A stretch of DNA of 38,255 bases, taken from positions 1 to 38,255 of IMG/VR virus record IMGVR_UViG_3300037337_000195; one strand, given 5' to 3'. The notes beneath the pieces were generated by a model. It saw nothing but the letters and a program-made list of their open reading frames with translations, was not told the DNA's origin and did not search any database. Positions 1 through 38,255 of the stretch are shown here, piece after piece. This DNA is from a virus. Position 1 is the stretch's first letter. The number at the start of each line of letters is the position of its first letter. The translations under genes were made by a program, and so were the position numbers.

Positions 1-57
1 AATAACACTTGGTATAGTGCATTGCTCGGTTTCTACTTTTCTATTATCTGTATTCAT
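1..57 (-). CDS. 5' part of a small early gene (continues across the junction)
   Basis: This is the start of a minus-strand reading frame of 19 codons, beginning MNTDNRKVETEQCTI, that runs off the left edge. It follows the zinc-finger gene in the same direction, so it is probably the last gene of the early operon. Joined to the right edge of the window it stays in frame with the 39-codon tail there and gives a 58-residue acidic protein rich in Trp. No family is recognised. The start ATG is the first in frame after an AT-rich leader. Confidence 0.55.
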   Translation of the reverse strand, partial: MNTDNRKVETEQCTIPSVI

Positions 58-128
58 ATCTAAAATTTTTGTGTTATTAATTAAGTTCTTGCTGTAAGGT
101 CGCAACGACACCATACCATATTCGTTAG

Positions 129-383
129 CTAACTCTTGTGCATACGCCCAACATGGGCACGTAATGCGTGATTGTTTTTGAATTGCTTTTGACAGTCTGG
201 GCAAACAACCCCGCCGTATTCAGCCTGCGTATCTGAAGTATCTTGCTTGAAAAACGTCCGGGCATCAACACCCAAAAACACGCACTTCAAACCAATTGAA
301 CGAAGCAAATGATGTTGCATAGCAATATCATCACACGTCCAAAATTCACCAACCTTCTCGGCAATTTCATCCAGTCGGCTCAT
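129..383 (-). CDS. Small protein with a classical C2H2 zinc finger
   Basis: The 84-residue product ends in a C2H2 finger, C61-x2-C64-x12-H77-x4-H82, with the hydrophobic pattern of the classical fold (F68, L74). The spacing is the eukaryotic-type x12, unlike the x9 of bacterial Ros/MucR proteins. The first 60 residues match nothing I know. Likely role by inference: a nucleic-acid-binding early protein. It overlaps the preceding Cys-rich gene by 17 bases, so the two are probably translated together. The finger is certain as a motif; what it binds is unknown. Confidence 0.8.
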   Translation of the reverse strand: MSRLDEIAEKVGEFWTCDDIAMQHHLLRSIGLKCVFLGVDARTFFKQDTSDTQAEYGGVVCPDCQKQFKNNHALRAHVGRMHKS

Positions 384-567
384 CGCACACCTCCTTTTCT
401 GAATAATTATTGCAACTCAAAGCGTCTGTTTTGAAGACGTGGTCACGTACAGTCTGGTCTTTGCAAAACACGTAGCAAAGCGTTTCAACCTTTTGCCCGT
501 TTTTATCAGCGAAACCCTGCTGACCGCCCGAGTAAGCGTGGTGAATACATTTTCCGCAATCTTTCAT
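367..567 (-). CDS. Small Cys-rich protein, probably metal-binding
   Basis: This 66-residue protein starts MKDCGKCIHH and has six cysteines (residues 4, 7, 31, 35, 52, 61) plus His9 and His10, which suggests a zinc site. No family is recognised. I chose the ATG at 567; the frame is open further upstream to a GTG, but that lies in the conserved end of the repeat region and would make an unconvincing N-terminus. It is the first gene downstream of the repeat-rich gap and overlaps the zinc-finger gene. Confidence 0.7.
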   Translation of the reverse strand: MKDCGKCIHHAYSGGQQGFADKNGQKVETLCYVFCKDQTVRDHVFKTDALSCNNYSEKEVCDEPTG

Positions 568-600
568 AATTGTTGTTATTTTAGTGAAAAACAGTTTTAA

Positions 601-1045
601 AAAACTCCCCACCTAAAAAGCGGGTTCAAATAATGCAATTTCTTAGAATCGTTATTTGTAAAACTCTTACAGTAAGTAAGTTAAGTTTTTGATTCTCAAA
701 ATAATTACTGGGGAATCTACTGGGGAAAAGTGAGGAATTTCAACACCTTCCAATTACGCAAATACCTACTATTCAGCGTTTTATAATTTTTTCTTTTTTC
801 CTCACTTTTCCCCACCTCACTGGGGAAAAGTGAGGAAATTTAAATAAATCATAAACGTCTTATTATCAGTACGCTAAATTCGCCACGCTCCTCATTTCTC
901 CTCACTTTTCCCCAGTAAACTCCCCACTTGCTTTGTACTGATAATCAGCACTTTACAAAACCGTTGTATTATTCTAATACGCTCAAAGTGCTATAAATCA
1001 GGCAATTACAGCGTTTTGCTAAAGTCGGGTCAGGTGGGGAGTTTT
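601..1045. other. Repeat-packed noncoding region, candidate phage replication origin
   Basis: No convincing gene lies here. The region is bounded by a perfect 14-bp inverted repeat, AAAACTCCCCACCT at 601-614 and its complement at 1032-1045, with a partial third copy at 917-927. Between them lie several copies of an 18-base element in both orientations and two further inverted pairs: 862-872 with 935-945, and 948-954 with 985-991. It directly follows the DUF3987 ATPase gene, a position where phages often carry an origin. Origin function is inference; a MITE-like element or a regulatory region is possible. Confidence 0.6.
719..916. repeat. Family of 18-base iteron-like repeats in both orientations
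   Basis: ACTGGGGAAAAGTGAGGA occurs at 719-736 and 819-836 on the plus strand and, inverted, at 899-916. A near copy (last two bases differ) is inverted at 799-816, so 799-836 forms a nested palindrome. A truncated copy, ACTGGGGAA, lies at 707-715. Two orientations and partial copies are typical of iterons or of binding sites for an origin protein. They lie outside any gene. Confidence 0.85.
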
Positions 1046-1066
1046 GAAAATCTTTAATTTGTACGC

Positions 1067-2470
1067 TTACGAGCTTTTTGAAAAGAACAAGTGCGGGTAA
1101 ATCTTTGAGTATGAATTGATCCTGGCACGTATCGTCTTGCGGTCGTGATTGTAAGCTTCGGCAACCTTCGAGATGTTCCAGCTGTGAGCCTTACAAGCCC
1201 CCACAAATTCAATAATCTCAGGTGGCACTATCAAGTTCTTATTGACCATCTGATAAGCCGTATAGTTGGCTACGATATAGTAATCTGCAAGCCTGCACGC
1301 CCAACGCACGTAATCCATTTCAATCACCTGAAACTTAGAAAACTCAGGATTATCAAGCGATTGATACATCGCTTTCAGCAGGCACGCAAAACGCACCACG
1401 TACTGTTTCATCTTGCCGTATATACCCGCTTTTGCGTTCTTCACCATCTCATCTTTTTCACCCCTTATTGCTTTCAGGTGCTTCTGTGACCAGATCTGAA
1501 ACACCTCAATCCCCCGCTTTTCAAATCGTGCAACGTCAGGCTCTGCCCCGTGTTCGCCGGGCCGATAGGTTTCGTACATGACATGAATCATATTACGGTA
1601 GATGTTATACGCGTCCGTCGGGAATTCCAAAAACGGGTCAATCTCCATTATTTCGTACACGGGTTGTAACGCAAACAGAAAGCGGCTACTGAAACCAGAC
1701 TCATACCTATTTTTCTGAAAGAAGAGCTTCAAAAATATCGGCTGAGTTCCGCCAAAAATATTGCAGAAAAACGTTTCCCTCGGTATCATCATATCACCTT
1801 TAGTTTTTCGGCTCTGACGATGTTCGGCGTTTGAGTTCCACGCTTTTAACCAAAATTTGTCTTCTCCGGCATTCACAGTCTTGAATCTCTCCATATCATC
1901 AAAGAATGTAGAAAGCTCGTCATACACCTTACTTACGCCCTTCGGGTTCTGCATCAGTAGCTCCACAAAAGCACCGTAAGTAGTATCTTCCGTAATCACC
2001 GCTTTTTTCATGAAATCCATGCTGCCTTTGTCTCGGTCATACTTAGCCTCTTCATTTTGCTTGTCAAGCTCTCGTTGTTTTTCCTTGATCGGTTCCATCA
2101 TGTTATCGATCACTACGGATTTTCCGGAGCTGGTGTAGCCCACCAAAGCACTGTAAATGCTTAGCTTCTCGGTCATCGTGCTCATTCTGCTCCGTAGCCC
2201 GGAGCCGATACCCACGCTACAAGCTTGCATTAGTGCCGTACCCACAAAACTGGGTTCTGCCTTCATACCAAGCAGCAGAAAACTTAACCAAGGGTGAATA
2301 CTGGGCGGAAAAATATGCATCGGGAATTTATTCTTTTCTTCGCCTTGCCGCCGCTTTAGCTCTCCCATTAGGTCTTCTTCGGGCAAGAGCATTGCGGCAC
2401 TCAATCGCTCTTTTTCTTTGCCCAGTTTCTGTATAGATGGTATCTCCCATAGTTTTATTCTTTGTGCCAT
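1067..2470 (-). CDS. DUF3987-type primase/helicase ATPase
   Basis: This 467-residue protein matches the DUF3987 family of phage and mobile-element replication ATPases. A conserved region with FPPSIHPW (about 54-61) leads into a Walker A, GYTSSGKS (111-118), and a Walker B-like stretch, VYDEL (182-186). The C-terminus holds a Fis-like helix-turn-helix (about 430-455, with KVAEAYNHDRKTIRARI), which suggests DNA recognition, perhaps of the repeats just downstream. No primase active-site domain is visible, so it is probably the helicase or loader of the phage. It abuts the preceding gene (TAAATG). Confidence 0.85.
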   Translation of the reverse strand: MAQRIKLWEIPSIQKLGKEKERLSAAMLLPEEDLMGELKRRQGEEKNKFPMHIFPPSIHPWLSFLLLGMKAEPSFVGTALMQACSVGIGSGLRSRMSTMTEKLSIYSALVGYTSSGKSVVIDNMMEPIKEKQRELDKQNEEAKYDRDKGSMDFMKKAVITEDTTYGAFVELLMQNPKGVSKVYDELSTFFDDMERFKTVNAGEDKFWLKAWNSNAEHRQSRKTKGDMMIPRETFFCNIFGGTQPIFLKLFFQKNRYESGFSSRFLFALQPVYEIMEIDPFLEFPTDAYNIYRNMIHVMYETYRPGEHGAEPDVARFEKRGIEVFQIWSQKHLKAIRGEKDEMVKNAKAGIYGKMKQYVVRFACLLKAMYQSLDNPEFSKFQVIEMDYVRWACRLADYYIVANYTAYQMVNKNLIVPPEIIEFVGACKAHSWNISKVAEAYNHDRKTIRARINSYSKIYPHLFFSKSS

Positions 2471-2917
2471 TTAATCTTCTTTTTTTAATTTGTAATAGGA
2501 CCCTGCGGGATTTACTTTTTTCTGAATCCGCCCAAGCGAATGCATTTCTTCAAGAAACTCCACCCCATCATCGCCGTAGTCAAGCTTCACCGCAAACGCC
2601 GTTAATAATTTTTCTTTGTGCAATTCCCGCCAAATCCGGTCTTTGGTTTCAAGCGGAACTATGTACGTCAGACCGCTTCCCAATACATTTATTTTCAGGC
2701 CGTGGCGTTCAAGTTCATGTTGCACGCTGAACACGAATCGTTCGTTTTGATGGTCGGCAAGAGCAAGTAGTGACTGCTGATGCTTATCCACCAGCTTGGC
2801 AATAGAACTATAAAAAATGGCGTTTTTTTTGTACCACTCCTCCGATATTTTCCCAGCTTCAAAGGCTTGCTCGTTCCGCTCAAAACGGTCTTCAAGTTCT
2901 TTTGCAAATTCATCCAT
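2471..2917 (-). CDS. Hypothetical early protein
   Basis: The 148-residue protein is charged, with a helical N-terminal half (coiled-coil-like, about 1-60) and a C-terminal half that looks like a small winged fold (ELHKEKLLTAFAVKLDYGDDGVEFLEEMHSLG is split by a Gly-Asp turn). No family is recognised. It shares one base with the stop of the gene before it and abuts the DUF3987 gene, so a helper role in replication is plausible from position only. Confidence 0.7.
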   Translation of the reverse strand: MDEFAKELEDRFERNEQAFEAGKISEEWYKKNAIFYSSIAKLVDKHQQSLLALADHQNERFVFSVQHELERHGLKINVLGSGLTYIVPLETKDRIWRELHKEKLLTAFAVKLDYGDDGVEFLEEMHSLGRIQKKVNPAGSYYKLKKED

Positions 2918-3252
2918 CAGCGGCAGAGTTTTCGTATCAGGCTGCTCGCTTCGTTGTACAGCGGCATTACTAAGTCTTGCTCATATCTACTTAACTCCAA
3001 TATTTCAGCAGAAATCAACTCGCAGTAAGCATCTAAGAAGTCTTTGAAAAGGTCAAGTTCAAAACGGCAAAAAGTTTGTGAGAACCCCCTTTGTTCAGTG
3101 TTGAACCTATCAGTTAGCCCGTGAAGGTTGCCGTACACGTTGCTATCGAAACTACGGGGGCTGTTTTCTATCAGTTGATTAATAGATACAAGCAGTAAGC
3201 ATTCCTCAACAGTGAAATGCATTTCGCAAATGGCAGTAGCATCATCTTTCAT
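2917..3252 (-). CDS. Hypothetical early protein
   Basis: This 111-residue protein starts MKDDATAICEMHF and is predicted mostly helical. No motif is recognised. The frame is open upstream, but I chose the ATG at 3252 because it overlaps the stop of the zinc-ribbon gene as ATGA, the pattern used throughout this operon. Confidence 0.7.
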   Translation of the reverse strand: MKDDATAICEMHFTVEECLLLVSINQLIENSPRSFDSNVYGNLHGLTDRFNTEQRGFSQTFCRFELDLFKDFLDAYCELISAEILELSRYEQDLVMPLYNEASSLIRKLCR

Positions 3253-3437
3253 CCCGCTACCTCCCTTTTCAAGAATGTTATTGACGGCTTCCAGTCGCTT
3301 TTTTCGAGGCAATAGGTACACGTATATTTAATTTGTCCCGCATCTGGGCAGACTTCTACGTGCGTTCTTTTCCCGCATTTCGGACATACTACGATGTCTC
3401 GGAAAAGAGGTAGGTTATGTGTTTCATCTGTTTTCAT
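3249..3437 (-). CDS. Small zinc-ribbon protein
   Basis: The 62-residue product has two CxxC knuckles, C18PKC21 and C40TYC43, 18 residues apart, which is a zinc ribbon. Such short ribbons in phage early operons often bind nucleic acid or protein partners. Both ends overlap their neighbours as ATGA. Confidence 0.8.
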   Translation of the reverse strand: MKTDETHNLPLFRDIVVCPKCGKRTHVEVCPDAGQIKYTCTYCLEKSDWKPSITFLKREVAG

Positions 3438-3796
3438 CGCATCGGGATTAGTTCGTTCATAGTTCTTCCTTCAATTTTATCCTTAATTGCTACCAAAAAC
3501 TTTATGGAGATTTCAGTTTTACCTGTGCAGCTTATTATCTGTGTTGCTAAACTGATAGATTGTATAAGAAGCAGCTCAGGCTTGTAGTTTTTCGTCACAA
3601 AACCGTCTGGAGTCTGCGATATGTATACTTTCTTCGCAGCTTCATCAACTATAAAACTAACCTTATCACCTAACTTTAGCCCGAGCCGTCTTACCGCTCC
3701 AGCCGAAAATTGTAGTTGCCCACTTTTTTTGTTAATTCGGATTGTTGGATCTCCTTTCCGCCGGATACCAATACTATCAGGAGTTAATTCTTTCAT
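3434..3796 (-). CDS. AbrB/SpoVT-like DNA-binding protein
   Basis: Residues 15-60 (IRINKKSGQLQFSAGAVRRL, then GLKLGDKVSFIVDEAAKKVYI) fit the swapped-hairpin fold of AbrB-type regulators: two short strands, a helix, and a GDKV turn. The C-terminal half is of unknown type. The family usually acts as dimers on DNA; here it could be an early-late switch factor. The fold call is from pattern only and could be wrong. It is translationally coupled on both sides. Confidence 0.6.
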   Translation of the reverse strand: MKELTPDSIGIRRKGDPTIRINKKSGQLQFSAGAVRRLGLKLGDKVSFIVDEAAKKVYISQTPDGFVTKNYKPELLLIQSISLATQIISCTGKTEISIKFLVAIKDKIEGRTMNELIPMR

Positions 3797-4122
3797 CTTT
3801 TTTTAATTTTGAATTGTTGAATAAGTTTTTGTTCCCGTCTCAATCGAGCCGTATTAATTTCAGCCGCCGTTAGCTTTGGTGGTGGCCCCGGTGGGCAATC
3901 CATTCGCGTCACGCTACCTTTCCTGTCCCGCCAGTCTTCAATCAGCACCCCGTAAGCCGCTGCACCTATCAGTTTTAGCGTAGAAACAGTCAACGCAAGC
4001 ACAAACAAAACGCCCGAGACTATCGCCGCACCAAGGCCAACAAGAATCGCCCAGATCAACTCCACAAAAATGCAGCACAGCCCAAAACCGGCTCTGAGGT
4101 AGTAGAAAAATCCTTCTTTCAT
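3793..4122 (-). CDS. Small membrane protein
   Basis: The 109-residue protein has two hydrophobic segments (about residues 10-33 and 33-58) followed by a basic, Pro-rich cytoplasmic tail (PPGPPPK, then a charged helix ending KIKKR). It follows another one-helix membrane protein with an ATGA overlap, so the two may form a pair, for example in exclusion or in anchoring replication at the membrane. No family is recognised. Confidence 0.7.
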   Translation of the reverse strand: MKEGFFYYLRAGFGLCCIFVELIWAILVGLGAAIVSGVLFVLALTVSTLKLIGAAAYGVLIEDWRDRKGSVTRMDCPPGPPPKLTAAEINTARLRREQKLIQQFKIKKR

Positions 4123-4271
4123 TTCGTAAAAAATCTATAAAGTTGAACAATGAGCATCGCAATCATTAAGGCAATGCACAGATGCGGCATTCGCATCATG
4201 ATTTTGTGGGCAATAACTTCCCACCGCTCCGGCTTGCCCGGGGTCTGTAAGTTTCTTCTGGATGGGTTCAT
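4119..4271 (-). CDS. 50-residue single-span membrane protein
   Basis: This short gene encodes MNPSRRNLQTPGKPERW followed by a hydrophobic helix (about residues 28-44) and a short basic end. It is supported by perfect packing: its ATG overlaps the stop of the gene before it and its TGA overlaps the ATG of the next membrane protein, both as ATGA. Function is unknown. Confidence 0.75.
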   Translation of the reverse strand: MNPSRRNLQTPGKPERWEVIAHKIMMRMPHLCIALMIAMLIVQLYRFFTK

Positions 4272-4579
4272 GATGTTACGGGTTTTGGGGTAAGAGACTT
4301 CTCGTTTTTTGCCTTAGCCCGTTTCAGCTCTTTTGCGTAATCTGCGGCGATTTGCTCGAAGATTACTGTCAGGGTTTCATCTGCGGCACGGGTTGCGTGA
4401 ATGCGAGAAATGAAATCAGCCATCTCCAAGCTGTCGTATTGGGGATTCCGCTTTACCAGCCTCTTTCGCCAGTTTTTGGGCAGCTTCTTTTTTACTTCTC
4501 GAACCCTATCGAGAAGTAAGTTTTTTTGCTCACTGGGCTTTAATACCTTGTTTTCTTTCTTCATTCTATTAACTTGCAT
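4268..4579 (-). CDS. First gene of the early operon, small basic protein
   Basis: The 103-residue protein starts MQVNRMKKENKV and is strongly basic and helical (KKKLPKNWRKRLVKR at about 31-45). As the first early gene, divergent from the repressor, it sits where phages carry a Cro or antirepressor-like protein, but no HTH is visible, so that is only inference. A TTG further upstream (4612) is excluded because it lies within the -7 box of the promoter. The ATG at 4564 is an alternative. Confidence 0.7.
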   Translation of the reverse strand: MQVNRMKKENKVLKPSEQKNLLLDRVREVKKKLPKNWRKRLVKRNPQYDSLEMADFISRIHATRAADETLTVIFEQIAADYAKELKRAKAKNEKSLTPKPVTS

Positions 4580-4609
4580 TGTTGTTTCAACTTTGTTGTT
4601 TTGACTATG

Positions 4610-4640
4610 CAAATGTAATATAAAATTACATTATGTCAAA
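4610..4640 (-). promoter_or_regulatory. Early leftward promoter (Bacteroidetes type)
   Basis: Read on the minus strand, TTTG (4640-4637) is followed by exactly 19 bases and TACATTTG (4617-4610), which matches the Bacteroidetes sigma consensus TTTG-N19-TAnnTTTG. It drives the early operon and overlaps the operator repeats, as expected for repressor control. Confidence 0.8.
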
Positions 4641-4652
4641 ATAAATTACATT
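4612..4652. promoter_or_regulatory. Operator with three ATTACATT half-sites
   Basis: AATGTAAT (4612-4619) and ATTACATT (4625-4632) form a perfect 8-bp inverted repeat with a 5-base spacer. A third ATTACATT lies at 4645-4652, exactly 20 bases (about two helical turns) from the second. The sites cover the early promoter and precede the repressor gene, so they are the probable repressor-binding sites. Confidence 0.75.
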
Positions 4653-4666
4653 AATTATCGCTTATT

Positions 4667-5020
4667 ATGGAAACTTTTGGAGAGAGACTAAAAAAAAGCA
4701 GGAAGGATAAGAGTTTATCACAGACCCAACTCGCTAATCTTCTAGGGATGGAAAAGCACAATGCCATTTCTAATTGGGAACATGATATAGCAAAGCCATC
4801 GGCAGATGATTTAGCTATCATTGCAGAGATATTGTGCGTTAGCGTAGATTGGCTTTTGACTGGGAAAAAAGCTTATGATAAGCAAGAAGGTATTGTTATG
4901 ATATCCAACGAAGATTTTCAGGAATATCAAACCTTAAAGATTGAGAAGCTTACAGTTGCTAACGAGCGTCTAAAAAACAATCAAACTGTTTCTGACACGC
5001 AACAACTAAGCGAATGCTAA
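4667..5020 (+). CDS. XRE-family phage repressor (CI-like)
   Basis: Residues 4-66 form a typical XRE helix-turn-helix (FGERLKKSRKDKSLSQTQLA, then ISNWEHDIAKPSADDLAIIA and VSVDWLLTG). The C-terminus (about 80-105) is a short coiled coil, probably for dimerisation. There is no LexA/CI-type peptidase domain, so induction by RecA-driven self-cleavage is not expected and the switch must use another signal. It is divergent from the early operon with operator repeats in between. Confidence 0.9.
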   Translation: METFGERLKKSRKDKSLSQTQLANLLGMEKHNAISNWEHDIAKPSADDLAIIAEILCVSVDWLLTGKKAYDKQEGIVMISNEDFQEYQTLKIEKLTVANERLKNNQTVSDTQQLSEC

Positions 5021-5050
5021 TATATGTCGCAATTTATAGAGAACAACAAT

Positions 5051-5395
5051 ATGAAAAACCATTTTAATTTTTGCGGATTGTTTATCGTACTGCTGCTATT
5101 GTTTGAAACGCAGCTTTACGCACAACAACAAGAAAAGTGGGAGTACATTGAGGTGTTGGGTCAGGCTAGATTGCGAAACATGACCAAGTTAATTGCCTAC
5201 GTTGACAATGGCACTGGAGAAATGATGAAGGCAAGTAGCTGGCCAGCGATACAAGACGAAGCGGGTAAGGAGATTGAGTTCAATAGTTTTGCCCACATCT
5301 GCAACTATCTTGGTGAAAGCAGGTGGGAACTGATTATTATCAAAACAGACAATATAGCGGTCTTTAAACGCCGCCAAACGTTACCAAAAGAATGA
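5051..5395 (+). CDS. Exported DUF4177-like protein of the lysogeny block
   Basis: The 114-residue product starts with a clear signal peptide (MKNHFNFCGLFIVLLLLF, cleavage near YAQ). The mature part has a KWEY start, and the later GESRWELIIIK...AVFKR pattern resembles DUF4177. The signal peptide favours this ATG over one at 5024. It follows the repressor gene in the same unit, so it should be made in lysogens. This suggests lysogenic conversion, for example blocking infection by related phages at the envelope; that is inference. Confidence 0.7.
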   Translation: MKNHFNFCGLFIVLLLLFETQLYAQQQEKWEYIEVLGQARLRNMTKLIAYVDNGTGEMMKASSWPAIQDEAGKEIEFNSFAHICNYLGESRWELIIIKTDNIAVFKRRQTLPKE

Positions 5396-5430
5396 GGGCA
5401 ACCGTATTGCCACCAACATTCGCCCAACAT

Positions 5431-5542
5431 TTTTTATAACTATCTAATTATTAGGCGTTTAAAATTGGCGAAAGATTCCCCGTAGGGTCACACGACCGAC
5501 TCAAAAACCGCCCACAGTACACCGTGAGGCGGTTTTTTTACG
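5431..5542. other. Candidate attP core region
   Basis: The segment lies between the left and right sets of arm-like repeats, immediately before the integrase gene, so an attP core is expected here. It contains GGTC-ACAC-GACC (5486-5497), a short inverted pair that could be a crossover core, and the terminator hairpin. No second copy of this segment is visible in the window, which fits an unintegrated genome. Confidence 0.4.
5503..5539 (+). terminator. Terminator after the repressor unit
   Basis: AAAAACCGCC and GGCGGTTTTT form a 10-bp stem with a 15-base loop, followed by more T residues. It ends the repressor and DUF4177-like unit before the integrase; the A-run on the other side makes it potentially bidirectional. 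Confidence 0.85.
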
Positions 5543-5596
5543 CCAACATCTGACCAACATCCGCCGAAACGCACCTTTTCCCAACATCTGACCAAC

Positions 5597-6739
5597 ATGA
5601 AATACAGCCAACGGTTTGACATCCAGAAGCACCGCACAAAGACCGACGGCACCGCTCTGATATATATCGAAGTAAGGATCGAGGGGAAAAGGTTACGCGT
5701 ACCAACTGATCTGCATTGGCCAGTGCAGCATTTTGATAAGAAAATACTGCCACGGCACCGAAATGATAAGTTGCACGAAGATTATACCAGGCAATTAGTA
5801 AGGATCGAGGGGGAAGTCAACGAAGTCTTTATCTGGGCACGCCTGAGCAACGTCGAACTAACGCCCAAGCTTTTTGAAGCGGAGCTAAAAAACAAGTACA
5901 GCAGGTCTGACTTCGTGCAATTTTTCCAAAGAAGTTTGAACGAACGCAAACTGAAAGGCGGCATCAAACCCGCTACTTTCAAAAATCAGTTGAACGCTTA
6001 TGCTACGCTCATACGCTTCACCGAAAATTTGCCGTTCAACGAAATATCTCTCGACTGGCTCGACACGTACAAATTTTGGCTTATTAATAAGGAACAACTG
6101 AAACTAAGCAGCGTTGAAACAAAGCTGAGAGTATTGCGTACTTACATGAACCTCGCAAAAACTCAAGGTATTCACTTCAAATACCCGTTCGACGGCTTCC
6201 GAATGCCTAAGGTCGGGGAAACGTTGCGGTTTCTTTCCGAGCAGGAATTTCAGCTAATCTTACAGCTCTACAAATCGAAGCATTTCGCCGAGCATTACGA
6301 AACGCCACTTCGGATATTTCTTTTTTCGTGTTATACGGGTTTGAGAATATCAGACATGAAAAAGCTTCGCCAATCAAATATTCAAAACGGCAAAATTGTT
6401 TGGAGCATGGAAAAGAAACGGATTGACGCCGCTAAAAATATGGAGATTCCTGTGCACCCGTTCGCCAGCAGCCTGACTAATCAAGCCCGTGGCTCTTTGT
6501 TGCCGCAACTTTCCGAACAGAAACTGAACGAGAACCTCAAAAAAATCAGCTACGAACTCAAAATCAACAAAGAAATTTCAATGCACTGGGCACGCCACAC
6601 CTTTGCTACCCGATTTCTTCGCCATGGTGGCCGGCTTGAAGTGTTGCAACAGCTACTTGGTCACGATAGCATCATCACAACTATGAAGTATGTGCACGTG
6701 GATAATCAGGATATGAAGCAAGTGATGATACTGACTTAA
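5597..6739 (+). CDS. int: Tyrosine recombinase, phage integrase
   Basis: This 380-residue protein has an N-terminal arm-binding domain (about 1-90), a SAM-like core-binding domain (about 105-195) and a catalytic domain. The full catalytic set is visible: R250 (TGLR), a Lys at 273-274, H330 and R333 (HWARH), H356 (LLGHD) and nucleophile Y365 (KYVHV). Architecture and length are those of Bacteroidetes temperate phages and integrative elements. It should insert the phage at an attB site. It converges on, and overlaps by 59 bases, the LytTR gene, so late transcription could make antisense RNA to its 3' end. Confidence 0.95.
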   Translation: MKYSQRFDIQKHRTKTDGTALIYIEVRIEGKRLRVPTDLHWPVQHFDKKILPRHRNDKLHEDYTRQLVRIEGEVNEVFIWARLSNVELTPKLFEAELKNKYSRSDFVQFFQRSLNERKLKGGIKPATFKNQLNAYATLIRFTENLPFNEISLDWLDTYKFWLINKEQLKLSSVETKLRVLRTYMNLAKTQGIHFKYPFDGFRMPKVGETLRFLSEQEFQLILQLYKSKHFAEHYETPLRIFLFSCYTGLRISDMKKLRQSNIQNGKIVWSMEKKRIDAAKNMEIPVHPFASSLTNQARGSLLPQLSEQKLNENLKKISYELKINKEISMHWARHTFATRFLRHGGRLEVLQQLLGHDSIITTMKYVHVDNQDMKQVMILT

Positions 6740-6959
6740 CCCGCCGCCGCCTGCTGTAGTATATTGGGCTTGCGAGGTTTAGGTTGATGACGGTTGAGCG
6801 GGTTGGACGGATGAAGGTGGCAGGTAGTTGGGCGGCAACTTTCCCCATACTATAACTGCTAATTATAATGCCTCCCGTATTTAAAATGATGCGGGTATAG
6901 TTGCCCACGGCTTCTAATAGCACGATGTTTTCGGGGTTGATTTTTAGGCGTTTCAGCAT
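6681..6959 (-). CDS. Stand-alone LytTR DNA-binding domain protein
   Basis: The 92-residue protein starts MLKRLKINPENIVLLEAVGN and carries the LytTR core: LEAVGNYTRIIL, a middle strand pair, then FIRPTRSTVINLN. There is no receiver domain, so it is a bare DNA-binding module. Its ATG overlaps the stop of the preceding tail gene (ATGCTGA), so it is translated as the last late gene. The final 25 residues are basic and encoded opposite the integrase 3' end. Such small LytTR proteins are frequent in this host group. Role, by inference: a late regulator of phage or host promoters. Confidence 0.8.
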   Translation of the reverse strand: MLKRLKINPENIVLLEAVGNYTRIILNTGGIIISSYSMGKVAAQLPATFIRPTRSTVINLNLASPIYYSRRRRVKSVSSLASYPDYPRAHTS

Positions 6960-8878
6960 CGCCAAAGACGGGTTTTTGAGGGTTTTCGGATTGGAAACTC
7001 TACGTCTATTTGTTTGATTAGGTAGGTGCCGCCCCAAAGCATTATTTTTTTGGTGAGGTCTATGTTTGATATATCGGCGGCTGTGAAGGCGATGTCGGTT
7101 TCGATTTCGAATACTTCGCTCAATAAGCTTTTTGTGTGTTGCCAAAAGCTAGTGTAGATTCCGGTTGCTAACCTGAGTGTTCCCGTGTTGGCGATTAACT
7201 TGTCCCAATGCAGGGCGTAGAAGCCGCGTTCGGTACTGCCTTCGAGGTTTTGTTTGTAGAAGAACATGCGGGGGGCGGTGTCTATATCCTTAATATTATT
7301 GTAGAGTGGCTTCTCACAGACAAGGGTATTGTAGCTTGTTACTTTGAATAATTCTCCAGAGCCCGGCGGGGAATAATACGGGAGCACCCCCCCGACGAAC
7401 ATGGTGAGATCCAAGCCGTGGACGGTGGTGGTTGCTCGCTCAAAAATTGGTTGCAACTCGGATTCGATTGCGTCAAAGCCGTTGCCATCTTCAGAATACG
7501 GGTAGCTATCAAAAACGGGAATGGGTTTTTCTTCAGTTGGTTTTGCTGCGGGATCATTCGCGTCTATTTTCCACCGCAATAGAAGGTTTGTTTTTCGATT
7601 ATCAGAATCAAGTGTGCGGTAGTTGGGGTTTGCTTTGTCGGAAAAATCGGCAGTGGGAACAGATAACGCAACGATGTCGGCTTTCTTGATTACCATTTTT
7701 CGTTGAAAATGATCGAAGGTTACGACAAGATTGAAAGTATTACGCAGTTGGTTGAGGAATTTCCGAAACGAATACGAGGGCATCATCTTGGCGTACTGAA
7801 AATCTTGATTCAGCACGAGAAATGGCATGGCAACGCCTTCGAGTTGCTTATCCAAAACGTATCCGGAATAGAAACAGAGCTCCTGCAAATCAGGGTCCTC
7901 GTAAAAGTCTCCGTGAGGCGTGTAATCAATTGCTTTGGCAATGCCGTCGATTAACATTTTTAGGGTTGGGACAGGGCAAAGGGCACGGCGAATGGCGGGG
8001 TATTCGGTGAATTCAATGCCGAAATCCTCAAAGACGTTGGCAATTTTTCCGTCGGCAACGTGCATAGCTGCGAGACGCCAGGGCTTTGCGGCAAAATTGG
8101 TACTTGCAAGCTCTCTAAAATAGGAGTCTGGCGGCTCCTGGTAGTCGGCAATTTTGGTGAGCGTGGTGGTCAAAATTCGCCCAGTAAAATTATTGATTGA
8201 TGCACGAAAGACTACATCAAAAATAGTGTCAACACTCATGATTTGTAGGCTATTATCTATGACTGCAAGGTTGAAATACGGCGTATATTGGGCGTTGAAG
8301 CTTCCGATTATTTCTTCGAGACGGGTTTTGAGATTGGCTTCAGGGTCGATGCCGATTGCATTTTCGAAGGATAATAGTACAGTGCCATCCACGACGATTT
8401 CGTACAAATTAAGTTTGCCGACAGTTGATTTGAGCCCGTAATACGGAATTTCGTCAGTTGGTATTTCGCCCGTGAAAATATTTTGAGATTTGGTGACAGT
8501 TGGTAATATCTCGCCACCCCAGTCGTGGGTATTCATTGGCTTATCCCAAAATTCGGGCGAGACATTAGCGTAGGGCACGGTGATGTCGCAATCATAAAAA
8601 CGGGGGTAAGATTCCCTTACTTTCAACCGACCTTTGAGGATTGCAAGGCCGTCGTTTTCGATAATTATATTGTGTGCTTTGTGGCGGTCGGATTTGACGT
8701 TGCTGTTTTCGAGAAATCCAAACTCCGATTGATTGACGGCGGATGCGGGCATAGTGAACGGATAACTAAACGACCCAGCTAGGCTTTCTGTGAACATTGC
8801 TGAATTGAGTACCATGTTTACGGCAGCATTTTGGGTGTCGAGCTTTACGCCGGTTACGGTTTTGATTTCTAAGGTCAT
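6953..8878 (-). CDS. Distal tail / baseplate hub-like protein
   Basis: The 641-residue protein begins MTLEIKTVTGVKLDTQNA and is rich in beta-strand patterns. It lies two genes downstream of the tape measure protein, where siphophages carry distal tail and tail-associated (hub) proteins. The middle part (RKFLNQLRNTFNLVVTFDHF, about 370-400) resembles the turn to a hub-like domain, but I cannot name a family. It overlaps both neighbours, as ATGA upstream and ATGCTGA downstream. Confidence 0.65.
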   Translation of the reverse strand: MTLEIKTVTGVKLDTQNAAVNMVLNSAMFTESLAGSFSYPFTMPASAVNQSEFGFLENSNVKSDRHKAHNIIIENDGLAILKGRLKVRESYPRFYDCDITVPYANVSPEFWDKPMNTHDWGGEILPTVTKSQNIFTGEIPTDEIPYYGLKSTVGKLNLYEIVVDGTVLLSFENAIGIDPEANLKTRLEEIIGSFNAQYTPYFNLAVIDNSLQIMSVDTIFDVVFRASINNFTGRILTTTLTKIADYQEPPDSYFRELASTNFAAKPWRLAAMHVADGKIANVFEDFGIEFTEYPAIRRALCPVPTLKMLIDGIAKAIDYTPHGDFYEDPDLQELCFYSGYVLDKQLEGVAMPFLVLNQDFQYAKMMPSYSFRKFLNQLRNTFNLVVTFDHFQRKMVIKKADIVALSVPTADFSDKANPNYRTLDSDNRKTNLLLRWKIDANDPAAKPTEEKPIPVFDSYPYSEDGNGFDAIESELQPIFERATTTVHGLDLTMFVGGVLPYYSPPGSGELFKVTSYNTLVCEKPLYNNIKDIDTAPRMFFYKQNLEGSTERGFYALHWDKLIANTGTLRLATGIYTSFWQHTKSLLSEVFEIETDIAFTAADISNIDLTKKIMLWGGTYLIKQIDVEFPIRKPSKTRLWRC

Positions 8879-9948
8879 GGTGCGTAGGCTATGTCTTCAG
8901 TAATATATTCAAAGTTGAGTTCAGTTCCTTGATCGGCGGTGGTGGCAGTGGCTTCGAGCGAATCTGTTAGAAGGTTGAGACGGACCGAGTTGAGCCCATC
9001 AAACCGATATATTTGGGCTGAGTAAAGCAAGTCGGGCAACGCTTCTTTTATGCCCTGCTCCTGATGCCCAGTAAATAGTTTGAGCGTGCGGCGGCCGCGA
9101 GCATCGAAGACACGTCGGCCCGTAATGTTTTCTGCAAAGCTACGAGTTACGCCTTCCTGCTCGGAAATATCTCCGAAGCACCGCAATGAATCCCAACAGC
9201 CACTTGAATTTTGGTAAAGTAAGAAGGTTTCGGACTGATGGTAGCGGGTGTCTATTTCGTAAGAGTGATCTGGAAAAAGTTTATTTCCATTAAAATCTGT
9301 GATTGTAATGTCGTAACCGATAATGGGGCGGTTGAGTAGGTATTCTTCTAATACCCATGGCGAAGCATTAAAAATGCACATATCTAACGCTACGATAGTT
9401 TTACTTCCAATGTTTTGGAAGAGCGTGGTACCATCTTCAAATCTGATTTGTGCTGCAATGTTGACACGGATTTGGGCTGGTAGAACGTTATTCCAAAAAT
9501 AAATAAATTCTGGTTGATCTACGGCAATACGCTTAACGGCGGGCTGGTAGGTAAGACGATGGGCGTGGGTGTTGATTGCGTTTTGCGGATTACCGACGGC
9601 ATTGAAAACGTAATCAGGTACTCCGCCATTTTGCACGATAATATTATTTACGGTGGTGGGCGAGCCGGAACCATCTGCACGTTGGTACTGAAGTTGGAAG
9701 GTTCGTGCGAAGTCCTGTATTATGACAATTTCTGTGGTATCGGCATCGGGCAGGGTATCGTAGAAATTTGCTGCGTTGATTATGTGATCCAACCGCCAAA
9801 CGATTTGACCACGGAATGCGGTTTGGTATAGTGGCACACCAATTTCTTCGCCATTGCTTAATATTTCTGCTTTATATTCGTTTTGGTCGGCGATGTTTGC
9901 CGTTACTTCAATGCGATTTTTACGGAGGAATGTTTTTTGGAATTTCAT
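8875..9948 (-). CDS. Distal tail protein, probable
   Basis: The 357-residue beta-rich protein follows the tape measure gene with an ATGA overlap. Position and size suggest a distal tail or tail-tip component. It includes a Cys pair around CWDSLRC but no recognised enzymatic motif. Family membership cannot be decided by eye. Confidence 0.6.
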   Translation of the reverse strand: MKFQKTFLRKNRIEVTANIADQNEYKAEILSNGEEIGVPLYQTAFRGQIVWRLDHIINAANFYDTLPDADTTEIVIIQDFARTFQLQYQRADGSGSPTTVNNIIVQNGGVPDYVFNAVGNPQNAINTHAHRLTYQPAVKRIAVDQPEFIYFWNNVLPAQIRVNIAAQIRFEDGTTLFQNIGSKTIVALDMCIFNASPWVLEEYLLNRPIIGYDITITDFNGNKLFPDHSYEIDTRYHQSETFLLYQNSSGCWDSLRCFGDISEQEGVTRSFAENITGRRVFDARGRRTLKLFTGHQEQGIKEALPDLLYSAQIYRFDGLNSVRLNLLTDSLEATATTADQGTELNFEYITEDIAYAP

Positions 9949-12900
9949 TTCATGGCATCGTTATGGATTTCAGACATTCGAGTTTCGTAATTGTGCACGG
10001 CATCGTGGACCCAAACCGCTGTTGCGGGTTGAGCAAGGCGATGAAGTACTTTTGAAAGCAGCTCCTTGACATCTTCGTTTGACACGGAGCTGCTTTCAAA
10101 AGTGGTGGCACGGTGGCTCAGGCTAGTACTATTACCATTATTACTTTGGCTGGGATTATTACCTACGGTGGTGGGTGGAACGGCGGTAGTGGACGTATAG
10201 CGGTAGGGGTTTTCGGAGAGGCGTTTTTGCTCTAATAGTTTGACGGTATCGAAAACCATGGGGTCGTTCAACGCCCAGGCTGGGATTACGTATTCCTGTC
10301 CATGCTCGCCCAATGTGGCGGCGTGGGTGCCGTGGCTGGTAAAACCACCCGAAAAATACGGGATTGGTGTGGCGGCAATTGCGGCGGTCTGGATTGCTCC
10401 GGTGATTCCGGCGGCAATTGCAAAGGGAGTTGCAAGTGCTCCGGATGGTGGGCCTTTGAGGGCGTTCATTACGGCAAGTGCTGTATTAATAATCGACGTA
10501 GTAATCGCTTGAGCCTTCTCGCGAGCTGCTTGTTTTTTGCGAAGCTGGTCTATTTGTTCGTTTGTTTTTTCTTCGAGACTCACTTTTTGAGCGGCGTATT
10601 GCGTTTCGGTAAGAATGCCCGCTGCTCGCTTGTTTTCGAGCACGTCCATTTCTTTGTTTGCGTTTTGTTCTATACTTTGAGATTGCCGCTCAGAAATCGC
10701 ATTCATTAGTCCGATTATGCTGCTCATTGCATTCATGAAATAATTGGCGATCTGCTGATAACTTTCCATCTGCTTTTGCAGAAGTTCTGCCTTTGTTTTG
10801 GAGTCTTTCTCCACTGCTTCTTTTCCGGATTTGATTATTGCATTGTTTGAAGCAGCAAGGATTACGTTTCTTTCGTTAGCGTATTGATCTGTGATTTGAG
10901 TAATTTCCTGCTCTTTGTTCAGTGCGATTTGGGCGAGAGCGGTGGCGTTATCTTTCGCGGCAATAGTTTCTTTTGCGTATTTTGCGGAGACATCTGCAAT
11001 CGCGTTGTCTTCTTTTTCGTAAGATAATAGTAACATCATTTCTCGCACTTGAACGAGATCATTACTGCCTTCTGCGTTTTCGAGTTCGGCTTTGAGAGCG
11101 GCAATTCTGCCATTGACAATTAGGGTTGCGGCTTCGTTTTGGGCGGCTTCGATTTGTTCTTTCTGCTGCTTTTGATGTTTTTCGTGTAGTTCGTCTACTT
11201 CACTTGTGTAGTTACGTTCTTCGAGAACTTTCTCCGCTGCGATTATTTGTTTCTGTTGCGAGTTTAGATTTTTTTCTTCTCCGAATTGTTCGGCAATTTG
11301 AAGCAGTTTTTTTTGATGTGCCGCCGCTTGTATTAATAATTGTCTATCGAGCCCTTCGGCATCTTGTAAGTTGCTTTGAACAGCGAGTTCGGCTTTGAGT
11401 TCGAGTAGTTTTTTTTCTTCGGCTTTGAGTTGTGTTTGTTTTTTTTCGGCTGCTTTACTAGGGTTTTTAACTTTTTCGGGATCAACGCTATTTCCGTCAA
11501 CGGTTGTTGTTGTTGTTGTGGTGGTGGTGGCGGTGGTGGGTCGGGATAGGCCACTCCGTGACGGGGTGGCGTTAGCGTCTTGGATCTTCATGTAATCGCC
11601 ACGGAGACCATCAAGCCGAATCTTTGTATTTTGTATTTCGTCGGCGAGTTGGCGGCGTTCTGATTCAAGTTTTTGGATTTCGGAGGTGGTAAGGTCGGCT
11701 GAATACAAAGCTCCGCCCCCTGTACCAGCAGATACCCGCAATTCTTTGCCGGATTGAATTAGTTTATTGATTGATTTTAGGCGGGCATCATTCATCACGA
11801 TTTCCTTCTCTGTGATTTGGATTGCCTCTTTATTGTTGAATAACAATAGTTGTTTTTGCACCGCGATAAAATCGTTTACTTTTCCGCGATTAATATCTAA
11901 GGCGGTGCCGTACTGGTCAAACGCCGTGCCCGCTCCTGGCACCAATGCCGTTATTTGCGAGATGACGGTTTTGAGTTCGTCTTGTTCTTCTTTTGATAGT
12001 TGCACTTTTGCTTTCAAGGCTTCATGCCGCCCCATTAGCGAGTTGAGCGACTTTTCGTTTTCTTCAAATTCGGCTTTCTTTTCGAAGAAATCTTGCATGG
12101 CAAGGTCGGCATCTGAAACCACGCCGATCATCTTTGCAAAGCCGAATACGAGCGTATCTACGAAACCTTTGATTGCTCCGTTTTGCCAGAAGCCCGCCCA
12201 CCAGTTGCCAATTTTGTCAAGGATGGCAGCGGTGGTGGTGTTTTTCGTGTTGAATTCGTCGAGAACGGAAGTCCCTTTTGTGTATTCGGCATTTGCGAGG
12301 GCTTGCTGTTCTTTAACCATCTCGACATTGTTTGCGAGTGTTAAGAAAACGGCGGCACCACGGGAGCCGTCAATCCCGATGTCGGAGAGTTTGTTGAGAA
12401 AATCTTCTGAAGACTTTGAGCTGGCTTTCAGGTTTTCGAGGAATGAAATAAACCCGGCGTTGGTGCCTTTTTCGCCAATCATTTCTTTGAGCGAGCCACC
12501 AACCATGCCGGATGCCTTCTCGAACTTCGCGGAGTCTTTTACAAAATCTATGAAGAAATTTGAGAGAGCGGTACCGGACATTTCGACCTGCAAACCGAGC
12601 GAATCAAGTACCGCACCGTAGCCGAGTATTTCGGGAGCGGAAACCTTGGCGGTGACGGCGGTACCGGCCAACCGAGCGGCGAAGTCTACAAGGTATTGTT
12701 CGCCGGCTTCGGAGTTTGCCCCGAGCGAGTTAATTGCCGAAGCAATATTTAACATTTCAACTTTGTAGGCATTCGATATTTTACCGAGTTGCAGCACGGC
12801 GTCAGCTCCGAGGTCTTCGCCGAGTGCCACTTTGATTTTGTCTGCTTCTTCTACGAATTTGGCGACATTTTCCACGCCTTGAATACCGAGTTTTCCGGCT

Positions 12901-13592
12901 TCGGTGGCGAGGGCACGGAGGTCTTCGCGAGTGGTGCGGGTATTTAGGGCGGCGAGGGCGGTTTCTAATTGCTCTACACCTTGCTGAGTAAGGCCCGTTG
13001 TTTTCCGAATATCGGCTTGTTCGTCCGACAATTCTGCGGACAGGGTTACTAACCTTCCAACTCCCGAAATTACGCGATCTACTGCCTGCGATGCTACGCC
13101 AACCGCCAACCCGCCCGCTGCTCCGGCAATAAGGGAGGGCATGTTTTTGCCCATGTTGGAAAACATGCCGCCGCTGGTGGCGGTGCGGGTGGAACGGCTT
13201 GCAAGTTCTGCCTGTACGCGGGTTTGTTCTCGGAGATTTCGGGTGTAGGCATCTGAAGAACGTCCGAGGGTATCCTGCTCTATACGTAGTAATTTGAGGG
13301 TATTTTTGAGCGATTTGCCCGTCATTTCTGACTCTTTCATGCCTGCCGCTTGACGTATGTACGCCCGGCGGTTTTGATCTAATTCTTTTGAATTTGAATC
13401 CATTGCCCGGTTGAGCTTGTTTACGGCTTCGGTCTGGTCTCCTTTGCGGCGGCGGGTATTTGTGAGCTCCCTTTGTAAGTCTTTTTGCTTTTGCTCCAGT
13501 TTTTGGGTTTTGGTTGCGGCAAGCTCCAACGCATTGATTAGTTGGTTATTTTCGAGCGTATGTACGGTCTGGACCTGTTGTGTTTCAAGCAT
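9945..13592 (-). CDS. Tail tape measure protein (TP901 type)
   Basis: At 1215 residues this is the longest gene. It has an N-terminal coiled coil (about 1-130), a Gly/Ala-rich hydrophobic stretch (SLIAGAAGGLAVGVA), and the TP901-type core (ELSDEQADIRKTTGLT, LRALATEAGKLGI). A poly-Thr linker (TTATTTTTTTTTV, about 685-698) precedes a very long coiled coil and a second hydrophobic region near 1075-1110. It sets tail length and carries DNA-ejection segments. Near its end the DNA holds a perfect 18-bp inverted repeat. It overlaps its upstream gene by eight bases. Confidence 0.92.
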   Translation of the reverse strand: MLETQQVQTVHTLENNQLINALELAATKTQKLEQKQKDLQRELTNTRRRKGDQTEAVNKLNRAMDSNSKELDQNRRAYIRQAAGMKESEMTGKSLKNTLKLLRIEQDTLGRSSDAYTRNLREQTRVQAELASRSTRTATSGGMFSNMGKNMPSLIAGAAGGLAVGVASQAVDRVISGVGRLVTLSAELSDEQADIRKTTGLTQQGVEQLETALAALNTRTTREDLRALATEAGKLGIQGVENVAKFVEEADKIKVALGEDLGADAVLQLGKISNAYKVEMLNIASAINSLGANSEAGEQYLVDFAARLAGTAVTAKVSAPEILGYGAVLDSLGLQVEMSGTALSNFFIDFVKDSAKFEKASGMVGGSLKEMIGEKGTNAGFISFLENLKASSKSSEDFLNKLSDIGIDGSRGAAVFLTLANNVEMVKEQQALANAEYTKGTSVLDEFNTKNTTTAAILDKIGNWWAGFWQNGAIKGFVDTLVFGFAKMIGVVSDADLAMQDFFEKKAEFEENEKSLNSLMGRHEALKAKVQLSKEEQDELKTVISQITALVPGAGTAFDQYGTALDINRGKVNDFIAVQKQLLLFNNKEAIQITEKEIVMNDARLKSINKLIQSGKELRVSAGTGGGALYSADLTTSEIQKLESERRQLADEIQNTKIRLDGLRGDYMKIQDANATPSRSGLSRPTTATTTTTTTTTVDGNSVDPEKVKNPSKAAEKKQTQLKAEEKKLLELKAELAVQSNLQDAEGLDRQLLIQAAAHQKKLLQIAEQFGEEKNLNSQQKQIIAAEKVLEERNYTSEVDELHEKHQKQQKEQIEAAQNEAATLIVNGRIAALKAELENAEGSNDLVQVREMMLLLSYEKEDNAIADVSAKYAKETIAAKDNATALAQIALNKEQEITQITDQYANERNVILAASNNAIIKSGKEAVEKDSKTKAELLQKQMESYQQIANYFMNAMSSIIGLMNAISERQSQSIEQNANKEMDVLENKRAAGILTETQYAAQKVSLEEKTNEQIDQLRKKQAAREKAQAITTSIINTALAVMNALKGPPSGALATPFAIAAGITGAIQTAAIAATPIPYFSGGFTSHGTHAATLGEHGQEYVIPAWALNDPMVFDTVKLLEQKRLSENPYRYTSTTAVPPTTVGNNPSQSNNGNSTSLSHRATTFESSSVSNEDVKELLSKVLHRLAQPATAVWVHDAVHNYETRMSEIHNDAMK
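10048..10103. repeat. Perfect 18-bp inverted repeat inside the tape measure gene
   Basis: ACTTTTGAAAGCAGCTCC (10048-10065) and its exact complement (10086-10103) are separated by 20 bases. In the protein the arms encode parts of TTFESSS and ELLSKVL. A stem this long and perfect in coding DNA is not expected by chance; it could be an mRNA structure or a recombination scar. Confidence 0.85.
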
Positions 13593-13947
13593 TTCCGAGG
13601 GTTTTGGTTGTATTGAGGGCGGCGGTTACGGTTTTTCCTTTCACCACATCGTTGATACGGTTAATATTTCGCATAATGGTGCGACCCAAGAACAGTTTTT
13701 GTTTGCGGGATTGTCGGTTTTTGCCCATGCCGCCGTCGGTAAATCTTAGCGTATCGCGGTAGATGTATTCGGTTTGAAAGCCTTCTGCGGTGCGGGAAAC
13801 GCGAGTTCCGAAATTTTTCTGGCTATTATTTGAGTAGCGAACCCGTTTTTTTGCGGCGGCGGCTCCGAGCTGTTTCTCGGTTTTGACGGCGGTGTCTTGG
13901 AGTAACTCTAATATATCTGCTTGGTAAGCGGCAACGTTTGCGGACAT
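13585..13947 (-). CDS. Putative tail completion protein
   Basis: The 120-residue basic protein lies directly upstream of the tape measure gene and overlaps it by eight bases. Position and size fit a tail-completion or minor tail protein. No family motif can be confirmed by eye. It is the first gene after the accessory cassette region and its terminator, so it may need its own promoter or read-through. Confidence 0.55.
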   Translation of the reverse strand: MSANVAAYQADILELLQDTAVKTEKQLGAAAAKKRVRYSNNSQKNFGTRVSRTAEGFQTEYIYRDTLRFTDGGMGKNRQSRKQKLFLGRTIMRNINRINDVVKGKTVTAALNTTKTLGNA

Positions 13948-14004
13948 CGTAACGGGGGGTTTTGATGTTACTAAGTTGCGTTGATATTAGCAAACTGGAA
14001 AGGA

Positions 14005-14040
14005 CAAAAAAAATGGTAGGGACATTGCTGTCCCTACCAT
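14005..14040 (-). terminator. Strong terminator of the accessory cassette
   Basis: ATGGTAGGGACA and its exact complement form a 12-bp perfect stem with a TTGC loop (14013-14040). Read on the minus strand it is followed by a run of eight T residues. It should end transcripts from the accessory genes and shield the tail operon. Confidence 0.9.
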
Positions 14041-14049
14041 CTAAAATCT

Positions 14050-14075
14050 ACAGAGGGACATCAATGACCCTCTGT
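14050..14075. repeat. Second hairpin next to the terminator
   Basis: ACAGAGGG and CCCTCTGT form an 8-bp perfect stem with a 10-base loop. It shares the GGGACAT motif with the neighbouring terminator, which suggests a duplicated hairpin. It has no T-run of its own. Confidence 0.7.
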
Positions 14076-14082
14076 CAAAAAA

Positions 14083-14141
14083 TAACAGCCGCTTGACGTT
14101 CATTGCGGCTACGCCAGCAACGCCGGAAAGCTTGGTGTTAT
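14083..14141 (-). repeat. attC-like element 2 (59 nt)
   Basis: On the minus strand the element runs from ATAACACCAAGCTTTCC to AAGCGGCTGTTA. Outer ATAACA/TGTTAT arms, an inner GCTT/AAGC pair and a central CGTTGC/GCAATG stem make a bulged hairpin of exactly 59 nt, in the size and pattern of integron attC sites. It lies 22 bases after the stop of the HTH gene. Element 3 near the right end shares both arms. Confidence 0.65.
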
Positions 14142-14163
14142 GTATAATTTCTTTCCAAGGCTA

Positions 14164-14364
14164 TTAGATAAAAACAGCCTTATCGTTGAACCCGTTTTCC
14201 ATTTCAAAAACGGTTATCATTCCCTGAAGTGGAAATTTCTTTGCGGAGTAGAGTGAGCGTAAAAAACTCTCCCTACTCTTATATCCACACATTTCGGATA
14301 TTGATTTATCCGTCCAGCCGTAGTGTTCTTTCATCCGGTCGTAGCGTTGTTTCCAAGTCATCAT
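14164..14364 (-). CDS. Small HTH-like DNA-binding protein
   Basis: The 66-residue protein starts MMTWKQRYDRMKEHYGW. Residues about 17-45 (TDKSISEMCGYKSRESFLRS) look like a helix-turn-helix and the rest like a supporting helix. The ATG at 14364 lies just after the stop of the acidic gene upstream; an in-frame ATG at 14406 would overlap that gene. Together they form a two-gene unit, as in toxin-antitoxin or effector-regulator pairs, though no toxin family is recognised. Confidence 0.6.
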   Translation of the reverse strand: MMTWKQRYDRMKEHYGWTDKSISEMCGYKSRESFLRSLYSAKKFPLQGMITVFEMENGFNDKAVFI

Positions 14365-14365
14365 A

Positions 14366-14797
14366 TCAAAAATTAAAGTCAACATCAAAGTGTGCATCGG
14401 ATTCAAAGACGACCTTGCCGTAATTAGAAAGATTATCTATCCAGACCATTGGGTCTTTGTCTGTATCAAACAGACTTTCTTCGATGTCGTCGTTCCATGA
14501 ATCAGGAACCACAATTACATCTATATTTTCAAGTAACTCGTCCTTAGACATTGTTACCCTGAACTCGTCGTAACCGAAATCTTTTCCTGCATCGGCATCT
14601 TTGCAATCGTACAACCCGCTATACTCTTTCGAGCATAAAACGATAGCAAAATCGCCTGCTGCTATTAGCTTGCGGCTGAATGATGTTGAAAAGCAATATT
14701 CAGCTTCTTCGCTTCTGAATATATTGCCACCAGAAACTTTCCTGAAAAGGGGAGTTGTTTTTTGCTCTTGCTTTAGGTCGTTTCCAAATCCGCTCAT
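14366..14797 (-). CDS. Acidic accessory protein of unknown function
   Basis: The 143-residue protein is strongly acidic in its C-terminal half (DSWNDDIEESLFDTDKDP). No family is recognised. It is the first gene of a two-gene unit with its own promoter and terminator, bracketed by attC-like elements, inside the late region. An acidic protein in such an accessory position could be an inhibitor or DNA mimic, but that is a guess from composition. Confidence 0.65.
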   Translation of the reverse strand: MSGFGNDLKQEQKTTPLFRKVSGGNIFRSEEAEYCFSTSFSRKLIAAGDFAIVLCSKEYSGLYDCKDADAGKDFGYDEFRVTMSKDELLENIDVIVVPDSWNDDIEESLFDTDKDPMVWIDNLSNYGKVVFESDAHFDVDFNF

Positions 14798-14844
14798 GAT
14801 AATCTCTGATTAGCGTTTGGGCTGTGTTACCCTTATTGCTTATA

Positions 14845-14876
14845 CAAATATACAAAAAGAAACATATATGTTGCAA
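14845..14876 (-). promoter_or_regulatory. Promoter of the accessory two-gene unit
   Basis: On the minus strand TTG (14876-14874), 21 bases, then TATATTTG (14852-14845) matches the Bacteroidetes promoter. The upstream box lies inside an imperfect palindrome, which suggests the promoter is controlled. Confidence 0.7.
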
Positions 14877-14884
14877 CTATATGT
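14862..14884. promoter_or_regulatory. Palindromic operator candidate
   Basis: ACATATA and TATATGT flank the 8-base palindrome GTTGCAAC (one extra T on one side). It covers the -33 box of the accessory promoter, so it may bind one of the two HTH proteins encoded beside it. Confidence 0.6.
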
Positions 14885-14959
14885 GATGAACGGCAAATAT
14901 TGGCAGGTGAGTGGTAAAAGATTGCTAAATAGGTAATTGACACACCAAGAAAAAATACA

Positions 14960-15016
14960 TAACAAAGGCTATATGCAATGCGGCGAAGCCGACACAGCAC
15001 ATAGCCTCACTCGTTA
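14960..15016 (-). repeat. attC-like element 1 (57 nt)
   Basis: On the minus strand it starts TAACGAGTGAGGCTAT and ends ATAGCCTTTGTTA. TAAC/GTTA ends, unpaired spacers, a perfect AGGCTAT/ATAGCCT stem, TGC/GCA and a CGGC-TTC-GCCG tip give the R-spacer-L layout of an attC site. The TAA stop of the HTH gene upstream is its first three bases. Confidence 0.7.
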
Positions 15017-15415
15017 GTAGCCATATTGATAAAGTATCCGACAAAGTTGCTCCCAGTGTTTTTCGGGAATTTCACGCCGACCAGCAATAGACTTTGTAAT
15101 CGTTTTTGCGGGAACGCCCGCCTCTGCTTCTAAGCCCGCTACGGAGATTAGTTTGTGGGTCTCTAAGAACTCGCAGATGTTTTTCGAGCAGTCAATGGCT
15201 GGCTGCTCTTCTGCCTCCCATTCAAGTATTGAGCCGTCTTCGAGGTACATGCCAATACTCGTATCTGTTTCGTGTTCGTTACGAGTTTTTGCGTATTCCT
15301 GAATATCAAATATCTGGAGAGATTCGAATATCCCGCTCCAAACTTTGCCTTTTTCATGCAGAGTTACTTTATAATTCTTGCCCGTGAGGGCATCAACTTC
15401 TAATATGTGGGCCAT
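15014..15415 (-). CDS. Protein with C-terminal HTH domain
   Basis: The 133-residue protein has an N-terminal beta part (DALTGKNYKVTLHEKGKVW) and a C-terminal helix-turn-helix (about 88-133: KLISVAGLEAEAGVPAKTIT, KSIAGRREIPEKHWEQL). This C-terminal HTH type is common in accessory genes of Bacteroidetes, often in antitoxin-like proteins. Here it stands alone between a terminator and an attC-like element, so its partner, if any, may be absent or be the acidic gene downstream. Confidence 0.65.
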   Translation of the reverse strand: MAHILEVDALTGKNYKVTLHEKGKVWSGIFESLQIFDIQEYAKTRNEHETDTSIGMYLEDGSILEWEAEEQPAIDCSKNICEFLETHKLISVAGLEAEAGVPAKTITKSIAGRREIPEKHWEQLCRILYQYGY

Positions 15416-15482
15416 TTTAGTATACTTGCGTTTAGTTAATTATTTAATTTAACGACATTGTAAAGATAAAACTATTCTTTAT

Positions 15483-15506
15483 ACTTGCCACTATTGAGTG
15501 GCAAGT
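15483..15506. promoter_or_regulatory. Perfect palindrome upstream of the HTH gene
   Basis: ACTTGCCACT and its complement, with a 4-base centre, form a 10-bp stem about 70 bases upstream of the HTH gene start. There is no T-run, so an operator for that HTH protein is more likely than a terminator. Confidence 0.6.
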
Positions 15507-15521
15507 GCTTTAGTGAATAAC

Positions 15522-15552
15522 AAAAAAAAACCCGCCAAAATATTGACGGGGT
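15522..15552 (-). terminator. Terminator of the long late operon
   Basis: Read on the minus strand, CCCGTC pairs with GGCGGG (one T-G pair) across an 8-base loop and is followed by nine T residues. It lies 25 bases after the last secreted-protein gene. Confidence 0.85.
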
Positions 15553-15576
15553 TTCTGATTTATCTATTCAACTATA

Positions 15577-15942
15577 CTACTTTTTTTCTTTGTCTATCTT
15601 TTCTTTAATTCGTAGAAAGGTGCCGCGTTCGACCTTGTTTCGGGGCTCGTAGCCGCTTCGGATTGCTTGACGTAATAGCTGGGCGTATTCTTTTTGTCGT
15701 TCTTTGAGTTCATTTTTCTGGGCATCCAAATTGTCCATTGAGCTTTCTAGCTGATCGTATTGATTGAGAATTTTGTCGGAAAGGCGTTGATAAGACGTGG
15801 TGACTATTTGGACGTACAGAACGCTGTCTACTTCTACGACTTTTTGACTTGTTTCTGTTGGTGGAATTGGCTTTTCTGAAAACTGGGCAGTTGAAGTCAA
15901 AGCCGTTGCAAAAAGAAGGGTAATAATTACGAGTTTTTTCAT
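15577..15942 (-). CDS. Secreted coiled-coil protein
   Basis: The 121-residue protein starts with a signal peptide (MKKLVIITLLFATALTSTAQ) and continues as a charged coiled coil (about 55-115). The chosen ATG is the one giving the signal peptide; it lies 21 bases after the preceding stop. It is the last gene before the late terminator. No family is recognised. Confidence 0.65.
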   Translation of the reverse strand: MKKLVIITLLFATALTSTAQFSEKPIPPTETSQKVVEVDSVLYVQIVTTSYQRLSDKILNQYDQLESSMDNLDAQKNELKERQKEYAQLLRQAIRSGYEPRNKVERGTFLRIKEKIDKEKK

Positions 15943-15962
15943 TGGATTGGTATTTAGTTTGA

Positions 15963-16301
15963 TTAGTAGGCCCGCCACATGTTGCCGTCGTAGCAGAGTT
16001 GAATGGTGTTGCCGACCCAGCCGGGCTGCATTTCGGCGGGATAATTACCGAGGGTGGTTATTGTTTTGCCGCCGCCGACGTAAATGTTTTGGCTGAAAGT
16101 TATGGTACCCGTGCCGTGGTTAATTACGGTGGTTTGAAAGCCGTTTGAAACCGTACCGAGCGTAAACGTAGCGTCTGAACCGGTGCCGATAACGATATTA
16201 TTATCGTCTGACGTGGTGACGCTGGTTGCCCCCGATACGGTGCGGATGCTGGCGAAGCTGCTGCATAATAGCAGGGCAAAAAGGAGGGATATTTGCTTCA
16301 T
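15963..16301 (-). CDS. Secreted beta-repeat protein
   Basis: The 112-residue protein has a signal peptide (MKQISLLFALLLCSSFAS) and a mature part of short Gly/Thr-rich strands (FTLGTVSNGFQTTVINHGTG), ending with WVGNTIQLCYDGNMWRAY, like the last domain of phage tip or fibre proteins. Coupled by ATGA to the gene before it. Possibly exported to the envelope or part of the tail. Confidence 0.6.
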   Translation of the reverse strand: MKQISLLFALLLCSSFASIRTVSGATSVTTSDDNNIVIGTGSDATFTLGTVSNGFQTTVINHGTGTITFSQNIYVGGGKTITTLGNYPAEMQPGWVGNTIQLCYDGNMWRAY

Positions 16302-16753
16302 AGTTCTTCTTTCTTGTATATGTAAAATTTGTTTGCGTGAGGAGTATAAGTAATCCAGAGGCGGTCATTTGATTTTGACCGAAACCACCTATCCTGAGCA
16401 GTGGGGCTAAGCAATTTCGCAGAGTAAGTAATGTCATTATAATTCACGTAAAGCGAATCGGAAAGAAAAAGAACTCCTGACCCATTAAAACGAATGTCCA
16501 AATTATACTGATAATCTTCGGGCTGATAGCCGTATCCCGCTTGTTGATACGTACCCCAATCTGCATTGAGCATGGTAGTGTCTGGCAAGGTGATGAGTAC
16601 GGAATCTCCACAGATTACCAGAATTTGGTGTGACTTATCTACCACGATGCTATCAAATACGTATTCTACCCGCTTCACGTATTTTGAGAGCGGATTGAGG
16701 GAGATTTGGGCGATGGCGGCGGTGCTTAATAATAGGAGTAGGAGTGTTTTCAT
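16298..16753 (-). CDS. Secreted protein of unknown function
   Basis: The 151-residue protein has a signal peptide (MKTLLLLLLSTAAIAQ) and a beta-rich mature part. It is ATGA-coupled on both sides to other secreted proteins, so the group is probably translated as a block. No family is recognised. Confidence 0.6.
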   Translation of the reverse strand: MKTLLLLLLSTAAIAQISLNPLSKYVKRVEYVFDSIVVDKSHQILVICGDSVLITLPDTTMLNADWGTYQQAGYGYQPEDYQYNLDIRFNGSGVLFLSDSLYVNYNDITYSAKLLSPTAQDRWFRSKSNDRLWITYTPHANKFYIYKKEEL

Positions 16754-17379
16754 CGGGGGCGAATAATAAATTGAACGATTGCATTTTCGCCGACGATGAC
16801 GGTGGCGGGATTTGGCAGGTATAGTTTCCTTGAAAGCTCATCGAAATCTGTGGATTCGTAGACACACATGCCAGGTAATAGGGCGGTGGTGGTTGAACCC
16901 GAGAAGGTGAGCGTAGCATTGAGCGTGCCGACATTGCACACGCACCAGTAAGCGGCGTCTGAAAGTACGACAGTAGTATCTGACGCGGTAAAATTCTTTG
17001 TTACGCTACTCGCGATACTGCCGGGCGTGGCTGTGTTGTCTATTCCGCTTGAACTGACTGAAGATGAGCTTACTCCGAGACGGGTATTGAGTTCGAGTAG
17101 TTTTTCGGTGTTTGTGTTGCGGCCACCGATAATTATGTCTGTAAGGAAACCAGCATAAATCGTAATGCGAGGACTTGCATTGTAATATATACTGATCCGG
17201 TTGAATTGTTGATCGTAGGTAAAATAGCTGTTCGATAACGGGTAGGTTGATTGAGTCAGTCTTCCGAAGACTGACTGACTGAACGTCATAGATGTTCCCG
17301 ACGGAGGGAATGTAAGACTCTGTGCAGATGTGTTCAGGGCACTCAAGAATAATATTAGACATGGGAGTAAGATTTTCAT
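16750..17379 (-). CDS. Secreted Ser/Thr-rich protein
   Basis: The 209-residue protein has a signal peptide (MKILLPCLILFLSALNTSAQ), a Ser/Thr-rich middle (LGVSSSSVSSSGIDNTATPG) and a beta C-terminal half (TLTFSGSTTTALLPGMCVYE) that resembles that of the next two secreted products in style. Near its start the DNA holds an 11-bp perfect hairpin (17254-17276). First of the four secreted genes, ATGA-coupled at both ends. It could be a structural fibre-like element or an envelope protein. Confidence 0.6.
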   Translation of the reverse strand: MKILLPCLILFLSALNTSAQSLTFPPSGTSMTFSQSVFGRLTQSTYPLSNSYFTYDQQFNRISIYYNASPRITIYAGFLTDIIIGGRNTNTEKLLELNTRLGVSSSSVSSSGIDNTATPGSIASSVTKNFTASDTTVVLSDAAYWCVCNVGTLNATLTFSGSTTTALLPGMCVYESTDFDELSRKLYLPNPATVIVGENAIVQFIIRPR

Positions 17380-18017
17380 ATTGCTTCTGATAGTGTTATC
17401 GTGCTTACTACTTGCGTTCCGGCTTTAAGATGGAAACAATGCCCTTGCAATTCGTGTACGATATAATCGGTTTCGGTGTCGGTTATCCAGTCGAATTTAA
17501 TTTTGAACGAACCTTTGAGCAATCGGAAAGACTCTGAACCCCAATGTAGTTGCCAGGGAAATTCTATGTCTTGATCGCAGGTGACGAGTATTTTCCACGT
17601 TGTACCGTCTTCTTCGAGTAGTTGTATCGTCATGCCTGCGAGCTGGGTGAATAGCGTTTTTCGCAAATTGACTAACATGGGCAACACGAAAAAGAAACGT
17701 ACGTCTTCAAGCTCGCCGCCTTCGGAATTCATGTAGGGCGTATCTATGTAGGGTTTTACGTAGTACGAATCGTAGATTACCGCAAAGCAGATAATAAGAC
17801 TGAGGGTGATTACGGCGGTGCTGCTGTTAATATGACCGAGTACGCAAAAAATTATGGTGGCCGCCGCCAGGAGACGCTCGGCGTTGCGAACCTTCCAGAA
17901 AATTTTACGTTTTGCGTTTTTGATGTTATCTGCAAAATGTTGGTACATGGAGGTCATGCCGATTGCGGCAATGCTGATTAAGACAGCCTCAATAATTTGG
18001 ATAGTTTCATTTTTCAT
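17376..18017 (-). CDS. Membrane protein with soluble C-terminal domain
   Basis: The 213-residue protein has a hydrophobic N-terminal helix (about 8-24), two further spans (about 48-62 and 66-84) and a C-terminal soluble beta domain (about 100-213). It follows a holin-like gene, so a role in lysis or in the envelope is suggested by position. No family is recognised. Confidence 0.6.
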   Translation of the reverse strand: MKNETIQIIEAVLISIAAIGMTSMYQHFADNIKNAKRKIFWKVRNAERLLAAATIIFCVLGHINSSTAVITLSLIICFAVIYDSYYVKPYIDTPYMNSEGGELEDVRFFFVLPMLVNLRKTLFTQLAGMTIQLLEEDGTTWKILVTCDQDIEFPWQLHWGSESFRLLKGSFKIKFDWITDTETDYIVHELQGHCFHLKAGTQVVSTITLSEAI

Positions 18018-18447
18018 CGTCTAATACTTTTTTCTCGACATATTTGGTGTAGACTCTTTTCAGAATTGCGGGTTTTGCCCAAAAAACGAAGGTGAACCCG
18101 CCCAAGATCGCAAAGGATTTCAGAAGGATGTCGGAAATCCCAGGAGCGAGGCTACTCGCAACTTCGTTGATTATTACGGCACTGTAACCCGCCGCAAGCG
18201 GACGAATAAAGAAAAGTGCGTATGTCCACTTCCCTTTGATTGCCTTAGTGCCAGTTGCGGCAGCTTCGAGACTCCATATTAGCGACAGAAATGACCAGCA
18301 ACCGTTTCCAATCAAGCCCCAGAGAAAGGCTTGAATAGAGAAATGGTGAGCGGGAAATAGTAGCCCAAATTCAAACTGTGCTTTTTGAAAGGCAAGTATA
18401 ACAATTACGGAGTACATGAAATAGAATATTTTGGATAGTAGGGTCAT
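18007..18447 (-). CDS. Holin-like membrane protein
   Basis: The 146-residue protein has about four hydrophobic segments (near 5-24, 37-58, 76-96 and 108-128) and a charged C-terminus (YVEKKVLDDEK). It lies three genes after the endolysin and next to the spanin-like pair, so it is the best holin candidate in the window. The holin role rests on position and topology only. Confidence 0.55.
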   Translation of the reverse strand: MTLLSKIFYFMYSVIVILAFQKAQFEFGLLFPAHHFSIQAFLWGLIGNGCWSFLSLIWSLEAAATGTKAIKGKWTYALFFIRPLAAGYSAVIINEVASSLAPGISDILLKSFAILGGFTFVFWAKPAILKRVYTKYVEKKVLDDEK

Positions 18448-18794
18448 TTTTTTGATATGAAAAGTAGGTAGATTATGCCAAAGAGTATTATTAACGTGCC
18501 GCTGATGACCCAGTTTTTTATTTTGACTTTTCGGGAGAGATCCGTCTTTTCAGCGGCGAGTATATCGTTATCAATGTTCTTGATTGCCAGCGAGTCTTTG
18601 AGTGCCAAATTTTTTGAGACAAGAAATTTGTACGCGTGCTGATCGGCTTCGCATTCTTGAAGCTGGCGAGTCCATTCTCTAACTTCGTATTCAGTTACCA
18701 GAATTTTTTTCTGTGCGAATGCGGGAACGGAGGTAATCGAGCAACACATCAACATTAGTAGTATCAATCCGTGTTTGGATATTCTGTTTTTCAT
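18444..18794 (-). CDS. Spanin-like exported protein with C-terminal membrane anchor
   Basis: The 116-residue protein has a signal peptide (cleavage near AFA-Q), a periplasmic helical part and a C-terminal membrane helix (about 92-112) ending FISKK. Its 5' end overlaps the lipoprotein gene by 104 bases in another frame. The overlap, the lipoprotein partner and the position after the endolysin are those of a two-component spanin, though the anchor is at the C-terminus rather than the N-terminus as in lambda Rz. Confidence 0.6.
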   Translation of the reverse strand: MKNRISKHGLILLMLMCCSITSVPAFAQKKILVTEYEVREWTRQLQECEADQHAYKFLVSKNLALKDSLAIKNIDNDILAAEKTDLSRKVKIKNWVISGTLIILFGIIYLLFISKK

Positions 18795-18981
18795 ATCGAT
18801 TTAGTATTGTTTGATTGGTGCGGTAGGTTTCGTCTAACTGCGTAATCATAGATTGAATTTCGTTCTGTTTTTGCTGAACAGAAAGGACATACTTTTCGAG
18901 GTTGTCGAGTTTTCTGAGTACGGTTTGCTGCGGGATGCATGACGAAACGAGCAGGATGAGTAGAATTGATAGGTGTTTCAT
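18691..18981 (-). CDS. Lipoprotein, outer-membrane spanin-like
   Basis: The 96-residue protein starts MKHLSILLILLVSSCIPQQ, with a lipobox VSSC (acylated Cys at residue 15), followed by a coiled coil (about 20-65). Its ATG overlaps the endolysin stop as ATGA, and its 3' third overlaps the next gene in another frame. Coiled coil plus lipid anchor fits an o-spanin. The start is set by the lipobox; a longer form would hide the signal sequence. Confidence 0.65.
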   Translation of the reverse strand: MKHLSILLILLVSSCIPQQTVLRKLDNLEKYVLSVQQKQNEIQSMITQLDETYRTNQTILNRYEKQNIQTRIDTTNVDVLLDYLRSRIRTEKNSGN

Positions 18982-19451
18982 TTTTTTGCGTATTCGAAGT
19001 GCATCCAATCAAATCCTTTTGTTTTCCCGTAGTTCAGAAAACCGTGTTTTTGAAAAATGGCGTGCAGGGTTTGGTATTCGGGTTTGGAGAACTGTGCAAA
19101 AGGGGCACGGGTTCGGAGGCGGTTGCGGGCGGGGTCGAGGTCGATCGCAATTGCCCAAGAGTGCCGCGACCAAGTTTTTGTCGAGCCGCGCATCATTCGA
19201 TAATTGTAGCACCCACCGTACAAATCTATTCCAAGCTCAACAATACGGTCGTAACCAAGTGTTTTGAGGAGATCTTCGAATACAGCCTTTAGCGGCTCGG
19301 CAATTTTTTTATGACACCAGAGATTATCGACTGATTTGGTGAGGTCCCAGGCAATTCGCATTTTGTAGGGAAGTTCGATTTTTACGAAGTTTGCCCAGTT
19401 TCCTGGAACGCCAAACTCGCCTTCAAGTTCATTATTATTGTAGATTCTCAT
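18978..19451 (-). CDS. M15-family peptidase, phage endolysin
   Basis: The 157-residue protein carries the M15 (VanY / L-Ala-D-Glu peptidase-like) zinc motif: RHSWAIAIDLD (first His and Asp ligands, about 92-102) and DWMHFEY (last His, near 152). It should cleave the peptide bridges of the cell wall at lysis. It has no signal peptide, so release needs a holin; the membrane and spanin-like genes follow it. Confidence 0.9.
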   Translation of the reverse strand: MRIYNNNELEGEFGVPGNWANFVKIELPYKMRIAWDLTKSVDNLWCHKKIAEPLKAVFEDLLKTLGYDRIVELGIDLYGGCYNYRMMRGSTKTWSRHSWAIAIDLDPARNRLRTRAPFAQFSKPEYQTLHAIFQKHGFLNYGKTKGFDWMHFEYAKK

Positions 19452-19966
19452 ATCAAAAATGGGTTAGCGGTTTGATGGGCGTGGGCGTTGGTGTTTAGTG
19501 TGAATTGAAAGCGTATTTCAACACCGACTGTGTTATCATGTGCGAGTTTGACTTTCTGAACAGTCCATGGCCGTTCTGACATTTTGACTTTGCCGAACCA
19601 GTAACCGAAGTCGTTGTCGCACGCATCTCTACGGCAGGCGTTGTAGAGATGTTTTGCGAGTTCTTCGGCGGCGGCGTAGGCAGCAACTTCGGACTCCCAA
19701 TCATTTATCTTTACGGATTTTGCGAGTATTATAGAACTTTGGTATGCAATTGGCTCGTTTCCACGAACGGTCATGCCGCCAATGCTGAACTGATAATGCC
19801 CGAGCAAGAAGCACATTTCGGAAAGATCGAGATCAAAAGTAGAAATGTCGGGAAGGAACATTTCATCAGTTTCATACAGCCGAAATTGCTTATCTACCTG
19901 AGCAGATACGAGGGCAATTTTGGCGGCTTTCACCCTAAAATATTCGATGTAGTCTTGCAGTTTCAT
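19448..19966 (-). CDS. Putative head-tail joining or minor structural protein
   Basis: The 172-residue protein lies between connector-region genes and the endolysin and is ATGA-coupled at both ends. It looks like an alpha/beta soluble protein with DACDNDFGYWFGKV in its middle. Position favours a tail-completion or joining role. No family is recognised. Confidence 0.5.
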   Translation of the reverse strand: MKLQDYIEYFRVKAAKIALVSAQVDKQFRLYETDEMFLPDISTFDLDLSEMCFLLGHYQFSIGGMTVRGNEPIAYQSSIILAKSVKINDWESEVAAYAAAEELAKHLYNACRRDACDNDFGYWFGKVKMSERPWTVQKVKLAHDNTVGVEIRFQFTLNTNAHAHQTANPFLI

Positions 19967-20889
19967 GTTTTGTTTCGTTCGTATTCTTCTTTGATTGCAG
20001 CTGCTTGCCGAGCTTCTGTCTGAAAATGTCCGAGTACATCATAGACGTTGCTAAGGTCGGTTTCGGTGTCGTTTGTTACGTTGCCGGAGCGGATGTGTAA
20101 CATGTCGAGTAATTGTTGTTCGATGTCCGTTTCCTTTTTGCGTTTGGGTTGTAATTCGTCAAAGTCTGCGTTTTCTTTCTGAAAAACAGAAGAGAAATGT
20201 TTGCGAAAATATTGACGTGATCCAGCGTAGAATAGGTAGACAGCGTATAAGGTAGAATCTGTCAGTTTGGAGAAACGAACGGCACGTTTAGCCGTCGCTT
20301 CGTAACTTAATGCGTATTTTTTGAATGCATATTTCGACCACCAGGGCAGATAGAGCCACGACATTAGTTGCACAAGTTTTTTGCGTTGCGTTTCGGAGGA
20401 TTGCATTAGTTTGACGGTATCAAATCCTTTCAATGCAACTTCACATTCACGGTATTGCCTGAACGCTATGTCTGCACAGGCATCTCGCGGGCCAACGAAC
20501 CAACGAAGCTGCTGCCGTATGAACTTCATTTTTTGCAATACGAAGGGCGTTTCATCGTCAAAAAAAAATGATGCGTACAGGCTTTGAAAATCATCAAGAT
20601 CGTGTTCATCAAACCTTTGAACGGTCCATTTGAGCCGCCGAAATGTTAACAAATCAAGTAGCGGAATAAGTGAATAATTCTTCATGTACCACCACCGAAA
20701 GCCCCATAAATTAGCTCTATTTTGGTTGCTGTTCAGCATTGCAAAAAACAACAGCATCTGTGCACGCACGCGGTTCAGGCCGGAGGGCATTATCAGACAC
20801 GATGCAAAGGTTAGCAACTGTTTTGCATTTATTTCGTTAATGCGGGAGGGTAACTGAAAAGTATAATTATGTATTTTGAGGGTGTTCAT
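19963..20889 (-). CDS. Phage protein of unknown function in the connector region
   Basis: The 308-residue protein is basic, helical and rich in Trp, Phe and Arg (NLWGFRWWYMKNYS, LRWFVGPRD), and ends in an acidic-basic coiled coil. It lies between the DUF6712-like connector and a presumed joining protein. No family is recognised; a structural role is inferred from place only. Confidence 0.55.
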   Translation of the reverse strand: MNTLKIHNYTFQLPSRINEINAKQLLTFASCLIMPSGLNRVRAQMLLFFAMLNSNQNRANLWGFRWWYMKNYSLIPLLDLLTFRRLKWTVQRFDEHDLDDFQSLYASFFFDDETPFVLQKMKFIRQQLRWFVGPRDACADIAFRQYRECEVALKGFDTVKLMQSSETQRKKLVQLMSWLYLPWWSKYAFKKYALSYEATAKRAVRFSKLTDSTLYAVYLFYAGSRQYFRKHFSSVFQKENADFDELQPKRKKETDIEQQLLDMLHIRSGNVTNDTETDLSNVYDVLGHFQTEARQAAAIKEEYERNKT

Positions 20890-20892
20890 ATT

Positions 20893-21840
20893 TCAAAATC
20901 CTATTACACCAGGCGTTGAATGCAAGCCAACTGGCTCGGAAATATCTGGTGGTGTGATGGCTCCATAAGCCGAAAAAATGTCTGAATTTTCGACCAAATA
21001 ATCTGTTAGTAGGCAAAGCAGGTCGTTCCCTTTTTTCTCGTAAGATTGTACCAAGTAATCAATCACGTTTACGGGTAGCATCTTCCCAGAGGATTTTTGT
21101 TTGTTTGAACCTGTATTATCAAACATCAAGGCCATGTCGTAATTGCCGAGTTGAATGGAGATGTTCGGGATTGCGTACGCTATTGCCAAATTTGCCAGAG
21201 CGGGCTTGATAAAATTATCAAGCAGTTCGAGGTTTTTGCCGCTGCGACTTGATAGTATATCAGCGTACAAATCTTTTCCGAGAATTGTTTTCAAACGAGT
21301 CAACTGCTTGATGCGGATTGCAGGCATTAGCAGCACGAATACCCGCCGTAATTCTCTGATATTCACGTAACGGGAAAAATCGGTAGCGTTCGTGAAAAGT
21401 AACTCGTTGGCGGTGGTTTTGGCGGTACTGGCGTTCCAGCCCGAAAAACTTGCGGGCGTGGTCTCGAATATTAGCAATATCGCTTCGAGTTGCTCCCACC
21501 CAGCGAAATAGCACGCTTGCCGTAAATTTTCGACTGCTTCTTCTTTCGCAAAAGTTTGCGTTTCAGAGCGGGTCTGGGTAATACCCGCATTGCTCAAAGA
21601 AACATTCGCAAACGGAATATATAGATAATAAGCAAAAGAAATAACGGCTCGGTGGCACATATCTGTTACTTCGTCACTTTCATTCGCGGTAATAATTGCA
21701 TCGTATTCTTCTTTGCTCAAATACTTGTGCATCCACTTTTGTTCAGATTGCCTTATGTAACTCTGAAAGTTATCAGGCACGAATGAATTACTTACAGGAA
21801 TATATTGCTGTATCTGTGCTTTGGTGGGTTCGTAGCTCAT
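20893..21840 (-). CDS. Head-tail connector-like protein (DUF6712-like)
   Basis: The 315-residue mostly helical protein follows the portal gene (TAATG overlap). Its layout, with a helical N-terminal half including YLSKEEYDAI and an ISFAYYLYIPFANVSLSNAG motif, is that of the DUF6712 proteins that follow portals in Bacteroidetes phages. Likely role: adaptor below the portal ring. Confidence 0.65.
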   Translation of the reverse strand: MSYEPTKAQIQQYIPVSNSFVPDNFQSYIRQSEQKWMHKYLSKEEYDAIITANESDEVTDMCHRAVISFAYYLYIPFANVSLSNAGITQTRSETQTFAKEEAVENLRQACYFAGWEQLEAILLIFETTPASFSGWNASTAKTTANELLFTNATDFSRYVNIRELRRVFVLLMPAIRIKQLTRLKTILGKDLYADILSSRSGKNLELLDNFIKPALANLAIAYAIPNISIQLGNYDMALMFDNTGSNKQKSSGKMLPVNVIDYLVQSYEKKGNDLLCLLTDYLVENSDIFSAYGAITPPDISEPVGLHSTPGVIGF

Positions 21841-23309
21841 TACTGTTCGTTGTTCAGTTCGCGTTGGGATAGAGTAATCTTATCGAGTGTGGGCGTTACG
21901 CTGCGTTTGATACGAAATTCGAGATCTTCTTCTCCAGTTGTTTGGTCAAAGTCTCGTTTGAAGTACAGCGGTTCGAGTAGTAATTGCTCAAAAACATACT
22001 GCGATGCCTGGGCAATGTTGTGGCCTTCTCGTTTTCCGGTTCCGCCTTGACTATCAGTGCGGGTTAGGTTTCCGTATTGTGCAGGATCAATGCCGAGAGC
22101 AAATAAGATTTGTGCGTCCGCTTCGTTGGCATCGGCGTTGTATTTGCCCGTAAAATCTGTGCCTGGTACGGTTTCAATCGTTATTGCCTTGCTGTCAACA
22201 GTTTGATTGCCCACGTATTCTTTCAACATCGGAACGGTAATCATCGAGCCAGCTTTATCAGAGCCTTTTAATTTTGCCTGAATTTGCGTAACCAATTCTT
22301 TACGTCGAGCCGTCAGAATAGCAAAGGCAGTTGAGCCCTTTCCGTCCGCATCTTTTGTATCTGTCTTACATTGAGACTTGAGTTGCTTCCAGTCGGGATA
22401 TTTCTCTTCAAAATACGCCTCATTGACATACATGATTTGATTAATCGTAGTAAGGTTTTTTAGCAACCATCTTTTGAAATTAGGAACATCGTTCGATACA
22501 TCTACCCAACCCTGCTCAATTATAGAAACCCAGTCCGGCAGTGGGTAGACGTCCTGTTCGGTTGGGAAGCGTACCACGTACATGAATTCTTTTGTAGAAC
22601 TCTTACTTACTTTTTCCCGTAATTCGGCGGCGGTATCAAAGAAAGAATCAATTACCGGAACGGTCTGTACCTTCGTTTTATCTGTGTTATCAATTACGCC
22701 TTTATCCCACCAGGTCGAAATGTAACAGAATTTTCCGTCTTTGCTCAATCTGCATTTTGTCGGTGAAATAGATTTGAGAGCTGCAATCTTGGAACCGTCT
22801 TTACTCACGATCACGCTTACAAAAGAAACGTAATACTTCTTCAGATTGCGAGCGGTAGGAATCAGGTAATTTCGGAATACATTTGCCCGATCGTAAAAGC
22901 GATTAAACTCACGAAAACGGACAGATTTGAAACGTTTTTCGTCTTCACTGTAATCGTATTGCCCTGTCTCAATTCCGAAGCCTAGTAGGTCGCGTGCCGC
23001 AGCTCCAAGTCCGACCTGAAGCTTTGAGTTCTTCTTAACAATCTTATCTATGTTTTGTGGAAACAGGTTATCACTTCCATACAGATAATGTTTTGAGTTG
23101 TTCCAGACTTCGGCTGGGTCATTCGCGTCGAAGGCGGCATCCTGCACGAGATTTTTTTTAACATCTTGCGTTGTCTCATTGTTATGCGGCCGTCTATCGT
23201 TAGTGGTTTGCATATCTGCACGAAAGTCCGTGAATACCATTGCAATATTCAAGCCTTCAAGTATCTCTATTTCGTCCCTGAATGTATTATAATTCAACTT
23301 CTCTTCCAT
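21840..23309 (-). CDS. Portal protein
   Basis: The 489-residue protein has portal features: YLYGSDNLFPQNIDKIV near 75-92, a helical clip region, and an Asn/Gly-rich C-terminal stretch (DPAQYGNLTRTDSQGGTGKR) of the type seen in Bacteroidetes phage portals. It forms the dodecameric ring for DNA packaging. It follows the terminase genes with three small units between, and precedes the connector gene. Confidence 0.8.
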   Translation of the reverse strand: MEEKLNYNTFRDEIEILEGLNIAMVFTDFRADMQTTNDRRPHNNETTQDVKKNLVQDAAFDANDPAEVWNNSKHYLYGSDNLFPQNIDKIVKKNSKLQVGLGAAARDLLGFGIETGQYDYSEDEKRFKSVRFREFNRFYDRANVFRNYLIPTARNLKKYYVSFVSVIVSKDGSKIAALKSISPTKCRLSKDGKFCYISTWWDKGVIDNTDKTKVQTVPVIDSFFDTAAELREKVSKSSTKEFMYVVRFPTEQDVYPLPDWVSIIEQGWVDVSNDVPNFKRWLLKNLTTINQIMYVNEAYFEEKYPDWKQLKSQCKTDTKDADGKGSTAFAILTARRKELVTQIQAKLKGSDKAGSMITVPMLKEYVGNQTVDSKAITIETVPGTDFTGKYNADANEADAQILFALGIDPAQYGNLTRTDSQGGTGKREGHNIAQASQYVFEQLLLEPLYFKRDFDQTTGEEDLEFRIKRSVTPTLDKITLSQRELNNEQ

Positions 23310-23637
23310 TAATTTGAGTGATGCTCCGAAACCAAACGTTCCGGAAAGGTGGATCTAGTTCAGAAATGTACAGGCGTTTGATTGATGAATCCATCTGCAT
23401 GCGTTCCGATAAGTCTTCATGTTTGCGGAACGTTTTCTCACGTACAAGACTTCGACGAAGTTGCAGCGGCAATTCCTTCTTAACATTGCGGGCAAGTCGG
23501 GCGGCGTTGTAGCTTATAATCCTGCCATCGCCCGTTACGAAAGTGATCGCAAACGGAATACCATCGCCATCCTGGTCAGTCGCATCCATTAGGTCTAAGA
23601 CCTTATATATCTTAATCGAAGGCAGCGTGTTATTCAT
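23287..23637 (-). CDS. Hypothetical protein before the portal
   Basis: The 116-residue protein starts MNNTLPSIKIYKVL. It has a beta N-terminal half (IPFAITFVTGDGRIISYNAA) and a basic helical middle. It overlaps the portal start by 23 bases. Unknown family. The 600 bases upstream of it interrupt the otherwise tight operon, so it may have its own promoter, which I could not find. Confidence 0.65.
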   Translation of the reverse strand: MNNTLPSIKIYKVLDLMDATDQDGDGIPFAITFVTGDGRIISYNAARLARNVKKELPLQLRRSLVREKTFRKHEDLSERMQMDSSIKRLYISELDPPFRNVWFRSITQINGREVEL

Positions 23638-23997
23638 ACGCAAATATTCACACGCGAGCGGACAACGGAAAGGACAGAAAGAAATTGATTTTTTGTACGA
23701 ATCTGTGTGCGAGCCTGATTGACTACGACGGCACCCGAATCATATATCACCGTCTCGCGGGGGTGCAATTGCATCAAGGATTTAGGGCAAGGCATGTCAT
23801 TTCGATGTGTGTATCCCTTTTGTTAATTAACAAAAATGAAATTAAAGCATTGATAGTTAGTAGAATGGAAAAGTATTAATAGTATTTTCCATGAGGGTTT
23901 AGCGGCGAAAGATTAACTTAGTGTAACGAAATGGGTGTACGGTACTGTAACACTGCTCAATACGGCGTTATTTTCAACCATTCTTAACCTATTTATT
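23638..23997. other. Gap without a supported gene
   Basis: This stretch breaks the late operon. An open plus-strand frame (23685-23879) lacks an ATG near its start and gives no recognisable protein. An imperfect palindrome with TGGAAAA/TTTTCCA arms lies near 23865-23890. It may hold the promoter of the small plus-strand gene that follows. Confidence 0.4.
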
Positions 23998-24194
23998 ATG
24001 ATAGAATTAAAAATGTCTCTTCTGCCAATAATCAAGCTGAAGCCGTTGTAAGTAGAGAAAACTTTGTTCAGTTTCTAATTAATAGAGACTTTCGAGAAAA
24101 TTACCGAGAAGACATAATGTGGTTTCACAAAAGCTACGGTTATATTATTGTGAATGCTGATAATGTAAGGCACATGGTTGTATCTGAGGGTTGA
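23998..24194 (+). pseudogene. Plus-strand small gene with a one-base frameshift (moron-like)
   Basis: ATG ATA GAA TTA starts a frame that stops early, but adding one A to the AAAAA run at 24009-24013 gives a continuous 65-residue protein (MIELKNVSSANNQAEAVVSR and on, with FVQFLINRDFRENYRED). The downstream frame is open from 23988 to 24194 but has no early start codon of its own. A plus-strand terminator follows 25 bases after the stop. This is a separate transcription unit, opposite to the late operon: a moron that is either broken, phase-variable or carries a sequence error. Confidence 0.6.
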
Positions 24195-24218
24195 CAAGTG
24201 AATAACCTGAGAATGGAC

Positions 24219-24260
24219 TCCCGCATGGTTTACAGACCTGCGGGATTTATTTTATTTTGA
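24219..24260 (+). terminator. Terminator of the plus-strand small gene
   Basis: TCCCGCA and TGCGGGA form a perfect 7-bp stem with a 13-base loop, followed by TTTATTTTATTTT on the plus strand. It overlaps the 3' end of the convergent kinase gene. Confidence 0.8.
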
Positions 24261-24744
24261 GCATCCGGCAAAAAGTTGAGAACGTGCCGATTATGGTGTC
24301 CTGCTTGATTTTTGCGTCAAAACTTATTTTATGAATTTCGTTGCCAATCCATTCTACCGACTCTGCGGTGGTGTATTTGTATGGCATTGGGACTGCATTC
24401 AATCCGCGTTGGTTCAGACGGAGTAGGCATTCAGCGGGTTCGCAGTCTATTAATATTGTTACGAACGGGTAGCGTTTTGCGAGTAGCAGCGTTTGAATTT
24501 CTTCAATGTTTTTTGAAGTGCCAGACGATTCTACGATAACCTGTACTTTGGTGCTGAGTACTATTTTTTCATACAACATACGCCAAGCGTGATTTTCACC
24601 TTTGAATGTACCATTGCTGTATTGATTTCTGAAAAAATCAATTTGTAGGATTTCAAACATCTCGGGGTAATTCGTACGAACGTTTTCGAGCAATGTTGTT
24701 TTTCCGGACGCTATATTGCCGCAAATGAAATATACTTGTTTCAT
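24247..24744 (-). CDS. P-loop kinase (zeta-toxin/AAA-type)
   Basis: The 165-residue protein has a Walker A GNIASGKTT (9-17), an IDFF strand end (about 35-38), a VIVESSGTS strand (69-77) and a lid-like region with LLRLNQRGL. This is the small kinase fold of polynucleotide kinases and zeta toxins. It lies between the terminase large subunit and the portal region, which is unusual. Possible substrates are nucleotides, nucleic-acid ends or sugars; none is shown. Confidence 0.8.
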   Translation of the reverse strand: MKQVYFICGNIASGKTTLLENVRTNYPEMFEILQIDFFRNQYSNGTFKGENHAWRMLYEKIVLSTKVQVIVESSGTSKNIEEIQTLLLAKRYPFVTILIDCEPAECLLRLNQRGLNAVPMPYKYTTAESVEWIGNEIHKISFDAKIKQDTIIGTFSTFCRMLKIK

Positions 24745-24755
24745 AATCGTGTGTT

Positions 24756-26393
24756 TTACATTACGCCCATCCCAAAGCCGCCCGTATTTTGCACTTCTGT
24801 AAGATATACCATCAGACCGTCTACAGCTTCTGTAATGTGGGTTTGTTCGATGGGGCTGACCTTGCCTTTATTTTTGTGTGTTTCTGATGATTTGTCTTTC
24901 TCCAGTTTCCGTTCCCCCTTGAAGTTATACTTAATCTTCACCGTGGTCCGGCGGGCGGCGGCGGCCCATTCTCGGCAATTTTCTAAATTATAACGAAAGA
25001 CAAAATCTTGGCGATTATCTTCCGACAAAATCGCAGCCCACTTGTCGAAACGGTAGTGGTGCGAGGTTTGGGGGTAACGTTCGTCGTAGACCATCCAACC
25101 GCGTTTCTGCAATTCTTCGATGAAAACCGCCCGGTAGGTTTCGGATTCGTCGCGGATGGCATCGGTGCCGATTGCGGTGTTGTCGTAAGTGTAATAGACT
25201 TCTTTCCTGCTCAACGGCTCGTAATAATCGGCGAAGGCTTTGGCGGCGTGTTTGACCTTTTTTGGAAGCTCTACCCAGAGGTTTTTTTGCAACCGAATTT
25301 CGTTGCCAATTAGCTGCCCAACCGCTATGCTGGTAATCGTATTGTTATAGTCAAGGCAAACTGCAAGCGGTTGTGTATGGTCAATATCTGCATCGGAGCG
25401 GCAATCTTGAAACAAGGCACCGGATTTCGTGAGGTGATCGGATGCGATAGCAACGTAGCCGTGCTTTTCGGAGTCCAAAAAACCGTAAAACCCGTCGGCG
25501 AGGGCTTTGGGCTTAATACTGAACAGACTGGATTTCAGTTTTTCGATGTGATCGTTTTTGATGTAGCTTTTTAATGCTTCGTAGCCGATTGCGTGCAAAT
25601 TTTGGACGGTGGTGGCTTCGAGCACAAACACGCAACGTTTTCGCCAGAAATTGAGTTTTGCGGCAATTTTGTCAACTTCACGGTTGATTTTTCTAATTTT
25701 TCGGTCATCGGCAGTGCTATCTAGTTTTTCGAGCAGTAGCTGGTGTTTGTAGGCGTACGTTACGATTAGATCAATCATTTCTGGGTTGTGCATATCATCC
25801 CAATTGTGCATCCATTGCCCTTCCGGTTCGTCTGCTCCGGGCGTATCGGAGGTAATCATTAACGAGCCGTGACAACTTAATTCGCCAAAATACTCGCCAT
25901 TCCCGCGAATACACCGAGATGCTTCGCCAAAGCGGATTTGCTTAACCAATTTGCCTTCGTCGACAGCGAGATAGTCGATGCTGTCACCGTTTGCGAGGGA
26001 ATTGTAATTGAAAGAATAGGTTTTTGTAGCGGAGCCATTTCTCCAAAAATACGTATTTTTTGGGTCCGTTACTGGGCGGATTGGTTGGGGAATGTTCAGG
26101 TCTTCTGGTGGGAATTTTTCAAACCAATAGTCCCGATTGCGAATGAGGCCACGGGCTCGCCATTTTTTCTCTAATTCGCCCAAAATAATATTACGAAGGT
26201 GCTTGTAAGAGTCCGTGCCGATTGCCCCAACGCTGCCCGGCATGGCGATTGCATTATCGGCCACAAAATCAGCGAGGAAACCGTACGATTTCCCCAACGC
26301 CCGCCCGCATTTGGCAATAGTGGTTTTGGCCTTGACAATGTTTGTCAACAACTGCGGAACGTTATGGTGCAGGTTATTCGGCGTTTGTGACAT
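24756..26393 (-). CDS. terL: Terminase large subunit
   Basis: The 545-residue protein has an ATPase domain with a variant Walker A (CGRALGKS, about 27-34) and Walker B IDYLAVDEG (about 138-146), and a nuclease domain whose first acidic strand is VCLDYNN (about 347-353), with later acidic residues at YYTYDNT. It cuts and pumps phage DNA into the head. It overlaps the small-subunit gene by 20 bases. Confidence 0.9.
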   Translation of the reverse strand: MSQTPNNLHHNVPQLLTNIVKAKTTIAKCGRALGKSYGFLADFVADNAIAMPGSVGAIGTDSYKHLRNIILGELEKKWRARGLIRNRDYWFEKFPPEDLNIPQPIRPVTDPKNTYFWRNGSATKTYSFNYNSLANGDSIDYLAVDEGKLVKQIRFGEASRCIRGNGEYFGELSCHGSLMITSDTPGADEPEGQWMHNWDDMHNPEMIDLIVTYAYKHQLLLEKLDSTADDRKIRKINREVDKIAAKLNFWRKRCVFVLEATTVQNLHAIGYEALKSYIKNDHIEKLKSSLFSIKPKALADGFYGFLDSEKHGYVAIASDHLTKSGALFQDCRSDADIDHTQPLAVCLDYNNTITSIAVGQLIGNEIRLQKNLWVELPKKVKHAAKAFADYYEPLSRKEVYYTYDNTAIGTDAIRDESETYRAVFIEELQKRGWMVYDERYPQTSHHYRFDKWAAILSEDNRQDFVFRYNLENCREWAAAARRTTVKIKYNFKGERKLEKDKSSETHKNKGKVSPIEQTHITEAVDGLMVYLTEVQNTGGFGMGVM

Positions 26394-27024
26394 CTTCGTA
26401 TTCGGCTTCTTCGAGGGTTTCTATCATTTCCTGCTTTATGCTTTGCGGCGTTTTGCCGCTAACGAGCGAGTTAAGTAGTCTTGCTTCGAGTTCGTCCAGT
26501 TGTTTGGGAGATTTCAAGACTTTTGAGTTGAGTTGTTCGGGGCTGAAATCATAGCGAATTGGAGAAAATGACATATCCGCTATTTTTGATTTGTCAAAAT
26601 CTGGCATGTTCTTCAGGGCGTCGAGTTTGGTTTTTGTCAGGGCGGCGACTGCACGGTGGTCAGCGTCTTGTCTGGCATTTTCGAGGTCATCTTCAATACT
26701 TTCGAGCAGAAGTTTGTAGTTGATTTCTTTTGAATTGAGCGGTTCTTCGGCTCCGTACAACTCACAGGCATCGTAGTAGATTAGGTAGGCGTGGGATAGA
26801 CTTACGCCGTATTCGTCAGCCACGCGTTTTGCTATTTCTCGGCGAATTTTCCAAGGTTCAAATTTGATTTGCCGCAGGGCGAGCGATTGATCGTGAGCGT
26901 ATTGGGCCCGGGTTATTTTTTGCCGCAATGCTTCGGACATCTCGACTTTTTTACCCTGCAATACTTTCAGGGCTATGTCGCGGAGTTCGGTTTTTTGCGT
27001 AACGAGGTATTTGTGTGTTTTCAT
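26374..27024 (-). CDS. terS: Terminase small subunit
   Basis: The 216-residue protein has a helix-turn-helix-like region (about 64-90: REIAKRVADEYGVSLSHAYL) followed by a helical oligomerisation part, and lies directly before terL. It should recognise the packaging site. A hairpin touches its start codon, which could control its synthesis or be a binding site. Confidence 0.75.
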   Translation of the reverse strand: MKTHKYLVTQKTELRDIALKVLQGKKVEMSEALRQKITRAQYAHDQSLALRQIKFEPWKIRREIAKRVADEYGVSLSHAYLIYYDACELYGAEEPLNSKEINYKLLLESIEDDLENARQDADHRAVAALTKTKLDALKNMPDFDKSKIADMSFSPIRYDFSPEQLNSKVLKSPKQLDELEARLLNSLVSGKTPQSIKQEMIETLEEAEYEDVTNAE

Positions 27025-27043
27025 GCTTAGGTTCGTCCTAAGC
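27025..27043. promoter_or_regulatory. Hairpin touching the terS start codon
   Basis: GCTTAGG and CCTAAGC form a perfect 7-bp stem with a 5-base loop, and the last G of the terS ATG lies within a few bases. In the mRNA it would press against the start. A second inverted pair, TACACATA/TATGTGTA, lies at 27086-27110 in the same 130-base gap. Both could belong to a packaging site. Confidence 0.6.
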
Positions 27044-27154
27044 TAAAGTATTGAAAGAAAAAAGGTATAAAAAGGACAAAGAACATACACATAACAAATG
27101 GGTATGTGTACTTTTAAACGCCCTACGAAAACATAGATTAAGCGTTGGCAGTAA

Positions 27155-27838
27155 TTAAACGGCATCGAGTTCGAGGTCTTTTAGTTTTGTTTCGATGGCA
27201 GAGAGTTCGGATTTGTGGGCGGCAGATTTTTCGGGGGAGTTGATGCGTTGAATGTAGGACGGGGAGAGGTAGGTCCGCAGGGTTCGGAGGCGTTTGAGCA
27301 GTTGCAGCTCGTTGGCGGTGTCTGCTATTTCTATTTTTACTACTGGTGGCGGTGGTGGCTTGATTTTGCGGTGCTGATCGTAGTATTTTGCGTATTGCCA
27401 CAACACGTCGATTTCTTTCCAACCGCGTTTTGATTCTTGCACGACAGCGGCACGGTCTAAATTGCTGAATTTGTCGGCATTGCGGACCATCATTTTTACT
27501 TGAGCGTGGAGCTCCCGCATTTTGCCGTACAGTTCTTTGCGTCGTAATACGGCGGCAAGGATTAAGGCTGGGGCATCGGGGCGGTCTGAGGGGTTTCTTG
27601 TTTTTTTGTTTCCGAATTGGAGGGGGGCGGGTGGAATGATGGTGCTCTCGACTGCGAGCTGGGTGTTTAGGTACTCACTTATAAGTGAATTTATTTTTGC
27701 TCGAGTAAATGAATTATCCGCCGACGCACATATTTTGATGTGGACGGCGGATATGTTGCATTCGGATAGCAGGTTTAGCCCGGTGGCGTGGGTGCCGTGG
27801 CTGGTAATTTGGGCCTGTATCTTCTGTTGCAATGTCAT
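27155..27838 (-). CDS. Hypothetical protein before the terminase
   Basis: The 227-residue protein starts MTLQQKIQAQITSHGTHATG. The first part has a small alpha/beta look, the middle is a charged helical stretch (LRRKELYGKMRELHAQVKMM) before a Pro-run (KPPPPPVVK, about 170-178) and the end is a coiled coil. No family is recognised. The ATG chosen is one base after the preceding stop; the frame is open further up. Confidence 0.6.
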   Translation of the reverse strand: MTLQQKIQAQITSHGTHATGLNLLSECNISAVHIKICASADNSFTRAKINSLISEYLNTQLAVESTIIPPAPLQFGNKKTRNPSDRPDAPALILAAVLRRKELYGKMRELHAQVKMMVRNADKFSNLDRAAVVQESKRGWKEIDVLWQYAKYYDQHRKIKPPPPPVVKIEIADTANELQLLKRLRTLRTYLSPSYIQRINSPEKSAAHKSELSAIETKLKDLELDAV

Positions 27839-27839
27839 T

Positions 27840-28916
27840 TTACAATGTTCCTGTGTAGAACATGGGGTACTTAACCCCATTCGTGAACGTGACTGTAATC
27901 ATCGATTCTGTTTCGGATTGCTTGATTTGTACATCCGCGATTTTGGCGGGGAATAGTAGCGTGCCGATTATAATGCGTTCGTTTGTGCCATTGCTGAATA
28001 CTACCACGCCTGGGGTATTTAGCATTTTTTTGATTGCTCCGTAGGCAGATTTTGAAAAGGGTAAATTGAACACAAGTTGAGATTTTGGAGATAATTGCCC
28101 AAGAGTGCCCTCGGAACTTAGGTCAAACATGCGGCCATCTGGCAAGGTCTGAATGCGGGTGAATAGTTTGCCAGGTTTGTAGGCAAATGTACCAATGGCG
28201 GTAGCAAAATCAGCATTTTCTATGGAACCATGAAACGGTGCGGCTTCCGGCATTAGCAGCAAATCTACGGAAGAAATGAAATTGACGTACTGCCCAATCC
28301 CAATATTTTCTACATCTTTGATGCAATTGACTACATCTTGTAGCGGAACACTGCACACTTTTTTTTTAGTATAGTATGGATTCCGGAAGACCACTCCAGG
28401 AGCAGCATACAGATTTGTAATATTTGGCAGTATAGCGGGGAAATCTGGGATGGTGGGGCGGGCAGCGAGGATACCTGTTGGACTTGACAAAATTACGTTT
28501 GTTCCTTGAACCGTTGCAACGGTATCAATTACCAACCCATTCTCAATTATTGCTGTGAGCTGAAAAATGTGGGAACCAGAAGCAAACTGACTTGTTGAGA
28601 AATTAATATCAGTACTATAAGAGTTCAATACAAACTTTCCTGAAAAGTCTACATTGTTTTGCGAACTGGTATGTGAAATATCTGCTTTTGACTCAAAAGC
28701 ACAAAGATTTGTTAGGCGTATCCGATACTGGGTAGATCGGGTTAAAATTAAATCGTGGTATACCGATAATGGGGCAGTAGAGTAATTCCCGAAAAGAATT
28801 CCTTCAACTACCTTCCTTCCATCAGATATTGCAAAAACTTCATATCTAATATCCACCACTTCCTCCGTATTATTAGCGGTATGCTTCAGGTTCATTACAA
28901 TCGATTGGTCTGACAT
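27840..28916 (-). CDS. Mosaic protein: fibre-type N-terminus, tail-tube-type C-terminus
   Basis: The C-terminal 150 residues of this 358-residue protein align well with the 181-residue tail-tube-like protein encoded two genes upstream (shared GQY, ATA-GTF, GT-GQL, LVF-LP, YGA-KK-MNTP, NG-ERI). The N-terminal 75 residues resemble the start of the 611-residue fibre protein (EVF, K-VE, Y-R-TN at the same spacing). So it joins two domains found elsewhere in this genome. Likely a decorated or special tail tube subunit. Confidence 0.65.
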   Translation of the reverse strand: MSDQSIVMNLKHTANNTEEVVDIRYEVFAISDGRKVVEGILFGNYSTAPLSVYHDLILTRSTQYRIRLTNLCAFESKADISHTSSQNNVDFSGKFVLNSYSTDINFSTSQFASGSHIFQLTAIIENGLVIDTVATVQGTNVILSSPTGILAARPTIPDFPAILPNITNLYAAPGVVFRNPYYTKKKVCSVPLQDVVNCIKDVENIGIGQYVNFISSVDLLLMPEAAPFHGSIENADFATAIGTFAYKPGKLFTRIQTLPDGRMFDLSSEGTLGQLSPKSQLVFNLPFSKSAYGAIKKMLNTPGVVVFSNGTNERIIIGTLLFPAKIADVQIKQSETESMITVTFTNGVKYPMFYTGTL

Positions 28917-28922
28917 TAGATA

Positions 28923-29135
28923 TTACTTTTTAGCGTTAATTTTCTTTACGGCGGCTTTTGCTAAATCTGGTGGTTGAATGGTTTTCAATTCGAGTACATC
29001 TATTTTTTCAAGATGATCAACGATTGCACTGAGTGGTGTTACGGATAGGTCACGCATGCCCACTCGAGAAATGTGAATTACGTTTGAGCGACCTTCTTTT
29101 AGTTTGTATTTTTCTGCTATTGATGGGTGTAACAT
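28923..29135 (-). CDS. Small hypothetical protein
   Basis: The 70-residue basic protein lies between the two tail-tube-like genes, after a strong palindrome. Mixed alpha/beta with a Lys-rich end (KAAVKKINAKK). Unknown family; in this position tail-assembly chaperones occur, but there is no sign of a frameshift pair. Confidence 0.55.
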   Translation of the reverse strand: MLHPSIAEKYKLKEGRSNVIHISRVGMRDLSVTPLSAIVDHLEKIDVLELKTIQPPDLAKAAVKKINAKK

Positions 29136-29158
29136 AGTTGGGTTAGTTTATAGCGTTT

Positions 29159-29188
29159 ATTCCCCCCTTCATTAATGAAGGGGGGAAT
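29159..29188. terminator. Perfect 30-bp palindrome after the tail-tube-like gene
   Basis: ATTCCCCCCTTCATT is followed directly by its complement. The stem is G/C-rich but no T-run follows in the minus direction, so partial termination or an mRNA-protecting hairpin is more likely than a full stop. It would set the ratio between tail-tube protein and downstream genes. Confidence 0.7.
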
Positions 29189-29210
29189 TTGGCAACATGA
29201 GCGGTGTTAA

Positions 29211-29756
29211 TTAAGTAACAGGAGCGTACTCGATAGTTGCTTCTGTGAAATAAGGCATTTTTGGACCTGCGGTTAGGGTTAACTCGATGTAAGCTTCGCC
29301 TTTATCGAGTCGGCTTTGCACGGTGGATACGTATGCGGGGTGATTGATTGACCCGACGGCGATACGCTCTTCGTTCCCGTTTGTGATTACGCTGACAACT
29401 GGCGTATTCATTAGCTTTTTTAATGCTCCGTATGATCCTTTATTTAAAGGCAGACGGAATACAAGCGTAGAGTTTGCCGTAAGCTGCCCAACCGTTCCGG
29501 CAGATGCAATTGTCAAGTTTGCCGACTCAGGCAACATTTGGAACTTTGTGAAGTACTTGCCAGTAGCGAGCGTAAACGCACCCGTTGCAGTGGCGTAAGC
29601 CTCGTTCGTGGTTGTTTCTGTTATTGCAGCTACGGCGGGCTCTGATGTTAAATTATTTGTAGAGATTAAGGACAAATATTGTCCAACTCCTGCCACGGAT
29701 CCGTCTCCCTGCGAGCAGAGCAATAAGTCTTCGATTTTTGGGTTTACACAAGGCAT
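29211..29756 (-). CDS. Major tail tube-like protein
   Basis: This compact 181-residue beta-rich protein lies soon after the major capsid gene, with a strong hairpin after it, as expected for an abundant structural protein. The 358-residue protein nearby repeats its fold. It is called a tube protein by size, composition and place; a capsid decoration protein is the main alternative. Confidence 0.55.
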   Translation of the reverse strand: MPCVNPKIEDLLLCSQGDGSVAGVGQYLSLISTNNLTSEPAVAAITETTTNEAYATATGAFTLATGKYFTKFQMLPESANLTIASAGTVGQLTANSTLVFRLPLNKGSYGALKKLMNTPVVSVITNGNEERIAVGSINHPAYVSTVQSRLDKGEAYIELTLTAGPKMPYFTEATIEYAPVT

Positions 29757-29824
29757 AATGATTTGTTTTGAACCTTGTCTACAACTATCCGTGAGGGCAA
29801 TTGATGATTTGGTTGATGGATTTT

Positions 29825-30133
29825 TTATTTTTGAAAGATGGTCCCGAGGTCAAGCAATTTTTTCAACTGCTCTTCGGTGTGGTCTTCTATTTTTACAATT
29901 TTTTCTCCGTATCGAAGGGCGGGCATTAACGCCACGTACTCTTTTTTTCCGATTTTAATAATGCTTTTGCCGCCGCCGCTATCTTTTGCACTTTCAGAAA
30001 GTGTAAGCTTTTCGGAAAGCTCAGTGATTGTTTGTGCCTGAATTTCATTTTCTCCCGTTAGGGTTGCAATAATTTCGGCGTCCGTTTGGGCAAGACCGAT
30101 AACGGGTTTTGCAAGTATTTCTTTTGTTGACAT
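29825..30133 (-). CDS. Small protein after the major capsid gene
   Basis: The 102-residue protein has a short helix-rich start, a coiled coil (about 25-50), a Gly-rich hinge and a C-terminal part ending LLDLGTIFQK. It may be a head-closure or decoration protein by position. No family is recognised. Confidence 0.55.
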   Translation of the reverse strand: MSTKEILAKPVIGLAQTDAEIIATLTGENEIQAQTITELSEKLTLSESAKDSGGGKSIIKIGKKEYVALMPALRYGEKIVKIEDHTEEQLKKLLDLGTIFQK

Positions 30134-30155
30134 GATTTGTTGGGTTTGAGCTTTT

Positions 30156-30193
30156 ACCCTTCGCTTGCATTAGTTTTAACACCAACGAAGGGT
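30156..30193. other. Hairpin after the major capsid gene
   Basis: ACCCTTCG and CGAAGGGT pair across 22 bases in the short gap downstream of the capsid gene. GGGTTTGAGC is repeated on both sides (30142 and 30190). There is no T-run; it may stabilise the capsid mRNA. Confidence 0.55.
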
Positions 30194-30207
30194 TTGAGCC
30201 AAATTGA

Positions 30208-31206
30208 TTAAGCTTTTACGTTGAGCTCGTTACAGAATACGAGTTCGTTCACGAAGAATCCGTAACCGAGTTCGTATTCGGTGAAACCCTTGACAATACG
30301 GGGGTCTGTCTGCCAAACCATGACCGTTTTGCCGACATCTGCGAAGCGGGTACGCTTAACTGAGTTACCTATAACGGTTGTCCAGATACGCTCGTTGTCT
30401 CCCATCGACGGCAACCCAGCGAGCATAATACCCGATGCACGACCCGACAGGCGTACTTCGCTCAATTTTTCTTCTGTTAAGCGTGGGTAGTTAACGTTGT
30501 ATAACTGCTCCATGCCCTCTGTGTAGCGATCAAACAGCGTTTCGTTTAGACGAACTGTTTCTAAACGACGACGGTTTAGGCGGCCGATGGCAGTTTCAAT
30601 CCAATCATTTACTTGGCCGACGAAAAGTTTTGGGTCAGTTTCCCACGCACCCGTTGCGGTTGGAGTAATGGTTGTGGCGGTGATGCCGTCTTCGATAATT
30701 TTTTTGAACCCGTTTACGGAATTTTTTGCCAAACCAGCGGTGCCGGGTGTTGGTGTTAAGTAGATTCCGTTATGGATCATTAGCAACTCACGATCGTCTT
30801 CCATTTGTGGCAGAACGTACTCAGAAACGAACCAACCGACGAACGGGTGAGAAGCGTAATCTAAGCTGCTGCTTTTGAGAAAACCCAAGTACTTTGAGTT
30901 GTATAACTCGCGTAGGTTTTTGATTTCAAAATCCGCCTTGATTTCACGCAAAATTATTTCGTTTGGCTTGAATGTTACGGTGCCTTTTGGGGTGAACGCT
31001 TCTTGGTAAGCTTGCGTAAGCTCCGACATTGTAACGTAGACGGATTTGGCGATTTGGTTTTCAGATGCCGATATATCTGTAATGTAATTTTCAGACACTA
31101 CTGGTTGCTTGATTTGCTTGCGGATGTCTTTCATCCCTTGTCCAGTATTTTCGTAGTTACTACCCCACTGGGTCACTACTGCGGACGAATTTATTGTTGT
31201 TGGCAT
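30208..31206 (-). CDS. Major capsid protein
   Basis: The 332-residue protein directly follows the protease-scaffold gene, the normal order for HK97-fold capsids. It has a long helix-strand region (YNSKYLGFLKSSSLDYASHP), and TPTPGTAG and FGVN-type loops are seen. The call rests on place, size and general composition; the fold cannot be proved by eye. Confidence 0.75.
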   Translation of the reverse strand: MPTTINSSAVVTQWGSNYENTGQGMKDIRKQIKQPVVSENYITDISASENQIAKSVYVTMSELTQAYQEAFTPKGTVTFKPNEIILREIKADFEIKNLRELYNSKYLGFLKSSSLDYASHPFVGWFVSEYVLPQMEDDRELLMIHNGIYLTPTPGTAGLAKNSVNGFKKIIEDGITATTITPTATGAWETDPKLFVGQVNDWIETAIGRLNRRRLETVRLNETLFDRYTEGMEQLYNVNYPRLTEEKLSEVRLSGRASGIMLAGLPSMGDNERIWTTVIGNSVKRTRFADVGKTVMVWQTDPRIVKGFTEYELGYGFFVNELVFCNELNVKA

Positions 31207-31245
31207 GGCTATTGAATGGATTTACTTTTGGTGTGAAATTTGGTT

Positions 31246-32475
31246 TTAGTCTTCGTATGCTTCAAGATCTGCTTTCGTTTGTGCCGATAGCCAATCAAGC
31301 GGAGCGGGTTTGCCTGTGGCAAGTGGGTCAGGTGTTTCGGGTGTTGGGTCTGAGGGTAATACAGGCGGTACGTCTTGTTTGCGTATTTGAGCGTTCAAAG
31401 CAACTTTTTCAGCTTCTGCATCTGCTTTTACTTGCTTTAGTTCGGCTTCGAGCGAGATTACTCTTTGCCCTGCGGCAGCGGTGGCAGTTTTTTCGGTGGC
31501 GAGCGATGCTTGCAACCCTTCATTTTCAATTGTAAGAGCGGTAGCGGCTGCGTTGACTTCGTCTTCTGTTGCTTCGCCGTTAAGTTTTGCACCCATTGCT
31601 GAGAAGAATTTTCCTAATTTGGATTCCATTTCGTTGTGATTTATTTTGATTATTTGGTTTAGCGTGGTGTAGCCGTCGCAGAGGTTTTCGGCGATGGCTT
31701 TTTCGGTTAGAAATATATCTCCTTGTAATGTTTCGGCTGAAACAACTCGCCGAGATTTGATGAAATCCATAAAATTGGCATCAACTTCTTTCAGGATTCC
31801 GTTCTCCATTGGTTTAAAATTTCCTTTTTCGGCTTCTCTGTGGGCGTTGTCTTTTTTGGGAGAAGTAGCGGAATAAACGTCTTTATTTACGATGCCTTCT
31901 TTTTCGTAGTAGCCAGCCATTGACTGAAAGGTGCTCTTTGTTCCGAACGAACCGAAAATGCAGTTTTTGGAGGTGGCTTTGATAGAGTCAGACGCAAGGG
32001 CAATCCAAGCGGCGGCGGACGTGCAGTGTCCAAAAACAATTGTTTCGATTGGTTTTGTACATGCCATCTTTGCGTCGGCGAGTTCTTGAATTCCGAAAAC
32101 GGAACCGCCAGGGGAGTTCATATATTCTACAATTTGCTCTACACTTTCATCTGCTTCGGCTTGTTGATACCATGCCGCAATTGTATTTGTGCCAGCGATT
32201 CGATAAGAGTCCGCCCGCATCAGCACGCCTTCGATTGGAATAATCAGCGTAGAGCCATGCATGACGGGGTACTGATAATAATGATCGTTGTAGGCTTGGT
32301 AGGGTCTACCTTCTTCGAAAAGGAGCTCACGCATTACTTCGTCATCATAGACAGCAACAGTACGGTCTATCTTTTCTGCCGAGGCGAGCATGTGCTCAAT
32401 CATAGCACCTGTGCCGGGGGCTATCATCATCGGGCCACTGAGAGCCTGTAAGAGTTGTAACTGTTGTGTATTCAT
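31246..32475 (-). CDS. Head maturation protease fused to scaffold
   Basis: The 409-residue protein has an S49/ClpP-like protease domain with YMNSPGGSVFG (about 115-125), the catalytic Ser region HCTSAAAWIALASDS and the Lys/Gly region FGSFGT. After residue 280 it turns into a coiled-coil scaffold and a Pro-rich end. An internal ATG at MESKLGKFF could start a scaffold-only product. The ATG at 32475 (MNTQQLQLLQ) is preferred to one further up, which lies in the terminator region. Confidence 0.85.
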   Translation of the reverse strand: MNTQQLQLLQALSGPMMIAPGTGAMIEHMLASAEKIDRTVAVYDDEVMRELLFEEGRPYQAYNDHYYQYPVMHGSTLIIPIEGVLMRADSYRIAGTNTIAAWYQQAEADESVEQIVEYMNSPGGSVFGIQELADAKMACTKPIETIVFGHCTSAAAWIALASDSIKATSKNCIFGSFGTKSTFQSMAGYYEKEGIVNKDVYSATSPKKDNAHREAEKGNFKPMENGILKEVDANFMDFIKSRRVVSAETLQGDIFLTEKAIAENLCDGYTTLNQIIKINHNEMESKLGKFFSAMGAKLNGEATEDEVNAAATALTIENEGLQASLATEKTATAAAGQRVISLEAELKQVKADAEAEKVALNAQIRKQDVPPVLPSDPTPETPDPLATGKPAPLDWLSAQTKADLEAYED

Positions 32476-32514
32476 GCTACGAAGATTGTAGCTTTTTGGA
32501 GGGAGGAAAAGGAC

Positions 32515-32552
32515 AAAAAATGAAACATCCCGTCTGCAAGGCAAACGGGATG
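32515..32552 (-). terminator. Terminator-like hairpin between fibre and head genes
   Basis: CATCCCGT and ACGGGATG form an 8-bp stem, extended by TGC/GCA inside, and on the minus strand a T-rich run (TTTCATTTTTT) follows. It could separate the fibre genes from the head genes or reduce read-through. Confidence 0.65.
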
Positions 32553-32586
32553 AGTGGGGAATTAATGAGAAAGCGGAATAAGTATT

Positions 32587-34422
32587 TTATATTGTTGCTT
32601 GGGTTTGTGCTACGAGTTGCTTGTTTGCTACGTTGCGAGCAAAAAAGTACAGGGTTCCAGTTACTGGAATATCTGTGAACATTGCTGATGGTGGTACGCC
32701 TTGTGCCAGCTTAAAACGACTTTCTGGAATATCTGCAAAAACTGAGGTTGTATGCCACGCCAGCTCAATTGCATAATTTCCCGTGTTTTCTACGACTTTT
32801 ACGTTTGCTTTTTTTGAATTGATTGGTTTAAATGCGAACGTTGTGGCAGTTTGGTTGTACCGCTCGTATCCCGCCGGCGTATCTATTTCGTATAAGGAGA
32901 GCCCAGCGTTTGAAGTTTCAGGAGAATCAAAACAACTTTTGACACCAGCGGTGTAATTGTTGCGAAACTCAATATCTGTCCGATCAAGCATTTCTTTCCC
33001 ACGAGTCAAAAACCATTTTTTCTTTCCTTCTGCTTCTTGGACAAATTGCCAAGTGAGGCCGCCGTCAAAGGTTCGGGCGAGCAGGCGGCTTTGGCCAGTT
33101 GTCCAAAATGCGATTTCTATTTCGTCTGAAAGGTTGCAAGTATTTCCCCCCGCTACGACGTTAACGCCCGAACTTTGGGATGAGACGCCAGCCGAGGTTG
33201 ATACTCGGAATGTATACATACCCGCGATGTTGGGTGTGTAACTCCACGCATTTGCGACAATTGTCTGGGTTGCAACCTGATTACCATTTAGTAGTATTAT
33301 TAACGTGCCGTTCTGAGCGGCGGTACCTGAAATTGAGTTTCCAATACTACCAGACAGTTGATTAGGGGTGGGCGAGGATGGAGCCGTTTGGTTTTCTCCC
33401 TGCGTTACGGACACCAATGCCGAATCTGCCGACCTTCCGGACGAATTTGAGACTCGGAAAACATAATTACCAACAGTCGGCGGCGTGAACGAATAGGGGC
33501 TTACAGCAGAACCAACCGTTTGAGATATTATACCGCCTTTGACAACTTCTAAGGTAAAAGTGCCAGTGGCGAAACTTATCGCAATAACATCGTCGGTGGT
33601 GGCGGCAGATACAGAGACGGTAGGAGCTGCGGGAACAGACGTAGGCAAGGCCCCAACGTTGAAGGTTTTAGAGACTTGCACGTTATCCCCATTTTTGAAA
33701 ATAATTGTAGTAGTGGTGTTTGCAGGAAATGCGGAATATAAGCCGTTTATGTTTACGGTTGTGAAGGTCGGAGCACTATCTATTTTCCGCTGCACTGGTG
33801 TAGTAGCGTTTAGGAAGTCAAACCTAATTTTGACTTCTCCGTCCACAACTCCGTCTGTTCGCCAGTCCCAATCAAATCCTGATTGAATGTAGTAGGGGTT
33901 GTTGTACGGATTTGTTGCCGGAGCACCGTTGAACGTTGCAGAATTGGGAATGCTTCCCTGAATACTACCAACCCTCAGTAAATTCAGGTTTGCTCCGTCT
34001 ACTTGCGACGTAACGACAGGAGTGGCGTTTGCTATGCTTGTTGTATCAATTTTGAAATTGCAGTCTTGTGCAGCTGCAATTGCTACAAAAATTTCGGCAG
34101 ATTGTCCGGACTGTAATCCCGAAATTATTGCGTTTGAATTATCGCTTTTTTTTATAAACCCGCCGCCAATATCATCTACGAATGAAACGGACGCGGTTGA
34201 ATTTGAACGGGTAATGTTTGTTACGCGAAAAACGTAGTTGGTATTTGCGACTAACTCGAAGATATTACTGTATTCGTGGTACGCACCGCCTGGTGGGCGG
34301 GTTAAGATTACTTTTTCAACGTGCTTGACTGATTTATTCGCAGAAAATACTTCGAGTAGAAACTCGATTACTGCCCCAACATTGTTGGAGAGTTGGGCGG
34401 TGTTTGAATGTAATTGAGGCAT
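32587..34422 (-). CDS. Fibre-like protein with Ig-type domains
   Basis: The 611-residue protein has an N-terminal domain shared with the 358-residue mosaic protein and a middle with two Ig-like repeats (VSPYSFTPPTVGNYVFRVSN and WSYTPNIAGMYTFRVST are parallel motifs about 90 residues apart). The C-terminal part has an unknown beta fold. Ig-like domains on phage surfaces bind sugars. It is probably a virion surface or tail fibre protein. Confidence 0.65.
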   Translation of the reverse strand: MPQLHSNTAQLSNNVGAVIEFLLEVFSANKSVKHVEKVILTRPPGGAYHEYSNIFELVANTNYVFRVTNITRSNSTASVSFVDDIGGGFIKKSDNSNAIISGLQSGQSAEIFVAIAAAQDCNFKIDTTSIANATPVVTSQVDGANLNLLRVGSIQGSIPNSATFNGAPATNPYNNPYYIQSGFDWDWRTDGVVDGEVKIRFDFLNATTPVQRKIDSAPTFTTVNINGLYSAFPANTTTTIIFKNGDNVQVSKTFNVGALPTSVPAAPTVSVSAATTDDVIAISFATGTFTLEVVKGGIISQTVGSAVSPYSFTPPTVGNYVFRVSNSSGRSADSALVSVTQGENQTAPSSPTPNQLSGSIGNSISGTAAQNGTLIILLNGNQVATQTIVANAWSYTPNIAGMYTFRVSTSAGVSSQSSGVNVVAGGNTCNLSDEIEIAFWTTGQSRLLARTFDGGLTWQFVQEAEGKKKWFLTRGKEMLDRTDIEFRNNYTAGVKSCFDSPETSNAGLSLYEIDTPAGYERYNQTATTFAFKPINSKKANVKVVENTGNYAIELAWHTTSVFADIPESRFKLAQGVPPSAMFTDIPVTGTLYFFARNVANKQLVAQTQATI

Positions 34423-34431
34423 GTTTTTTAT

Positions 34432-37263
34432 TTAATTTACTTCTAGAAATGAGATTTTGTCAGCTTTAATTTGGATGGTACGTACAACGCCTTCGATTTT
34501 GATTTGCACATCTTTGATGATGCGGTTATAACAATCGTAGGCAAGTACCCAGAGTTTGCCGTTCGTGGCTTTTTTATAGAGTACGCAGGGGGTTCCAGTT
34601 ACGTATGCCCCGATTGGGAATACTTCTGCTCCTGAACGCCAGAGGTTATTGTGTAATACTTCTGCGAGTTGGGTGGGGTAAGGCAACATGTTCCAGTTTT
34701 GTTCCATGCACCAGGCTCCGTCTACAAAAGAATCTACATTGTTGACTGGGTGAACATTATCTGCCGGATTTCCTTCGAGATGTAGCTGCTTCCAACCTGG
34801 TCCGTAATTGAAATACGGGTAAGTGAAATCTGTTGGGCCCTTAGTAAATGATTTTCCATCATCCCACGAATCGAATCCCTTTGCGGTGTAACATGAAGCC
34901 CCGCCCATGTTCCGACATAGATGCGGGCTAACTGGTATTTTGTCAAATGTTACTAAGCGTTCGCCCTTAAACATGCGTTGTAACTGTGTATTCGGGAAGG
35001 TGTACGGGTGCGATTCGTGTAATCGCCACGTCGTCGCAAAGGGTTTGTAGAAGCTTTGATCGAGAAACTTTTCGTACATCATTCCTTCAGCAAGAACTTG
35101 ATATGTCATTAATGGAAAAAGCGGGCCGAGAAAGTACTGCCCAATTTGCTGGCCCCGCAACGCCCACTCGTAGCTGGAGTCTGCCGCCACCGAAAACGCT
35201 TGTGCGTTCGACTTGAGGGCTGTAATATTGGGTTGTTGATAATCTGCGAAAGCTGCCTGGTAATTATCAGGCAGATTTAATTGTAAGATAGAGGCATTCC
35301 ACGCCGCGATGGTGGTGGTTGGGGATAACTGATTAAGACGATTATATACAGACTTCATTATGCCTTTGAAATCAGTGTCCCAATATCCGCCAACTTCATT
35401 GTTAATCATTATGTAATCGCAGTCCAATCGCCGTCTTCCATTTTCGGTAGAAATCCCGTTGAAAATTTCTACGAAATGATTGACTACCGCTGTACGAAAG
35501 CCTTCTAACCCACTATGATCTGTTAATTTTTGATTTTTCCAAGCCAACCATTGGGCTGGCGTATGTTTATAGGCGACTGGATGCCCGAGCAGGTAAAAAG
35601 GGTCATCTGAAAGGAAGCAGGTAGAAAAATTGGAAGAATTAGAAAGCCGCGAATGAACCGAGGCCTTTTGATACTGATTGCGTTGAATGCGTTCTGGCTC
35701 GTTGTAAGATTGTATGCTTATTATGTAGTCTGATGGCATGTTTGGAAGACGAACGTAGTCTTGAAAACGATGTATCCAATTGTTTTTATCGAAGGATTTG
35801 AGTGGTGGTTTTTCGTAATACTTCGCTCCTTTGTATTCATAGATAGAAATAAAATTAGGCTCGGGAATGTACAGTTGCTGGCACTTCCAATTAAAAACGT
35901 ATGACGGGTATTGATCGCAAATATATTGCCCGAGCACGGTGATCTCAGAACCTCGGTAGGCGTCTATATTGACGCCTGACTTTCCTTGTGCGAGCGTAAA
36001 TTCAGGAATGCCGTTTGGCTTGCGAAGCCCGACAGAATAGCTTTTTGTAACGGTTACTTCTTCCCAGAAATTTGCGTTGGGGGGCGGTGTGTTAACTGGT
36101 ACGGGGACCTTTGATTTGAAGTACCTACCGTTGTGAAATACGTACTGCGGGTATTGACCTTGAAAATACGCAACTTCAGGTTGGTACGCCCGATCTCCGT
36201 TAAAATTGAAATCTGCTGCAAGGTCTTTGAAAAAAATTGAATTGTTTGCTTCAAATACTTGCAATTGCATGAGTGTTTCTGAAATACGTCCGTCTGCATG
36301 TAATGTAGTAACGCCACGGTTTAGGGCGGGAATAGCATACGCATCTTTGCTTACTGTGCCGCCGATTGGGTCAATTGGATTTCCACCGCCCCCACCACCT
36401 TCGTCTGCATCGAGGGTGGTTACTTCTACTTCAATACGAGTGATGGGGGTTTCGACGATTATATCTGATATTTCTACTTCAATACGAACGATGTCTTCGG
36501 GTATTATATCAATTATATCTACTTCGATGCGAACGGTACCGACTATGTCATCCCGTTGCACGGTTATTTTCTTAGTATCGAAGTTGCCATTATTGTGCAA
36601 CACGAAAAAATAGAAGGTTCCTTCTTCGATGTCGAAGGTGTTTTCGGGGAATAATGTGGCGTTTGCGAGTTTTCGCGATTTTCCGAAACCAAATTTCTGA
36701 AAAATGGTGGTGGAGAAATCGGGCAAAAGATTGATTGTAACGGTTTCAGCAGAAACGCTTATATTATCAATATAGTCTTTCTTTGCTCCGACCTTGACTA
36801 CTTCTCGCTTCATCATGCTGAAATCGAGTGCGTAGCGGGTACCACTTGTTTCGTCTGCTGGGGCAATGTAGCGAAACGATACGGACATTGGGGCGAAGAT
36901 GTAGGCTTCGAGATTGTTGGTTGTTATTTCGACCGCGATTGGTTTGTTTCGGATTTGTCGGTTGAACCATTTCTCGAACTCGGCAAGCGGGAGAGCATGC
37001 ACAACTTCAAGCGAGAGGTCAAACGTGAGACGCCGATTATGCTGCCCAATTTGCTCGGATAATTCTATTTCAGAAAAAGAAACTCGGATGAACTTTTCAA
37101 ACTCTGTCACTATTTCTGTGTATTCTGCAAAGAGACCAGGCTTGTATAGTTCGGTTTGAAATTGAGGTAGGTGGGTTTCCGTTGCGGCGGCTATGCGAAG
37201 TTTCAGAATTCCAGAATGGTTTTCTTCGTGCAAGCAAATTTCAAGTGGGTTGAGCTGATTCAT
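34432..37263 (-). CDS. Large tail spike with glycosidase-like C-terminus
   Basis: The 943-residue protein has an N-terminal virion-binding part (about 1-240), three tandem repeats around RIEVE (about 243-285), a Gly6 linker, a chitin-binding-module-like segment (about 360-400: VAYFQGQYPQYVFHNGRYFK with FWEEV) and a long C-terminal half like a TIM-barrel glycoside hydrolase (NNEVGGYWD as a possible catalytic Glu region). It likely degrades host surface polysaccharide. The start is the second ATG, chosen for the shorter overlap; one at 37287 is possible. Confidence 0.7.
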   Translation of the reverse strand: MNQLNPLEICLHEENHSGILKLRIAAATETHLPQFQTELYKPGLFAEYTEIVTEFEKFIRVSFSEIELSEQIGQHNRRLTFDLSLEVVHALPLAEFEKWFNRQIRNKPIAVEITTNNLEAYIFAPMSVSFRYIAPADETSGTRYALDFSMMKREVVKVGAKKDYIDNISVSAETVTINLLPDFSTTIFQKFGFGKSRKLANATLFPENTFDIEEGTFYFFVLHNNGNFDTKKITVQRDDIVGTVRIEVDIIDIIPEDIVRIEVEISDIIVETPITRIEVEVTTLDADEGGGGGGNPIDPIGGTVSKDAYAIPALNRGVTTLHADGRISETLMQLQVFEANNSIFFKDLAADFNFNGDRAYQPEVAYFQGQYPQYVFHNGRYFKSKVPVPVNTPPPNANFWEEVTVTKSYSVGLRKPNGIPEFTLAQGKSGVNIDAYRGSEITVLGQYICDQYPSYVFNWKCQQLYIPEPNFISIYEYKGAKYYEKPPLKSFDKNNWIHRFQDYVRLPNMPSDYIISIQSYNEPERIQRNQYQKASVHSRLSNSSNFSTCFLSDDPFYLLGHPVAYKHTPAQWLAWKNQKLTDHSGLEGFRTAVVNHFVEIFNGISTENGRRRLDCDYIMINNEVGGYWDTDFKGIMKSVYNRLNQLSPTTTIAAWNASILQLNLPDNYQAAFADYQQPNITALKSNAQAFSVAADSSYEWALRGQQIGQYFLGPLFPLMTYQVLAEGMMYEKFLDQSFYKPFATTWRLHESHPYTFPNTQLQRMFKGERLVTFDKIPVSPHLCRNMGGASCYTAKGFDSWDDGKSFTKGPTDFTYPYFNYGPGWKQLHLEGNPADNVHPVNNVDSFVDGAWCMEQNWNMLPYPTQLAEVLHNNLWRSGAEVFPIGAYVTGTPCVLYKKATNGKLWVLAYDCYNRIIKDVQIKIEGVVRTIQIKADKISFLEVN

Positions 37264-37726
37264 CTTTTTTGCGTCGGCGATATTCAAATTTCTTCAAAGT
37301 TTCAAAAAAAGTGTCGTTAACCATAAGACCTTTTTCTTCGCAAAAATAGTAGATGTGGTCTTTGTACATCCGCAGCGGAAATTCTTCTTTTTTTTTCTCT
37401 ATATATATAATGTACTCTTCACTTATCCACTTGCGGATTGTGTTATTGACTGCCAGCACAGCGTCTTCGGTTATTTTGTTTGCCCGATCTTTAAACTGAT
37501 CTCCGAACCAAATACGGATTTCACACGGGTATTTTTTTGATTCGTAGCGTTCAGGCGTTTTCTTCGCACGTCGGTACTTTTTCCCAGAACATTTTGCGGC
37601 GTGGGTGTTTGTGTATCTGCTCGTATCTCGTATAATTGCACCAAGGGCCATCCCGGTGCGGTCGGAACCACGGTGATAGAGCTGCGTGCGGTTTAGGAAA
37701 AAGTAGCAATTATACTCCAGCGGCAC
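37241..37726 (-). CDS. First gene of the late operon, unknown function
   Basis: The 161-residue basic protein holds HRGSDRTGMALGAIIRDTSR and a long Lys-rich helical end. No family is recognised. The start is uncertain: GTG at 37726 is used here, TTG at 37741 and ATG at 37651 are the alternatives. It overlaps the spike gene by 23 bases and lies right after the 400-base gap that should hold the late promoter. Confidence 0.5.
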   Translation of the reverse strand: MPLEYNCYFFLNRTQLYHRGSDRTGMALGAIIRDTSRYTNTHAAKCSGKKYRRAKKTPERYESKKYPCEIRIWFGDQFKDRANKITEDAVLAVNNTIRKWISEEYIIYIEKKKEEFPLRMYKDHIYYFCEEKGLMVNDTFFETLKKFEYRRRKKDESAQPT

Positions 37727-38012
37727 GGTTAGATAATACAATAGAATATTGGATTAGGTGTAGAAATAAAGAACATTTATAGCCGATTTGTAGTATAAAA
37801 ATAATCATTATTTATTACGTGTCATATTGACACGTAATAAATAAACGGCAAGCAGGTGAAATATTTGTTTAGTAAGATTTCAAGAATGGCGGAATTGCGG
37901 GATATTTTGAGCGGCAGAAGTTTTTTTAGAAGCTACTGACTCGCTGTGTACTGTATATCTGTACCAAACTTCATTTCACCGCCCAATTGTATTATTCATA
38001 GCGTATAGACCT
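37727..38012. other. Intergenic region with the presumed late promoter
   Basis: No supported gene lies between the late operon start and the early terminator. It holds the large palindrome at 37808-37844. A 17-codon plus-strand frame starts at 37886 but is too short to call. No TTTG/TAnnTTTG promoter is visible, so late genes may need a phage activator. Confidence 0.5.
37808..37844. promoter_or_regulatory. Perfect 17-bp palindrome upstream of the late operon
   Basis: TTATTTATTACGTGTCA, a TAT centre, and the exact complement. Its ACGTGTCA/TGACACGT core is GC-rich between A/T flanks. It lies 82 bases before the late operon start, so a binding site for a late regulator is likely; a bidirectional terminator is the alternative. 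Confidence 0.75.
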
Positions 38013-38046
38013 AAAAAAACACCCGCCGCGACCGCAACGAGTGTTT
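38013..38046 (-). terminator. Terminator of the early operon
   Basis: On the minus strand AAACACTCG pairs with CGGGTGTTT (one T-G pair) across a GC-rich loop, followed by seven T residues. It follows the attC-like element and the 58-codon gene, and thus ends the early operon if the genome is circular. Confidence 0.85.
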
Positions 38047-38082
38047 CCAACCCTATTCTAACCTAAATGATAATAACACCGC

Positions 38083-38139
38083 TAACAGCCGCTTAACAAC
38101 ATTCTCCTACCGTCGAACGCTCGCAAAGCTTAGTGTTAT
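38083..38139 (-). repeat. attC-like element 3 (57 nt)
   Basis: On the minus strand it starts ATAACACTAAGCTTTG and ends AAGCGGCTGTTA. Both arms match element 2 (ATAACAC-AAGCTTT and AAGCGGCTGTTA), while the centre differs. The TAA stop of the small gene lies inside its first arm. It is followed by the terminator. Confidence 0.65.
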
Positions 38140-38255
38140 ATGCAATTATCAAATAACCTTGGTTCATCATCTGCCCACCACTTAAAACTACCTTTTACAT
38201 CAGTTGTTAATACCCAAACACCATCTTGCTCATCCCACTGCTCTATATATCCAAA
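38136..38255 (-). CDS. 3' part of a small early gene (begins across the junction)
   Basis: An open frame enters from the right edge and ends after 39 residues (FGYIEQWDEQDGVWVLTTDV, later FKWWADDEPRLFDNCI). It is acidic and Trp-rich. Its TAA lies in the first arm of the attC-like element. Joined to the 19 codons at positions 57-1 it makes a 58-residue protein in frame. Confidence 0.6.
   Translation of the reverse strand, partial: FGYIEQWDEQDGVWVLTTDVKGSFKWWADDEPRLFDNCI

Follow-up and report, generated by a model that had tools for sequence, protein, structure and literature searches.

The repeat-built module at positions 601–1045 of the window (the whole 38,255-bp stretch analysed, a virus record whose gene content is that of a temperate tailed phage) is probably the phage's replication origin, and the DUF3987 protein encoded beside it the predicted ligand, with both binding and replication deduced from sequence and comparison. 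It is best read as an origin of the PICI/SaPI layout, apparently served by a helicase of another family and elaborated into a doubled, nested variant with iteron spacings of 10 and 12 bp (Table 1). A tyrosine integrase, a CI-like repressor, a tape-measure protein and a head protease are recognisable in the window; no primase gene was recognised in it, no terminase genes were identified and no tRNA was found.

Table 1. Features of the predicted origin and of the two genes that flank it (positions in the window).
Feature	Positions	Strand	Basis or remark
Small downstream gene (MKDCGKC...), likely ATG start 567	367–567	-	ORF list and translation
Whole iteron module, predicted replication origin	601–1045	.	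Repeats, iteron density, fold
Left outer iteron and extended inverted-repeat arm AAAACTCCCCACCT	601–614	-	Perfect inverted copy at 1032–1045
Three TGRGGA (709, 721, 731; spacing 12, 10), outer arm of unit 1	709–737	+	
Unit 1 spacer, 60 bp, 72% AT, proposed melting site	738–797	.	Interior unlike that of unit 2
Iteron pair (804, 814 on minus), inner arm of unit 1	798–814	-	
Iteron pair (821, 831), inner arm of unit 2	819–836	+	Exactly 100 bp after 719–736
Unit 2 spacer, 62 bp, 68% AT	837–898	.	
Four iterons (894, 904, 914, 926; spacing 10, 10, 12), outer arm of unit 2	889–926	-	
Right outer iteron and extended inverted-repeat arm	1032–1045	+	~22 bp from the DUF3987 stop codon
DUF3987 (PF13148) putative replicative helicase, 467 aa	1067–2470	-	Pfam, PHROG

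The hexamer TGRGGA occurs 13 times between 560 and 1066, where 0.37 occurrences are expected; the rest of the window (37.7 kb) has another 13, which makes a 75-fold difference in density, and arrays of it are absent elsewhere in the window. Along the module its orientations run - / +++ / -- / ++ / ---- / +, and within groups the spacing is 10 or 12 bp. Two such hexamers make up the 16-mer TGGGGAAAAGTGAGGA, of which there are exactly four exact copies, at 721(+), 799(-), 821(+) and 899(-); at up to three mismatches it has five matches in the window against 0.37 expected, a number reached by 0 of 100 shuffles. The 18-base repeats in both orientations (at least four) reported in an earlier note on this DNA are real: as full 18-mers they are exact at 719, 819 and 899–916, and the copy at 799 has 16–17 bases in common. 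The same note had correctly placed a perfect 14-bp inverted repeat at the borders of the 445 bp; this repeat (86% when extended to 22 nt) is the outermost iteron pair plus some flanking identity. One of the two further inverted pairs it named is sound, an 11-bp pair at 862–872/935–945 that lies within a 21-nt pair at 81%, whereas the other, at 938–954/985–1001, is weaker (76%) and could be chance. Its statement that all of this lies outside genes holds if the small minus-strand ORF uses the ATG at 567, and fails if that ORF starts at the GTG at 612.

The four identical 16-mers form two units of ~96 bp, the first from 719 and the second, exactly 100 bp further on, from 819. Each consists of perfectly complementary arms of 17–18 bp and a 60- or 62-bp spacer, so that opposed iteron groups flank an AT-rich stretch (72% and 68% AT, compared with 56% for the window), an arrangement that is present twice. 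The 17-bp arm 721–737 pairs with 798–814; a longer one of 28 nt, 709–736, has its partner at 899–926. The spacer of unit 2 contains one arm of the 11-bp inverted repeat, and the minus-strand iteron 889–894 sits at its right end. Overall, the two units share 58% identity: their iterons are identical, whereas the interiors of the spacers agree at 14 of 48 positions, about the chance level, as expected if the iterons alone are constrained. Gene conversion between the arms could contribute.

This architecture suggests a mechanism in which the DUF3987 protein would bind its own iterons through a C-terminal helix–turn–helix (HTH), two helicase assemblies would form on the opposed iteron groups either side of an AT-rich spacer, and the assembled helicases would open that spacer and load onto opposite strands, replication starting after induction. 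The two 96-bp units would then constitute a twin origin, with the outer single iterons as auxiliary sites. GC skew had been proposed as a check, and does not single out this site: the cumulative minimum falls at ~4–6.5 kb, away from the module, in a curve that is confounded by gene strand. The skew changes sign at ~4–7 kb, though most genes to either side of this stretch have minus orientation.

As single-stranded DNA the module folds at -83.3 kcal/mol, compared with -37.6 ± 3.8 for shuffles (z = -12); this strong fold follows from the inverted iterons and is by itself no evidence for a hairpin in vivo. Together with the perfect outer inverted repeat, such folding is what would recommend the other reading offered in the earlier note, a MITE-like insertion, or more generally a non-coding element that is mobile. 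The searches speak against it. An exact 17-mer gave 46 hits in 84,980 species genomes, all single-copy and in unrelated taxa; a 15-mer gave nine single hits in IMG/VR, those inspected being in unrelated contexts, and L052, the best among the chance neighbours, falls inside an integrase-like coding stretch. Whole-module blastn against phages and plasmids returned no significant match, an Rfam search had no match, and the proposed search for the unit elsewhere turned up no second copy in the 84,980 genomes or in the viral, phage and plasmid collections. By eye, no flanking direct repeat indicative of a target duplication is seen at 590–600/1046–1056, and the outer repeats are the iteron itself. 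Because the collections searched yielded no second copy and a clear target duplication is not seen, we regard a mobile insertion as highly improbable.

The neighbouring gene does encode a DUF3987 protein, as the earlier note had it: PF13148 is the sole match, at 97 bits (cut-off 27), and PHROG assigns 'DNA helicase', so that the presumed initiator stands outside the PICI Rep families (DUF927, D5/Primase_Cterm). The HTH in which the protein was said to end is plausible and only weakly detected, around residues 424–455 (HTH_30, E 0.03–0.04; HTH_8, E 0.17–0.26), and it is not of the GxYxK-type winged-helix kind that is common among relatives. PDB sequence searches found no relative, and a structure model built from eight sequences (pLDDT 47) was too poor for a fold search.

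Iterons read by the carboxy-terminal part of a helicase have precedents. In phage P4, ori and crr contain iterons in both orientations that are recognised by the C-terminal part of the helicase–primase; P4 differs from the window in its protein family and in having two separate sites. The layout also matches that of PICIs and SaPIs. The C-terminal domain of SaPI Rep acts on iterons directly downstream of its own gene (PMC7581432), and in PICIs the origin comes immediately 3' of rep and has an AT-rich region between two iteron sets; a tested rep–ori segment is able to replicate (PMC6092414). Likewise, the array in the window is directly 3' of the helicase gene, ending 22 bp from the DUF3987 stop codon, has short iterons in opposed sets to either side of an AT-rich stretch and adjoins a helicase with a C-terminal DNA-binding part (here a weak HTH match with predicted binding). 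By contrast, the window's initiator is a DUF3987 protein and not a DUF927 or D5/Primase_Cterm protein, its element is a phage, the spacing is 10/12 bp in two nested units, and origin function is predicted. Cch2 of SCCmec binds specifically to repeats of the intergenic region downstream of its gene (PMC7581432), a similar setting of direct and inverted repeats behind a helicase gene; however, Cch2 belongs to another helicase family, a direct-repeat region of 23 bp that has three 5-nt iterons is enough for it, and its origin is itself putative. For the archaeal plasmid pRN1, a stem-loop of 100 bp, made of a 21-nt stem and a 58-nt loop and situated downstream of the replication gene, is required (PMC4234260). 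These dimensions are near the 17–18-bp stems and 60–62-bp spacers of the window, but pRN1 has a single stem-loop and a primase–SF3 helicase protein. As for the family, the published prediction for DUF3987 is a mobile-element helicase, and that for the C-terminal winged helices of related primase–helicases is that they read origins (PMC5862659). In one PICMI, a member of a family whose finder model pairs DUF3987 with DUF5906, deletion of the primase gene lowers replication (PMC10803314). The earlier note's 'phage origin of a type not described' is well supported as to the origin, by position, architecture and comparison, and right only in part as to the type, since the layout is published for PICI/SaPI and SCCmec elements.

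No close relative of the DUF3987 protein turned up when viral contigs were searched by peptide pattern, nor one of the head protease or of the L117 homologue, and genomes likewise gave none for the DUF3987 protein. As these collections yielded no close relative of the phage, DUF3987 loci were compared at large, from genomes of Bacteroidota, Pseudomonadota and Bacillota, viral contigs and plasmids, with proteins clustered at 50% identity. At E ≤ 1e-15, DUF3987 was found in 51 of 395 Bacteroidota and 48 of 398 Pseudomonadota genomes sampled (about one in eight), and in 7 of 398 from Bacillota. The 200 bp past each stop codon were examined for repeated 7-mers, direct or inverted, with p ≤ 0.01 taken as significant; the first downstream tests, in which repeats were seen close behind several DUF3987 genes, were exploratory, and held-out sets were analysed separately later. 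Significant repeats follow the stop codon in 42 of 87 clusters (17/29 in discovery, 25/58 held out), the held-out total being made up of Bacteroidota (10/25), viral (1/2), Pseudomonadota (12/23) and Bacillota (2/8) loci. The same test on other windows of these loci was positive in 3/87 mid-gene, 10/82 upstream and 5/83 far downstream, and control genes from random genome pieces scored 12/136, or 9/50 (18%) where the 3' region is non-coding. The held-out clusters exceed the control genes as a whole (Fisher p = 1e-7) and also the non-coding controls (p = 0.007).

A spacing of exactly 9 bp (5-mers, at least three matches) was present in 22 of 58 held-out clusters; for the non-coding controls the figure was 3 of 56 (p = 2e-5). 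No other offset between 6 and 15 gave a signal nearly as strong. In the significant clusters the first repeat begins a median of 8 bp past the stop, and 37 of the 42 have inverted copies. The iterons themselves vary by locus (TGGCGAAAG, TTGCAGTNN, CGACAANNN and TTGCCATNN, for example). About half of the clusters are without a significant array, and not every significant locus is a clean iteron array (poly-G/tandem repeat in L127, hairpins in L145 and L019). The window's own array gives p = 0.02 with 7-mers over 200 bp and p = 0.003 with 8-mers over 250 bp, and its 10- or 12-bp spacing departs from the 9 bp of the family. At some loci the repeats, judged by eye, seem to enter the end of the gene as repeating tripeptides (GAVGAVG in L166).

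Among the proteins compared (L094, L087 and L090), the kind of C-terminal HTH differs, being HTH_23-like in L094 and a winged helix in others, as though DUF3987 proteins could exchange the part that reads the origin. Similar HTHs were no significant guide to shared iterons in a small locus set trimmed by eye (permutation p = 0.07).

The recurrence of arrays behind DUF3987 genes at many loci also bears on whether the iterons could instead be operators, for a phage regulator or for the DUF3987 protein, that control the promoter of the downstream small genes and have no origin function. The array does occupy a gap of ~500 bp ahead of a co-directional gene, and promoter-like matches are found in it, no more often than chance would give. 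Beyond the recurrence, two observations count against such a role, which we consider unlikely: TGRGGA arrays are found nowhere else in the window, and the CI-like repressor has a different, ATGTAATATAAAATTACAT-like palindrome at its own promoter (~4611–4635). With a further TTACAT box, that palindrome makes up a candidate operator at 4611–4660, upstream of the repressor gene.

Repeats in both orientations are also known from attP and cosB. The module would accordingly have to be weighed as a recombination or packaging site, with the iterons as attP arm sites or as a cos/pac site bound by a small terminase, and if the genome is circular it has the early genes on one side and the late operon on the other. 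It is, however, ~4.5 kb away from int, and CCAACATCTGACCAACAT, at 5413–5598 just ahead of the integrase gene, makes a better attP candidate; both points count against an attP role, and the reading as a whole we find improbable. Near the integrase start, CCAACATCTGACCAACAT has two exact copies and one at 83%, candidate arm-type sites of attP.

Several other stretches of the phage genome are recorded here as observations. Positions 3–126 have 85% DNA identity to Polaribacter phage Freya (MT732464, 43980–44104); the stretch comprises a leader and the start of a small gene (MNTDNRKVETEQCTIPSV), and its conservation is unusual compared with the remaining genome. The product of 3434–3796 resembles an AbrB-type swapped-hairpin DNA-binding protein by eye, with no match in Pfam. 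A 24-nt inverted repeat (92%) with an 8-nt loop lies within the 3' part of the tape-measure gene (10048–10103). Towards the right end, where ~500 bp are non-coding, there is a perfect 17-bp inverted repeat with a 3-nt loop (TTATTTATTACGTGTCA ATA TGACACGTAATAAATAA, 37808–37844), and 38060–38150 (GCTAACAGCCGCTTAACAAC ... AGTGTTATATGC) has a faint likeness to an integron attC site that may reflect host DNA or chance.

Iterons directly 3' of the gene for a self-loading helicase are already known from PICI/SaPI and SCCmec elements. For DUF3987-linked origins, and for the doubled, nested form with 10/12-bp spacing, no description was found in the open-licence literature. Returning to the origin reading, we lean towards the view that DUF3987 proteins are self-loading initiators and make up a large family spread over phages, plasmids and mobilizable elements of different phyla, each with its own iterons directly behind the gene and usually 9 bp apart, and that the window would hold a derived, doubled 10/12-bp twin origin. 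The annotation of DUF3987 goes no further than a protein of unknown function. If the rule is true, the origin of a DUF3987 element would lie within tens of bases past the stop codon, the domain would become a testable initiator, and the origins of many phages and mobilizable elements would be readable from sequence.
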